A DNA stretch of 64,000 nt. Origin: Mortierella sp. BCC40632 (taxonomy: Eukaryota; Mortierellomycota; Mortierellomycetes; Mortierellales; Mortierellaceae). This document shows positions 1 to 64,000 of this stretch, in pieces. The notes under the pieces were generated by a model, which did not search any database, was not told where the DNA came from, and saw nothing but the letters and a program-made list of their open reading frames with translations. The stretch is taken from contig WAEK01000020.1 of assembly GCA_011634665.1 (NCBI GenBank), positions 322,001-386,000 of the forward strand. Direction: 5' to 3'. The translations under genes and the position numbers were made by a program. Within the stretch, counting starts at the first letter, position 1. Each line of letters starts with the position of its first letter.

Positions 1-1406
<1,406 letters not shown>

Positions 1407-1552
1407 ATTTTTTTTTCAGCCGAGCCTGTGACGGCTTTTAATTGTTTGTTTGAAGGTGGCCCTTACTTTTTTTTTTTTTTTTTAACTCGAGTGTTAGTCC
1501 TCATTCAGACCTCTCTCTCCCCTCCCTTCCTTACTGCATCGTATAATCCATC

Positions 1553-3590
1553 ATGGTCCGAAGAAGTATGTTTCCTACGTAGACAATGAACAACTAAAGA
1601 GAAGAAGAAGAAAAAAGAGAAAAAGAAAACAAACCCTTTTGCCTCTGTGGAGGCTTGATGAACCACCCTCATCCCAAATGTCGGCTTGAGAGAGGGAAAA
1701 AAAAAGAAAGAAAGAAAAGAATGAGAACTAATGAAGCCATGAATTACTCGACAATGAACCAACAGAGATCACCTCGAAGCGTGTGGCCGCCAATCACCGG
1801 TACAAGATTGAGAAGCGTGTCAAGGACCACCACCGTAAACTCAAGAAAGAAGCCAAGAACAACCCAAAGGCGCATAACAGTACGTTTGGTCCTCCCCACC
1901 CCCCAACTTTCTTTCTCTCTTTTCCACTTGTCAACTCGACATGAAAGAAAAGTAACTCATCTCCTACCCCTACCCTCGACTATCTCTCTTTCTCGCTCGC
2001 TCGCCTTGTCCCTTCATCTATAGAGTCCAAGAAGGACCCTGGTATTCCCAACAACTTTCCCATGAAGGAACAGATTCTGCAGCAAATCGCCGATGAAAAG
2101 CAAAAAGCCGCTGACAAGAAGGAAAGGTTGAGGGAAGCCAAGATCAAGGCCCATGACAAGGAATTGAGAAGACAAAAGCATGCCAAGCTTCAGAAGCAGA
2201 GACAAGAATTGGAAAAGATGGAACAGGAAGGAGGCACGGACAAGATCAGCACCAAGGCTAAAGTCAAGCGTGCCTTGGAGAAGAAGTCCAAGAAGAACAT
2301 GGCAGGACCCCAGCAATTGAAGAGTGTCATCGATAACTCGGATGTGATCTTGATGGTCCTTGACGCCAGAGATCCTCAGCGATGCAGGAACAGAAAGATG
2401 GAAGAGCAGATCGTTGCTGCTGGCAAACGGATAATCCTTGTTCTCAACAAGACCGGTATGTTTTCTTTTTTTTCTTTCTTTCTTTTTCTTTCTTTTTTAC
2501 TGGATCGTTTTAATGCCAAAGTCATACTCACCATCCTCTTCACTCTCATTTTCTCTCATTCCTCTCGGATTCTCTTTTATTCCTTCCTGGATTAGATCTT
2601 GTCCCTCGCGAGAACGTGGAGGGATGGTTGAAGGTTCTTCGCAAGGAATATCCAACTGTTGTCTCCGTTGCCGTGAACAGCAGCGATTTCTCTGGAACGA
2701 AGCAACTTGTTGATCTCCTAAAGACCTTTGCCGCCCACAAGAAGTCGCCCATCACAGTTGGTGTGGTGGGTTACGCTACCGTCGGCAGAGCAACATTGAT
2801 CCAGTCCCTCTTGGAGACTCAGGAGTTGGTTGAGAACAAGGAAACGATCCGTCTGTTGGATGCCTCGGGCAGTCTCCGAGGTCGTGGTGGTCCCGTCGAG
2901 ATTTTGGTCCGGAGCAAACTTTTGACGGATGATGAATTGATCTCGGCCACGGCTGGCTTTGTGGTTCGATGCAAGAAGCAAAAGTTGATGGTCACTTACA
3001 CCGTCCCAGACTATGAGGACGATGGTGTCGAGTTCTTGGAACAGTTGGCTCGTCAGCGTGGTGATATGTTGAAGGGCGCTGTTCCCAACACCGTGGTGGC
3101 TACTCGTGCCTTCTTGAGAGATTTGAGTGCAAACAAGACGCCCTTCTACACAACCCCCGCCACAAAACCTGCCTCGACACCCTCTGCAGATGTGTCCAAG
3201 TGGATCAAGGAGTTTGGTTTGGATGCCAAGGCTGATGCCAAGTTGTTGAATGCCATGTCGTTCACAATTGATCGGAGAGCTGCCTTGGTTTTGGCTCCTA
3301 AGGACTTTGAGGAGGAAGAGGATGAGACCGAGGACGAGGCTGCTATGGATGTCGATTCTGAGGAGGAGGAGGAGGAGGAGGCACCCAAGTTGGTCTCCAA
3401 GAAGCGCGGAGCCAAGGAAGCTAAGCAGCCAGCCTCCAAGAAGGCCAAGAAGTCGGCCGCCTCGGATGACGAGGAGGAGGATGGCGACGCCCCATACGAC
3501 TTTTCTGAGCACTTTGTAGCTGCTGACGATGACGAGGAGGAGGATGAAGAGGATGAAGAGGATGAAGAGGATGAAGAGGATGACGAGTAA
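1553..3590 (+). CDS. NUG1: Nucleostemin/Grn1/Nug1-type circularly permuted GTPase with degenerate P-loop
   Basis: Nucleolar GTPase family needed for 60S ribosome assembly and export. Exons 1553-1565, 1766-1879, 2024-2455, 2596-3590; 517 aa. The first exon codes only four residues plus one base; the joined N-terminus MVRRKITSKRVAANHRYKI matches the basic Grn1/GNL3 N-terminal domain, which decides the start. A coiled basic segment follows, then the permuted GTPase order: DARDP (about 155-159), G4 NKTD (about 184-187, spanning intron 3), G1 at about 242-250, G3-like LLDASG. The G1 reads GYATVGRAT where family members have GxPNVGKSS, so the P-loop lysine is arginine and the following serine is alanine. 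The C-terminus from about residue 420 is highly acidic with basic islands (SKKRGAKEA, SKKAKK). GTP binding by this copy is doubtful; a conventional paralogue elsewhere is possible. Confidence 0.85.
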
Positions 3591-3922
3591 AAAAGACGAA
3601 AAAGGGAGAAGAGCGCCGAAGTTTGATATATTTTTTTTTCTTTCATTACTAGACCACTATTACCACCTTTCACTCTGACATTGACATAAAGCATTGTATC
3701 TCATAAATCAAAAGCTGGCACTGTAGGTTTGAGGGGACATTATGGCGATGAAGAGTAGATGGAATATATACATAGTTCTTTTTTTTATTTTAACCTTGGC
3801 CACTTACAGAAAAGGTGGCCAATGTTCTTTTTTCTTTGGGTAGATGCTGTTGTTGTTTGTTGATACAGTTCCAGTTGCTGTGGCTGATCAAGGATCCTCC
3901 GCGTATGTTTTTTTTTTTTTTT
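3591..3922. other. Convergent 3' flanks of NUG1-like and RPI genes
   Basis: 332 bases between two stop codons that face each other. AT-rich with T runs (3630-3640, 3780-3790, 3907-3924). I see no open frame or RNA gene; it should hold both 3' UTRs and polyadenylation sites. Confidence 0.6.
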
Positions 3923-4611
3923 TTACTTGCGACGAATCGTGACAGATCCATCCTCGCACCCAAAGTAGGCAACCTCAGCCATGTTGCAGAACAAACCAAC
4001 TTCTACAACACCCGTGATGAGCTTGATGTCCTTCAAGAGTGTGACGGGCTCACGGATAAGGCCAAAGGGAGCATCGATCAAAAAGTTGCCATTGTCGGTA
4101 ACGACGGGTCCGGCCTTGGCAACGGCCATACGCAACTTGGCATCCTTTGAGCCCATGGCCTGAAGCTTCTTGAGAACGCTCTTCCAGGCAAAGGGAACAA
4201 CCTCAATGGGAACACCCTTGGTCCACTGTTGATTCGAAAGAGAGAGAGAAGGAGTATAAAAGATGTCATGAGTCACGATGCACCCCAGGGCGTAAGTGAG
4301 AGAGCTAAGGCTCCAGACTCCAGTCATAAAAAACGCTCCTTTGTTTTTTTGTTGTTGTTGTCTGTATGTTGCCGCTGTTATAGTTGTTGTTGTTTTCTTT
4401 TCTTTTCTTTTCTTTTTCTTTTTTTTTCTTCATACCTGCTCTCCAAGAACCTTGGAGTCCTTTCGGAAGTCAGCGACAATGACAAACTTCTTGGCGGCCT
4501 CGGCCACGACCTTTTCCTGAAGATGAGCGCCACCGCCACCCTTGATCGCGTTCAAATCCGAGTCGACCTCATCGGCGCCATCAATGGTGACATCAATGAT
4601 AGGGTATCTAT

Positions 4612-4662
<51 letters not shown>

Positions 4663-5104
4663 TCAGGCCTTGAAAAAAAAGACGAGTACCATTCGAGAAC
4701 CATAAAAAAAAGGATTACTGCTCAACGTCTCCGACAGTCAGTCCTCCATCGAGAAGCAAGCCGCGAGACTGGAATGAGGTGGGGACAAAGACAGTCTTGG
4801 CATTCAGAGCAGGATCGCGTTGGAGAAGACGATCCACCACATGAACAACGGTCGAGCCAGAACCGACACCAATGACCGTGTGGGATGGCAAGACGTGTTC
4901 GTCAACAGCCTGGTAGGCGGCCTTTTGCTTGGCTTGTTCGATCAGTGATGTCATGGTGATCCGGGAAGTGAGATTGGAGGCGGAGGATGAGTTGTTGGAT
5001 GAGAAGAAGGAAGAAGAGAGAAAAGACACGGTGGGTGAGGTTTTCAACAAGACTGCGTGGCGGTGGAGCTTCGAGACTGTTCGAGCTGACCGCTGCAGAA
5101 GCAT
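3923..5104 (-). CDS. RKI1: Ribose-5-phosphate isomerase A
   Basis: Interconverts ribose 5-phosphate and ribulose 5-phosphate in the non-oxidative pentose phosphate pathway. Exons on the minus strand: 5104-4719, 4607-4436, 4225-3923; phases close. RpiA motifs are intact: GVGSGSTV near the N-terminus, IDGADEVD and the [11 protein letters not shown] loop after it, and a C-terminal [13 protein letters not shown] block. From the first ATG the protein is 286 aa; from the internal ATG at 4954-4952 ([10 protein letters not shown], where family similarity starts) it is 236 aa. The extra 50 residues are rich in R, K, S and T and lack acidic residues until the end, like a mitochondrial presequence. The intron between exons 1 and 2 carries an (AG)n tract at about 4617-4662. 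The start is the only real uncertainty. Confidence 0.93.
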
Positions 5105-5795
5105 CTCTTTCGTGGGGGGGAGAGGAAGGGGAAAGAAGAGACAGAGTGAGGGTGTTCGGAGAGCGAAGAGAACGCGGGGGACCAGAGAAACACATTTGCT
5201 AGAGGGTCTCTTTCCTCTCCTCTCCCTGCTCCAGATGCAGGCCGAGAGTGCCGGCATGTGCTTTCTTCACACAACAACAAAGTCCTACAAACGTACTCCT
5301 CCCCCCGGATGAGCGGGGTATTTGGCCTTCTACCTCCGCCCATTGCTTTCCCCGCTCAATCCCATTCTCCGGGTTCCCATTTTGGCTCCACACGCCTTTG
5401 GTTTGTCATCTCCTCCGACCTCCGCTGCAGCGCGTGTCCCTCCTCTGATCGACCGACTTTACATTGTCCAAGGAGAGGAGGGTAGTTGCAGCAAGGCATT
5501 TTCTCTAACCCATCCACCCTTCGGCTTCCACTTCTTTTGCACAGCTTGCTCTCCTGTCTGACTTTGGCTCTCTCGCTTCTCTCGATCCCCTGTCTGTTTC
5601 TCCCCAGACGAACAAAGCAGTGCATGGTCTCTGGCCTGTGCGTCTAATAGATACTCACTCTTTGTCTCCTCGCAGTCCTTTCTTTTCAAAGTTGCATGGT
5701 CAAATAGCATGAACAGCTCTAAAAGTTGAATAATTCTTTAATTGAAAACAGGGCTGATACATTGTGGATGATCACACTTTGGGGCACAGTTCAGC
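5105..5795. other. Promoter region of the RPI gene and 3' flank of the next gene
   Basis: 691 bases. The half next to RPI is pyrimidine-rich on the minus strand. Long open frames here overlap each other on both strands, without conserved motifs or codon bias, and I do not accept them as genes. No tRNA or repeat seen. Confidence 0.5.
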
Positions 5796-5920
5796 TCAGA
5801 CTGTTTTATTGGGTTCGACAATCTGTGCTTGCCGGTTGTACCGCTCCTCCTGGACCTTGAGCCTTGGGCCTACATGTTCTAGGCACTCCTAATAGAGTGA
5901 CAAAAGACAGAAGACGATAA

Positions 5921-5963
<43 letters not shown>

Positions 5964-6185
5964 TGGACTATACACTTCTCAAAAGATGACTTACCATATA
6001 ATTGAGTATCTGAGCGAGAGATGTTGACTCGAGGAAAAATTCGAATTCACCTTGATTTGTTGGGAGGTGAACAACTGGAGTGAATAGTGTCTTTTGAGCT
6101 CTTCCGTCGTTCCTCATGGTCAATGAGTAAAAGAAACCAACAAAACCTTTTAACCATACAGAAAACAAGACAAAGAGAGAGAGAA

Positions 6186-6279
<94 letters not shown>

Positions 6280-7057
6280 GGTCACGAAGGGAGTAGACTA
6301 AAACGACTCGTATTGGCACTCCATTCTCCGGAGACAAGGTCCTGATGCACGTACCAGTTATGATTCCCATGAACACTGGCGACTTCATACCGTATTTTGT
6401 GTGTTGCTCCAGAAGGCGGTGGCCAAATCGCAGGTCAGCGATGTTTAGATCAAAAAAATTCGACAATTTAAGCCCGGGCTTCTTGAACTCAAGTATGGAT
6501 AGTTCGATGCCCTTGTACAGAAATGTCAGACCGGTATCATCTCTAGCATTTCTCGGGTTGGGCACCTCGTTGGCTACCTGTTCTCGTGGTCGTACACCGG
6601 CTCGCAGTGCGACATTGCAGCGCGTGATATCAAAGACATTCATCCAGATAGTACGAGCATCATATCCAGACGGTTCATTCATGTCAATCGCTGGTTTGCC
6701 GACCACTCGGCAACTAATGAGAAAGATGAAAATATTAGCCCTCTCTCACATCAATAGTTCATGAAAGTGATCTGCACGATGCAAGGATAGATTATGGGGC
6801 ACGAACAGGTATTCCAGGACTGCGAGTGCGTTGTCCGTTTTCTGGAGATTCGCAGACAGTGGCTCACTCTTGGCTTTCCCCTTTCGTAACTCATATCGGT
6901 CATGGATGAGTTGTTCACTTAGAAAAAGAACGCCGTGGTCCCTCAGGACCTGTAGGTATCGTGGTAAAAGTTCAAGGCATCTATGCCGCTCAGAAATTGA
7001 TGTAGGATCTTCACTCTTAGTGCTTGTCGTAACACTTAAAACTTCTAAAGGAGGCAT
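5796..7057 (-). CDS. Hypothetical protein, possible PD-(D/E)XK-like fold
   Basis: Not recognised as a named family. Reconstructed minus-strand exons: 7057-6750, 6713-6355, 6146-5995, 5888-5796, giving 303 aa with all phases consistent. Splice sites are GT-AG, but the first intron would be only 36 nt (6749-6714: GTGAGA start, CTAAT branch-like word, CTCATTAG end), far shorter than other introns here. Features: leucine-rich helical N-terminus, central block with DDTGLTFLYKGIELSILEFK, then MKSPVFMGIITG followed by GFFYSLTMRNDG. An acidic residue, a strand, then E-x-K inside hydrophobic residues and a later 'G-I-x-T/N-G-x2-G-F/W' strand is the pattern of some restriction-like nucleases; this is inference. 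Intron 2 holds a 100-bp GA tract and intron 3 a 38-bp T run. It could be a decaying gene if the 36-nt intron is not spliced. Confidence 0.6.
6172..6278. repeat. (GA)n microsatellite
   Basis: About 107 bases of nearly pure GAGA with AAAG interruptions, inside intron 2 of the hypothetical gene. On the coding strand it is CT-rich and forms part of the pyrimidine-rich intron. Confidence 0.9.
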
Positions 7058-8143
7058 GGCAATGATGAGGAATATCCTGTGTTGCGAAAGGGAAGAAGTC
7101 GAGAGCGTGAGAGAAGAAAGTCGTTAGGGAGACTGGCTGAGAGAAATGGTGAATCTAAAAAGAAAAGAAAAAAGAAAAGACAAAGAAGCGCTGTGGCTCG
7201 TTCCTTTCGGTTACTAGCAGACAGTTGCTTGGTGCTAAGTGGCCCCGATGCTCAGTAGCGTAAGTCCAAAAGCCTCTGTCCTTACTCTTTTAGACTCTCA
7301 CTTTGAAGATTGAGCATGCTGGGAAGCGGCGAAGGAAAAAGAGTTCCATTCGCTTTAGCCAAAAGGGATCTCCTGCAAGTCCATCGCTATGTGAAGTACT
7401 CCCTACACGCCGTTTTCTTAATAAGAAGGCTCTCGTTTGGCCCGCTCATCTTCACCCTTCACCCTCCCATCGTCTCTCTTCACCTCACCTTTTCTTCTAC
7501 TCCTCCGAGCAAGAGCACCATCCCGCATTACTACTTTGCGTAGGAGTGAAAAGAGGTGTCAAGAGAGTCAAGCTGAGTATCTCTTTCTGCCATTTTTTTG
7601 AGCACATTATACCCAAACCGGTCTTTCCCTATCACCCCACTCTTATTTAGAGCCGACAATACCTACAACTTTTCAAAAGCGCTGAGATGGGCAGCACTCC
7701 TAACCAAAGAGAAGTAAGAACGGCTCCATCAACGCGCTTACAAGTTGGAGATTTCTCATAAGTACCTACAACCTTGAATCACTGGAGCTTAAGCATAGGA
7801 CTATGAGGATCAAAAAGTAACCTTTTTATCCTCGTACTCTTTCTCACAGGCATTCTTTTGCTCTCTACGACTGGTTCATCAGTTTCTCTGCATAGCCTTC
7901 TCGAGCAGCCTCAAAAACCTGGCCCCCCTAGCCAGTGAACGCTCTTCTTGATCAGGGCGTATCACCCTTGAGCGAGCAGTGGAGCAAAATAGACGTCTCG
8001 TGGTTGTCCAGAACCGTTCTGATCTGTCCAACAGAGAGATCACGAATAAAACCCCTAACGGGGCCCATAAAAAAAAAAAAAAAAAAACAGAGAGATCCAC
8101 GACCCAAGAGGAGGAAAAAAAAAGTGAAAGTGGCAAAAGAAAG
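7058..8143. other. Intergenic region without a supported gene
   Basis: Upstream side of the hypothetical gene and downstream side of the tRNA-Glu. Short open frames at 7303-7650 lack motifs and overlap in two frames. The part at 8070-8143 holds an 18-base A run and, just left of the tRNA, a nine-A run that reads as a T run on the tRNA strand and would serve as the RNA polymerase III terminator. Confidence 0.5.
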
Positions 8144-8215
8144 TTCCCAGTCCGGGAATCGAACCCGGGCCTTGTCGGTGAGAGCGACAAATCCTGACCT
8201 CTGGACCAACTAGGA
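8144..8215 (-). tRNA. tRNA-Glu (anticodon CTC)
   Basis: 72 nt on the minus strand. The 7-bp acceptor stem TCCTAGT/ACTGGGA pairs fully with one G-T wobble and has A as discriminator. A-box-like TTGGTCCAGAGG and a perfect B box GGTTCGAATCC are present. The anticodon arm is GTCGC-TCTCACC-GACAA, giving CTC (Glu; the stem has one mismatch). No intron. The sequence is base-identical to the copy at 42002-42073. A T run follows within about 30 nt downstream. Functional status is likely given the intact arms. Confidence 0.9.
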
Positions 8216-8464
8216 AGTTGTTGTTGAATTGTGTTGATCTGGCACCTACGCATTTGTGTAACATTTAATTCCTAACAAATAAGCTATTTCCTAGCATAAT
8301 TGAGGCGCCGGGCGGGGGGGCCAAGTGAGAGGTGGCAACGGGGCCATATTGAAGGCGGTAAAACGGCCACTTTTGCGTCCGTGGGTGGTGGAGGCTGCTT
8401 TGTTGTCTGGAAGCTATAGTCGGACAGCCCCCATTCGCGAGTGTAATCCCGACTATGGTGCCCT
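8216..8464. repeat. tRNA-Glu-linked 249-bp repeat, copy 1
   Basis: Starts at the 5' edge of the tRNA-Glu gene and ends at a 23-base A run. It is matched by 42074-42323 next to the identical tRNA. Shared words: atttcctagcataattg (8286-8302 and 42144-42160), gtggcaacggggcca (8332-8346 and 42191-42205) and cccgaYtatggtgcc at the far end. Between these the copies have diverged. No open frame. Copy 1 ends in A and copy 2 in T. Confidence 0.8.
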
Positions 8465-8504
8465 GAAAAAAAAAAAAAAAAAAAAAATCAACTAATAGCC
8501 ATCT

Positions 8505-8612
8505 GCTTGATAGTCCAGCAGGATGGTGACATCTGGAGATGTTGGAAGCGTGAGGAGCATATTTACCATTTAGAGAGAGATGGTAATCATTGTGCAGAAC
8601 CTTTGGTTACAT
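8505..8612 (+). pseudogene. Relic of an unrecognised reading frame, 'DGDIW' repeat copy A
   Basis: A short frame here reads approximately QDGDIWRCWKREEHIYHL then ERDGNHCAEPLVT and a stop. It matches at DNA level the frame tail at 16064-16130 (SLVQDGDIWRGWRRGEE) and, more weakly, 42406-42432. No start, no long upstream frame. It looks like the decayed 3' end of a repeated, probably mobile or multicopy gene. Family unknown to me. Confidence 0.5.
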
Positions 8613-9838
8613 GAGATTGTAGGGTCTAGTGGGGAGTTGCTACTGCTTTGTACTGGCTACAGCTAGATTTTTTTTTTCTTGACGTCTAGTCTTTGTCTTA
8701 ACGACCATTTTAGGAGAAACAGATCTATTAAAGAGAATGGAAGCAAATGAATCAGACGTCAATGTGGACGACGAGGCACAGGGCAGTTCGTCTCTCCAAA
8801 GGCATCGAGGAACTGGGATGCATTCAAAACTAGGCTCAGGGACTTGTGGCCATAGTGAAGTGGAAGAAATCCAATTGGAATCACCTCGGTGAGCAGTCGC
8901 GCTTGGAGGTGCAAGGGTGGTGATGGACACCGGTTTAGCCATAGTGGGGATTCCTCGAAAATGAACAATCCACTTGAGCTGAAGCTAGATCTTAAGGAAG
9001 TGCACAGGGAGGTAGACAAGGCAGTGTTGGCACATGTCCTGAGCAAAAAGAAGCTGAATATGATGAAACGGTCGGGAAGTCAACAAAAAAAAAAAAAAAG
9101 AAATGGATCTCAATCAGAGGATAACTCGTAGAGAGATAGAGTTGCCTGTATACTATAGTTTCTCCAGTGTAACATATGTGGGATTCAAACTCTCTAATAG
9201 TCCCAAGTGGTATTAGGACTGTCGCTAGCCTTGGAAAACCACAAGTTAAGAATGCCTACGTAGAGCCCCTATTAACAAAAAAAAAAAAAAAAAAAAAGGC
9301 AAAACCTAGATAGGCACCTCGTTCACTCTACTTCGTGCTACTACAGCAAATTCTTCCCCTATTCACTCTCAATCCATACTCCTATTCACACCTATCAGTC
9401 AAGCAAGCAAGCAATTCTCTCTAGGCAAACACTGGTCTTAAGATGAGAAAGAGAAACCAAAGTCTTACAGGCTCTCGCCTCATTTTCAATCTAGTTGATG
9501 TTTCTCATAATTTTCCCGTATACCACATCCCTGAGCAAGATCGAGAAAGCTAATCGTGGTGTGCTCATTGTTGTGACACGCTTGAGTCTTTTACAACGTT
9601 CTATCATAGAGACCACATACTTCAGAACGGTCGACCCCCTCGAAAATGTAACTCTAGCCGACTCTGCAAAATGGATGAGATAAACACTGAAGAACTCCTC
9701 CCTCCTTTTGGTAGCAAAATGGAGATTGCAAGAAAAAAACAGACAGAAATGGAGATTTCCAGGTGACCAGTGTAAAAGAGAAAAATGAAAACAAGTAACG
9801 CTTTAATGTATCGTACTATCCTACCAGTCAAGAGCACC
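8613..9838. other. Intergenic region with gene-like debris
   Basis: Frames broken by stops at 8735-9130 (for example LELKLDLKEVHREVDKAVLA at about 8964-9030 in one frame) look like degraded coding sequence but match nothing I recognise. Two A runs (9086-9099, 9278-9298). The remainder is featureless. Confidence 0.35.
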
Positions 9839-10779
9839 CTACAGGCTGAAACGAGTATTGCGTTGTTGATGCTCTTGACCTATATCACAACCATTGTACT
9901 CGTCCTCCAAACTCAGATCATCAGCAGGAAATAGTTTAGACGACGACAAATAGGCGATAGTATTTTGAACACTGGTTATCGGTCTGACCAAGGTGGATAG
10001 TTGAGCAGCGTTGGCGGTCAAAAAGCCTGAGTTGGTCTTGTACTCCTTGATCAAGAGTTTGATACTCTGTTTGGGAATGATAGAGGCATGAGAGCTATCT
10101 GTTCGAATCTTGAGCGTGACACGACCTAGCCTGATGGTCACATCATGGGATTCCTCGGATTGCTTAAGAAGAATCAGACTGATGACCCATTCGTTCATTG
10201 ACTTGTCGAGGATGTATCCAGGAACCAGGTCACGCAGAGAGCAGGCGATTAAAGGTAGATCAGGATCTTTCTCGCGCGAGTACGCCTCTCGGATCGGCTT
10301 CTCAAACTGGATGAGCGAACCGTCTAAGGACAAAACTTGTTCTAACGACGATCCCTCTGAGAATCCAGGGGAGCCAGAAAACTTTGTAACAAAATTATTG
10401 TGAGCTGGGGCCTGGGACTTGGGTGGGTCCATCGAAGGAGCAAATCTGGCGTATTCTGCAGAGAACCTAAGCACTGAGGCTACAGCGGCTGGATAGTTGG
10501 CAGGGTTCGAGAAAATCTCGACAGCTGGGACACTTTCCACAGGGGAGACAGAGGTGTCCTAGCCAACAAAGATGGCTCCAGAGACAACAGACTTGGAAGG
10601 AATCTGTGCAGAGGCGATGGCAGCTATTCGTATTTTTGAAGAGGGTAGCGTTATTTTTGAGTTTGTGTGTACCCTGTTTGTAGACCCATTTGTGATAGTA
10701 TTTCATCAGAATCGACACATAGTGAAACCAATCATCTCTTTACCAGAGCAAAGAATGAGAAGGATTTGATGAGAAGCAT
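9839..10779 (-). CDS. Unrecognised protein, member 1 of a two-copy family
   Basis: Function unknown. Two exons: 10779-10744 and 10558-9839 (185-nt GT-AG intron), 251 aa. The large exon is certain as an open frame (stop at 9839-9841); the small first exon (MLLIKSFSFFAL) is supported by a TATAAAA word about 85 bp upstream and by phase, but is not proven. A conservative start inside exon 2 is ATG 10540-10538. The protein aligns along its length with the gene at 13029-13976. Shared features are a helical N-terminal block (PANYPAAVASVLRFSAEY / DPKHHVTAVTSILTRCNMM), a central beta-rich stretch with basic residues, and a matching block NSGFLTANAAQL / NTEFLTTNAAQI near the C-terminus. The hydrophobic first exon could be a weak signal peptide. 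No known domain recognised. Confidence 0.6.
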
Positions 10780-10863
10780 GGTTGAGGCAAACGGTTCAAA
10801 TGCGGAAGAAAAAAAGGACGGCTGTGTTAGCGGATAAGAATGTGTTAAAAGCGCACTCAAGTC

Positions 10864-10871
10864 TTTTATAG
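10864..10871 (-). promoter_or_regulatory. TATA box for family member 1
   Basis: Minus-strand TATAAAAG about 85 bases before the proposed ATG at 10779. Position and the matching box before the paralogue support the start and suggest a regulated promoter. Confidence 0.5.
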
Positions 10872-12259
10872 CAAATGCCAAGTCTGCCAAACATTGGCCT
10901 ACGTATAGACATTACACCTTTTGCTCTCAAGGTCCGAAACAACACTGATCACCATTTGACATGTCATAGATCTTTTCAAGGCTAAAGGCTACCATTACGC
11001 CCCCTTTTTTTTTTTTTTTTTTTTTTTTTACGAGAAGTTTGTAGGCAACAAGACTTCGGATCGCGGAACACTACAGTCGTTGCTCATGAGTTCTATTTAC
11101 CCGCGATGCTACAAATCCTTTAGAATTCCTCCTCCCTCCCTCTCCTCCCTTCCAAAAGATACAAGGTGTGGGTGATGGTGGAGTCATGCACAGGACTAAA
11201 GTATTGTTGTACAGTTGTATCATGATGCTGTTGTCACCTATAGACATGATGGGCTTGACTCAGGTTCAAGGCAGAAGGTGAGAAAAATAGACCGAGCGAA
11301 ATGTCTGCATACTTGAATATGAATGCTTGGAAATTTCCTTACTCCATGGTTTGTCTTGCATCACAACAGGACCCCTTGGAGTATCTTAATAGCTGGGTTG
11401 AGGTTGCATTTTGTACTGCCAAAGGGGACAATCGCTCTGGAGAAAGGAATAGGGGATTAAGCAAATGTAGCACATGGTTGGCGAAGATCCCTCCCCTCCC
11501 TCTCTGTCCTCCTCTGTTCTAAGTTCTATGTATGCCTCTTTGGCTGGAGGGAGAAAGAGAAGGAGTGACTTTGACCTCTGTGAGGGGTTCTCACTCCACC
11601 TTGTTGAGCATTGACATCCCGATTTAAAGTCTGAGTAAAAGCTTACTCTAGACCATAAATGTGACAAGTTAGGCAACATGCGCAGTAGATTCAACACACG
11701 TTCGCCAAACCATGGGCTATTTTTCTAATCGTCTGTTGTGAACGCAACTCATAAGCTCTAGTAGAGGGCCAACAACCCGTTGTGTTCTTTGGCATCTGGC
11801 ACCAATTGACCAGAAACGCACGCATGTGTCCTTTTGGGGAAAGGGTCTATCTGTTCCTGCTCACGCCTGACTATGTGTCAATCGGTGTTGAGCGAATGAG
11901 AAGCCAAGGATTTTTAGTGCTATTCCATTCTCCCGCGGAAAGGAAGAGGTGGAGCAGGCCTAGTCTAGGTCTTTGCTTGTAGCCCATTCCTCTCTCTTAT
12001 CCAACACTATGACAGAGTTAAGGTTTTTATTCTAGCTTAGCCCCCGTTCCACCTTCACTTTTCCACGGAAAAAACGAAGGGTGGATATTCGTTTTCCTCG
12101 GATCCGAGTCGGCGCAAACAATCTCAGCTTTCGTTACCAAGCGAGATCAGGCAGTTCTGCCTCTGTACGGATCCTTGAAATGTTGTTGGACACACCGAAT
12201 ACAGATACATTCAGGGTAAAGTGATTGAGTGCGTAGCCTTTTGTCCTAATTTTGACTAA
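10872..12259. other. Intergenic region, no gene supported
   Basis: About 1.4 kb. A T run lies at 11006-11029. The frames at 11301-11522 and 11386-11697 oppose each other and lack motifs. From about 12037 to 12215 an open stretch ends at a donor-like GTAAAG and may be an upstream exon of the relic that follows. Confidence 0.4.
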
Positions 12260-12562
12260 CGTTCGCTTTCACTTGGCCACAAAAATCGAAAAAGCTCTTG
12301 GATCGCATACGCAGATCAGGAGTTCCGATTTGAGGAAAACAAAGAGAGTTGTGTTGTTTGTGACGAGGATACGAATGGAGACTGGCAAAAAGGTTTGGTT
12401 GTTGGCTTCCGTATTGTTCCTTTTCGAGTGGAGTGAATTTTGGTTCAGGCCTGGGATGAAGTGTACAAACGCTATACAGTGGTGTTTCTATCTGTCTGCA
12501 TCTTGCTCTTGACTCTTGCCAATGCATTGCTTATGTGCACTTCTATGGTTAAATTAAACTAA
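12260..12562 (+). pseudogene. Decayed membrane-protein fragment with an in-frame TGA
   Basis: One frame stays open for 58 codons, meets TGA at 12434-12436, then stays open for 41 more codons to TAA at 12560-12562. Before the stop it reads ADQEFRFEENKESCVVCDED, with a CxxC; after it a run YTVVFLSVCILLLTLANALL makes a convincing transmembrane helix. The TGA removes the helix from the rest. A branch-like CTAAC at about 12256 and an AG further on suggest an intron upstream joining to 12037-12215. Family not recognised. It could alternatively be a live gene with an unrecognised short intron around the TGA. Confidence 0.5.
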
Positions 12563-12843
12563 GGTACCTGGTGATCTGGGGTCAATTTGTCTGAACAGGC
12601 AACGAGGGAAGTTAAAAAAATTTGTTTCTACGCCACATTGTTCGTCCATGCTGACCTTACGGTTTGTACTCTATTACCTTTTTTTTTTTACCCACGCTCC
12701 ACCAAATGGTTGGATCAACATGATTCACCAGGAGGAAAGTTTCCATCTTGAATTGCTATCCTCACGAGGAGCATCAACAGTCTCCCTAAACAACATGATT
12801 CACAGATATGTCTTCTCAAAACAGCTCGGGGATCATTGAGAAG

Positions 12844-12850
12844 TATAAAA
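12844..12850 (+). promoter_or_regulatory. TATA box for family member 2
   Basis: TATAAAA in the context aagtataaaaggag, about 180 bases before the ATG at 13029, followed by a CA-rich leader typical of fungal 5' UTRs. Confidence 0.6.
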
Positions 12851-13028
12851 GGAGCAATCCTCTGCGATTCTCATCACAATCATCACCACTCCTCTTCACA
12901 AAGACCACAGAAAGTAAGAAAAGACAGGCCCTTTTTCGATTTGGACACTTCCTCTCCTAGACCCACCCTTCGATGATTTTGCAGAGTACTGACTTCTTTC
13001 CTGATACACATCCAGACTCGTACTCATC

Positions 13029-13324
13029 ATGACTCTCGAACCCAACGAACAACTCCTCGAAGGCTGGTTTCGCACCCACCATCTCTCTAATTTCACGAGA
13101 GTGTCCGACGACTCTGACAAAAATGAGCTCATTTCGCACCCTTGGGTCCAGGGTAAAGAGCAAGAGCCTCCACTGCCTACTGACCCCGTGCAAAACTATG
13201 CGGATCCCAAGCATCACGTTACAGGTAAGAGCCCTCCAAGAGATCTGAACACTCTAAAGTCACAGACTTCTCGAACCGAGGCATCCTTTGTGCTTACATC
13301 CTTTGTGTTCACATCCTTTCAATT

Positions 13325-13360
<36 letters not shown>

Positions 13361-13976
13361 CCTCTAAGCTGTTACCTCCATTCTGACTAGGTGCAACATG
13401 ATGGCAAAGTACCATCCTCCCGCAAATCTATCTGAGCCGGCTAAAAATTACACGTTTTACATCCAAAAGGTCAAGACCTTCCCTGGATTCATTGTCGAAC
13501 TTGAGAATTCGGTACAGGCGGGCAAGACCTCGAAAGATGTTAATGACACGATCGCCCAGATGAAGCATGTCTATGCCGGTGTCATGAATGTCGACTTCGA
13601 GAGCCTCATCAAGAGCATCGGCGAGATGGCTAACACTGTTAAAAATGAAAGTAAGACTGAACCCACAAATATCTTTTTCATCCAGAAGACGGTCTTCAGA
13701 GATGAAGCTGGTACAGTTCGTGTCTCTATGTTCCACACCCGTCTCGATATGGAATACAGGAAAGAGAAAGGGAAGGATGTCATTAAGCAGGACTACGAGG
13801 TCTCCCGCATACTCATTCGAGCCAACACTGAGTTCCTGACCACCAATGCTGCACAGATTGCGAGGCAAATGGACGTAACGGGTATTGATGATTGGATCAG
13901 TGGAAATTCATCCCAGACTGGTCCTGAAAAGTCTTGTTATGAGACTCAGCTTGACGCTGCCCAGAATGAGGTGTAA
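13029..13976 (+). CDS. Unrecognised protein, member 2 of a two-copy family
   Basis: Function unknown. Exons 13029-13224 and 13369-13976, 267 aa. The acceptor is the AG after the 34-base T tract (CTCTAAG, 13368); the later CTAG would put a stop in frame. The start ATG follows a CATC leader. There is no signal peptide or membrane helix: N-terminal acidic/hydrophilic 65 residues, a helix-rich middle (NDTIAQMKHVYAGVMNVDFE), a strand-rich section (TNIFFIQKTVFRDEAGTVRV), and the shared NTEFLTTNAAQIARQ block. It is clearly related to the minus-strand gene at 9839-10779 but strongly diverged, so the duplication is old or under fast change. The two genes are separated by a decayed membrane-protein fragment. 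Confidence 0.75.
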
Positions 13977-14521
13977 AAAAAAAAAAAAAAAAAAGTGGAC
14001 GCGGTCGCCTCCCCAAAGCGTCTCCCTTTCTTCCCACTTCTTTTCATTTTCTCCTTTTTCTCCTTGTGTCAGCTATACCCTGAAATGTGCATTCGACAAC
14101 CTCTGAGTAGTGTATATTTTCCCATTTGTTTATGTTTGTTTTTCAACAAACAAACCACTCCTCCCTTTTACTGCGCAATCTCTGTCTAGTTCCATTCAAG
14201 TCCACAGAAAATAAAGAAAAGTTTAGTTTAACCTCTCATTGGCAGGAACACACCACCAGTTCCAGCACCTTGAAATGATTCCACGCGAGTCTTGACTTGG
14301 AGTGGAAGCCTCGCTCAAAAGTCCTTGGACGGTAACCCATCTAACCTGTGTAGAATCTCACTTCCTCAGCACTCAATTCCACCCTCTCACGCTCTCCAAT
14401 GAAGGCATTTGGACCTTAGTGGCAATCCTAGCCCTTTGGTAGGAGGGGATCAATGGTCCCAGAAACTCTTACTGCACAGTCATCCCCTCCTTTTGATGGA
14501 CCGAAGATCATCTCACAGCCT

Positions 14522-14556
<35 letters not shown>

Positions 14557-15300
14557 ATCGACATATTTTACAACCAATCCGGGTGAGATGAGTTTCAGTG
14601 ACAGTTTAGTGCATTTTAGTAGCGAGGAAGGACTGGAAACAGAGTAGATCATAAGAGCACTTTCGTAGAAACGACTGGGAGGACGCGTTAGGAACATCCA
14701 CATCCCCTTACACTATTGATTTTTTTGGTTAGGCAAACTCTATCTTGAATGCGTACGCGTTTGGAATGTCTAAAACAGGCCTTTCTTTGCTTGCCGAAGG
14801 AACATGGTTACACTCATTCTTCATAGAGAGGTGGGAGTGCTAGGTTGTGACGGGCGAAGATGGCGACTATGTGGATATAAAGCATCTTCCTAGAGTGTGA
14901 GGAAATGAGTACACAACATTAGGTACTTCCTCCGCCTATCCAAAAAAAAAAAAAAAGGGGGGGGGGACGGTCAGGAAATCGCCACCTTCCAACTACAACT
15001 GGCACCCCTCCCCATCCACCTTACCAGGCCGAATCGGTGACACAGTCCAGGCGATCTTTTCCTCCAACTTGGCATATTCTGATGATCCAATCATGAGTTA
15101 ATGTTGTCGAGACGCCGGATAAAGGCTGCGATACAACCAGGAAACAATCGAGCACCGAACTAGGTTGGTCCCGTACTTTAGCCTAATTGCAAAGATAAGA
15201 GTTTTATTTCTCCTGCCGACCCAAGTGAAAGTTACCCCCACTCCCTCTCCTCTCTCCTTTCTAGTTATCTCTTACCAAGACCTAGTCAATCACCCAAAAG

Positions 15301-15344
<44 letters not shown>

Positions 15345-15450
15345 AACTCATCGCAGCACTCAAGGAAGTAACAGGACAAAGAGATAGAAGTATCGGAAGA
15401 GTCAAGGGCAGCTTTTTTTTTTTTTTTTTTTTTTTGAGCTGAGGTATAGA
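13977..15450. other. Intergenic region rich in homopolymers
   Basis: A possible AATAAA polyadenylation signal for member 2 lies at 14210-14215. Long pure tracts: A at 14523-14553, A then G at 14942-14967, A at 15301-15343 (43 bases, longest in the window) and T at 15414-15435. No supported gene. Confidence 0.5.
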
Positions 15451-16157
15451 GTGTTCGATTGGACCAAAGTTTATTCCATAGAACTCTCTGAAGTGGAGAT
15501 GCAGGCAATGCAGAGGATTGACTGCAAAGGGAGGAGAGAAGGGGCGAAGGTGATCTTGAAAAAACCAGCCAAAGAGGCTACACAAGAAGGCGACACAAAA
15601 ATTTCATCCGCAAGGCTCTCGTCTAGATACCCGACCAAGAAAACAATAGATTATGTCTCCCAATATCTATGTAGACGTTTGGATGCTCTCTACCATTGGT
15701 GAATACCTACGACCCTGACCAGGACTAGGAAAAAGCTCCCCTCCTTTTTGTAATGACCGAAAAGGTAACAACATCGATTGCTAACCAGTTTACTCAGCTC
15801 TTATCAAGACACAATAGCAACTGGGATGCTGCAGAGAGGCCATTACGATGCAACGGAGGCATGGAGAGAGACGTCGAGACGTCACCTCTTGGAAGAAAAG
15901 AAACCCTTCTCAAGATTTCAAGGAACAAGAGGGCACTGGAGTGTTGGGTCTGGGTTTGCGTGGCCCAGCTGACACCTGTCAGTGTGGAGCACTTCTTATT
16001 GACCATCAAGAGTAAATGTTACTCAAGAGTACGGAACGACGTTGCGTTGTTCAACGCTTCCCTTCTTGATAGTCTAGTACAGGATGGCGATATTTGGAGA
16101 GGTTGGAGGAGGGGTGAGGAGGATTGCCTCCCCACAATTTCTGGCGACTGGGCCTAG
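15451..16157 (+). pseudogene. Unrecognised two-frame relic ending in 'DGDIW' repeat copy B
   Basis: Two open stretches on the plus strand, 15451-15702 and 15753-16157, lie in different frames and could be exons or a frameshifted gene. The second ends SLVQDGDIWRGWRRGEED and a stop. That tail matches the relic at 8505-8612 at DNA level over about 55 bases, and the following 16170-16240 resembles 8665-8725. Nothing in either frame matches a family I know. The multicopy tail suggests a mobile element or expanded gene family. Confidence 0.4.
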
Positions 16158-16478
16158 GTTAGGTGAAATTAGATTCCTTCTTCTTTTTCTAATGTTCTAG
16201 TTTTTGTCTTCATTAATGCTCCAGTGGAGACAGGCTGTAAAAACTAAAAAAAAAAGTGGCGAGTGCATGTCTAAGGAGGGGTTTTTTTTTTTTTTTTTTT
16301 TTTTATTTTCATGTACGAGATGAAAGAAAAGTCGGTATCCGTTTTTTCTTTTCTTGTTTCCCTCCCCTCCTCTCCTTTCTTTAAAGGAGAGAGAAGGAAG
16401 GAGCGAGAATGAGTGAGTGAGCGAGTGAATGTGAGAGATAAAATGAGTGGGAGTAAGAAAGAGGGTAGGAATAGGGTA

Positions 16479-18464
16479 TCAATTCTTGTTTTCTCGTGGG
16501 ATGGGTCGTGGCAGAGATGCAAGTTTGGGAGTTTTGGCTCCTAGAATGCTTTGGTTATCTTCATTGTCTACTGGTGGCAACTGTTGCTCCTGCTGTTGCT
16601 CCTGCTGTTGCTGTTGTTGTTGTTGTTGCTGCCGCCAGAGTTGTTGTTGATGTTGTTGTAACAACAACAGTTGTTGGCGACTCGGATTCGAAATCACAGG
16701 TACCATGCTTGGTGTTGCTGTAGGAAGTGTGGAAGAGCGTGGACTCTTGATTGTGGCACCATCCGTTGCATACGAGGTAGTGGACATGATAGAGTCCCGT
16801 GATGGCCCCGGTGTAGGAATAGGGACCGTGGAGGTGGAGGCAGAGGTGGGGCCAACATTGGGCGAAGTCACAGGCGCAATCGTCCGAGTCGTCGGTACGG
16901 AAACGGAAGGAACTCGAGAAATTGGTCCCTTGTATTCCACTTTATAGGTCACCGCCTCATCCACTGAGGTCACTGACTTCATGGTGGCAACCGACATAGT
17001 CTTTGCGCGTCTGCTGTCCAGGTTAGACTTCTTTTTCCTTTGCTTGGGTGTGCTCCCTGATGGGCGACTGGTGGCGCTGCGGCCATGACTATGGCTTTTG
17101 CTGCTGCTACTGCTGCCTCTCTCTCTGCTACTGGCATTATTCGTATCATTAGGTCTAGTATGTTCATTCGCACTGCCGTTGATATTGCGACTGGTGCTGA
17201 TGTTGTTGCTAAGGTGATTACTGCTGCCACCACCTGTGGTGGGCTTGTGTCGACGATCGCTACGCACATCTGCTGTTGGCTGGGGTTTTTCGATACTCTG
17301 GACAGACCAGCTTCCACTGAGATTTGGGGAGGATTCTGGAGAGCCTCCACTGACTGCAGGTGAGTGGCCTTGAACCCGATCGACTGGTCCTCGATGCAAT
17401 GGTTGCCGATCATCATAATCATCTGGGACAGCCACTTTATAAATCGAATTCGTCCGACTGTTTGGAGAGTGGCCATCAGGGCGAGGGGCCCTATTAGCAG
17501 CCATAGCAACAGGGGCTGCAGTAGGATAGGCATTCTGAGCATAGAGCGTATAGGCCGCAGGGACCATGGGTGTTGGTGGAGTGAGAGTTGTGGGTGAATT
17601 TAGGACATAGATACTAGAGGGTGCCGCGGAGAAAAATGAGAGACGGCTGTCGACTGCATCCGAGTGCAGCGAATGCAGTGAGAACACGCTCGCGCTGGTA
17701 GTGCGCGAAGATCGTTGGGATCGGTGTTGATGGCTCAAGGATGCTGGTTGTCGTTGATGCTGACTCGGCTGAGGCTGTAGAATGATTTTTTCAGGGCGGG
17801 GTGGTGTTCTATTTTCATTTAGTGTCCTGTTAGAGCCTCCTGTACCGGTGCTGCTCGAGTACACTGCAGTTGTGTTGCTATCCATACTCTCGTTCTTCCT
17901 TGGAGGAGGTCTTGGCTGAGGTACCTCGGCACCCTTCTCTAGTTCCTCAAGTTTAATAAGACTTTCTTTTCCATCCAGCAACATACCAAGTCCATTCGTC
18001 TGCGAGTCTGTGCTCATTGGACGTGCTCTCCTATGGCGTCTCCGCCGTATGACGAAAAAGCCTACAGCTAATAAAATAACGACAAGCGCGCCGACGATGC
18101 CTCCAATGATGGCGGGGTCGATGCCTCCAGAGCTTTCATCCTGATTGCTGCCAGTTGGGTCGACGAGTATGGGTCCGGCCCAGGCGCCAGAGATAACGTC
18201 ATAGATATGGATTAGGTTGGTAGGACCCTTGTCGTCCCTCCCTCCATAAACAACGACCTTGCTGTTGAGAGCGGCGACAGACTGACCAGGAAGGAATTTA
18301 GGTGATGGCCCGTTGACGGCGGACTTTTGCAGGCGGAAGGTTGAGCCCCTAGGATCAATGGAGAGCAGGCTGATGGTATCCTTTAGACCCTGTGGAGTGT
18401 TGATGGGAGAGCGAGAAAACACAAGAATGCGGTTTGGGTGAGCAGCCAGAACACATTCGCAGCG

Positions 18465-18497
<33 letters not shown>

Positions 18498-19899
18498 GGG
18501 AGGGGCTGGGGCTGACTGAGTGGGTGGGACGCATGCGGTGGACAAATACATACCTTGTCTAGGATAGTGGCGGAAAAGGCGGAGGTGACGGGAATGGCGT
18601 CTGCAGTCAGGGCATTTCCGGCCATGTCAATCGAGTTCAGGCGAGTCACATTGACGATCACGTCTGTCTGGGTGATGTTGAGTCCGGGTTGCTTGTTACC
18701 CACAGCGCGGTAGGCGGTGCCTGATGAGCCTGACTGATCAAATGTAAACAGGTACCCGTTACCAAGGTTTGTGATGTCCTGCGAGATTGCCCCGACGGTC
18801 AGCAGAGGTGATTCTGAGCCCAGTACCTTTGGCCTGCAAGTTTTTTCAAACATGGAAAATAAGCAATGCGCGGGTTAGACAACGGACGAACATCATCCCG
18901 AGCGCATGCATGCAGTCTAGTCCAGTCGATTCAAGGCCAGGTGGGGAGTGGATCGTTGGCCCTTGTTCTGGGCCAAAAGATCCTATGCACGTACTCTTTC
19001 GATCCAGACTCCATCTCGTTGTCCTCTATCCGGAAGTCTTTCCACGTTCCATCTGCGCCATTGCTCCCCCGTGCCCGTCCTTTGGCCAGATACCAGTTCT
19101 GGCTGTTTGTCGAGCCAACGAGATTGTAGAGCTTAGGACTAATATAGTCAATGTTGGCAGGTGGCGTGGTATTGTTGGTACTCGTAGGTCGTAGATCCCA
19201 TTGCCAAGTTCCATTTGGATAGAAGAGAACGTGCGCTGTGTTCTCGAACTGAACGACGTTGATGGGCGAATTTGGTGATGGGTTCGCACCAAGATAGGCG
19301 TAGCAGCCGAGGCTGTATTTAGGGTCCCATTCGGCTGGTGCAGGGTTGAGGCCGGTTATAGAAGAGGAGGCGAGAGTCGAGATGAGGCGAGACGTTGGTT
19401 TGAGGGGGTTTGAGAGGTCGATGAGGTGGGCCTCTAGCTGACCTGGCACAGGTGCGCCAAAGAGAAAGGCGTTCTGACCCGACTGGTCCGAGGCGATGCA
19501 AGAAGAAGCGAGAGAAGGGATTTTGCTCATGGTCAGGCACGCGAGGGAAGTGGACAGGCGGCCAGAGAGGCACGAGCGGCTCGAGCTGGAGCCAGAGGAG
19601 ACTGGGGTGGAATCAGCTGGAGGAAGGAGGTGAGGAGATGAGGAGGAAAGAGGGTAGAAGAAGCGAGGTATCAAGAAGGAAGGAGAGACTTTGGGGGTGG
19701 ACTGAAGACGGAAGAAAGAGAAGAAAGAAAGAAAGAAAGAAAGAAGCAGGAAGAGAGAGAGAGAGAGAGAAAGAGAAAGACAGATGGGCGAGCAGTGAGC
19801 AGAGAGCTTCAGAGAGGACGCAGTGTCGACGGGACACAAGCAAGGCACAGGACCGAGAGCCACCGGGCGCGGACTTGGCACAGAGGTGGCAGCGGGCAT
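16479..19899 (-). CDS. Single-pass membrane protein with kelch-like ectodomain and long disordered tail
   Basis: Exons 19899-18995, 18833-18554, 18389-16479 (phases close; 1031 aa if the first ATG is used). The ectodomain carries kelch-type pieces such as AALNSKVVVYGGRDDKG and HIYDVISGAW. A transmembrane helix IIGGIVGALVVILLAVGFFV (about 488-508) is followed by RRRRHRR as stop-transfer, so the C-terminal ~500 residues should be cytosolic. They are low-complexity: proline-rich PPPRKNES, S/T-rich, and a glutamine stretch near the end coded by mixed CAG/CAA (16560-16660). The true N-terminus is unclear: the 19620-19900 part is CT-microsatellite-derived, and a good acceptor CTCCAG at about 19620 suggests a separate signal-peptide exon. 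Likely cell-surface or wall sensor-like role; this is inference. Intron 2 contains a 31-base homopolymer. Confidence 0.75.
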
Positions 19900-21055
19900 A
19901 GAAGAGAGAAAGAAAGAGAGAAAGAGCCCGTGCCGAGTGGGCCGCGGAGAGAGAGACTTGCAGACGGCGCACTAATCCTGTTCCAGTAGACAATTCCATT
20001 ACAGATCTTGTATCCTAGTCTACTTGGCCTCCGCACAGCCTTCCCGATCGCCTGGTTCACTGCCAGTATGGCGCCCCAAAAGCGCAAATCCAGTGGTCAC
20101 TTGTCGGTAAATGGCACCAAGAGTCATCCACTGGCATTCTACCTCTCTCTCTTTTCCCCCTCTTCCCCGTCTTACCTCTTCCCCTAAGCTGTCCCACATG
20201 GCCACCGCCGCTTGTTGCCTGGAAAATGCCCCGACTGCTCGCACAATCAGAGGGGAGTGCCGAGCCCCTCCTGTCTGTCCCCTTCTAGAGACCCACCGCA
20301 CCCTAGCCCCCCAATTGGCTCTGTGCAAGTTGGGCATTGCTCTCGCGCAGGGCGATGCTCGGGCCCTTCTTCATCAGTGGCCCACTGGCAGACGCGGACC
20401 AGGAATTGGGCTCTATCACCTCTGGAGTACAGAAGCATAGGCAAGCTCTGCGGGTTCAGAGGGAGAAAGAGACAGTTTGTGTGTTTGCTCCAGAGGAGGA
20501 GCATTGCCTGGGATAATGAGGGGGGAGAATGGAGAGAAACGAGGAAAAGGAGAAATGGTGTTCGGTCGAGTAAATATGTGGTTGGTGTGCATCAAGCTCT
20601 CCGAATCACGTCTCGCGCCATCGTCCCGACAATGTCCATGTTCATACATCTGTAAGAGACCCTAATAGATGACGAAGGGAAGGGGGGGGGTATGAGCTAG
20701 AGCAATAGAAGAGCCAGGGGTTATTACACCTCTCCTCAGGGCCCAACTCCTTGTTCGTTTGCCTCTTTCCTTCCTTCATTATCCAACATATACACACACA
20801 CACTCTCTCTCTCTCTCACGCGTTCTCTCCCTCACACAAATACACAATTATTTCTTGTCTCCTCTCAGCTCATCATTGGCGGTAGAGTAGGACGAGAAAC
20901 AGAGGAAGAGCAACATCCCCCAAATACAAGAATAAAACAGGTGTCATTGCAAGCGCTGTTAGGCGCCAATAGTGTGTATGTTTTTTCTTTTTTTTCTTTT
21001 CTTTTTCATCTTCAATAGACCAAACACTTCAGCTTGCTGAAGAGTCGCAAACTTG
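19900..21055. other. Intergenic: promoter of the kelch-like gene, 3' flank of the 4E-T gene
   Basis: About 1.1 kb. Overlapping frames on both strands at 20110-20655 lack motifs. CA and CT microsatellites at about 20790-20820. No RNA gene seen. Confidence 0.5.
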
Positions 21056-24000
21056 CTACTGTCTATTTCTTCGCTCAAATTCTTCCCTAGTCATCATAGG
21101 CTTCGATCCTTGCGGAGGAAAGAACTGCGGATTCATCGGAGGCACGCCTAAATGCATGTCGATTGACGGATAAAAAAAGGATAGTGGTACACAGCAGTAC
21201 ACAGCATTAGCTATTTAAATAACATTCTTGCTGACGTACTCAAAAATTCCAAGGGACCGGCCGTTTGTGAAACCTACCATGATGTGGCATTCCGTTCATA
21301 GGATGGCCATAGTTGTTGGGCACAAAGTGGTTGGGTCCTGGTCCTGGTCCCATTCCAGGCATTGGCCGAGGTGGGGGTGGTCCTCCTGGACCACGGTGCA
21401 TCAACATCTCTACTGGGAACATGCCTGGGTGCATAGGATGGCCTCCAAAAGGAGGCATTCCCACAAACTGTCCTGGATGAGGTGGCATAAAGTCCCCGGG
21501 GCCACTCACATGCATCTGTTGACTAAATGGTGGAAGCTGTTGAGCAAACTGAGGTGGGACTCCTTGTCCAGGGCGTTGCATTGGCATATTATTAAAGAAT
21601 GCCCCTTCACTGTCCATTGTGTGACCATGTGGACCTATTGGCGACGGTCCATTGTTGGGATACATGCCTCCCATCCGGGGATCCATCACTGGAGAATGGA
21701 GGACTGGTCCTTGGTTGTAGGGACCAAAGTTCTTGTTTGACGTCTGTGACGGAACTTGTTGCTGTTGCTGTGGTGGTTGTTGTTGCTGTTGCTGCAACAA
21801 AGATGTCGGCACAGACGAGATTGAATTATTTGGAATTTGATCCCGTTCTTGTTGGTGCTGTGGGCGTGGCTCCTGCTGCTGCAGATTTGGCGGCTGCTGT
21901 TGATGATGACTGGGTTGTGCAGATGGCTGCGAAGACTGGTTCGTGCTAACAGGCGCATGAGCGTTCACCTGACGAGGGCTATTCACAGACGACGATGACA
22001 AGGATGGGCTGGCCCCTCCATTTGCAGCTACCAGGGGTCGAATGATAGGTGAGCCAGCCTTCTGGCCATCTGTCTTCCCACTAAGCTGGCGGTACACTGA
22101 AGTTGGGATTCCTCCTCCAAATGCCACTTGAATTTGTCGCGTTGCTGGCTTAACACTCTCAGTAGTAGGCGTAGAAGGTGATGTTGTCGCTGTTGGCGCT
22201 CCTGAGCCAACCGAGTGGGATGTCTCCGAAGACGTGGAGGATAGAGCTGCACGAGCTGTATCGACAGGACCAGGAGTCCCATTTGTCATTTCTTTGGGAG
22301 GTTCTGCTAAGGCGGGAGGTTTGGTCGCAAAAGAGACAATAGACGGATCCTGGAGAGGAGCAGATGATCCAATAGTCGTCGGTGCCTCACCCCTTTCGTC
22401 GCTAGGATTCTGTAGGGGACGAGACTGCAGTTCAGCCTGACCATTTGGTGCCTTTGTCTCGGTTAAGCTGACGGGTGGCTAATAGAAGAGAGTGATTTTA
22501 TACAGATCAGGATTGTTAGGAAGAGTATAAAAAAATGCACTCCTTCAATGGATAGAGCTACTGGTGGTAGTAAATAGGTTACCTTTGCAAGTGCGGCCAT
22601 AATCTTGCTGAATGCGAATGCATCCTCTGACTGATTCTGATTTTCAGTTGGGGGAGCAGCCGTAGGCGATTTGGAGCCCATCATTGTCTCCAATATGTCA
22701 GCTTCGGATAGCATTCGAGCCATTGGAGGTCGGGCATTACTCGTTGGTGCGGGTGCATGAGCTTGGAAGAGTTGATCGAGAGAAAGCTGCTTTCCTGGCA
22801 TGTCAACATTTGTCTTGTTGGATTGTTCCTTCTCTATCGTTGGCTCTGGATCGTCCTCTGTGAAAAACCGTGCAAAGCGTGATCCATCCGTCTTACGGAC
22901 TGGATTATGCGGAACTGGAGTCTCTCCCGACGATCCTGCAACGACATGTTGGGCCAGGAATTTGTCGAACGCCGATGTGCCTTCGAATGGCTTGCTGAGA
23001 TCAAGTGCGCCGGAACTAAAGAAAGCATCAATGTCTTGGATTGGCTCTGCGCCAAGTATACCTTTCGCAAAAGGAGTTTCCACAGCAGGCTGGGCAGGGG
23101 TACTCTCCTGAGGTTTAGTATCCTGGATGGTCTCTGATGGCCCTGTCGTGGGTGCTGGGTTGGCTCGCCAAGATGTACTGCTATCCGCGCGTGAGGGTAG
23201 CTTGGGGTCATGTCGGTTGTCACGTTGGTGTGAGTTTGACATTTCTTTTTCTTTCTCGCGTCGCTCCTGCTCCTTCATACGCGCCTTCCAAGCTTGGATG
23301 TCATCCACGTATTTTTGTGGTTCACCTTCCCCTGAGTTCTGCTTTGACTTTGTTTCTGACTCGGGATTATAGCTCATCCATTCGGGTGCATCAGATCGAC
23401 TCTGAAGTCGGGACGAATAACCGCTGGCGCCGATACCGTTGCTCTCCAGTTGACTGCTCAATGACCCTTGACTGAGTGTCTTTGACTGTGTGCTCCTTGG
23501 ACCTGATGTGCTCCCTGACAAGGATAATCTTGATCCTATTGCAGTGAACATTGGTGAGTCTTAAGACAATATCTAATGGAGTATTCAAAATCCAATTTGA
23601 ATGAGAGAGAAGGTGGTTGTATTTACCTGAAAGAGTCGAGCTAGACCTCGATGCATCAGGTCGTCTGCGATCCATGCCGCTCAAAAGGCCAGTAATATCC
23701 TTTGGCGTCACTTTGGGGAGTAGTCGGTGTGAAGAAAGCTTCTCGATGGTCTCTCGACCAAAGCCTTGCTCCAGTGTGCTAGGTGGGCCTCTCGGAGTTC
23801 GGCCTTCCCTTGGTGCCTATAACAGAATAATGATAATGATAATGATAATAAAATAATAAAATGGGCAGCAATAGCAGCAAGTTAGCAGAGCCAATGGAAA
23901 CACTCGTACATATGAAATTCGATGACTCTTTGAACAGTTAATTCCAGGATACTAACCTCGAGTGTCCGTTTAAAGGCTGAAAGGCTGTCATCTGCTCGCT

Positions 24001-24802
24001 TCATCCCCGTCAGTGACGAGGATGCAAAATTCATCTTTGGAGGCCCGAGAACGATACGATCTACAAAGGCGCCCAAGAGTAGAGATAATAACAATAACAA
24101 CGATAATAAAAATGATCCAACTCGTCAGTAATAGCTCGCCATTTTCCAGATCTAGGCTGCAGTTTTTACGCTCATTGAAATATGGATTATCCTGTTCAGG
24201 CTAACCTGGCATTGCTGCTTTGCTGTTGATTCGGGCGGTCCAGGAAAAGAAAGGCGGCGACGAGATCGAGCAGGGGGATATTGAGTACAAAAAATACAAA
24301 AAAAGACTGGGTTAATCTCCACAGTTCGTCTGACGGATCGAGAAAGCGGGGAGGAGGGGGAGGAAGAAGAAGAGGAGGCATGACGTTCGCAGCTTCAAAA
24401 GGAGCAGCATGGTGCTAGCCAATCCAATGTACCTTGGAGTCCTGCGGGGGCTACTGCTTGCATCTGACTCTTCCTTTGTGATCTCGCTATTAGTGTTTTG
24501 GATAGGGGGTAGCCAGATAGTTTGATATAATAAAGGAGAGTCAGTGTTCGGTTCCTCTCTGCACAAATCACAACCCAGCGCCCCACTCAGCATCGCATCC
24601 TGCTGCAACGAAGGAGTTAACTTTGTGCATACCCAAACCAGACGCTTGTCGGCGGGAGAGCTTCAGGTCTCTCGACTAAAGGGCTCTTGGCACATTCCAA
24701 CAGGAACTCGCGCGAATACCGAATGACTTGATTGGGTTGATGGTTGTTGTTGGTCCCATCTGTAGCCCCTGTCGACAGGGGCTGCGATGGTTTCGTACTC
24801 AT
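21056..24802 (-). CDS. 4E-T (eIF4E transporter, EIF4ENIF1) homologue
   Basis: Cap-binding-protein partner that moves eIF4E into P-bodies and represses translation. Eight exons: 24802-24633, 24486-24433, 24222-24206, 24060-23957, 23816-23627, 23535-22583, 22478-21278, 21147-21056; 926 aa, with 2781 coding bases dividing by three. Seen: canonical eIF4E-binding motif YSREFLL at residues 29-35 (Y-x4-L-hydrophobic), then family blocks DRIVLGPPKMNFASSS, APEWMSYNP, GSRFARFF and ADILETMMG. The second half is Q-, P- and G-rich and disordered, as in animal 4E-T. Exon 3 is only 17 nt; leaving it out breaks frame between TP and DRIVLG. The start ATG is the first in frame and is close to the motif as in the family. 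Low-complexity AAC/ATA repeats lie in the 5' leader. Confidence 0.88.
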
Positions 24803-26731
24803 TTTTTTCCGGCGCGCAGGCTTGGAGAGGACGTCTGGACAATTGCAGCAAAGGCGAGAATGAGAATGAGAACAACAACAACAACAACAATAGTAATAAT
24901 AACAATAACAACAACAATAAAAAAAAGGACACGAATGCGTGGAAAGATGGGTCAGGCAGAAACAAAGAGCTGATCCCAGGCACAGGCCAAATCTAATGTA
25001 CTCGTCCCAGGCGAGCCTAATGGGGCACCTGGTGCATCGACAAAGCAAGGAGTCATCATGATCATCCTGAGGCATTGCTTCTGCTGAGCTATAGACGCTG
25101 AGCTGCAATGAAGTAGAGTTGTCCAAGGTGGTTGTGTGCCCAAGGTGCATGATGTGGTGGGCGGCAGACGGGTGGTCATCGCGATCGCCATCATCGATGC
25201 TGCAAACCCCATCCAAAGGCTCTCTGTCATGTTGCATCGAGGACAAAGTCCGAAAAGGTTCAGCTGGTTTACCTACAGGGATGTCGATCTGAGGGCGAGG
25301 TTGAGCGAGGCGAGTGTTGTCAGTTGAGAGACGACGATGGGTAGAGCAAAGTTGGTTGGGATGGGCTAGAGCCGAGAATGTGAGTGTGGATGGATGAATG
25401 GGATGAATGAATGGGATGAATGAATAGATGCAGAGAAAAGGAGAACGATGCACTCTTGTTGCTGCTACGTCACGAGGGCGGGGCGGAGAGAGTGAGCAAG
25501 TCCTGCATCAAATGGCCCAGGCCAAAGGTTCACTCACTGCCAACGACGGCTTGTCCCGTATCAGCATCGGCGTCGGCGTCGGCGTCGGCATCGGCATTGG
25601 CATCTTTCCAGCTAAGCATCCTCTCCTTCACAACTCATGGACTGGCTGGTTCGACACTTCCTTGCAAGAGATCCAGCACCAATAGCTGAGGACCGTCGCT
25701 CAAGGAACTCAGAACCAAAGATACTTGCTCTCTGGACTTTTGGGGACGGGCACACACAAAGTCCCTTCCTCCCATAAAGCCTGATCCACGTTACTGCCCC
25801 TCCTCCTCCCCTCCTCCCTACCTCCACTCCCAAATGGATGATCATCTCAGACTCTGGTTCTGTCCTTGAAGACGAGTACCGTTTGATCATAGACTCTGGA
25901 TCGTATTCCTAACCTTGGTTGTGATCGACTGCCAACTGTCCTCTCTCTGGCAAGGAGGCAAATCTGTATGGGAGAATGAGACCAACAAGAGCAGCCGCCT
26001 ATTGTGAAGCACCCAACTACCCCACCCCAACCTGGATTTACATGCTAAGCACCTTTTTTTTTCTTCTCTCGAAAATTGTATGCAAAAAAAACGTCTTTGC
26101 TGCAATCTTGAATGGTACCTCACATACCATTCTCTCCTTTCCTGTTCTCCCAATAAATCTCTGCATGCATCGGGGGGGGGAGGAGAGAAGGAAGGGCATT
26201 TCGAGTATGAACAAAAAAAAAAAAAAAAACGAGATTTGTGGGACCATCGTGTTTGTCTAAAAGGCACTCTCTAGGATGCCACTCTAGACCCAGATCTTCA
26301 AACGATCATAGCCTAGCCACGAGTATTGAGTGAACAAGTCAGGGACTATCGACAGTCTGATACGATCAACTCCAACTAGTTGAGGTTGTCTCGCTTTGCC
26401 CTCTCCTTGGAATGCGGTATCCTCAAGAAAGCAATCCGAAAGAATGGGACGCTTGAGTCCCAAAGTCGCTGCAGCTCTTTAGACATGCAGATGAGGCTTT
26501 AGACAATGTAGACTAAATTGAAAACACTCAATTACCCTCCTCTGCCAAAATCCGGAAAGGAATGCCCTGGATCCTTTGTGTGTGTATGTGTGTGTGTGGC
26601 TATTTTTCATTTTTCTTCATTTTTTTTGTCCTTACTTGTATGATACTATTTGGCTATTGTAGTTGTATATTGGACTGGTGCCTACTGTGAACTCGTATGG
26701 TGGGATCCAATCTTTCCCTGCTCTGAGAGTG
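24803..26731. other. Intergenic: 4E-T promoter and 3' flank of UBC8
   Basis: 1.9 kb. Contains (AAC/AAT)n at 24868-24920, GGATGAATG repeats at 25385-25425 and a GGCGTC/GGCATC hexamer repeat at 25562-25605. Open frames here are in repeats or unsupported. No RNA gene recognised. Confidence 0.5.
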
Positions 26732-27608
26732 TTACAGCTCCAGATCAATGTGGTCCTCATCGTCATCTTCCAAAGAGGCGATGGAGCTCTTGTCGTCCTC
26801 TGATGAGCTCTCGTCTGTCGCGGCATCAGCAGCCTCCTTTGTGGCGAACCGTAAAACATATTCTAATACCAAAAGGACAATCGTTGGGGCTGATTAGTAT
26901 ACTTGATATGCAAGTGCGCCGAGAAGATGAGTAATCGAGCACGGTCAACCACAGTGGGTTACACTTGCCTTTTACTTTGCTTTCATATCCGGATGCCTCA
27001 CGCATCAGCATCGATGCAGCCTCGCCATTCAGGGGATCTGTCGGGTTAGGATACCGCAAAAGCTGAGGCAGGAATGACTCAAAGATGTTGACCATATCTA
27101 CAATAAGGAGAAGTAGATCAAAGAGACAAGGGTAGACGTTAGCCACTGCCTCCTCGATGCAGCCCAAATTACAAAAAAGAAAACAAGAGCAAGCAGCGGT
27201 CTCCTCCAGCTGGATCAATGGCAAAGAGAAGATTGGGCTGGTAAGAGTATCCTGTACCGAACATTGGACTCCAGGTTTGGTTGATAACATCCAGGCACAC
27301 CGATCCGCTCCTATTTAAGGCGATTGTACAAAAGGATATATTGGGGTCAGTTCTCTGTTGCTTTCGCCCTGTCGCGCACAATGCCAGTCTTCTCCCTTTT
27401 CTCTTCCTGTGTTGACAATAATGCAGTACGGACTGGAAAAAGAAAAGCCCCCCTCTCTCTCTCCACACTCCCTTTCAATGATCTAAGGTGAGGAAAACAA
27501 TGGTCATATTCCACATATCCCTTCTAATGACTCGTGCCCTATGGGTAGAGAGAGGTCGGGCGACAATGATGCAACAGCTAATAAGGTTGCAAGGGGATAG
27601 GAGGTTTC

Positions 27609-27644
<36 letters not shown>

Positions 27645-27921
27645 CGGGGGGGGAGAAAAGAGAGAAGGGGTATAGATGGGGCTTCCTTTTAGCCACAAGG
27701 GTAACCAAACACTTACACCTCATCGATATTGGGATGGAAGATCTTGTTCATAAAGCCAATGGATGGGGACTTGTATGGATACTGATCAGGCAACTCCACA
27801 TGGACTCTCCAGACGCCTCCAGCAAAGGGAGCTTTTTAAATATTATATTTTTTTTTTTCCACGGATTTCGGGTGAAAGAGACGGTTAGTTGAACGAACCT
27901 CCAATCCTCCATCCTTGATTG

Positions 27922-27954
<33 letters not shown>

Positions 27955-28335
27955 TCTCTCTCTCTCTTTTGATGAAGCCTGTTGTGTATTGTGTTCCTTA
28001 CTGTCATTAGGTCCATGGAACCGGACATAGAATTCCTGCATGTTGTCATTGACCAGAGTCACTTCATAGTCGCTCATCAGCCTATAGAGAGATACAAGCA
28101 TGCAAAAGCCAGATAGAAGGAGCAGGCAGGTGAGCAGGGGAGAACAAAAGGACTACAGGGTGCAATCCATGAAGCTTGCAGACAGAATGTGCAGCAGGAG
28201 GACAAGGAAAAATGGCTGCTGAGGAGAACTCCAGATGTGTTGGAATGCGGCTATATATATTGCGCAGAAATGCGCGAATTATCCTCCTTACAGCTTCATG
28301 ACATCGGTTTCGATTCTTCTTCGTGGTGATGACAT
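26732..28335 (-). CDS. UBC8: Ubiquitin-conjugating enzyme E2, Ubc8/UBE2H type
   Basis: E2 enzyme; yeast Ubc8 works with the GID/CTLH ligase on gluconeogenic enzymes. Six exons: 28335-28292, 28081-28002, 27831-27717, 27310-27258, 27097-26969, 26862-26732; 183 aa. Seen: [19 protein letters not shown] start typical of the subfamily, KIFHPNID with the HPN motif, catalytic cysteine at about 85 in [15 protein letters not shown], and an acidic serine-rich tail SSSEDDKSS ending DHIDLEL. The fifth intron (26968-26863) starts with GC (GGCAAGT), not GT; only this junction gives the conserved [15 protein letters not shown]. Introns 2 and 3 carry long T runs on the coding strand. Confidence 0.95.
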
Positions 28336-28747
28336 GGTGAGTAGGTAGCCTGGGGAGGGGAGGGGAGGAAGAGTAAATGAGGAAGGTAATAACAGGGAGT
28401 GTGTGTGTGACCAAAGGGTATGGGGTGAAGTATTGTCTGGAGAAAGGGTTGAGAAAGGGTTGAGGGGAAAGAGAGAAAGAGAGAAAGAGAGAAAGAGAGA
28501 AAAGAGAAAGAAAAAAAAAAACGTCTTCGCCTGACAGTGACTTGAGAGCAGAGAACGCACCAATGGGCACAAAGTTCTCAGGTATGCGTCTTACTGAACT
28601 GGCACTGGCATGACCCACCGCCTCTTCTCTCGCTCGTTTGCTCGCACTCCTCATCCCTCGAACCAAGATAGAGTCCTCCCCCCCTCCCCGTGGTCACCTC
28701 TTCTACAACCCCACAAACACCGCTTTCCATCAACACACAGACACAAG

Positions 28748-28785
<38 letters not shown>

Positions 28786-28801
28786 CGATCTCTACCTCTC
28801 T

Positions 28802-28839
<38 letters not shown>

Positions 28840-28938
28840 TCATCGATACACAATCTCGTCATTTACGAGCATATTGTTCGCAGAACCTCAAAGTCAGCCT
28901 TTTTAGCTTTTATTGAATTACAGATGTCAAGAGAACAT
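28336..28938. other. UBC8 promoter / eS4 3' flank with microsatellites
   Basis: Holds GA tracts at 28470-28512, an (AC)n tract at about 28750-28783 and a 32-base T run at 28807-28838. No gene supported. Confidence 0.6.
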
Positions 28939-30918
28939 TTAGTTGGCAGCAGCGCGGCGACGGTCACGCTCCTCAGCGATGGTGAGCTTAACACCCTTGT
29001 TCTTGGGCAGCGAGACCCAAGGCTTGTTACCCTCGCCAATGACGAAAACGTTGGAGAGACGGGTGGCGAACTGGCGGTCGAGAACGTCCTTGATGTGGAC
29101 AATATCGAAACCACCAACGTGACGCTCACGGTGGGTGATGACACCGACACGGCCAGTGTTACGACCACCGGTGACCATAGCAACGTTGCCAACCTCGAAC
29201 TTGACAAACTCGTTGAACTTGCCAGTCTCAAGGTCGAGCTTGACGGTGTCGTTGACCTTGATCAAGGGATCGGGGTAACGGAGGGTGCGGCCATCGTGGG
29301 TGACAACGAATGGGATACCCTTGGCACCAAGCTGAACCTTCTTGACCTTGCAGAGCTTGTACTTGGCCTCCTCAGCGGTGATGCGGTGGATGGTGAAGCG
29401 ACCCTTGGTGTCGTAGACAAGACGGAAGTTCTCACCGGTCTTCTCGATGGAGATGACATCCATGAAGCCAGCGGGGAAGGTGGTGTCAGTGCGAACCTTG
29501 CCATCAACCTTGATGAGACGCTGCATGAGGATGGACTGGACCTCCTTGCCGTTGAGGGCATACTTGAGGCGGTTGCGCATCAAGATGATCAAAGGCAAGC
29601 ACTCACGGAGCTTGTGGGGACCGGTGGAGGGTCTGGGGGCCTACAAAATCGTCGAAATCAGACAACATAGGAATAAAGAGAACATGTCAGCAAACGAGCG
29701 ACCAGTCAACCATGGTTCTCATTGATAGGGTGGTCCTGGAACTGAGTGTTTGTCGATAAACTCGTTGTTCAATGGGGAAAAAAATATTGTCGTCAATGAT
29801 GCTCTAGGAGCAGACACTGTCGAGTCGACTCAAAGCTCCTTTGGGCCTTGCTGTCAGTTCCATGAGTTGTCGCCATTTTCAGATGTTTAAAAAAAAAAAG
29901 GCCTAAAAGCTCTTTCTACGCACTCAATAGTTTGGACGATCATTGTCTCACGCTATCTAGAGCATGCTCTCGCGTGTTTGAAAGGCTTGTCGAGTAATAG
30001 TGTCGCTTCTGTTGGTCCAGTTCCGACGCAATAGTCTGGGCGTCTATAAAATAGCTGGCTGTGGTAAAGTAGTTTGCGGTATTGGTGCTGTTGTTGGGTA
30101 AGGTTGGTTCCTTTTGGTGCTGAGGCTTAAAGGGCTTGGATAGTGCGATGTGTTGTTCACCCATGACAGAAATAGATTGCAACAAGCAATTCTGTCTGTC
30201 TCAAAGGCGAAGATGATGTGTTGGTCCGTTGGCTCCTTGCTGTCCATTAAAACAAAAGGGTAAGGAAAAGGAAAAGAAAAAAAAAAGGTCCGCCCCTCCA
30301 AATGGAGCATCCAACGTACATAAGTGCCGGTGAGCTTGTCCAGCATCCAATGCTTGGGGGCATTGAGACGCTTCAAGTGCTTTTTGGGACCACGAGCCTA
30401 TTCAGAATTGTCGAGTAAGAGGAATGCGCACATCGCAGTTAGAGACTGAAATCCGCAACATGAGATCATGATTCTCCAAAGGTGCCGAGATGTCTGGTGC
30501 TAGCTGTCCTGGTCTAATCTCGCTGAAAAAAAAAAAAAAAAACAAAAAGGGTCCTGATAGATTCTTTGGCGTCGACTATCAATGAACTCTCTTTTTTTTT
30601 CTCTGCTAGAAGTCGTCCTTGATGATTGATGTTCATGGTTGGCGATGAAAGGGAAGAGGGAGGCTGACAAAGGTGTGATGATGGCGCCCCCGGTCAAAAC
30701 TCAAACGTCCACCTCCAAAGTTTCAACCCTGACGCCTTGACCAGGGGGTCCATTTGTTAGTGTTGCCAAGATCCATGGTTTCCCGCATAAATAAACCGAT
30801 GGATCGATAGTGTCCCCAGAACGATGGATGTGTCGAAAGGCTATGTCCGCTGGATGGGTTGGAATCCAGCAATATGATTGGCCAGCGGCGCACCCGGCAC
30901 AGATAGTATATGTACCAT
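28939..30918 (-). CDS. RPS4: 40S ribosomal protein eS4
   Basis: Small-subunit ribosomal protein of the RPS4 family. Certain exons: 30397-30320 ([20 protein letters not shown]...GTY) and 29640-28939 ([14 protein letters not shown]... to [10 protein letters not shown]). Both have phase 0 at their edges, so the first exon must deliver just the initiator ATG; the product is then 260 aa, the family's usual size. I propose ATG 30918-30916, directly followed by GTACAT, as the first exon; this is weakly supported. S4/KOW features seen: [20 protein letters not shown] near the C-terminus. Introns are unusually long (about 679 and 518 nt), common for ribosomal protein genes. Codon use is strongly biased to C/G-ending codons, as expected for high expression, which also creates a long antisense shadow frame. 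Confidence 0.93.
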
Positions 30919-31059
30919 TTTGTGGATGTTTTTAAAAGGAAGGATTCAACCCAGTGTGGGCTCGCAGGACAGTTTTACGGACAAATTTCTGAGGCTTAGC
31001 TCCAGATCAAAAAGGACACGAACAAACAGGCAAGTTCATTGAGATGGTTCAGAGTGAAT

Positions 31060-31219
31060 CTATGAAACTGGAATCGATTGACGCGCCATCCCCTGGTAGT
31101 GTACCAAAGAGACGTCGTCCTCGTCATCTTCATCCTCACCACTAAGCGCGTCCTGTGGAGCAGACTGGATTGAGAGACTATTCAGGGTATCAGAGCGGGA
31201 CCCTATTACTTGGTGCTGG

Positions 31220-31260
<41 letters not shown>

Positions 31261-34200
31261 TTGTTGTTGTAGTTGTTGTAGCTGTTGTTGCTGTAGTAGG
31301 TATTGTTCTTGAAGACATTGGTCCTCATCCGAGTCTTCATAAGAGTGTGAGCGCTCAGGGCTCCTGTTGCCTCCTCTGATAGCCCCTTCTTCACCTCCTG
31401 CTGTAGTTATGTCAGCTTGTGGACCCCCAGTATGGTCATGGCTCTGCCTGCCATGTCCTGGATGCCCAGAGCTAGAATGCGGTTCGCCTGACTGGTGCAT
31501 AGGAGGCGTGCCGTGTCCAACGCCCTGGTTCATGTGGTATTTCTGCTGGATCTCATATTCGGGGGCTTTCACTATCCGCTCGGACGTCTTGGCGGGGCTA
31601 CGATTAGAGTTCTTCTTCTTTTGGCTCTTCCTCTTCTTTGTCTTCAGCTTGGATTTTGAGCCCTTCCCATCATCGTGCGACCCGGAACCTTCGCCAGATT
31701 GCTGGCCTTGTTGCTGTGCCTGCATTTCCTGTTGCTTCTGTAAATCGGCCTGTTGTTGAAGCTGCTGCTGCTGAATCACGCCCAGATACCAGAACATCAT
31801 GTTGGAAATCAGCACTTGCTCATGTAATGGTCGTCGGGGGTTGGCCAGCTTGACATGAGAGAGACGGTAAATAGCTCGCTCCACATGGATTGGGAACCGG
31901 TTGTAATTGCTGTATTTGGGCCTACTAGACACACTGGGTTTCCCTGCTGATCCTTCCGTCGTGGCTGTGTGAGTAGCCTCGGTGGTCGCTGATTGGGCTT
32001 TGGTAGTCGCTTTGCCGTTTCGCGAAAACAACAGCGAGAGGGTCGATTGCTTCTTGACCGTAGCATCAGTTGTTGAAGAAATCTGGGTATTATTGTCTGT
32101 TGTATGCGACGTCTGTTGCGTTTGAGCAGCAGCCTTAACTGGGTTTGGCCCATTGGCCGGCGTAGCGGCATTCGAAGGTTGCTCTGCCGGCTTCTCGCCA
32201 CCCTTTTCCTTTCCCCAAAGCCATGACCAAGTGGACGGCTTTTTAGAGTGTCCTGAGGAGCCTTGACTGGGGTGCTTGGGTTTGGTCGAATGCTGACCTG
32301 GATGTGAATTGGGTCTCGGTGCGCTGGATGATTGAGAGGCGGGTTGCTGCAAGAGGTTTTGAGTCAGTTTGACGGGGGGTGGGATGGGATAGCTTACAGA
32401 AAAGTTATCCGGCTTTTCTCTTCTATCGTTTTCTGGGCCCTCTGTCGTAAAGCGTGCCGTTAGGATGTTCTCTGGTGGAACGGAAGCGCCTTTCTTATGA
32501 TCGACAGCGCTCTCTGTCTCTTTCCTCTGTTGCTCCAGTAACTGGGGCTCAATATAGGTGGTGATGGTGGGTTTAGAAGCATCTCGGAGGGTTGATACAA
32601 ATCGCTTGACAGGCGCAGGCTCAGTTTCACTTTTACTCTTGATAGAATCGTCGGGTGTTGAAGGTGAAGGTGTTGGTATAAGAGGTGAAGGAGCAGAAGG
32701 CAGAGTTGAGGAAGTTGATGGTAGTGGCAAGGGGCCCGGATCCACAAGGGACACTGCTGTGTATTCTCCATCTGCGTTGACGGTCTGTCGAAGTCGTGAT
32801 ACATCTGTCTTTGTGTCGTTGGAGGCGGTAGAGTTTCGTCGGATCTTGGTGCGTGCACTTCGACGCAGCAAGGAGAGCCCTCCTCGTTCCAGGCCACCGT
32901 GTCTCTTTGCTACTATTAGATCCTCTTCGACTCCATCTGTAGGTTGAAGATCTCCTAAGGTCCAAGTAATAGATACCGAATCAAGGGCAATTAGCATCCA
33001 AAAAGAACTGAATTCAAAGAGAAAATGAATAGACCAGGCATGATTTTTTGCACCTACTATTGGAGGACTGGACTGAGAGACTGACACTTCGTCGAAGAGA
33101 AGTTCTTGTTTTCAGAGGTGGCTCGCCCATTTGCTCTAAAGGAACTGAAAACACTCCAGACAAAAAGTCTAGGTCACTCTCCTCCTCCTTGGTTGGCTCA
33201 GCAGGCTTTGGAGCGTCACTGGTCTGATCGTCGTGGTCGTCTTCTGGGTTGTACTGTGAGGACAAGACAGATTTTCGCCGTGTAATTGAAGAATTTCGCG
33301 AAGAGACGATCCCGCTGGTCTTGTTGGCATCGACGCCATGCCTCGTTAGCCATCTGTTGTACTCATTTGGGGCAATCTCTGGATGAAGATGGAACGGAAC
33401 CTGAAGGCGTGGTGTGGCCGTGGGTTAGCATCGGTCATGAGCGTGAAATAGAGATACCATTTGAATGGAACAGCCCATGTATGTCCTATGTGCACTTACC
33501 CAGAAGAGATGAGAGGGGTCCTTTGTTTCTATCTGTACTTCCTTCATGTCTTCCTGGGCCTCACTAGAATCGGGCAAGAGTGCCGACGATGACTCGACCT
33601 GAGCGTCCTGTGGTATCGCAGCATGGTCAGCAAGGAACATGCTTTGCCGCTTCGAGCTCGAGACCCTTCTGCTGAGGACGGTCGATGGATGTTCAGCGAA
33701 AAGAGAGTTGGTGTCGACCCCCAAGCCTCCGGTCTGATTGCTCGAAATGGTATTGAGGAATGGGGATCCAGGGGCAGTCGTTGTATGAGACGAACCCGTC
33801 GCATTTGTCAAACCAGAAGCAAATGTTTCGCGAGGCCCCTGGGAGAGGTCAGATCCCGATTGAAGCAAGTGCCCTGCTTCAGAGGTAGAGCTAGAGCCTG
33901 CAAGACTGGGAGCCGAGGCCGCAGGAGAGGTGGGGGAGGTTGTAGTATCGCTCCCGTTGCTAGTATCGTCGTCGTCGTCTAGAACATCGTTAGGACCAGG
34001 ATGCTAAGCGACAGGTAGAAAGGAAAAAAGGAGAGCGATTGTCAATGACAGAATACAAAAAAAAAAAAAAAAAAAAGGCGACTGTGTGTCCCCATGGGTG
34101 CTCTAAAGATGGACCACGAGATGTCCCCGCCCTTTTGAGGGGTGAAAGCATCAGCCTTGAAGCGGTCTAATTTCTTCAGAGTCTTTGGACGGCTGTCAAG

Positions 34201-34456
34201 GCTTTCCTTGTTTCGTCCTTGGGACCATTCCATAACGTAGTGCCTGTGCCTGGCTAAAGATGATGACAATGATTACCTCCGGGCATTCTGATGACGAGGG
34301 GCCAGATTCGAACATGAGGCCGTCGATTGCAATCGCCTCCCGTCTCTGTCGGGCCATGACGCTGTCGGTGGATTGCTTTCTAGAACGGACCACTCCTTCG
34401 TCTATCAGCCTTGGTTCCGAAAGGTCGAGATGCAGCAGTAGTTCTTCGTTGGACAT
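31060..34456 (-). CDS. ZDS1: Zds-family protein (Zds_C domain), polarity/PP2A regulator
   Basis: Zds proteins control PP2A-Cdc55, polarity and mitotic exit in yeasts. Exons: 34456-34277, 34003-33500, 33400-33058, 32951-31060; 972 aa, phases close. Seen: conserved LFWVPFHLHPEIAPNEYNRW and RRKSVLSSQ near the middle, and the Zds_C helix block RFPIHVERAIYRLSHVKLAN followed by RRPLHEQVLISNMMFWYL at about 693-740. Between them the chain is disordered, with a WSWLWGKEKGG patch. A lysine-rich KSKLKTKKRKSQKKK follows Zds_C, then a glutamine run coded by CAG/CAA and an acidic GEDEDDEDDVS tail. Intron 1 (274 nt) contains a false 76-codon frame. Exon 4 must begin after the second of two AGs (TTAGGAG). 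Start chosen at MSNEELLLHL; a possible 5' UTR intron lies upstream. Confidence 0.85.
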
Positions 34457-34511
34457 TGGTTCTATAATGGTCGGGGTCGAAGATGGACTCCTCCTGTACA
34501 AGCGGTAGCGG

Positions 34512-34547
<36 letters not shown>

Positions 34548-34829
34548 GAAAGGAGAGTGATGTCCACGCGGTGAGTTTGGTCTGGTGGGGAGTGCCTGAG
34601 ATTGGGGTGGATCCGGAAAGGATTGATGGCGGGAGAGTAAGAAAGACAGAGAGAGAGAGAGAAAGAGAGAAGAAGAATGATGGTGCGCTAATGTTTCCCC
34701 CTGGAGTTGGAAAGCAGAGAGGAGCCCTCTTTAGAGTCGGCGGGATGTCATCCAGCGGCGGCAGAGTTGTGGAAGAGAAAGAATGAAGCGCCAATGTTGT
34801 CTCTTTGGGAAGGGGGGGGGGGGGAGAGG

Positions 34830-34865
<36 letters not shown>

Positions 34866-35155
34866 AAAAAAAGAAGGAAGGAAGGAAAAAGAAAAAGGAC
34901 AGAGGAGCGGAAGATGAGGATGGATGGAGAAGGGAGGAGAGGAGGATGATGATTTTGATGGGGATTGAGAGAAAGAGAAAGAGAGAAAAGAGAGGAGAGA
35001 GAGAGAGAGGAGAGGAGAGAGAAAGAAAAAAGAAGAGATAGTGTGTGTGTGGCAAGTGAGAGTGAGAGTGTGATTGATTGATAGAGAGGCAAGAAGGGAG
35101 AGAAGAAAGAGAGACACAACACACACACAAACTTACACAGGGCGGCACTCTTACT

Positions 35156-35198
<43 letters not shown>

Positions 35199-36155
35199 GG
35201 CCAGAGAAAAAAAATTGGTCTTATTAGCTATTTGACCTTCGCACTTGCCAGGACCGACTCGGTCACTGAACACCAAGGAGCAGCCGAGAAAATCGCCGCA
35301 GGGAATCTGTACCCGGTCCTGCATCCACCTACACTCACTCACTCACTCACTCACCCACTCACCCACTCACCTCCCCCTCTTCTCCTTCATCACCCCTCCC
35401 TTTACCCCATCTGCTTCATCACCAGGAGCACCAAAGATGCAGACATGGACATTGCTATCCAGGACACGGGGGCGTGTACCTGTCCATGGCGCAGAGTTGT
35501 GCCCTTGGGCACACCGCTAAGCAAACAGGAGCAAGCAATTTGTATGCAAACGGGTATCACTCCGCCTTGCCTCGTGAGCTAATGCCTTTAACTAGTACCT
35601 CAAGAGTGGTTGAATATTGCGCTACAGCCCGAGTGCAAGAACCCAGTCTTCCCTTTCTTACTATCTTTCTCTCTCTCTCTCTCTCTCTTGAAAGGAAAGC
35701 AAGGAAGAAAGGGAGTGAGTGTGGGGAAAGAGAAAGAGAGAAAGAATGAAGGGGCGAGAAAGATGGGATGAGATGGAGTTGAGCGAGAGCAATGGGGCGG
35801 AGAATGAGGCATCTCATCGAATAAACCCTGACCTTGCCAATCAATGGAAACATCGCACAGCTGCACGGGCAACAGAAATGGGCGAGACTGGCAAGGATGC
35901 CTGCAGCAAGGCAGCAAGGGCCAAAAGGGAAGCTCCTCTCCGGCAGAGGGCTGTTCTTTTTGCCTAGAGACATGCTGCTGCAGGCCCGCCACAGCACAAT
36001 GGGCCCTTCCTCCACTCTCTGGTGGTCCTACCATGTGTGGGTCAAAGCGACAGCTACTAGGGCGAATGCCTACTTCTGGGCCCAGCTGGGCCCAACAAAA
36101 TTTGTGCGTTTCTCTCGCTCGCTCGTTCGCTCTCTCACTCTCACTCACTCACGCA

Positions 36156-36186
<31 letters not shown>

Positions 36187-36266
36187 ATCTTTCACACTCT
36201 CTCCACAACTCGACTCCATCTTCTCAGATCCGTCGTTGCTTGGCACTTCATTAGCTTTTATTTCCT

Positions 36267-36304
<38 letters not shown>

Positions 36305-36375
36305 ACACTCCACTCCACTCCACTCCATCATCATCTCTTTCACTCTCGCTCTGCAACATCCCCATCTTCCTCCCT
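34457..36375. other. Divergent promoter region, microsatellite-rich
   Basis: 1.9 kb between the Zds gene (-) and TLC gene (+). A runs at 34513-34544 and 35158-35193, GA-rich block 34640-35040, CT tract 36150-36190, T run 36273-36303, and tandem CACTC/CTCA repeats at 35334-35370 and 36310-36328. The acceptor-like TTGTACAG at about 34495 on the minus strand could end a 5' UTR intron of the Zds gene. Frames here are repeat-derived. Confidence 0.5.
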
Positions 36376-37930
36376 ATGGACATCACTCTCGAGTCTCTAG
36401 GCCTTGCCACACTGAGGCTTCACTGGGCAACACTCCTCGGCTCAGCCCTCGCCTGTAACCTCATCTGCAAACTCTCCCAGGCCATCTCGCCAGTCCTCTT
36501 CCCAGGAACCTATCCAAAGCTGCAAGGATCTCGACGCCTCAATTGGGATGGTTCGTTGCATTCATTCATTTCATTTCATTCGTTCCTCAACTGTGGCCTG
36601 GCCAATGCTCCTCAATAAGGCCCATGTATTGATCAGCCATGTACCATTGCCGCCATCTCTCGTCATCATTAGTCCATGTAGTGTCAACAGTCCATGCAGT
36701 CTCAATTGTATGTCTCTCTGTACCTCTGCTGTGGAACGAGACACTTTTGCAGGACAAGGTCTTTGGATACGACTACCAAGCCGGACAAGTCTACGCCGTC
36801 GCCTGCGGGTAAAACTAATCACGAAAGCGTACCATGCTCTTTTTGGGGCACTCTTTTGTATTTCTGCTGAACAATCCTATCGAGCAAACATATATACACA
36901 CACAAAAAAAAAAACAACAACACATATTTCGAACATACCAGCCCTGTTCTGTTCTGTTACAAGCAGAGCATCTTTTTTCACACGAACAACTGCACACATC
37001 GCATGCGCGCTTCGCGCTTCGCGCTCATTGCAAACTGCCTATTTTGTCAATTCTGTCACTAGCTACTTCTTGTGGGACTCGATCCACAGTATCCGCCATG
37101 TGAAGGACTTTGGACTCGGATTTGTCTTCCATGGTCTCTGTTCTTTTGGCGTGTTCATATTTTCGTTTGTAAGTTTGAGGCTGTGCGACATTCGGACCCG
37201 ATCTGACTTTTTTTTTTTTTTTTTTTTTTCCAATGCAACTGATCACAACCCCCTCTCTCTCCCTTTTCCTATTGTGGATCATAGAGACCGTTCTTGATGT
37301 ATTATGGAAGTGTCTTCCTAATGTTTGAACTGAGCACGCCGTTCCTGAACATTCATTGGTATAAGACAAAACCTAGGGCTACATTCCTGTTTTCTGTCGT
37401 AAAAAGAAGAAACACTATCGCTTCTTCCACTAACACACACAAACTCTCTCTCTCTCCACTCACACACTTTATCTTTTTTACTCTCTTACTGATACATGCA
37501 TCAAGGTTCATGGTAAGACTTCGAATAGTACTCGGATATATTCGAAAAAAAGAAAGATTTGTTGGAATCTGGCTAACAAAAAACCCCCCTTTGTGGCACC
37601 TGTTTCTCTATTTTGGTGCATCTTTTCTAGGACAAGACTGGCTTGACAGGGACACCTCTTCAACTAGTCAATGGCGTTATTCTCTTGACCGTCTTCCTTT
37701 TCGCCAGGATATTCTTTGGCATCTACATGTCCTACCAGACCTATATCTCTGTTATGGCAGTCATTGATAGAGTCCCAACACATCTCCTGGTGGTCTATGG
37801 AGCGGCCAACGTTGTCCTCAATACGTTGAATATCTACTGGTTCTACAAGATGATCGAATCCTTAACAAAGAGATTCAAGCCAGCCAAAGTACGCGCCGCA
37901 GCTGTTGTCTCGGACAAGAAGAAGGCTTGA
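36376..37930 (+). CDS. TLC-domain membrane protein (TLCD4/TMEM56-like)
   Basis: TLC (TRAM-LAG1-CLN8) proteins are multi-pass ER/endomembrane proteins, some acting on lipids. Exons 36376-36550, 36673-36808, 37063-37168, 37285-37358, 37506-37512, 37631-37930; 265 aa. Seen: NWDVHVVSTVHAVSIV (TLC signature NW..R/H.VSTxHA), YFLWDSIHS, FGLGFVFHGL, LMFELSTPFLNIHWFMDKTG, and several hydrophobic helices, ending in basic KKKA, a possible ER-retrieval-like dilysine tail. Exon 5 is only 7 nt (GTTCATG) and codes part of W plus F and M; without it the last exon is out of frame and meets a stop. Subfunction (ceramide synthase or not) is undecided; the Lag1 motif is not evident. Confidence 0.88.
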
Positions 37931-38187
37931 ATAGAATCGACAAGAGAAACCAGAGAGATTAGATAGTTAAATAGGAAGAAGTGTTGGGCATTTGTTCCTG
38001 ATTAGAATGCTTGGGACAAAGTTAAGTAAAGGGTCAAGCCATCCCACGCGAGACTGCTGCTGTTAAAAATAAAAAAGTGAGCATCGTTGCCCAGGTAGAG
38101 GAAGAGGAGGCTCGAGACTCGCTTTATTGGAAACTGGGTAACCAGACGGTCACTCAACAGTGAACTTTTTGTACTACGGCTCCCTTC

Positions 38188-38564
38188 TTATTTAGCCTTT
38201 CTTCGGAAAGAAGATCCTATTCGTCCCATGGATGCAATGAAAGAGGGTTCATTAATAACAGTACATAACAGAAAGGACCGATACAACAGATGCCACGCAA
38301 GTGGAAATGAAGAAAAAAAAACCCCCCTCCTCACATACCCTCCGTGAGTCTAGCCAGACCACCTGTAGGCTGCGAGAGGACAGAGCTACACTTGGGGCAG
38401 CTCACGACGGTATCCGCGTGAGAGTAAAGTGGAGTGATGAGCTGGCATCCAGCACACTTAACGTCCATGTAAAACGAGTTTGGGCTTTGGACGATGCGCT
38501 TCAGCTTGTGAGTTCTAGCCTCAGTCGCTTGCGAAGGGTTGAGGATGTCTTCAGCGAGGGTCAT
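38188..38564 (-). CDS. RPS27: 40S ribosomal protein eS27
   Basis: Small-subunit zinc-ribbon protein. Exons 38564-38339 and 38216-38188, 84 aa. Zinc ligands C37, C40, C56 and C59 in KCAGC and SCPKC are intact, followed by [14 protein letters not shown]. The last exon adds only GSSFRRKAK, matching the family's FRRK end. Start [11 protein letters not shown] fits the family's M-x-L-x-x-D-L-L-x-P. It is transcribed divergently from the THYN1-like gene. Confidence 0.95.
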
Positions 38565-38684
38565 GGTCTTTTGAGTAGAAGGGAACCACTAGATGATGGA
38601 GAGTGTAAAAGAAAGCGTTTCTTTTCTTTTTTTTTTCAGGTAAAGAGTGAAAGGTGGGTGAAGTGGGAGGAAGTGTACAGTGGG

Positions 38685-38719
<35 letters not shown>

Positions 38720-39041
38720 AAGACGCAATTTTTTTTTTCTCTCTCTCTCTTGGACCCTCTCGCTGCGGCAAGTTGCCTGCGGAATTTAGCAATGCCTTTT
38801 GCGCCACTAACCTTTTTGTTCCAAAAGAAATAAGGGTGGCTAACGGAAGCAAGCAAGGGGGGACGGCTCTCTTCCTTCTCATTCAAAAAAAAAAAAAAAA
38901 AAAAAGAAAAAAAGGGATGCAGACCCGATCTAAGCGACGCGTGCAGGATGAACCTGCAGCAACAGCAGAGTCTCTTGCCAAAGTAATTGTCTTCATCCTG
39001 TCCATCAACTCTTGTCTTGCTCAATAGAGCTAGCCAATGCC
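38565..39041. promoter_or_regulatory. Shared divergent promoter of eS27 and THYN1-like gene
   Basis: 477 bases between two start codons pointing away from each other. Contains T and GA/CT tracts (38625-38636, 38690-38720) and an A run at 38886-38905. No TATA box seen; pyrimidine-rich leader on the eS27 side, as usual for ribosomal protein genes. Confidence 0.55.
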
Positions 39042-40010
39042 ATGAGAATCTCTACTCTGTTGATGCGGTCTAATCCTTCCTTGCTCCATGTCCTCAAGAC
39101 ACAGATTCCAAAGGAGGCGCCTTCAAAAGCCAAAAAAGTCAAGACCAGCCCCAAGACAGCAGCCGTAGCAAACCCCAAAGATAACCAATCTAAACCAACC
39201 CAGGATAACAAGGGCGGCACCAATGGCTTGGAGGAAATCAGCACCTGGCTTATGAAGTCAGAGCCTGACACGTTTAGCATCGACGATCTGATCAACTCGA
39301 AAGACTCTACATCGCACTGGGAAGGCGTGGTAAGCTTTTTGATCATTTGTCTAGTGAATCTTGTTGCTCCCGGCTTGAACTCGGTTCTCTAATGTCGACA
39401 AAATCTCTTGTTTAAAGCGGAACCATGAGGCCAAGAACCTGATGAAGAATAATATGCGAGTGGGTCACAATGTCTTTTTCTACCACTCTAATACAAAGGA
39501 ACCTGGCATTGTCGGTAAGATAGAATGTCCTGAATGCAAAAATACAAGTGAGAGAAGCCTATTTTTCTTTTTTTTTTTTTTTTTTTTTTCTTAATCATTG
39601 AGCTTCATCACTACCACCGTAGCGATGGCAACCATTGCCAAGGAGGCATACCCTGATCACTTTGCCTTTGATCCAAAGAGCCCTTACTATGATGAAAAGT
39701 CGTCCAAGGATGATCCACGCTGGTTTATGGTGAGAATTCATGCTGCCAATGAACACGCCTTCACGTAAAAACAATGTCGTCAAAGCGACTCATGGAGTTC
39801 AATGTATGTGCTTGAATATATTAGGTCGATGTCAAATTTGCCCGTAAACTTAAGAGGACCTTGACGCTCAAGGAACTACAAATGTACAAGAACAAGGAGC
39901 TCGTGGACATGAAGCTTTTAACCCGCGGACGACTCTCTGTTCAACCCGTAACAGACAAAGAGCGTGATTTTATCCTGAGCCTAGAGCAGAAACAAGTTGA
40001 TGAAGAGTAA
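39042..40010 (+). CDS. EVE-domain protein, THYN1-like
   Basis: EVE domains bind modified nucleic-acid bases; THYN1 (thymocyte nuclear protein 1) is its animal form. Exons 39042-39329, 39418-39514, 39623-39729, 39825-40010; 225 aa. Seen: TWLMKSEPDTFSIDDL opening the domain at about 68, HWEGVRNHEAKN across intron 1, MRVGHNVFFYHSN, VDVKFARKLKR and the closing GRLSVQPVTDKERDFIL. The first 60 residues are basic and S/T/P-rich (MRISTLLMRSNPS), possibly a mitochondrial or nuclear targeting region; the first in-frame ATG was chosen. Intron 2 has a T run before the acceptor. Converges with the TrhO-like gene 226 bases downstream. Confidence 0.92.
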
Positions 40011-40236
40011 CAACTGCAGATGCAATTGTCAATAATGGCCTACTGTTGTTTTGCACATTTTATCCCTTCCAACAGCCTTACTAAAATGTGATCTTGTGTC
40101 TGATTGCGATTGCGGACCAAATCCACCCGCCCTAATAAATGCGATGGTCTCACTTGCTCCACTGCTTGTTACTTCAAGATACCCTTTTTTTTTTAATTCC
40201 TCAAAATGGTTACTACTCTATTAATCTATTGTATCA

Positions 40237-41867
40237 TCAAGCAGCTTTAGGAACCTCTGATCTAAGCAAATTTCCTGGTCGGACCTGGGTATGATAATCA
40301 TAAGGCTTCGAAAGACCTGGTCCCGTGCCAACAGTAATCGCTTCATGACATTCCGGTCCACAAGTATTATGCCACTTTTGTTGACAGCTAGGGCACTGGA
40401 TAAACAAAGAATGGCACCGTGTATTGGCACAATTCGTAATGTTGTCATGAGGACTGTTGCACTGGTGACAGTGACTGATCACATCCTCCGTGATTCTTTC
40501 GCCTCTTCTACCGTCGAATGTAAAGTTCTTTCCGACAAAATGAGACTTGAGCTCTGGATTCTCTTTGATATAACGACCGTAACTTGTGATGCCGCCCTTC
40601 AACTATATGCATAATAAAGATCAAGGAATAGTGCGCAAAGTGAGCCTCCCTGCGGTCGTGGAAAAAAAAAAAAAAAAAAAAAAAAGGTATTACTTCCACA
40701 CGACTTACCATTTTGACATCTTTAAAGCCCTTCTGTCGTAGATAGCGCCCAGAGACGCTGCAGCGGATACCACCTGTACAGACCATTAGGACTTCCTTTT
40801 CCTTATCCCGCCCTTCCAAAAGCTCATCTAAAAGATCCATGTTTTGTTTAAACGTAGTGCAATCCATTTTGACCGCAGTCTTGAAAGTCCCGACTTCACT
40901 AATAGGAGTGAAAAGAAGTAAGAAAAGAGAGAGAGAGAGAGAGAGAGAGACGATTTAGAGTCGAGTATGCTCAATATATGGCGACGAAATGTCCAAATCG
41001 AAAGCGACCGTCTCTAAAAAAAAAGGCATAATCCTAGCAAAACTCGGATCAGATTTCATACTTTTCAAAATGATTCCTCATATCAACCAATAGAGCACTC
41101 TCTCCAACTTGATCCAAACGTTGATGGAATTCACTTGGTTCAAGATACTGAGGGATATCTGCATCCTCAATACTCCAAGTTCCATGTCGACCATCTGCCA
41201 CCAGTTGTTTCTTGACCGCTACCTTGAGTTTTCGAAACACTCTCTCTCCTGGCTTTTCACACGAAAAGTTCCAAATGGCTCCATCAGGTCCCTTCCCGAA
41301 TCGATCCATGACCAAAGTTTGAAGTATAGATTGCATCTTTTCAACATGTTGTACTGGTGCACAGAGATGTAGGTTGATACCATCCTTGGCCAAATAAATC
41401 CGTCCCGTAATCTCAAATGGAATCAATTGTAAAAAGATCTCGTCACGAAGATCCTCCAGTTGGTCCATAGGTAAAGGTATGACGGTGTAAAAAGTCAAGG
41501 TTTGATGGAGTTGACCTGGAGGTGGAGGGCCAGGAGGCACATACCGGATCGGAGGTCGAGAATAACCAGGTGAGGAATCGATTTCTTGAGCTTGTGAATG
41601 GTTCCAACAAACTCTATAGGAAAAAGATGTATTGGGCTTGAACACCACAGAAGGTAGACTTCCCAACAGTCGAGAGTTGTAAAATAGCCTATCCCCTTTT
41701 CCTAGTGAATTCGGATTTTTTGTTGTTCCTGAAGTAAACAGACGAATCAAGGCACTATTGGATCGAGAACCATGCATGGTCGTCTCCTTTGTAACACCAT
41801 TCCAAAGACTGCTACATCCATTCAGTCCCTTGAGTCCAAGTCTACAAAGTCGCTGAGAAGTCTGCAT
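40237..41867 (-). CDS. TrhO/TSTD2-type rhodanese, probable tRNA-U34 hydroxylation enzyme, organelle-targeted
   Basis: Bacterial TrhO (YceA) makes 5-hydroxyuridine at tRNA position 34; eukaryotic relatives are TSTD2-like. Exons 41867-41062, 40898-40709, 40602-40237; 453 aa. Seen: about 120-residue R/S/T-rich, weakly conserved N-terminus MQTSQRLCRLGLKGLNGCSS resembling a mitochondrial presequence; N-terminal acylphosphatase-like domain LTFYTVIPL...GRIYLAKDGINLHL; rhodanese domain with active loop VCTGGIRCSVSG (Cys309, Cys315); and C-terminal cysteine pairs CHQCNSP, CANTRC, CPSCQQKWHNTCGPEC that probably bind zinc. The first stretch of coding sequence is preceded by the second tRNA-Glu block within 140 bp. 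Introns of 163 and 106 nt; the second holds a T run on the coding strand. Confidence 0.87.
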
Positions 41868-42001
41868 GGTCAATGTTGCCGAAATGTCGGAAGACTAAAA
41901 AGAGATCTTTAGCTCGTTCGATCAGGAAGCCGAGAAGTAAATCGGCAAGAAGCGCTGTTGAGCAGTCAGATCCAAAAAAGTGGAAAAAGCAAAAAGGAAT
42001 G

Positions 42002-42073
42002 TTCCCAGTCCGGGAATCGAACCCGGGCCTTGTCGGTGAGAGCGACAAATCCTGACCTCTGGACCAACTAGGA
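42002..42073 (-). tRNA. tRNA-Glu (anticodon CTC), second copy
   Basis: 72 nt, identical base for base to the tRNA at 8144-8215, same orientation, with intact acceptor stem and B box. Downstream on its strand, runs of T (from AAAAAAG at 41974-41981) can end transcription. It sits upstream of the TrhO-like gene's start codon. Confidence 0.9.
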
Positions 42074-42323
42074 ATTTCTTGTTATATGATGACGAACTGG
42101 CACCTACCCATTCATCCAATGCTTATTTCCAAACAAATAATTTATTTCCTAGCATAATTGGGATGCTGGTTCCTTTGAGTTCTTTGAGTGGTGGCAACGG
42201 GGCCACACAGGGTGGATGACAAACAAACAGCCGCTTATGCGAATTTTAGTGGTTGAGCCTAGGTGCTTAGAGACTAGAGTCAGATAGTTTCCATTCGAGT
42301 GGAATCCCGATTATGGTGCCTGG
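42074..42323. repeat. tRNA-Glu-linked 250-bp repeat, copy 2
   Basis: Counterpart of 8216-8464, beginning at the tRNA 5' edge and ending at a homopolymer (T here). Conserved islands at 42144-42160, 42191-42205 and 42305-42320; the rest is diverged while the tRNAs stay identical. No open frame. Confidence 0.8.
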
Positions 42324-42741
42324 TTTTTTTTTTTTTTTTTTTTTTCAACCTGGCGCATGGGGTCTTAGTTGAAGAGATTTTCCCAAGCAATGGTAGCTTC
42401 TTGACAATGGCTAACAGTCATTGTGCACGACCAGGTCACTTCTTATAGTCTAAGAAGGATATCTATCGCGAAGAACTAGCTGCTTTTGCTTGTACCTGAA
42501 CAACTGCCTGCTTTAAAAAAAAAAAAAAAAAGCCGCTTTTAGGGGGCAGGCTTACAAGCTATTAGCCATGACCATGGCCTCACCCTGGCGCGCTAGCGGG
42601 TGGTAGGAACATTCAAGTGTAGAATCTAGTTTATCACGCTCTTTCCGAGATGATATCAGGGATGGGTGTGTGTCAGGGCCAGCCTTAGTCTCCGCTACCA
42701 CTTTTTTCTTTTCTTTTCTTTTCTTTTTTTGTTTTTTTTCA

Positions 42742-42791
<50 letters not shown>

Positions 42792-43500
42792 TTTCTTTCT
42801 CTCTGAGAACACCCAGCACACCGCTTCTATATCCTATTTTTTCCCCCATCCAATTGAACGTTCAACAGGCTGGGTGCTTGATAGACTGGTCAACATACAG
42901 AAGATAGCAGAGGGTGTCTTACGGCCTCCTCTGTGTCTCCCTCCTTTCTCCGTTAGACTCTCAGCACTACGCAGGATCTCCACGTGGAAGGGTCTATCTC
43001 CTTGATAGGAAGAGTACGAAAGAAATACTTTTGTGTGGTCAGCCCATTTGCGCTGCACGGGTTTTTGTAGGAAGCAGAGGAGAAGGAAGGGTCGCCAATG
43101 AAGTGGTTTCTACTGACCACGAAGCCAAGCTTCAGCTTATGAAGAGGTGTCAATCTCGACACCGCTCCTTTCGAGTGTGATTCGAATGTCTCCAAGAGGG
43201 AAAAAAAAAAGAGGTGCTCTCCCCCCCCCAGTCCATCCCCGTAGCACCCCTGACACAGACAAGAATACGGCTCCATGCTAGGATGATTTATGTGTAAGAG
43301 CACAAAAGACAAGAGATTCACGATGACTCTTTTTGGTCCTCGGTCCCTTTTCTTTTTCTCTCTTTCTCTCTCTTTCTCTCTCTCCTCACTCCTCTTTCTT
43401 CCTTCTCCACATTCTCCTTTGTTCCAGCCTTATCCCTTCACTTTGTCTTTCCTTGTTGCCACCTCCAACACTCCCTCACCTCAAATTTCCTCTATTCACC
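42324..43500. other. Intergenic with repeat relic and CT tracts
   Basis: 42406-42432 weakly repeats the 8579-8601 relic (shared cattgtgca-gacc core). A run 42514-42530, CT tract 42739-42788, and a CT-rich leader 43350-43480 directly before the phosphatase ATG. Frames within are CT-derived. Confidence 0.5.
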
Positions 43501-44848
43501 ATGCTTTCCTCGATTTCATCCACGACTGCAAACCGCCTTATTGTCTTCGACTTTGACTGGACTCTAGTCGATACCGACTCGGACCATTGGGTTTTTGAAC
43601 ATCTCTGCGAAGAGCTCTACCAAGAGCAATTGGAGGCTGCTGGCAAAGTTCAATGGACAGATCTCCAGTAAGGACTACATACACTTGATTTTTTTTATTA
43701 CCCATGCAGTTCGTGCACGAGCCAACCTGTCTTCTCCTTCAATGAATACTGGGTATTACCTTTTAGGCAGCGACTCTTGGGCGAGCTTTTCAAGAGAGGC
43801 GTCTCTAGAGACGATATCGAATCCACCTTGAGCAGAGCGCCTTTTGTAAGCGGTCTGGTCCTCGGCTTGCTGCGTTGAAACGACTTTATGTTTGCCGAGC
43901 AAACTTTTTTAACTTGGATCCCCCCCCCCTCCGTCCCCTCTCCCTTCTCTTCCTCCCACACTCTACCATGAATAGGCTCCCGAGATGATCGAAGCCCTTC
44001 AGCTAATGAAGACGACTGGCGCAGAGCTCTACATTCTTTCTGACGCCAACACAGTCTATATCGAGACCATTCTAAAGGTTAGTATCCTTTTTCTTTTTTT
44101 AGAGAGCTTGTTGCTTGGTTGTCATCTCAACATCAGGTCATCACGATCCGTATTGCTTACTCGAAAGGAATGGAAACTGGCTCTCTCTACCTTGCCCCCC
44201 CCATCGTCCCTTATTCTGTTGCCACCTAGGCGTACAACATTCTCCAGCTCTTCTCGGGTATCATTACAAACCCGGCTGCCTTTGACGAAAGGGGACGGCT
44301 CAATGTTGTTCGATTCCATGGTTTGGACAAACAGCCTCATGGCTGCTCCTTGCCATGTCAGCCAAACTTGTGCAAAGGTCAAGAGCTCCAAAAGCTGATC
44401 GACTCCAAGGCTTGGGACCAGGTCGTTTACATGGGTGATTCAACCAATGACTTTTGTCCATCCACGCGTCTTGGAAGGTAAAAGAAAGAGAGAGAGAGAG
44501 AGAGAGAAAAAGGGATAACATATCTTTTGTAAGATGTAGCCAGTAGTATTCTGTGTCTCGATAGACAAGACGACCTTCCTAACGAACAAATTCTTCTCTC
44601 TTTTCCCCCTCCTTACCCTCACAAAAAGCAATGATGTCGTTCTAGCGCGTGCCAACCTTTTGCTCGAACATGAAATCCGTCAGAATCCTCAGTTGGTTCA
44701 AGCAAAAGTCCTTTACTGGTCATCAGCAAAGGATGTCCTTCAAATCACAAAGACTCTTCTAGAAAAATCCCATCCAGAGTCGCTTCCAATCCTCAGAAAT
44801 GTCAAGAATACAAACTCTACACTACGACCACAGACTGTTCAAGCTTAG
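43501..44848 (+). CDS. PHOSPHO-type HAD phosphatase
   Basis: HAD-superfamily phosphatase of the PHOSPHO1/PHOSPHO2 group (phosphoethanolamine/phosphocholine or pyridoxal phosphate substrates). Exons 43501-43667, 43767-43845, 43976-44077, 44230-44477, 44629-44848; 271 aa. Motif I is FDFDWTLVDTDSD with nucleophile D17 and acid D19; motif II is LYILSDANTVYIE; motif IV GDSTNDFCPS at about 185-194. A cysteine-bearing loop HGCSLPCQPNLCKG fits the family's CxxxxCPxNLCKG signature. ATG chosen at CACCATGC, consistent with the family start; earlier in-frame ATGs lie in CT repeat. Substrate cannot be decided. Confidence 0.9.
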
Positions 44849-44976
44849 ACTGCAAGCATTCTCCCCCTCCCCAGTCCTCCATTTGGATCACTTCTTCAGT
44901 CATTTTTCTCTCACTCCCCACTCTGCTTGAATTATTTCCTTTCTCCCGAGATCTCAGTTTTGTATATAGAATATTA

Positions 44977-44986
44977 ATAAATAAAA
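44977..44986 (+). terminator. Polyadenylation signal cluster
   Basis: AATAAATAAA and a further AATAAA a few bases on, about 130 bases past the phosphatase stop and before the convergent WDR5 gene. Confidence 0.5.
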
Positions 44987-45074
44987 ATCAATAAAAAAAA
45001 AAAATGAATGGTGTATATCATGCCCAGGGATCGGCACCAAATTAAGCTGTATTTTTTTTCTTGAAATCTACCGG

Positions 45075-47678
<2,604 letters not shown>

Positions 47679-49467
47679 ATGGAAGCATTAAGAGCCACGG
47701 TCGAATCCTTTTCCATCAAGTCAGGGGAGTCATGGTCCTACAAGGAGCTTGTTCTGGCATTCATTTCCATCATCTTTATCTGGGAAGAATATCTCAGGTA
47801 GGGAATACAAAACACATGATGATCACTTCTCCAGGTTACGTTGCTGCATAGCCCAGCACCGGATGCTCGATCCTATCCCCCTAATACGCTCTATTTATGC
47901 CTGTGTTGGACACACAAAGGTTGCGCCATTACCGAAAACTCTGCTCCAAGGAGCGTCCCAAGGCATTGAGTGAGCACGTCCCCGAAAATGAGTTCCTGAA
48001 AGCCCAAGCATATGGCCGTGACAAGACCCGCTTTCAGTTTGTCAAGTCGGTCTTTGAGCAGTCTCAGACGACGTTTGGCCTGATTTATGACTTTTTGCCT
48101 TGGCTGTGGACGGCCTCAGGCGATGTCATGTTGAGATCCCTGGGCTATGGCAGCGAGTACGAGGTTCGTGTGCAACACTATTTGTGCAACTCCGCCCAGC
48201 TTCGCCTTTGGAAAAAAAGGCTTGAAACTCATCTCACATTTGGTCTTTTTGGTCTTTTTTTTTTTTTTGTCCAAAACCTAGATCACACAATCTATCATCT
48301 TTGTCACTGCATTTGTGTTTATCTCGACGGTGCTCTCTATCCCATGGAGCCTTTACGAAACCTTTGTTATTGAGGAGCGCCATGGGTTCAACAAGCAGAC
48401 TCTCGGACTCTTCGTCAGCGACACCATCAAGTCGCTTTTGGTTTCCGCGGTCATCGGTGTCCCTTTCCTTGCAGGTTTCCTCAAGATCATCCAAATCTCC
48501 GGGGATAACTTTTACTTTTACGTCTGGGTTTTCATGTAACGTTCTTGACTACCAGCCCTATTTGACAATGTTGGATTTGCAATTTTTATTGAGACGGTCC
48601 TATAGGCAGACGAATACTTCTTCTAATCTCCACTTTTTTTATTTGTTTGTGATGGTTCTATAGTGTTGGCTTTCAACTGTTGATGGTCTCGATCTTCCCA
48701 ACCTTCATTCAGCCTTTGTTCAACAAGTTTACAACACTCCCTGAGGGCGAACTTCGTTCCATGATCGAAAGCTTGGCCAGCCGAATTCAATTCCCCTTGA
48801 CCAAGCTCTATGTGATTGACGGAAGCAAGCGCTCCGGGCACTCGAATGCTTACTTTTACGGCTTTTTCAAGAACAAGAGAATTGTCTTGTATGATACTTT
48901 GTTGGAGCACTCTACTAATGACGAGACCTGCGCTGTTCTCGGTAAGCCAATGTTTCTTGAAATATCTAGGACCAGATTTCACGACTCGTAATTCTGATCA
49001 AATTCTCCATTGTATTTTGATCCGCAGCTCATGAACTTGGACATTGGGCCTATAGCCACACACTCAAGATGTTGATCAGAGCGCAAGTTGAGCTCTTTGC
49101 CATTTTCTACCTTTTCTCTCAGGTGATCCATAACAAGGGTATGTTTGCATCCTTTGGATTCACGGATGCAATGCCAACTTTGATCGGTTTCCTGCTTTTC
49201 CAGTATCTTTACGTGCCTGTTGAAAGCGTTATGGGTTTTGTCAAGAACATTATCAGCCGTCGGTATGAATTCCAAGCCGATGCCTTTGCTCGTGACTTGG
49301 GCTATGCCAGCTCACTTTCCTCAGGCTTGATTAAGCTCCAGCTTAGCAATTTGGGCACAATGAACCCGGATTGGCTCTACTCGATGTATCATCGTTCTCA
49401 CCCAGAGCTTGTTGAACGGCTGAATGCCATCAATGGTCCCTCCTCCAAGACTGTCAAGACGGAGTAG
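47679..49467 (+). CDS. STE24: CAAX prenyl protease 1 (Ste24/ZMPSTE24)
   Basis: ER membrane zinc metalloprotease that cleaves prenylated CAAX proteins and fungal a-factor-like pheromones. Exons 47679-47797, 47920-48163, 48282-48535, 48664-48941, 49028-49467; 444 aa (yeast about 453). The zinc site HELGHW (300-305) is split by the last intron (A|H); the third ligand lies in [15 protein letters not shown] at about 379. Several membrane helices ([48 protein letters not shown]) fit the seven-pass topology. Also [13 protein letters not shown], a family hallmark. Start supported by [10 protein letters not shown] followed by the first helix. Confidence 0.95.
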
Positions 49468-49579
49468 AACACAATTGTTTTTTTCCCCCAAACTAAGGAG
49501 GACTAGAGTCAATTCACACAATAAACTCAAGGGTTTTACAGTCTATTGTATTCAAAAGGGCGTTTTTTTTTTATTCTCG

Positions 49580-52500
49580 TCACTGCCGAAGTCGCTGAAA
49601 GAACTGCCATATCCAGCCCAGAAGATATACAAGACTGCCTAGGAACCTTCCGGATGCACCAATAGTGATCGTCCATACAACGATCGTCACATAGAGATTA
49701 GAGCCATCCTTCAAGACCAGGTAAGGAGCCACCTCGTCGGAAGAGATGGCAATCACCAGCGCACCATTGACGACAATCCACAAGACCAATATCCTGGTTC
49801 GGAATGATTGGTAGTAATCAGACTGCATTGTCTTGATGTCAACCTTTCTCGCTACCGCCTTGGCCTTTTTCGCAGGTGATCCCGATTGCTGAGCAGCCTC
49901 TGACCCTGGAGAGCCACCAAGCGACGAGGACGTTTGTCCGCCATTTGTATGGGTTGGAAGAAGAGAAGATGAAGACGAGCCAGAGGCAATCGATGTCCTT
50001 GGCTTCCGCTTGCGTTCGAGGTTGTCGATGGCCTCCTGATAGGCTGTGGAGACATATTGTTCGTCCGGCATTAGAACCGTGGATGCATGATAAATTGCCT
50101 CTCGCCCAATGAGTGGATCCTTATCATGATCTTCTGGTTCCTTGATTCCCCAGCTATGCGCCAATAACCAAAAAGTGTGTGTTAATTGAAGATTCTTGTC
50201 AGACTTGCTTGCAGCTGCCAGAAAATAGGAGGAAAGACTTACTTGACTTCATGCATATTACAGAATGCATAGACACCAAGAACACTGACATAACTTGGCA
50301 TAAGAAGTAGGAATTGTACAAAGCACGCAATCATATGCCACGGCTCGCCATACAATAGCGCCGAGAGCAAATAAACGGCCCAGCAACAGACAAGGGCCAA
50401 GATTAGGACATGGTACCCCGCAGCCTTGAACACTGCAACGACAGTAGAGAAAGAGTGCCAGTTGGCATAAGGTAGGAAATCGATCGCGTGGAGATAGGTC
50501 AAATATCCGGCCGCAAATAGGATGAACACTTGGATGCATGCGAAAAATATAAAACTCAGGATGAAAAGGTATAGCGAGTGGCTAAATTTCATAGAGAACA
50601 AACGATGGTTAGCAAAAGGCCTTCGACCTCCAGCATGCTTTCCTTGTAGCCAACAAGTCGACCTTACCCTCGGGGACGGTTGCCCATGGATATCATCATG
50701 ACGACGACAATTAAAAAGATATATGTATAGCGGGTCAACATGAAGGCGGTCTCACTAATGTGAACCTTTGTGGCTACAGCCAATGACTGAGCCATGTAAA
50801 AGAAGACCAGGTAGTAATTTCCCTAGGATGAAAAAAAGAATATGGTAGGGGAGAGTCAGCCTCAATGCCGGCTTTTTTTTTTTTTTTTTTATAGGAGGAT
50901 GAAAATGATCAACCAACTTACGATAGCCAAGAACCAAAACACCGTATCACACCCTAGGTAGATGATCTCGAGTGTTAACCACAGTTTCCGTAAGAGAGTA
51001 TGTCCACTTCTCCAGATGGCGGCAATATGCGAGACAGCATAGATCAATCCAAAGAACCGTCGGTTCTGCCATTTGCGTTTCATGCCCAGGAAACTTCCAA
51101 TATTGGCCGGCAACTCGGTCTCGGCCCAAGCTGATCGTACATATTGCATCGTGTTTTGTGCATTTCGTCGTGTGGTGACCAAAAACGGTAGGATTTGATC
51201 TTCTGCAAAATACGAGTATTCTAGCACTTCACCGATCTCTCGGTTGTCCTCGCTAAATACCAGGTAATCTGGTTCAAAATACATGGTCAGAGGCCCTTTT
51301 CCGGATATAGGCTCTGGCAAAAGAGCTTGATATCTGTAGGCGACCAGCGCTCCAGGCATGACAGAGATGTAACCAAAAATACTCTCAAAGGGCTTCTCAA
51401 GTACACTTGAGACTTTGTACTCAAAGATCTGAGCGGCGATGAGTGGGTTCAAGACTTTCCACCAGAGTAGACCCTTGGCGACCCGAATCTCACCACATGC
51501 TCCAGCAGTGTTGGGGTCTCGGTGAAAGGCGTCCCAAAGATGGTAGAGACTTCCTTTGCCAATCTTGGCTCCAGCAGTTGTCAATAAGGTGATGCGTGGT
51601 TGAAGGAGTGAACAAAGACCGTTGAAGAACCATCGATGAGAGTTGAGTTTCTTTGTATGTCGTTCCTTGAGACAAAAGATGATTTGGATAGGCGGAAAGT
51701 GGTGCTTGTTGTTATTTTTGATTGTTTGCCCCTTCAGTCGCAGCTTACTGTCCACAGATACTTGAGTTGAATACTATAATCCATTTCGTATCCAAAAAAA
51801 AAAAAAAAAAAAAAAAGTCCCATTAGTAACAATGCACTCTATGTATGTTTTGTTCTAAACTCTCAGGCCTTTTTTCTTCATTTTGTTGTGAGACTTACCT
51901 CAAAGATATGTGCCTCAACTGCTTTCCCGTTGACTTGGTTCTTGGCTACACCCTCTTGCCAACATCCCATGGATGCAAGCACCTTGAAGATCATTGGATC
52001 CAGATTCCGTCGACCGTCTGCGACAATACAAATTACAATCTTTTTCCATGAATCCTCGGATGACCACACTGGATTCTTGTGAAAACGAGATTTTGAGCCA
52101 GGATCACACATGTGCTTGATATCCTTGATGAGGGAATGTAATGTCAAACAAAACGCTTTTGGAGTTTCCTATTTAAAAAAAAAGTTGGGGTCGTTAGATA
52201 CACTGAAAGGCAGGATAGTTTACTAGGCGTTCCATGGGAAGAAAAAAAGGAAAGGGGAAGGACTTTGACGACAGTCCTGCCCTTTGACTCACCTGGTTGA
52301 CCGTAAGGCAAATAGCAATCTCAATGGGTCGATGCAACAACCGGGGCCTCAGCTTATAACGACCCTCAGGAACCATGTCTGCATCACAGGTCACGGCCAT
52401 GTATCGCATCGTCTCAAACTCCTGTCCTGTCTGGTAATCAACTGCCGAAAGATAACTGGTCGGCACGGGTGTATCCAGGACAAGATTTCCATCCGTCAGT

Positions 52501-53105
52501 TTGACTTTTTTGGGTTTGAACAGAAAATGAACTGGTGTGGGCATTTGCATCGCGGGTGGGAAAGAGAAGTTGTTTGCGATATGGGAACCAAGTCGGAGCC
52601 AGGGTGCCTGAAGCCATTGTGAGAGTGGATAATACATAGGTGGGCCCGCCTGAACTCTTCTACCACCATCTGCCATCGGGATAGGACTGCTGCTTCCGTT
52701 GTTCATAGGTGGGTAAAACTCTCCCGGTGCAAAAGGGGTCGCTGTCGAAGCCAACATGGGTGAAAGTGGTGGCGAGTAAGTGGCTGAAAACCTTTGATCA
52801 GAAGAACGATCAGCTCTTGCATAGGAATGTCGGTGGTCGCCTCTGCTGTTGTAGCTGTTACTGCTGTTTCTATTATGGTTCGTAACGGTTCCTGATGGAT
52901 GTTGCCCAGCCATCCTGCTTTTTTCTCTTCCGGGCGATAGATAACCTTCTTGGTAGGAACTCCTATCATGATCTCTTCCAGCTCGTCCTTGGTTGTGAGC
53001 ACCAGCTGCTGACGATCGCGGACTAGCATGGAAGAGTGTAGGCGAGGGCATTGCCGTTGGCAGTTCAATGGTTGGCACCCTTGGCAGTCCTGTCTTTCGA
53101 GGCAT
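49580..53105 (-). CDS. Chitin-synthase-like protein with substituted catalytic motifs
   Basis: Family 2 glycosyltransferase related to division-1 chitin synthases. Exons: 53105-52293, 52168-51899, 51773-50922, 50822-50668, 50581-50243, 50153-49580; exactly 1000 aa, phases close, no stops. A 150-residue disordered N-terminus is followed by the typical order: RYMAVTCDADMVPEG, IVICIVADGRRN, GVAKNQVNGKAVEAHIFEYS, LNSHRWFFNGL, LYHLWDAFHRDPNTAGACGE, then 6-7 membrane helices and a WGIKEPEDHDKD block corresponding to SWGTKGDD. But the usual LDVGT is LTTAGA (about 425-430), AEDR is AEDQ (551-554) and QRRRW is MKRKW. So the fold is kept while donor and catalytic residues are changed. Presumably plasma membrane; probably not a synthase by itself. 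Converges with STE24, 112 bases apart. Confidence 0.85.
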
Positions 53106-54322
53106 GATGGCGCCTTCTTACACGCGCAATGATCCTGCTCTCTAGCTTTGGGCGATCCAGTTTGGGAAAGTTGTACTAATAGAAGGCGAATAGCCAATAA
53201 ATCAAGAGAGTCTATTGACCATGGAGATAATAAGAGCAGCGGTAAGTCTGTTAGTTTTCTTTTCTTTTCTTTCTGCCCCTGTGCTCGGGTGTCGGTGTGA
53301 ATCCCCTGTAGTTTCTGATCTATCCAATGTGTTATCGACTGGTTGTTGGGCAGGTAGAAATAGCAAGTCGTGCTAAAGATCTGGTTTGGTAAACTCAAGT
53401 CAGGCAGTCGTGGATTCGAAGAGAGAAGAGTGCTGGTGGCAAATCTACAAGAGTGTCAGTCGCCCCAAAAAGCCTTATGCAACCAGGAAGCGATGTGCTT
53501 TTCGGAAAGAGTAAACGGTCGATCACTGCCGCTTTCCAGTACTCCAACAGATATTGAAAATCGAAATTCAGGCAAGATAGCAGACCTGGTTGTATCTGGC
53601 ATTAATTTCTAGTGTGATTTGGTGGTGTTGCCAAGGCTCCCTCCTCTGACTACTATGCTGAGATTATCGGATAGTATAGTCGTGGAAAGGGAGGTTTGTT
53701 GTCGCAGCAGTATGGATTTGTTCAAGGGACGGGTATATTGTGAAAGAGAGATTAAAGACTGAGGGAATAAAAGGTACGGCGAGAAACGGGAAAAGAGAAT
53801 GGTTGGGGAGAAGGACAAGAAGGAAAGAAGCAGTGGTTTGAACAAACGGACAGCGGCCGTTGTTGTTGACTCGGACTTGGCCCTCGCTCACTCGTCAACC
53901 ACGCCCTCGACCATCCTCAGATGAGAGGGATGGGGGATGAAAGGAGACATGAAAAGAAAGGGGCACTTCTTTGATAATATGACCCACGCTTAAAATACAG
54001 CCAGATGTGCCTGCTAGGCTTGGTGTGTCGGTTGGTACTCCGTGACAGCTATCCACAATAGCCTTGAACAGCTGCACAACACAGAAAAGGGGGGTCGCAT
54101 AGACCTGGCTCGATCTGCTGACAATGCATCGAACTTGTTGTGGACCAAACATGCCAATACGTGAGCACTCCTGTGCATGTGTGTCCCATCCGCAGCATGT
54201 TGGACTGTCATTTTCTTAAAGTGTGACACTATGCAATGAGAAGACTATCCAGCCCCTGGAGAGATTGTCTGGACACACAGGGCAGCCGAGCTTTTATAGA
54301 GAGAAGAGAGAGGGAGGGGGAA

Positions 54323-54369
<47 letters not shown>

Positions 54370-54677
54370 TTTTTTTTTCTTTTTCCATGGTGGCTGAAGA
54401 TGGTTGGTGGCAACACAGTCTCGCCTATTCGGTTTGTTGCCACCATGAGATCATTCCAACTCAAAGCCTCTGTGGCCTTGGGATCAGTATCTGCTCTATC
54501 ACTTTTTTTTTTTTTTTTTTTTTTATACAATCCAGGGTTCATCCCGCACTATTCCTCCGCTCGGTCTATGGCTAGACCTTTGCATTCGGCCAGGCTAGAG
54601 TCTCCACTTATTTCTCTTATCTCTTCTTTTTATATTACAAATTGTGGTGGGATGAATGCTACGAGATTTAGACTATT
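53106..54677. other. Intergenic: chitin-synthase-like promoter and bHLH 3' flank
   Basis: 1.6 kb with a (GA)n tract at 54327-54366 and T run at 54504-54523. Frames across 53370-54200 lack motifs or overlap both strands. No RNA gene seen. Confidence 0.5.
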
Positions 54678-55808
54678 TTACACTTCTGGTTGGTTCGATG
54701 GTCCTGCTACCGACCTGAATGTCAACGACGATGGCTCTGCCGTGGGTGTTGCACTGTCCGGGGTCAAGATGTGTGGCGCCGTCCTAACCGATGCGGATGA
54801 TGATGACGGTGACGGCGGTGGTGGTAGAAAAGTTTGTATTGTTGGTAAGGGATGATGTCCTAGCTGGGTCTGAGAGAGAGCAGAGAAGGTGGCCGGCGGA
54901 AGCACCGAGAAAAGTGGAGGCAGGGTTGTGGTCTGGACGTGATTTTTCGTGTTTAGAATGGGGGATAGCGACGGTGGCGGGGTAGCGCCTACAGTGAATC
55001 CATGAAGAGTAGGTGGGCTCGAAGGTGAGTGAGGCGGGGACTGGAACGAGCCTTGACTCTGAGCGTCGGGGCTAGGCAAGGTCATTCCAAGACCGAGACT
55101 TTGATTGACCGGCTGACCCTGTGCACTTCCAAGAAGGTCAGAAACAAAAAAATGTTGAGTGGGAGAAGTCATCCGAGGAGAGGCCTCTGGAGAGGATTCA
55201 AAGGACGGTGGCAGGCTTCGGGTATCTGGTATAGTGAGGTCCATCATATTGTCAGCGCCATTGTCGTCGCTCTCGCCACTGCTGCATACACTCGGAGTCT
55301 CTGGTACTGAGAATCCTAGTGGCACAGTCGACAGAAGGGATGAAGTATCCATGGAGCTCGAAGATTTCGTTCGAAGATCCGATGACTGAGAGGCAACAAG
55401 ACTAGCGTGAGACCGGAGACGATGGATCTCGGCGATAGCATTTCGTAGCGTGGTGATGGAGTTGGACTTTACTGGAGGTCGCTTCCGTTCTCCATCAGAA
55501 GTTGGAGTGTTAGTGCTGTCAGGTGTACTGGGATTGCTCAAGTCCTGACCCGGCTCCGATGGAGTCTGCTGGTCCATCGTTGTCGCATCACCCCCAGATT
55601 CTTGGATGAGACACGCAAGCTCGTTCAGGAGCTGGTTCATAGTGTCACGTCGCTGGCGCTCGTCGAGAATGTGGGTAGTGCGGCGGCGCTCAAGGGCGGT
55701 AAGGCGAGCGATGGAGTCAATATTTTTTCGGTTGAGAACATTGACTCCATGGAGCCGGAAGACGTTCTTTGGGTTTGATGTAGGTCGGGTAGGACTCGAT
55801 GCTGTCAT
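54678..55808 (-). CDS. bHLH transcription factor
   Basis: Single-exon gene, 376 aa. Basic region and helix 1 are RRRTTHILDERQRRDTMNQL (41-60) with H46, E50, R53 and R54, the residues that contact CANNTG E-boxes, so DNA binding is expected. A long loop (about 71-114, with GGDATTMDQQTPSEPGQDL) separates helix 2, NSITTLRNAIAEIHRLRSH. The C-terminal two thirds are S/P/T-rich and disordered with an NMMDLTIPDT patch. Long loops are common in fungal SREBP/RTG-like and other zygomycete bHLH factors; the R-for-Y SREBP hallmark cannot be shown here (position after E-R is Q-R-R), so a SREBP call is not made. Targets unknown. Confidence 0.85.
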   Translation of the reverse strand: MTASSPTRPTSNPKNVFRLHGVNVLNRKNIDSIARLTALERRRTTHILDERQRRDTMNQLLNELACLIQESGGDATTMDQQTPSEPGQDLSNPSTPDSTNTPTSDGERKRPPVKSNSITTLRNAIAEIHRLRSHASLVASQSSDLRTKSSSSMDTSSLLSTVPLGFSVPETPSVCSSGESDDNGADNMMDLTIPDTRSLPPSFESSPEASPRMTSPTQHFFVSDLLGSAQGQPVNQSLGLGMTLPSPDAQSQGSFQSPPHSPSSPPTLHGFTVGATPPPSLSPILNTKNHVQTTTLPPLFSVLPPATFSALSQTQLGHHPLPTIQTFLPPPPSPSSSSASVRTAPHILTPDSATPTAEPSSLTFRSVAGPSNQPEV

Positions 55809-57171
55809 CGGAGCAAAGATCCACAGACTGTGCGGTGCCTGTTCCGAGTAGAGGAGAGAAGGGTGATGGAGAGAGAAGGAGAGAGGAAGAGGAAGAGAGA
55901 GAGAGAAGGGTGGAAGGAGAAGGTATAGCGGTTGGGACTTGAGACGGTACTCAGCCGAGGGATATGTGTGTTTGGACGAGGAGGAGAGTCAAGGAGAAAG
56001 TGAAGATGGGTGGATGGGAGGGGGGGGGAGAGCAGGGGTGAGGGGCGAGAGATGAAGGGTGAGAGACGTGGGGAGAGGAGAGGAAGCGTGAGAAAGAGCG
56101 GAGAGGAGAATGCAAATGTACAGGGCGGATGGACGATACCCGTGGACAGAAAGGGAAAAGAATCCGCTCGTGTGCTAACACGGGTTCATGTGGAGAGAGC
56201 GGGGAAAGATTGGCGCAGAGAGAGAAGAGAAAAGGGAACAGAGAAGAGAGGCGATAATGCATGTCGCTCGCCGTGGACAAAGGAGAGCGGACAAGAGCAC
56301 ACGAGATCAGGGCGTGGATTATCGACAGCCAGTCGTCAGCTCTGATAACTCGTCCGTGGTTGCACACACCCACGGCTCAGAGACGCAGATGTGGCAGATA
56401 ATGCGCCTTCCTTCCCTCCTCAGGCGACGCCCATGGAAACAGGGAAACAGCGCAGACCATTTTCACGTACAGGCACATCCTTTTTTGTTTGTACATGGGC
56501 AGGGTTTTTTTTGTTGCCCTGATTCATCCCAGCACTTTCTGGCTTGTTTTGCAAGCCGAGGCTACATTGCAGATCAGGAACAACAACCGATATTGTTTTT
56601 GTGTCTTCATTTCTAATGTCTAATGATGGGTGAGAATAGCCCACTCTAGCTCCCTGAACCAACAAAACAGCATGCCGCATTACTGTTGCTGCCGCTCTTG
56701 CCCTTTTCAATGTGAGATCTCGGTTAGATACTTCTTTACTCCGTGCAAGATTTAAATCCCGTTCTCATCTCATTCTAGGTGTATCCGTGGACGCTTTTGG
56801 TGGCATTCCTGGATTTTTGATTTTTCGGCCCAGAATGCCTTATGAGGTAGGAGCAGAGACGGAGTTGAGCCCAGTTTACTAGCTCTGTTAGAGAACAAAT
56901 CCAGAGTGAGGAAAGAGAGAGCAGGCGAGAGAGAGAGAGAGAGAGAAAGGGGAAGAGAGAGAGAGAGAGAGCAAAAGAGAGAGAAAAAAGGCAAAAGGTG
57001 GCGGAGAATCCTTCGCTTGACTGGCTTTAATGACAACTCCTCATTTTTCACAAGATATTTTTCCCCAGTGTCCACCACTAGGTGAGGCCTTTAAATCCCT
57101 CAGTACGGTTGGCTGATCGAGTGCCAAAGATGAGAGCTTACTGTGGTTTTTTCTTTTTTTCCTGCTGGTAC
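55809..57171. other. Intergenic, purine-rich
   Basis: Promoter side of the bHLH gene; GA-rich 55850-55930, 56030-56240 and 56925-57000 tracts. No supported gene. Confidence 0.5.
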
Positions 57172-57319
57172 CATGGATATGTGGTATGATCCCTTTCCCC
57201 TCACAGTTGGCATAGAGGTTGTTCCATACATGAAAGGTGGTTGGTGTGGCTCACCGCTTGACCCAACGGCCAGCGTATCTTCGTAGACAAGTGGGGTAGC
57301 GTTGCGCATTGACTCCCAT
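57172..57319 (-). pseudogene. Isolated exon-like fragment
   Basis: Minus-strand open piece bounded by an acceptor (GACTAG|ATGGG at 57320) and a donor (TCCATG|GTACC at 57172). It reads MRNATPLVYEDTLAVGSSG then PHQPPFMYGTTSMPTVRGKG. The composition is protein-like with many aromatic and proline residues, but I find no start or convincing neighbouring exons, and I do not recognise it. Probably a gene remnant, possibly one exon of an unresolved gene. Confidence 0.35.
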
Positions 57320-59989
57320 CTAGTCGCAAAATCAGAAGAACTGGCTGTGTCAAGATGTTTCCACTAGACGCAGATAAAGAAGATGTACTCACTATCTGTA
57401 GCCAAGGAGAAACTAAAGGAGCATGAATGGAGTCAAGAGACACTTCGCCAAGGGTAGATAAGGCAAACAAACGAACGATTTGAGGAGTGGGAAGCATAGC
57501 AGCAGGAGAGAGCAGATAAAGATCTATTATCTACCCCGTTGTGTTCGTTCTTTGACAACAAGTGTTCCTGTTGGTGGTACGTTAGATTTTTGTGTTTGCT
57601 GGACCGTCTTCTGTTCATGGAAAGAAAGTATTGTCTAGAAAATCGACGCCTGAGCTAAAGAGAGTAAAGTTCGGAAATCAGTTGTCCTTCCTGTGTCTGA
57701 GGGCTGAAAGCTGCTCAGGCTACAATAGGAGCATCCGAGAAGAACGATACCAAAATCCATGTTCCTTTCCATGCACGGTAAGGCCCTCCGTGCTACAAGA
57801 CGCCAATTGACCGCATACACCATTCCTTGCAAGCGCAACATCACTCTTATTGCTGCAGCTTTGTTACCATTGTCGCTGATACAAAGGTCTTCTTAGCTCG
57901 GTGCTTACCATCCTATAGACAAATCTCAAAACCTTGATTGTCTGATTGTACCCCAACTCTAACCTTAAGGCATACATCAAGACATGTCGGTAACCTATCA
58001 GCGTCATGCCATGGACTCTTGTTTATGTGTGTGTCCATGGTAAACGCCAGGCTCAAAGGACAATGCGCAATGGGTTGAATGAAAGGTCCATAACCAAAGC
58101 CAACACCTGACACCTTCCGGTGTATTAAACAAAACTCTGCATGGCTTTTGAGGAGATTAGACGTAGGCGTTGACCTGCTGACTCGGTAGCTCCTGTATCT
58201 TTGTTTAGCTTCGACGCCTGCGGACACCTCCTCCACGGTAATACATCGAGTAAGAAAAGGTACGGATTAAGACAGACAGGCCCAAAACGAGCAAGGCACC
58301 CATGCGACTCTGTTTACAAGGCGTCCAACACAAGATCATGCAAGAAGGTAGCAGTGAGTTTGATAACACCTCTCCAGAACTTCTTTCTGGTACAACAAAT
58401 CATCTTGTACTTCGACTGGCCAGAACTGATAGCATATCGAGGGTGAACCCAACACAGTTGCGAGCTACTGTGAGGACGAACAAAACAAAAGAAGCTCAAT
58501 GTGTACAACATTAGGGTATTTGGGGGCATTCGTGTGGAGGGGGATAGATTCGTAGTCACTTTTTAGGGCAACGGAGCCGAAAGACAGGCCCAGACACCGA
58601 GAATAGGAGTGGCCAAAGACAACGCTAACGACCACCCATGAAGCTTAATTGAAGGATCGTTTTTTTCTTCCAAAGATCAGGCTCCGAAGGGGAGGATGAG
58701 ATATGGAGCCAACTGCAGGACCGAAGCTGTGTTCACTGGGGTTGGACGGGAGCCAAAGTTATCTCTGGGATCTTGTGCGATCCAAGATGTACTTCTCCTC
58801 TCACAGCTCAACGATATCGCGCACTGTTACCTTTGGCCAAGCATCCGTTCTTTCGCGTGGCCGGAAGAGATACATGCATGAAGAAGAAGGAGAAAAAAAA
58901 AATTAACCAGACGATCAACTGAGAGCCGTTTCTCTTTCCGAGGATCAGAGTTCTCTTCCTCGGGCAAGTAACACCCGCTCCTCCTCCTTCTTCACAAATA
59001 GTAGTGGTAGTCTCTGCTCTTCTCAATCGGAGGGAAGGCATATTCGATCGAGAGGGGTGAGTAAGGGTGATTGCTAGAACGTAAGACCGAGTCCAGGATC
59101 CAAAATCGCTAGCGAGACCACATTGAAGAAGAAGAAGAAGAAGAAGAAGAAGAAGAGGAGGAGGAGGCAGTGTAAATTTTGGATTGATCGTTGTGTGTCC
59201 ATGAACATGCTCAGGAATAAATGATTGATGTTCGCTGGCTACTCTAGAATGCTCACCTTTTACTCTCGCTGCCTTGTTAATTTTCAACAACTTTGTTCAG
59301 CGGTTGGGCAAGGCTTCAATGATAATAAAAATAACAACTTGGTACCGACATGCCAAGCTCATTCCAAGGGCAAGGGGGATGCTGGAAGGAAACGACTGTC
59401 TGCTGCGGGGAATGAGAGGGTGAACCAAATAACGTCTTTGGGCAGCGGAATGAAGGTTACAGGCTCAAGGCTGTCCACGGAGAGAAAGAGACAGTGAGAG
59501 AGTGAAAAAGAAGGAGGAGGAGGAGGAGAGAGTATACACAGACGCAGACGCAGGTATAGGACAACACACAGCATACACAAAGGCTCGCACATCGATGCAC
59601 AACAAGAGTTTGGATTCCCCTCCCTTAGTGTTGGGCGGAGACAACGGCACGAAAATGCAATTCCGTCCCTTCTGAGCAGAGCATTGAGCCGTCTGTTTGT
59701 TGAATGAATGGGCAAGGTGTTAAAGCAGGATAGAGTATGAACAGAAGAGGGGGAATATACTCTTGGAGATGTACACTCCAGGCACCACAGGCTGACTACA
59801 ACCACAACAGAGGGAATCGAGAGCACTATAAAACCCGGCAACACCCCCGCCAACTTTGGTTTTTTTTTCTTCAGCCCTCAGGACTCTCACACTCGCTCCG
59901 CCTCCCGCACTCTCTTCCTCTCTTCCTTTCGCTCCCCTCTCCCCCCTCCCCCGCTCTCCCGCGCGTTCTCGATTACGACTGCCGCCAAC
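57320..59989. other. Intergenic region, no gene supported
   Basis: 2.7 kb. Short frames at 57592-57844, 57913-58236, 58201-58559 and 58808-59290 conflict between strands and carry no motif. (AAG)n at 59131-59165. The right end is the promoter of the UNC93-like gene. Confidence 0.45.
59827..59833 (+). promoter_or_regulatory. TATA box of the UNC93-like gene
   Basis: TATAAAA in gagcactataaaacccgg, 157 bases before the ATG, followed by a CT-rich leader; fits a strong promoter for this highly biased gene. Confidence 0.65.
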
Positions 59990-61593
59990 ATGGTGCGCCT
60001 CGCCGACCCCCTGACCCAAGTTATCATCTTGGTAAGTCTTGATAGGGTTGTCTCTCTTAGCCACCGTTTTAATTCTGTGGTCACTGGCACTTCTCCACCA
60101 CCCAACAGCCCAACTCTTGCACTCGACCGCTCACATCTCCTAATGTCCCTCACATTTCCTTGACATCCTTGACTGACGCGCAATGACTCGTTCTCTTTTG
60201 ATGCTCTTAGGGTTTCATTTGCTTCTGCTGCCCTGGTATGTTCAATGCCTTGCAAGGAACTGGTACCTACGGTTTGGATCCCAAGGATACCGATGTTGGT
60301 AACAGAGCCGGTACTGCTCTGTCGCTTGTGTTCGCTGCCTCTTCTCTCTTCGCCGGTGCCTTGTTCAACGTCCTCGGTCATCGCGTCCTTCTTCTCCTCG
60401 GTGGTTTGACCTACGTCTTGTATGTCGGATCTTTCCTTGCCTACAACTACATCAAGTCGATCGCCTTTGTTGTCGTCTCGTCCTGCTTGCTTGGTGTTGG
60501 TGCCGGTTGGTTGTGGTGCGCTCAGGGTGCCATCATGATGGGTTACCCCGAGGAGGGCGAGAAGGGCAAGTACTTCTCTATCTTCTGGACCATTTTCAAC
60601 CTTGGAGGAGTTCTCGGCAACGTTATCCCTCTCGGTGTTCAGTGGAACGACGCCAAATTCAACGGTGCCTCTCCAGGATCCTACACCGGCTACATGGTTG
60701 TCATGACCTTGGGCTCTTTCTTGACCCTTCTCTTGTTGCCTATCTCCAAGGTTCACCGCAAGGATGGAACTCCTGTCGTCAAGGTCAAGTACTCGAACCC
60801 CATTCTTGAGCTCAAGTCGGTCTTCAAGCTCTTCACTGACTGGCGCATGTTGACCCTCATTCCCATGTTCTTCACCTCGAACTGGGTTTACACCTACCAA
60901 TTCACCGGCTTCAACGCTCCCAACTTCTCTGGTCGCACTCGCAACATGAACTCGATGTTCTACTGGTTGGCTCAGATTTTTGCTTCGATCATCTACGGTG
61001 CCTTCCTTGACCGTGCCAGCTGGACTCGTAAGACTCGTGCCCGCTACGGACTTATCTTGTTGGCTGCTGCCTGTATTGCCACCTGGGCTGGTGGAATCGC
61101 TTTCCAGCGCACTTTCGGCCCCAGGAGCTACATCGTTGATCCCGAGACTAAGGAGTTTGTCAAGAACCCCGATGACTACCACAAGATCGATCTTGTTAAC
61201 AACACCGCCGAGTACCTTGGTCCCTTCTTCTTGTACTTCTTCTACGGAGTCGTTGACTCGATGTACCAGGGTTACTCGTACTGGTTGATGGGTGCCCTCA
61301 CCAACGACACCAACCAGGCTGCTCGCTTCGCTGGATTCTACAAGTTTGTCCAGAACTTGGGAGGTGTCCTTGCCCCCGTTGTCCAGACCTCGGTCATCGG
61401 AAACGCCCCATCGAAGGGTGACAACATTGTGAACGCCACCTCTCGCGGTATGGGCGAGCTCATCATTTGCATTGTTCTTGTCTTGCTCGGCATCGTTGCC
61501 GCCATCCCTGTCGCCTGGAAGGCTGTTCAGGACACCACCATCGAGGAGGAGGATGGTGAGAAGCAGGAGACCTTTGAAGAGGTCAAGGCATAA
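59990..61593 (+). CDS. UNC93-like major facilitator membrane protein
   Basis: Membrane protein of the UNC-93/DUF895 branch of the major facilitator superfamily; substrate unknown. Exons 59990-60031 and 60211-61593, 474 aa. Exon 1 codes MVRLADPLTQVIIL and the first helix continues GFICFCCPGMFNALQGTGTY after the intron. The family's PGM(F/Y)NA-x-G motif is present, then about 11-12 hydrophobic helices, a central cytosolic loop (SKVHRKDGTPVVKVKY), SNWVYTYQFTGFNA, and a hydrophilic acidic tail EEEDGEKQETFEEVKA. Codon use is strongly C-ended (CTC, ATC, GTC), unlike neighbours except eS4, implying very high expression. This bias leaves the antisense strand open for 570 codons, which is a shadow. 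Confidence 0.93.
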
Positions 61594-61656
61594 AGACATG
61601 ACGACGCAAGCAGTTGCTAGTATACCTTTTTCTCGTTTCCTACTCTAATATTATTG

Positions 61657-61662
61657 AATAAA
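61657..61662 (+). terminator. Polyadenylation signal of the UNC93-like gene
   Basis: AATAAA 64 bases after the stop codon, in an AT-rich context. Confidence 0.6.
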
Positions 61663-62911
61663 AGGCGCTTCTCCTTGTTTTTCATCATACAAAAAAGAAT
61701 AGTCGTAGCAACTGTGTCTTTGGATCTTTTTTCTCTTCTTTCTCTTCCTCTCTTTTCCTTTTTTTTTTTCTCTTTCTCGCCCCCTCCCCCCTTCTTCCTC
61801 TCCAAAGGGTCACAGTACTCTTGCAAACATATTCAAAGAAAGGAACGCTCACTCTCGTATCACCAGAGCACTAGAATGCAAAGGAAGGAGATCCGATTAG
61901 ACTCGAACAGGATCGCAGAGACTAGACATGGAAAACGAAAGATGGATCATGTCTCAACCCTCATCGAAAAAGCAAAGCCTCCCTGAATTGAGCGAGTTCC
62001 TGAGGATCAATTGGGGTCGATAGAGTTGAGGACATTACTGGTTGCCTTTTACGGCCGTGGGTGGCCCCCCTTTGGGTTAGTAATGTTACATGTTCTATTC
62101 TCCACAAGGATCAGCCTAGTGAGCTTGTTCAGGTACATGAACATACATTTGTCATAGTGATTGACAGCTATATTGACTGCATCATGGAAGCGGTCAATAT
62201 ACCAGGTAAGGGATATCGATCCTGTGGACAGTTGTCAGAGGCCGAATTTGTAAGAGACTGAAGAAATCAGAGGTGCTGTTGTGGCTAGGTCGGCGTCGCG
62301 TGGATAAACGTTTAACTAGGTAGGTTTATTGCCTTTGACAGAGCAAACAAAGAGGCTGGTCTAAATGTAGAGAAAGAGAGCATTGAGCGCGTGCAAACAC
62401 TGCAAATGAGGGAGTTTTGGAGTATATGAATTGGGAAGAATATGGCGCTGAGCAAACTTGAGCTGGCAAAGGCGCTGCCTGTGAATGCAACCATTGACTA
62501 TGATGCCGGTGCAGTGGGGCCGACTCCTGAATGGCAAGAGGCGCCAATAGGACTGCGGAGCTCCGACTCTGATGATGGAGCGGGAGGCGTTACCAAGATT
62601 TGTTTCGACACAAGAGAACAAAGACCTGGGGTTGCATGATGCACAGACACAGGTGTGGGAGAGGACTGAAAAAAAAAAAGAAGTGTGTTGTGAGCATTGC
62701 TCTCGACCCCCGTCCCTTGCACCACTGAGCCGAGGTCACTCTGGAGAATGGGACTTGCAAAAAACAGGTGCATTCACTATAGGAGTGCATGTACATTACC
62801 TTGAAGGCAAAGGCCTCGGGACATTGCTGTGGATTGTTTCCTTGGATGTCTTGGCAAGACATCAGAGATGTCATCTGTCGGGTTAAGCTCGGTCTTGGAA
62901 TCAGCCGCATT
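61663..62911. other. Intergenic with gene debris
   Basis: Short plus-strand frames at 62061-62261 (HKDQPSELVQVHEHTFVIVI) and 62442-62639 (SKLELAKALPVNATIDYDAG) look protein-like but have no splice-consistent continuation that I could find. Likely relics or exons of an unresolved gene. Confidence 0.35.
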
Positions 62912-63376
62912 CAGGCTAGCGCTTGTTGACCGCAATGACCAGGATTACAAGTCAAAGACACAGTTCAACAGCAGAATGTCGTCAAGCCGTCGCGTCTTTT
63001 TGGACTAGATAGCATTCTTAAGGTCATAGGTGGTGTTGCTAGAAGATATTTTGACAAGGAGCGCATTGAGCGTTGTTCACCGTTAACAGGGCAGACGAGG
63101 GCCAAGGTGTTGGGGTCAGCTAGTTCAAGAGCAAAGCAGGCGGGGAAAAGTTTCTCAGAACCAAGGCCTGTCACCAATGCTCTCTCGTTGTCAAAGAAGG
63201 AAGGACGAGAGAGCAATGACTATGGAGAAGAAAGACGACGCTCTTCTTCTGTCATTGACGATCTACGCTGCTTTATTGGTGTTTCCCAAAGGATTTGGCA
63301 CAAGAATAGCCACTGTGCCAGGCAAAGGTGTCTGATAGACTCAGACAACCTTCACAAAGCTTCTCCAGCGATGTGA
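62912..63376 (+). pseudogene. Frameshifted unrecognised reading frame
   Basis: One frame reads RLALVDRNDQDYKSKTQFNS then SSRRVFLD and stops at about 63008; the other frame, open from about 62945, continues at the same point with DSILKVIGGVARRYFDKERI and runs to a stop at 63374-63376, about 140 codons. The hand-over between frames near 63000 suggests a single-base indel in a once-continuous gene. The protein is basic with KQAGKSF and a serine-rich end. Not recognised. Confidence 0.4.
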
Positions 63377-63383
63377 CCAACAG

Positions 63384-63884
63384 CTATGGGAGCCAGGTCC
63401 AGTCTCTTCCTACAAACCAAGGAACACGCGGAAAGGGAGAGGCAGCCGAAAGAAAAATGCAACCATTGGGGGTCGCGGTCCACCGCCAATGGTTCTCTCT
63501 ATTGTCATTGTCAAAAGGATTCATGACCATAGGAGCTGAGCTACGAAGCATCAATAAAGACTTACACCATTGCATTCAACTCGTGGAGCTCGATTCGACC
63601 CTCTCGTAGCCCATGAAAGATAGCATGAATATCCTTTCCCACGATACTCTTCAGTGGACTTATCAAGCACTCTAAAGGACCATGTCGTTTGCATCAGTGC
63701 TTTTTTTTTAGGTGTAAACATCAGATTCCATGTACCTTTGCCCTTTTTCTTTTTCTTTGGCATTGAATCTGACATTAGGTTACGAGGAGGCAATGGACAT
63801 ACCATGCTCAAACGTTCAGACTTCAGACCAGGTTCTGCAATGCCAAGCTGGAAATATAAAGCCACCTTTACCCATTTCAACCGA
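63384..63884 (-). CDS. Unrecognised protein, 3' exons of a gene continuing past the window end
   Basis: Three exon-like blocks on the minus strand: about 63884-63736 (uncertain left edge; LGIAEPGLKSERLSMVCPL...KKKKKGK), 63671-63566 (ECLISPLKSIVGKDIHAIFH then GLREGRIELHELNAMV) and 63540-63384 (SAPMVMNPFDNDNRENHWRW... ending RDWTWLP and stop). Joins are phase-consistent with GT-AG sites (GGTACAT donor, CTTTAG acceptor; GTGTAAGT donor, TCGTAG acceptor). Upstream sequence to 64000 contains protein-like EEELAEKEDANEFKSVVEIH in a frame I could not link, so the gene may be broken or have more introns. Tryptophan-rich C-terminus. No family recognised. Confidence 0.5.
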
Positions 63885-64000
63885 CTTTAGCGCACCATGC
63901 ATGAATCTCTACCACAGACTTGAACTCATTTGCATCTTCCTTTTCAGCCAATTCCTCTTCCTATGCCGCTGTCTCGCCTCTAGTAGAAGAAGCACATCCT

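Follow-up and report, generated by a model that had tools for sequence, protein, structure and literature searches.

A conserved, probably non-catalytic chitin-synthase branch with altered donor-site residues in Mortierellaceae

The locus described here raises the question of what a full-length chitin-synthase (CHS) gene might do when residues required for catalysis in its active relatives are replaced, and whether such a gene is maintained or merely decaying. The gene occupies positions 53105–49580 of the minus strand in the window, i.e., the whole 64,000-nucleotide stretch of Mortierella sp. BCC40632 DNA that was analysed, taken from contig C20 of a 49.9-Mb assembly of 62 contigs. A first-pass annotation of the DNA had described an intact frame of 1000 amino acids in six exons with division-1 architecture, and both descriptions hold: the frame is free of stops, all five introns are of the GT-AG type, and splice-aware alignment to the orthologue P0005 returned the identical five introns. 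A gene-model artefact was ruled out, the junctions being reproduced by the spliced alignment and the sequence being common to database orthologues. Three Pfam domains, all above cut-off, follow one another in the expected order, i.e., Chitin_synth_1N (residues 199–262), Chitin_synth_1 (271–444) and Chitin_synth_2 (423–605), which identifies the protein as a division-1 CHS by descent. Each of its six sequence matches in the PDB is named a chitin synthase.

The exons are all on the minus strand. Exon 1 (codons 1–271; 52293–53105) contains the N-terminal region with an orthogroup-specific motif and the Chitin_synth_1N domain, and exon 2 (codons 272–361; 51899–52168) begins the GT-A part, where the DGR motif is kept. 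The donor, acceptor and base motifs are located in exon 3 (codons 362–645; 50922–51773), with which the membrane domain begins; exons 4 (50668–50822) and 5 (50243–50581) continue the membrane part, and exon 6 with the stop codon (49580–50153) carries WGIKE, the swap-loop region and the last membrane helices, as seen in models of orthologues. An AlphaFold2 model of P0005 (pTM 0.80) displays the CHS fold, with a GT-A domain, interface helices and C-terminal membrane helices, and a structure search with the orthologue model returned chitin synthases in the first 20 Foldseek rows and the first 18 VIA-align rows.

The surroundings of the gene can be described briefly. A convergent neighbour at 49021–49467 on the plus strand is an exon with an M48 metallopeptidase domain (PF01435), presumably of the Ste24/CAAX protease type; its end and the 3' end of the CHS gene lie about 110 bases apart. 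Upstream, at 54678–55988 (minus strand), an open frame of 436 aa encodes a DNA-binding domain of the helix-loop-helix type, and an (AG)n repeat of about 35 copies (54298–54366) lies between the two genes; AG and poly-A/T tracts are abundant across the window. Further open frames on the minus strand encode a Zds_C domain (31060–33111, 683 aa) and a UPF0176_N domain (41049–41894).

Motif states were counted in an alignment of 19 orthogroup sequences, i.e., the window protein and 18 database proteins, with 155 others (148 database proteins and seven paralogues from the same genome). The decisive position is the donor/metal Asp of LDVGT, whose equivalent is TTAGA (residues 426–430; 51567–51581, minus strand, as are all motif positions below). 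Here the first-pass annotation was right that the Asp is lost, and only its notation, five letters set against six, needs correction to LLDVGT replaced by LTTAGA (425–430). No gaps occur at the motifs in the alignment, and no Asp takes up the position; this rules out that canonical residues are merely out of register, the outcome that the annotation had named as a refutation. The Asp position holds Thr in 17 and Val in two orthogroup sequences and Asp in 155/155 others. The EDR motif reads EDQ (552–554; 51195–51203; AEDR to AEDQ over 551–554), with Gln in 19/19 orthogroup sequences and Arg in all 155 others, and the QRRRW motif reads MKRKW (592–596; 51069–51083), its first and third Arg being Lys in 19/19 and Arg in 155/155, and its Gln being Met (16), Leu (1) or Lys (2) in the orthogroup and Gln in 155/155. 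All three motifs singled out by the annotation are thus altered, however, AEDQ keeps the Glu and the catalytic general-base Asp, and MKRKW keeps the Trp and basic residues.

Four further changes had not been listed. The TMYNE equivalent is TVNQE (268–272; 52166–52304, split by intron 1), in which the Glu is kept; its Tyr position holds Asn in 15 and Cys in two orthogroup sequences, with two gaps (others: 152 Tyr, three gaps), and its Asn position holds Glu (14), Lys (2) or Gln (1), with two gaps (others: 151 Asn, one Ser, three gaps). At the position of Glu752 in S. cerevisiae Chs1 (ScChs1), residue 588 here, Glu is changed to Ser; the orthogroup has 12 Ser and seven Thr, the others 153 Glu and two Asp. 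QNFEY reads QIFEY, and WGTKG reads WGIKE. Against this stands a set of residues kept in 19/19 sequences: the DGR Asp (D322), E479 and Y480 of QXXEY, P501 of the VLPGA gate, E552, D553 and W596. The gate Gly is Ser in six of the 19. The replacements are themselves constrained, with T427, A428, Q554, K593 and K595 fixed in all 17 sequences from outside Actinomortierella; the Actinomortierella members have Val at 427 and Lys at 271. Judged by what distinguishes active synthases, the window protein lacks the donor/metal Asp, TMYNE and QRRRW, and of EDR it retains E and D with R changed to Q.

Two regions outside the catalytic motifs set the orthogroup apart. An N-terminal motif, YYPLSQWLQAPWLR in the window protein (residues 158–171; 52593–52634), conforms to Y[FY]PLS[QH]WLQAPWLR and is present in 12/19 orthogroup sequences and 0/155 others, the remaining seven orthogroup models beginning within or after it. 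The swap-loop region, WGIKE...NL (residues 811–853; 50024–50152), is rewritten relative to active synthases and conserved within the orthogroup. In the predicted model of P0002 the N-terminal motif has low confidence, and a strand and a helix of the swap loop have moderate confidence.

The orthogroup is well delimited. A search of about 5.8 billion proteins gave 17 matches at 61–90% identity, the next following at about 41% (best 120 of 1246), and a profile search added one member, from Gamsiella, with all 18 members at or above 1165 bits and the next match at 717 (best 120 of 1030). A search with exon 3 (best 120 of 279) brought in five additional pieces carrying EDQ and KRKW, i.e., P0167–P0170 and P0251 (Actinomortierella wolfii), two of which also span the DVGT position and have Thr there. 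The first-pass annotation had asked whether orthologues extend beyond a single strain; among the matches listed they come from nine named genera, Mortierella, Haplosporangium, Dissophora, Podila, Gryganskiella, Lobosporangium, Lunasporangiospora, Actinomortierella and Gamsiella, with the same replacements, and all nine are classed in Mortierellaceae. No protein named from Linnemannia, M. alpina, Entomortierella or Benniella occurs among the 18 representatives, though chitin synthases of these taxa are listed (best 120 of 1030), and the gap may reflect true absence or members hidden inside 90% clusters. In 13 of the 18 database proteins, 751 or more of the 797 core residues are present, the missing ones lying mostly in a variable linker. 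Five models are incomplete (P0012, P0013, P0015, P0017 and P0121); P0008, P0015, P0017 and P0121 have a break or gap from residue 698, which is the exon 4/5 junction of the window gene, so that faults of gene modelling are likely. For P0001, whose source is labelled lgn, the longest contig measures 3036 bases against 897 codons; since the window introns total 523 bases, a gene with introns of that length would exceed the contig, and P0001 is probably a spliced transcript, which would hint at expression of the orthogroup.

Eight division-1 loci, a lower bound, were found in the genome, and of these the window gene alone deviates. The other seven (L009–L015) all have TMYNE, DGR, DVGT, QNFEY, VLPGA, EDR, QRRRW and WGTKG in models of the conserved part; as the aligner penalises stops heavily, the lack of stops in these models is in part a product of the method, and L012 and L013 seem to have faulty 5' ends. 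Division-2 loci are also present, and a weak division-2-like locus on contig C4 (1134932–1136647), scoring 124 and 85 bits within a frame of 1406 aa, may represent an unusual class. In the exon-3 search, 27 of the 120 best of 279 sequences were flagged for odd motifs, five of them being the orthogroup pieces; the other 22 were rejected as members, nearly all keeping DVGT and EDR and departing only at or after QRRRW, which was taken to mark exon ends. Among the 22, P0197 reads EDH and P0274 looks misaligned. A Linnemannia schmuckeri fragment, P0194, has AKDR for AEDR with DVGT and QRRRW intact; it is a single cluster and could be an error.

Is the gene maintained? Over core columns, orthologues from seven species are 0.812–0.866 identical to the window protein (mean 0.839), and active paralogues of the same species are 0.838–0.886 identical to their closest copy in the window genome (mean 0.850, ten comparisons). 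Five direct species pairs gave orthogroup and active identities of 0.835/0.856, 0.880/0.879, 0.840/0.843, 0.858/0.852 and 0.858/0.838; the largest shortfall is in Podila humilis (0.812 vs 0.886), the orthogroup model of which has an internal gap. The divergence is thus nearly as slow as that of active paralogues in the same species, and decay is unlikely. The expectation that decay would have introduced stops was confirmed by neutral simulation, in which 0.1 substitutions per site introduced 11.8 stops on average and left 0/500 copies open. The motif loss is common to orthologues across species, whose frames stay open, a trait of pseudoenzymes. In trees of 55 and 39 rows, which took 47 and 31 of 166 database proteins, the orthogroup forms one clade (SH-aLRT 100; 100/100) on a stem of about 2.7–3.0 changes per column; its crown is short, with the exception of Actinomortierella, whose orthogroup branch measures 0.38 vs 0.16 for an active synthase of that genus. 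The drawn root is a midpoint, and the very long stem may meet another long branch, that of P0050, which the 39-row tree omits. A single episode of rapid change, after which constraint returned, would account for this shape, and the comparison of protein rates suggests that purifying selection maintains the orthogroup as a putative pseudo-synthase.

The changes are concentrated, to a degree, in the donor site. Of 176 columns that are at least 98% conserved in other chitin synthases, 124 are unchanged in the orthogroup, 27 carry a new, fixed residue and 25 vary. With donor and acceptor positions picked by us from residues and motifs in the published papers, 12/20 donor-site, 4/17 acceptor or base and 36/139 other columns are altered (donor vs elsewhere, Fisher p 0.003). 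ScChs1 R718, which corresponds to residue 554, is grouped with the acceptor site in PMC10409773; when R554 is moved accordingly, 11/19 donor and 5/18 acceptor columns are altered (p 0.007), and when QRRR is moved as well, 8/15 and 8/22 (p 0.035). The direct contrast of donor with acceptor gave p values of 0.045, 0.10 and 0.34 under the three assignments, and fails under two. Loss at the donor site therefore exceeds the background in these alignments, and a clean split between donor and acceptor is unsupported.

Regional identities were compared with those of three active Mortierellaceae orthogroups after removal of the Actinomortierella rows P0014 and P0016, which were likewise left out of the per-position listing of changes; the sets are not matched by species, as P0047, from Actinomortierella, stayed in the L014-type set used for comparison. 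Identity within the orthogroup is lower in GT-A (0.86 vs 0.905–0.942) and from EDR to IF2 (0.865 vs 0.929–0.958), similar to that of active groups in TM1–4 (0.825 vs 0.764–0.825) and TM5–6 (0.832 vs 0.729–0.873), and high in IF3 (0.955 vs 0.891–0.949) and the swap loop (0.842 vs 0.712–0.849).

What the changes imply for catalysis can be gauged from published mutants of two active enzymes. In P. sojae Chs1 (PsChs1), mutation of Asp291 (DGR) and Asp382 (DVGT) completely abolishes activity, Asp496 of EDR serves as the general base, and the channel motif is naturally QRKRW (PMC9556331). In ScChs1, D602A at the Asp of DVGT, N456A/E457A, E752R and R718L do not rescue a chs1 deletion, and Q756L and R759A have moderate effects (PMC10409773). 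Judged by these mutants, the decisive loss would be that of the donor/metal Asp, followed by those in TMYNE, the EDR Arg and the E752 position; the change in QRRRW by itself would not show inactivity. By analogy with these published mutants of other synthases, the orthogroup protein probably lacks chitin-synthase activity. The general-base Asp is kept, so that an altered or metal-independent enzyme is conceivable.

The interpretation that we favour, at close to an even chance, is a maintained pseudo-synthase that has lost donor-binding residues and serves, most likely, as a non-catalytic dimer partner that tunes active chitin synthases. The gene makes a full-length, membrane-embedded division-1 homologue that lacks key residues for binding UDP-GlcNAc and metal; its predicted GT-A fold, channel helices and swap-loop region are kept, as are most of the residues of the acceptor site and gate. 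The protein would pair with an active synthase, or with itself, via membrane helices and swap loop, and the pairing would set the activity, placement or fibre geometry of the partner. In ScChs1 the swap loop contacts the GT domain of the other subunit and is proposed to restrain it, and its deletion raises activity more than about tenfold and yields a much smaller particle (PMC10409773). A homologue probably unable to use the donor, with membrane helices and a rewritten, conserved swap loop, would be suited to act as partner or regulator. Several observations speak against this role: a pure scaffold has no need of the new residues at which much of the altered pocket is fixed, and the Asp of DGR, the Trp and the gate Pro are all retained along with the general base. 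The long Actinomortierella branch and the lack of a firm difference between donor and acceptor sites also count against it. Furthermore, the swap loop is only 0.15–0.30 identical to those of the genome's active synthases, so that mixed dimers may be disfavoured, and regional identities to the seven own paralogues single out no preferred partner. More tentatively, and with distinctly less confidence, the protein may be a silent subunit dedicated to Mortierellaceae that forms mixed dimers with active division-1 synthases, in which the rewritten swap loop and the new N-terminal motif control activity or the pairing of chitin chains.

The best rival to a non-catalytic partner is an enzyme with a changed donor or without need of metal, which would use another nucleotide sugar or hydrolyse UDP-GlcNAc by means of the retained Asp base. 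It owes this rank to the base and several pocket residues (E552, D553, D322, W596, E479, Y480 and P501) being invariant and to the new pocket residues T427, A428, Q554, K593 and K595 being conserved outside Actinomortierella. We consider it unlikely, however, given that the metal-side Asp and the Tyr and Asn of TMYNE are lost with no nearby substitute, that donor-site columns are changed more often than the background, and that the pocket varies within the orthogroup, with Val427 and Lys271 in Actinomortierella and Ser for the gate Gly in 6/19. A third reading, in which the protein senses chitin chains, lipid or cell wall, or acts in trafficking, by means of its channel or N-terminal motif and does not pair with active synthases, agrees with acceptor and base columns kept at 13/17 positions and with the motif exclusive to the orthogroup; that motif is not confidently folded in the model, and we regard this role as improbable. 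Marginally less probable still is a weak or conditional synthase with activity reduced rather than removed: the catalytic Asp is kept, QRRRW-type changes alone are moderate in ScChs1 (Q756L, R759A) and PsChs1 naturally has QRKRW, but in these enzymes (PMC10409773, PMC9556331) mutation of the same donor Asp abolished PsChs1 activity and blocked ScChs1 complementation, and its loss here is combined with changes in TMYNE, at the E752 position and in EDR. A decaying pseudogene that happens to be open would account for the lost motifs and the five incomplete models, and is hardly credible given the same replacements in many species, a divergence near that of active paralogues, neutral copies that never stayed open in simulation, and breaks from residue 698 that point to faults in gene models.

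We describe the orthogroup, from sequence, as a conserved and probably non-catalytic branch of the chitin synthases, to which it belongs by descent and fold while departing from the sequence traits of active members. A survey of the family describes EDRXL and QRRRW as well conserved in all CHS classes (PMC4734345); the orthogroup departs from both and has lost the donor Asp, and still its rate of change is only slightly above that of active synthases. Among open-access articles in PMC we found no account of this orthogroup or of a conserved CHS pseudoenzyme. A naturally donor-impaired homologue would make non-catalytic CHS subunits, mixed CHS dimers and swap-loop function testable; moreover, chitin synthase is an antifungal target, and the donor pocket occupied by nikkomycin is the part altered here.

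Compared with the division-1 fungal enzymes S. cerevisiae Chs1 and C. albicans Chs2 (PDB 8k3r, 7stn), the orthogroup differs at the donor/metal Asp, in TMYNE and QRRRW, at the Arg of EDR and at the Glu of the E752 position; its swap loop is rewritten, and its N-terminal motif is new. It shares its fold with PsChs1 (PDB 7wjm; 29% identity in structural alignment), which likewise departs from QRRRW; unlike the orthogroup, PsChs1 has TMYNE, DVGT and EDR and is active (PMC9556331). An atypical class, recCHS, is reported from one Mortierella species among others and possibly has an accelerated past; it is described (PMC5122149) with a duplicated QXXXY and a hyaluronan-synthase-like N-terminal part, whereas the N-terminal domains of the orthogroup are those of division 1 and its named members, among the matches listed, all belong to Mortierellaceae. 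The window protein, set against recCHS by description, has a Chitin_synth_1N domain and one aligned QIFEY. In plants, GAUT7 is a non-catalytic partner of the glycosyltransferase GAUT1, an inactive homologue that anchors or tunes an active one. The likeness to this pair is one of function, the enzyme family being different and the interaction of the orthogroup protein being our proposal.
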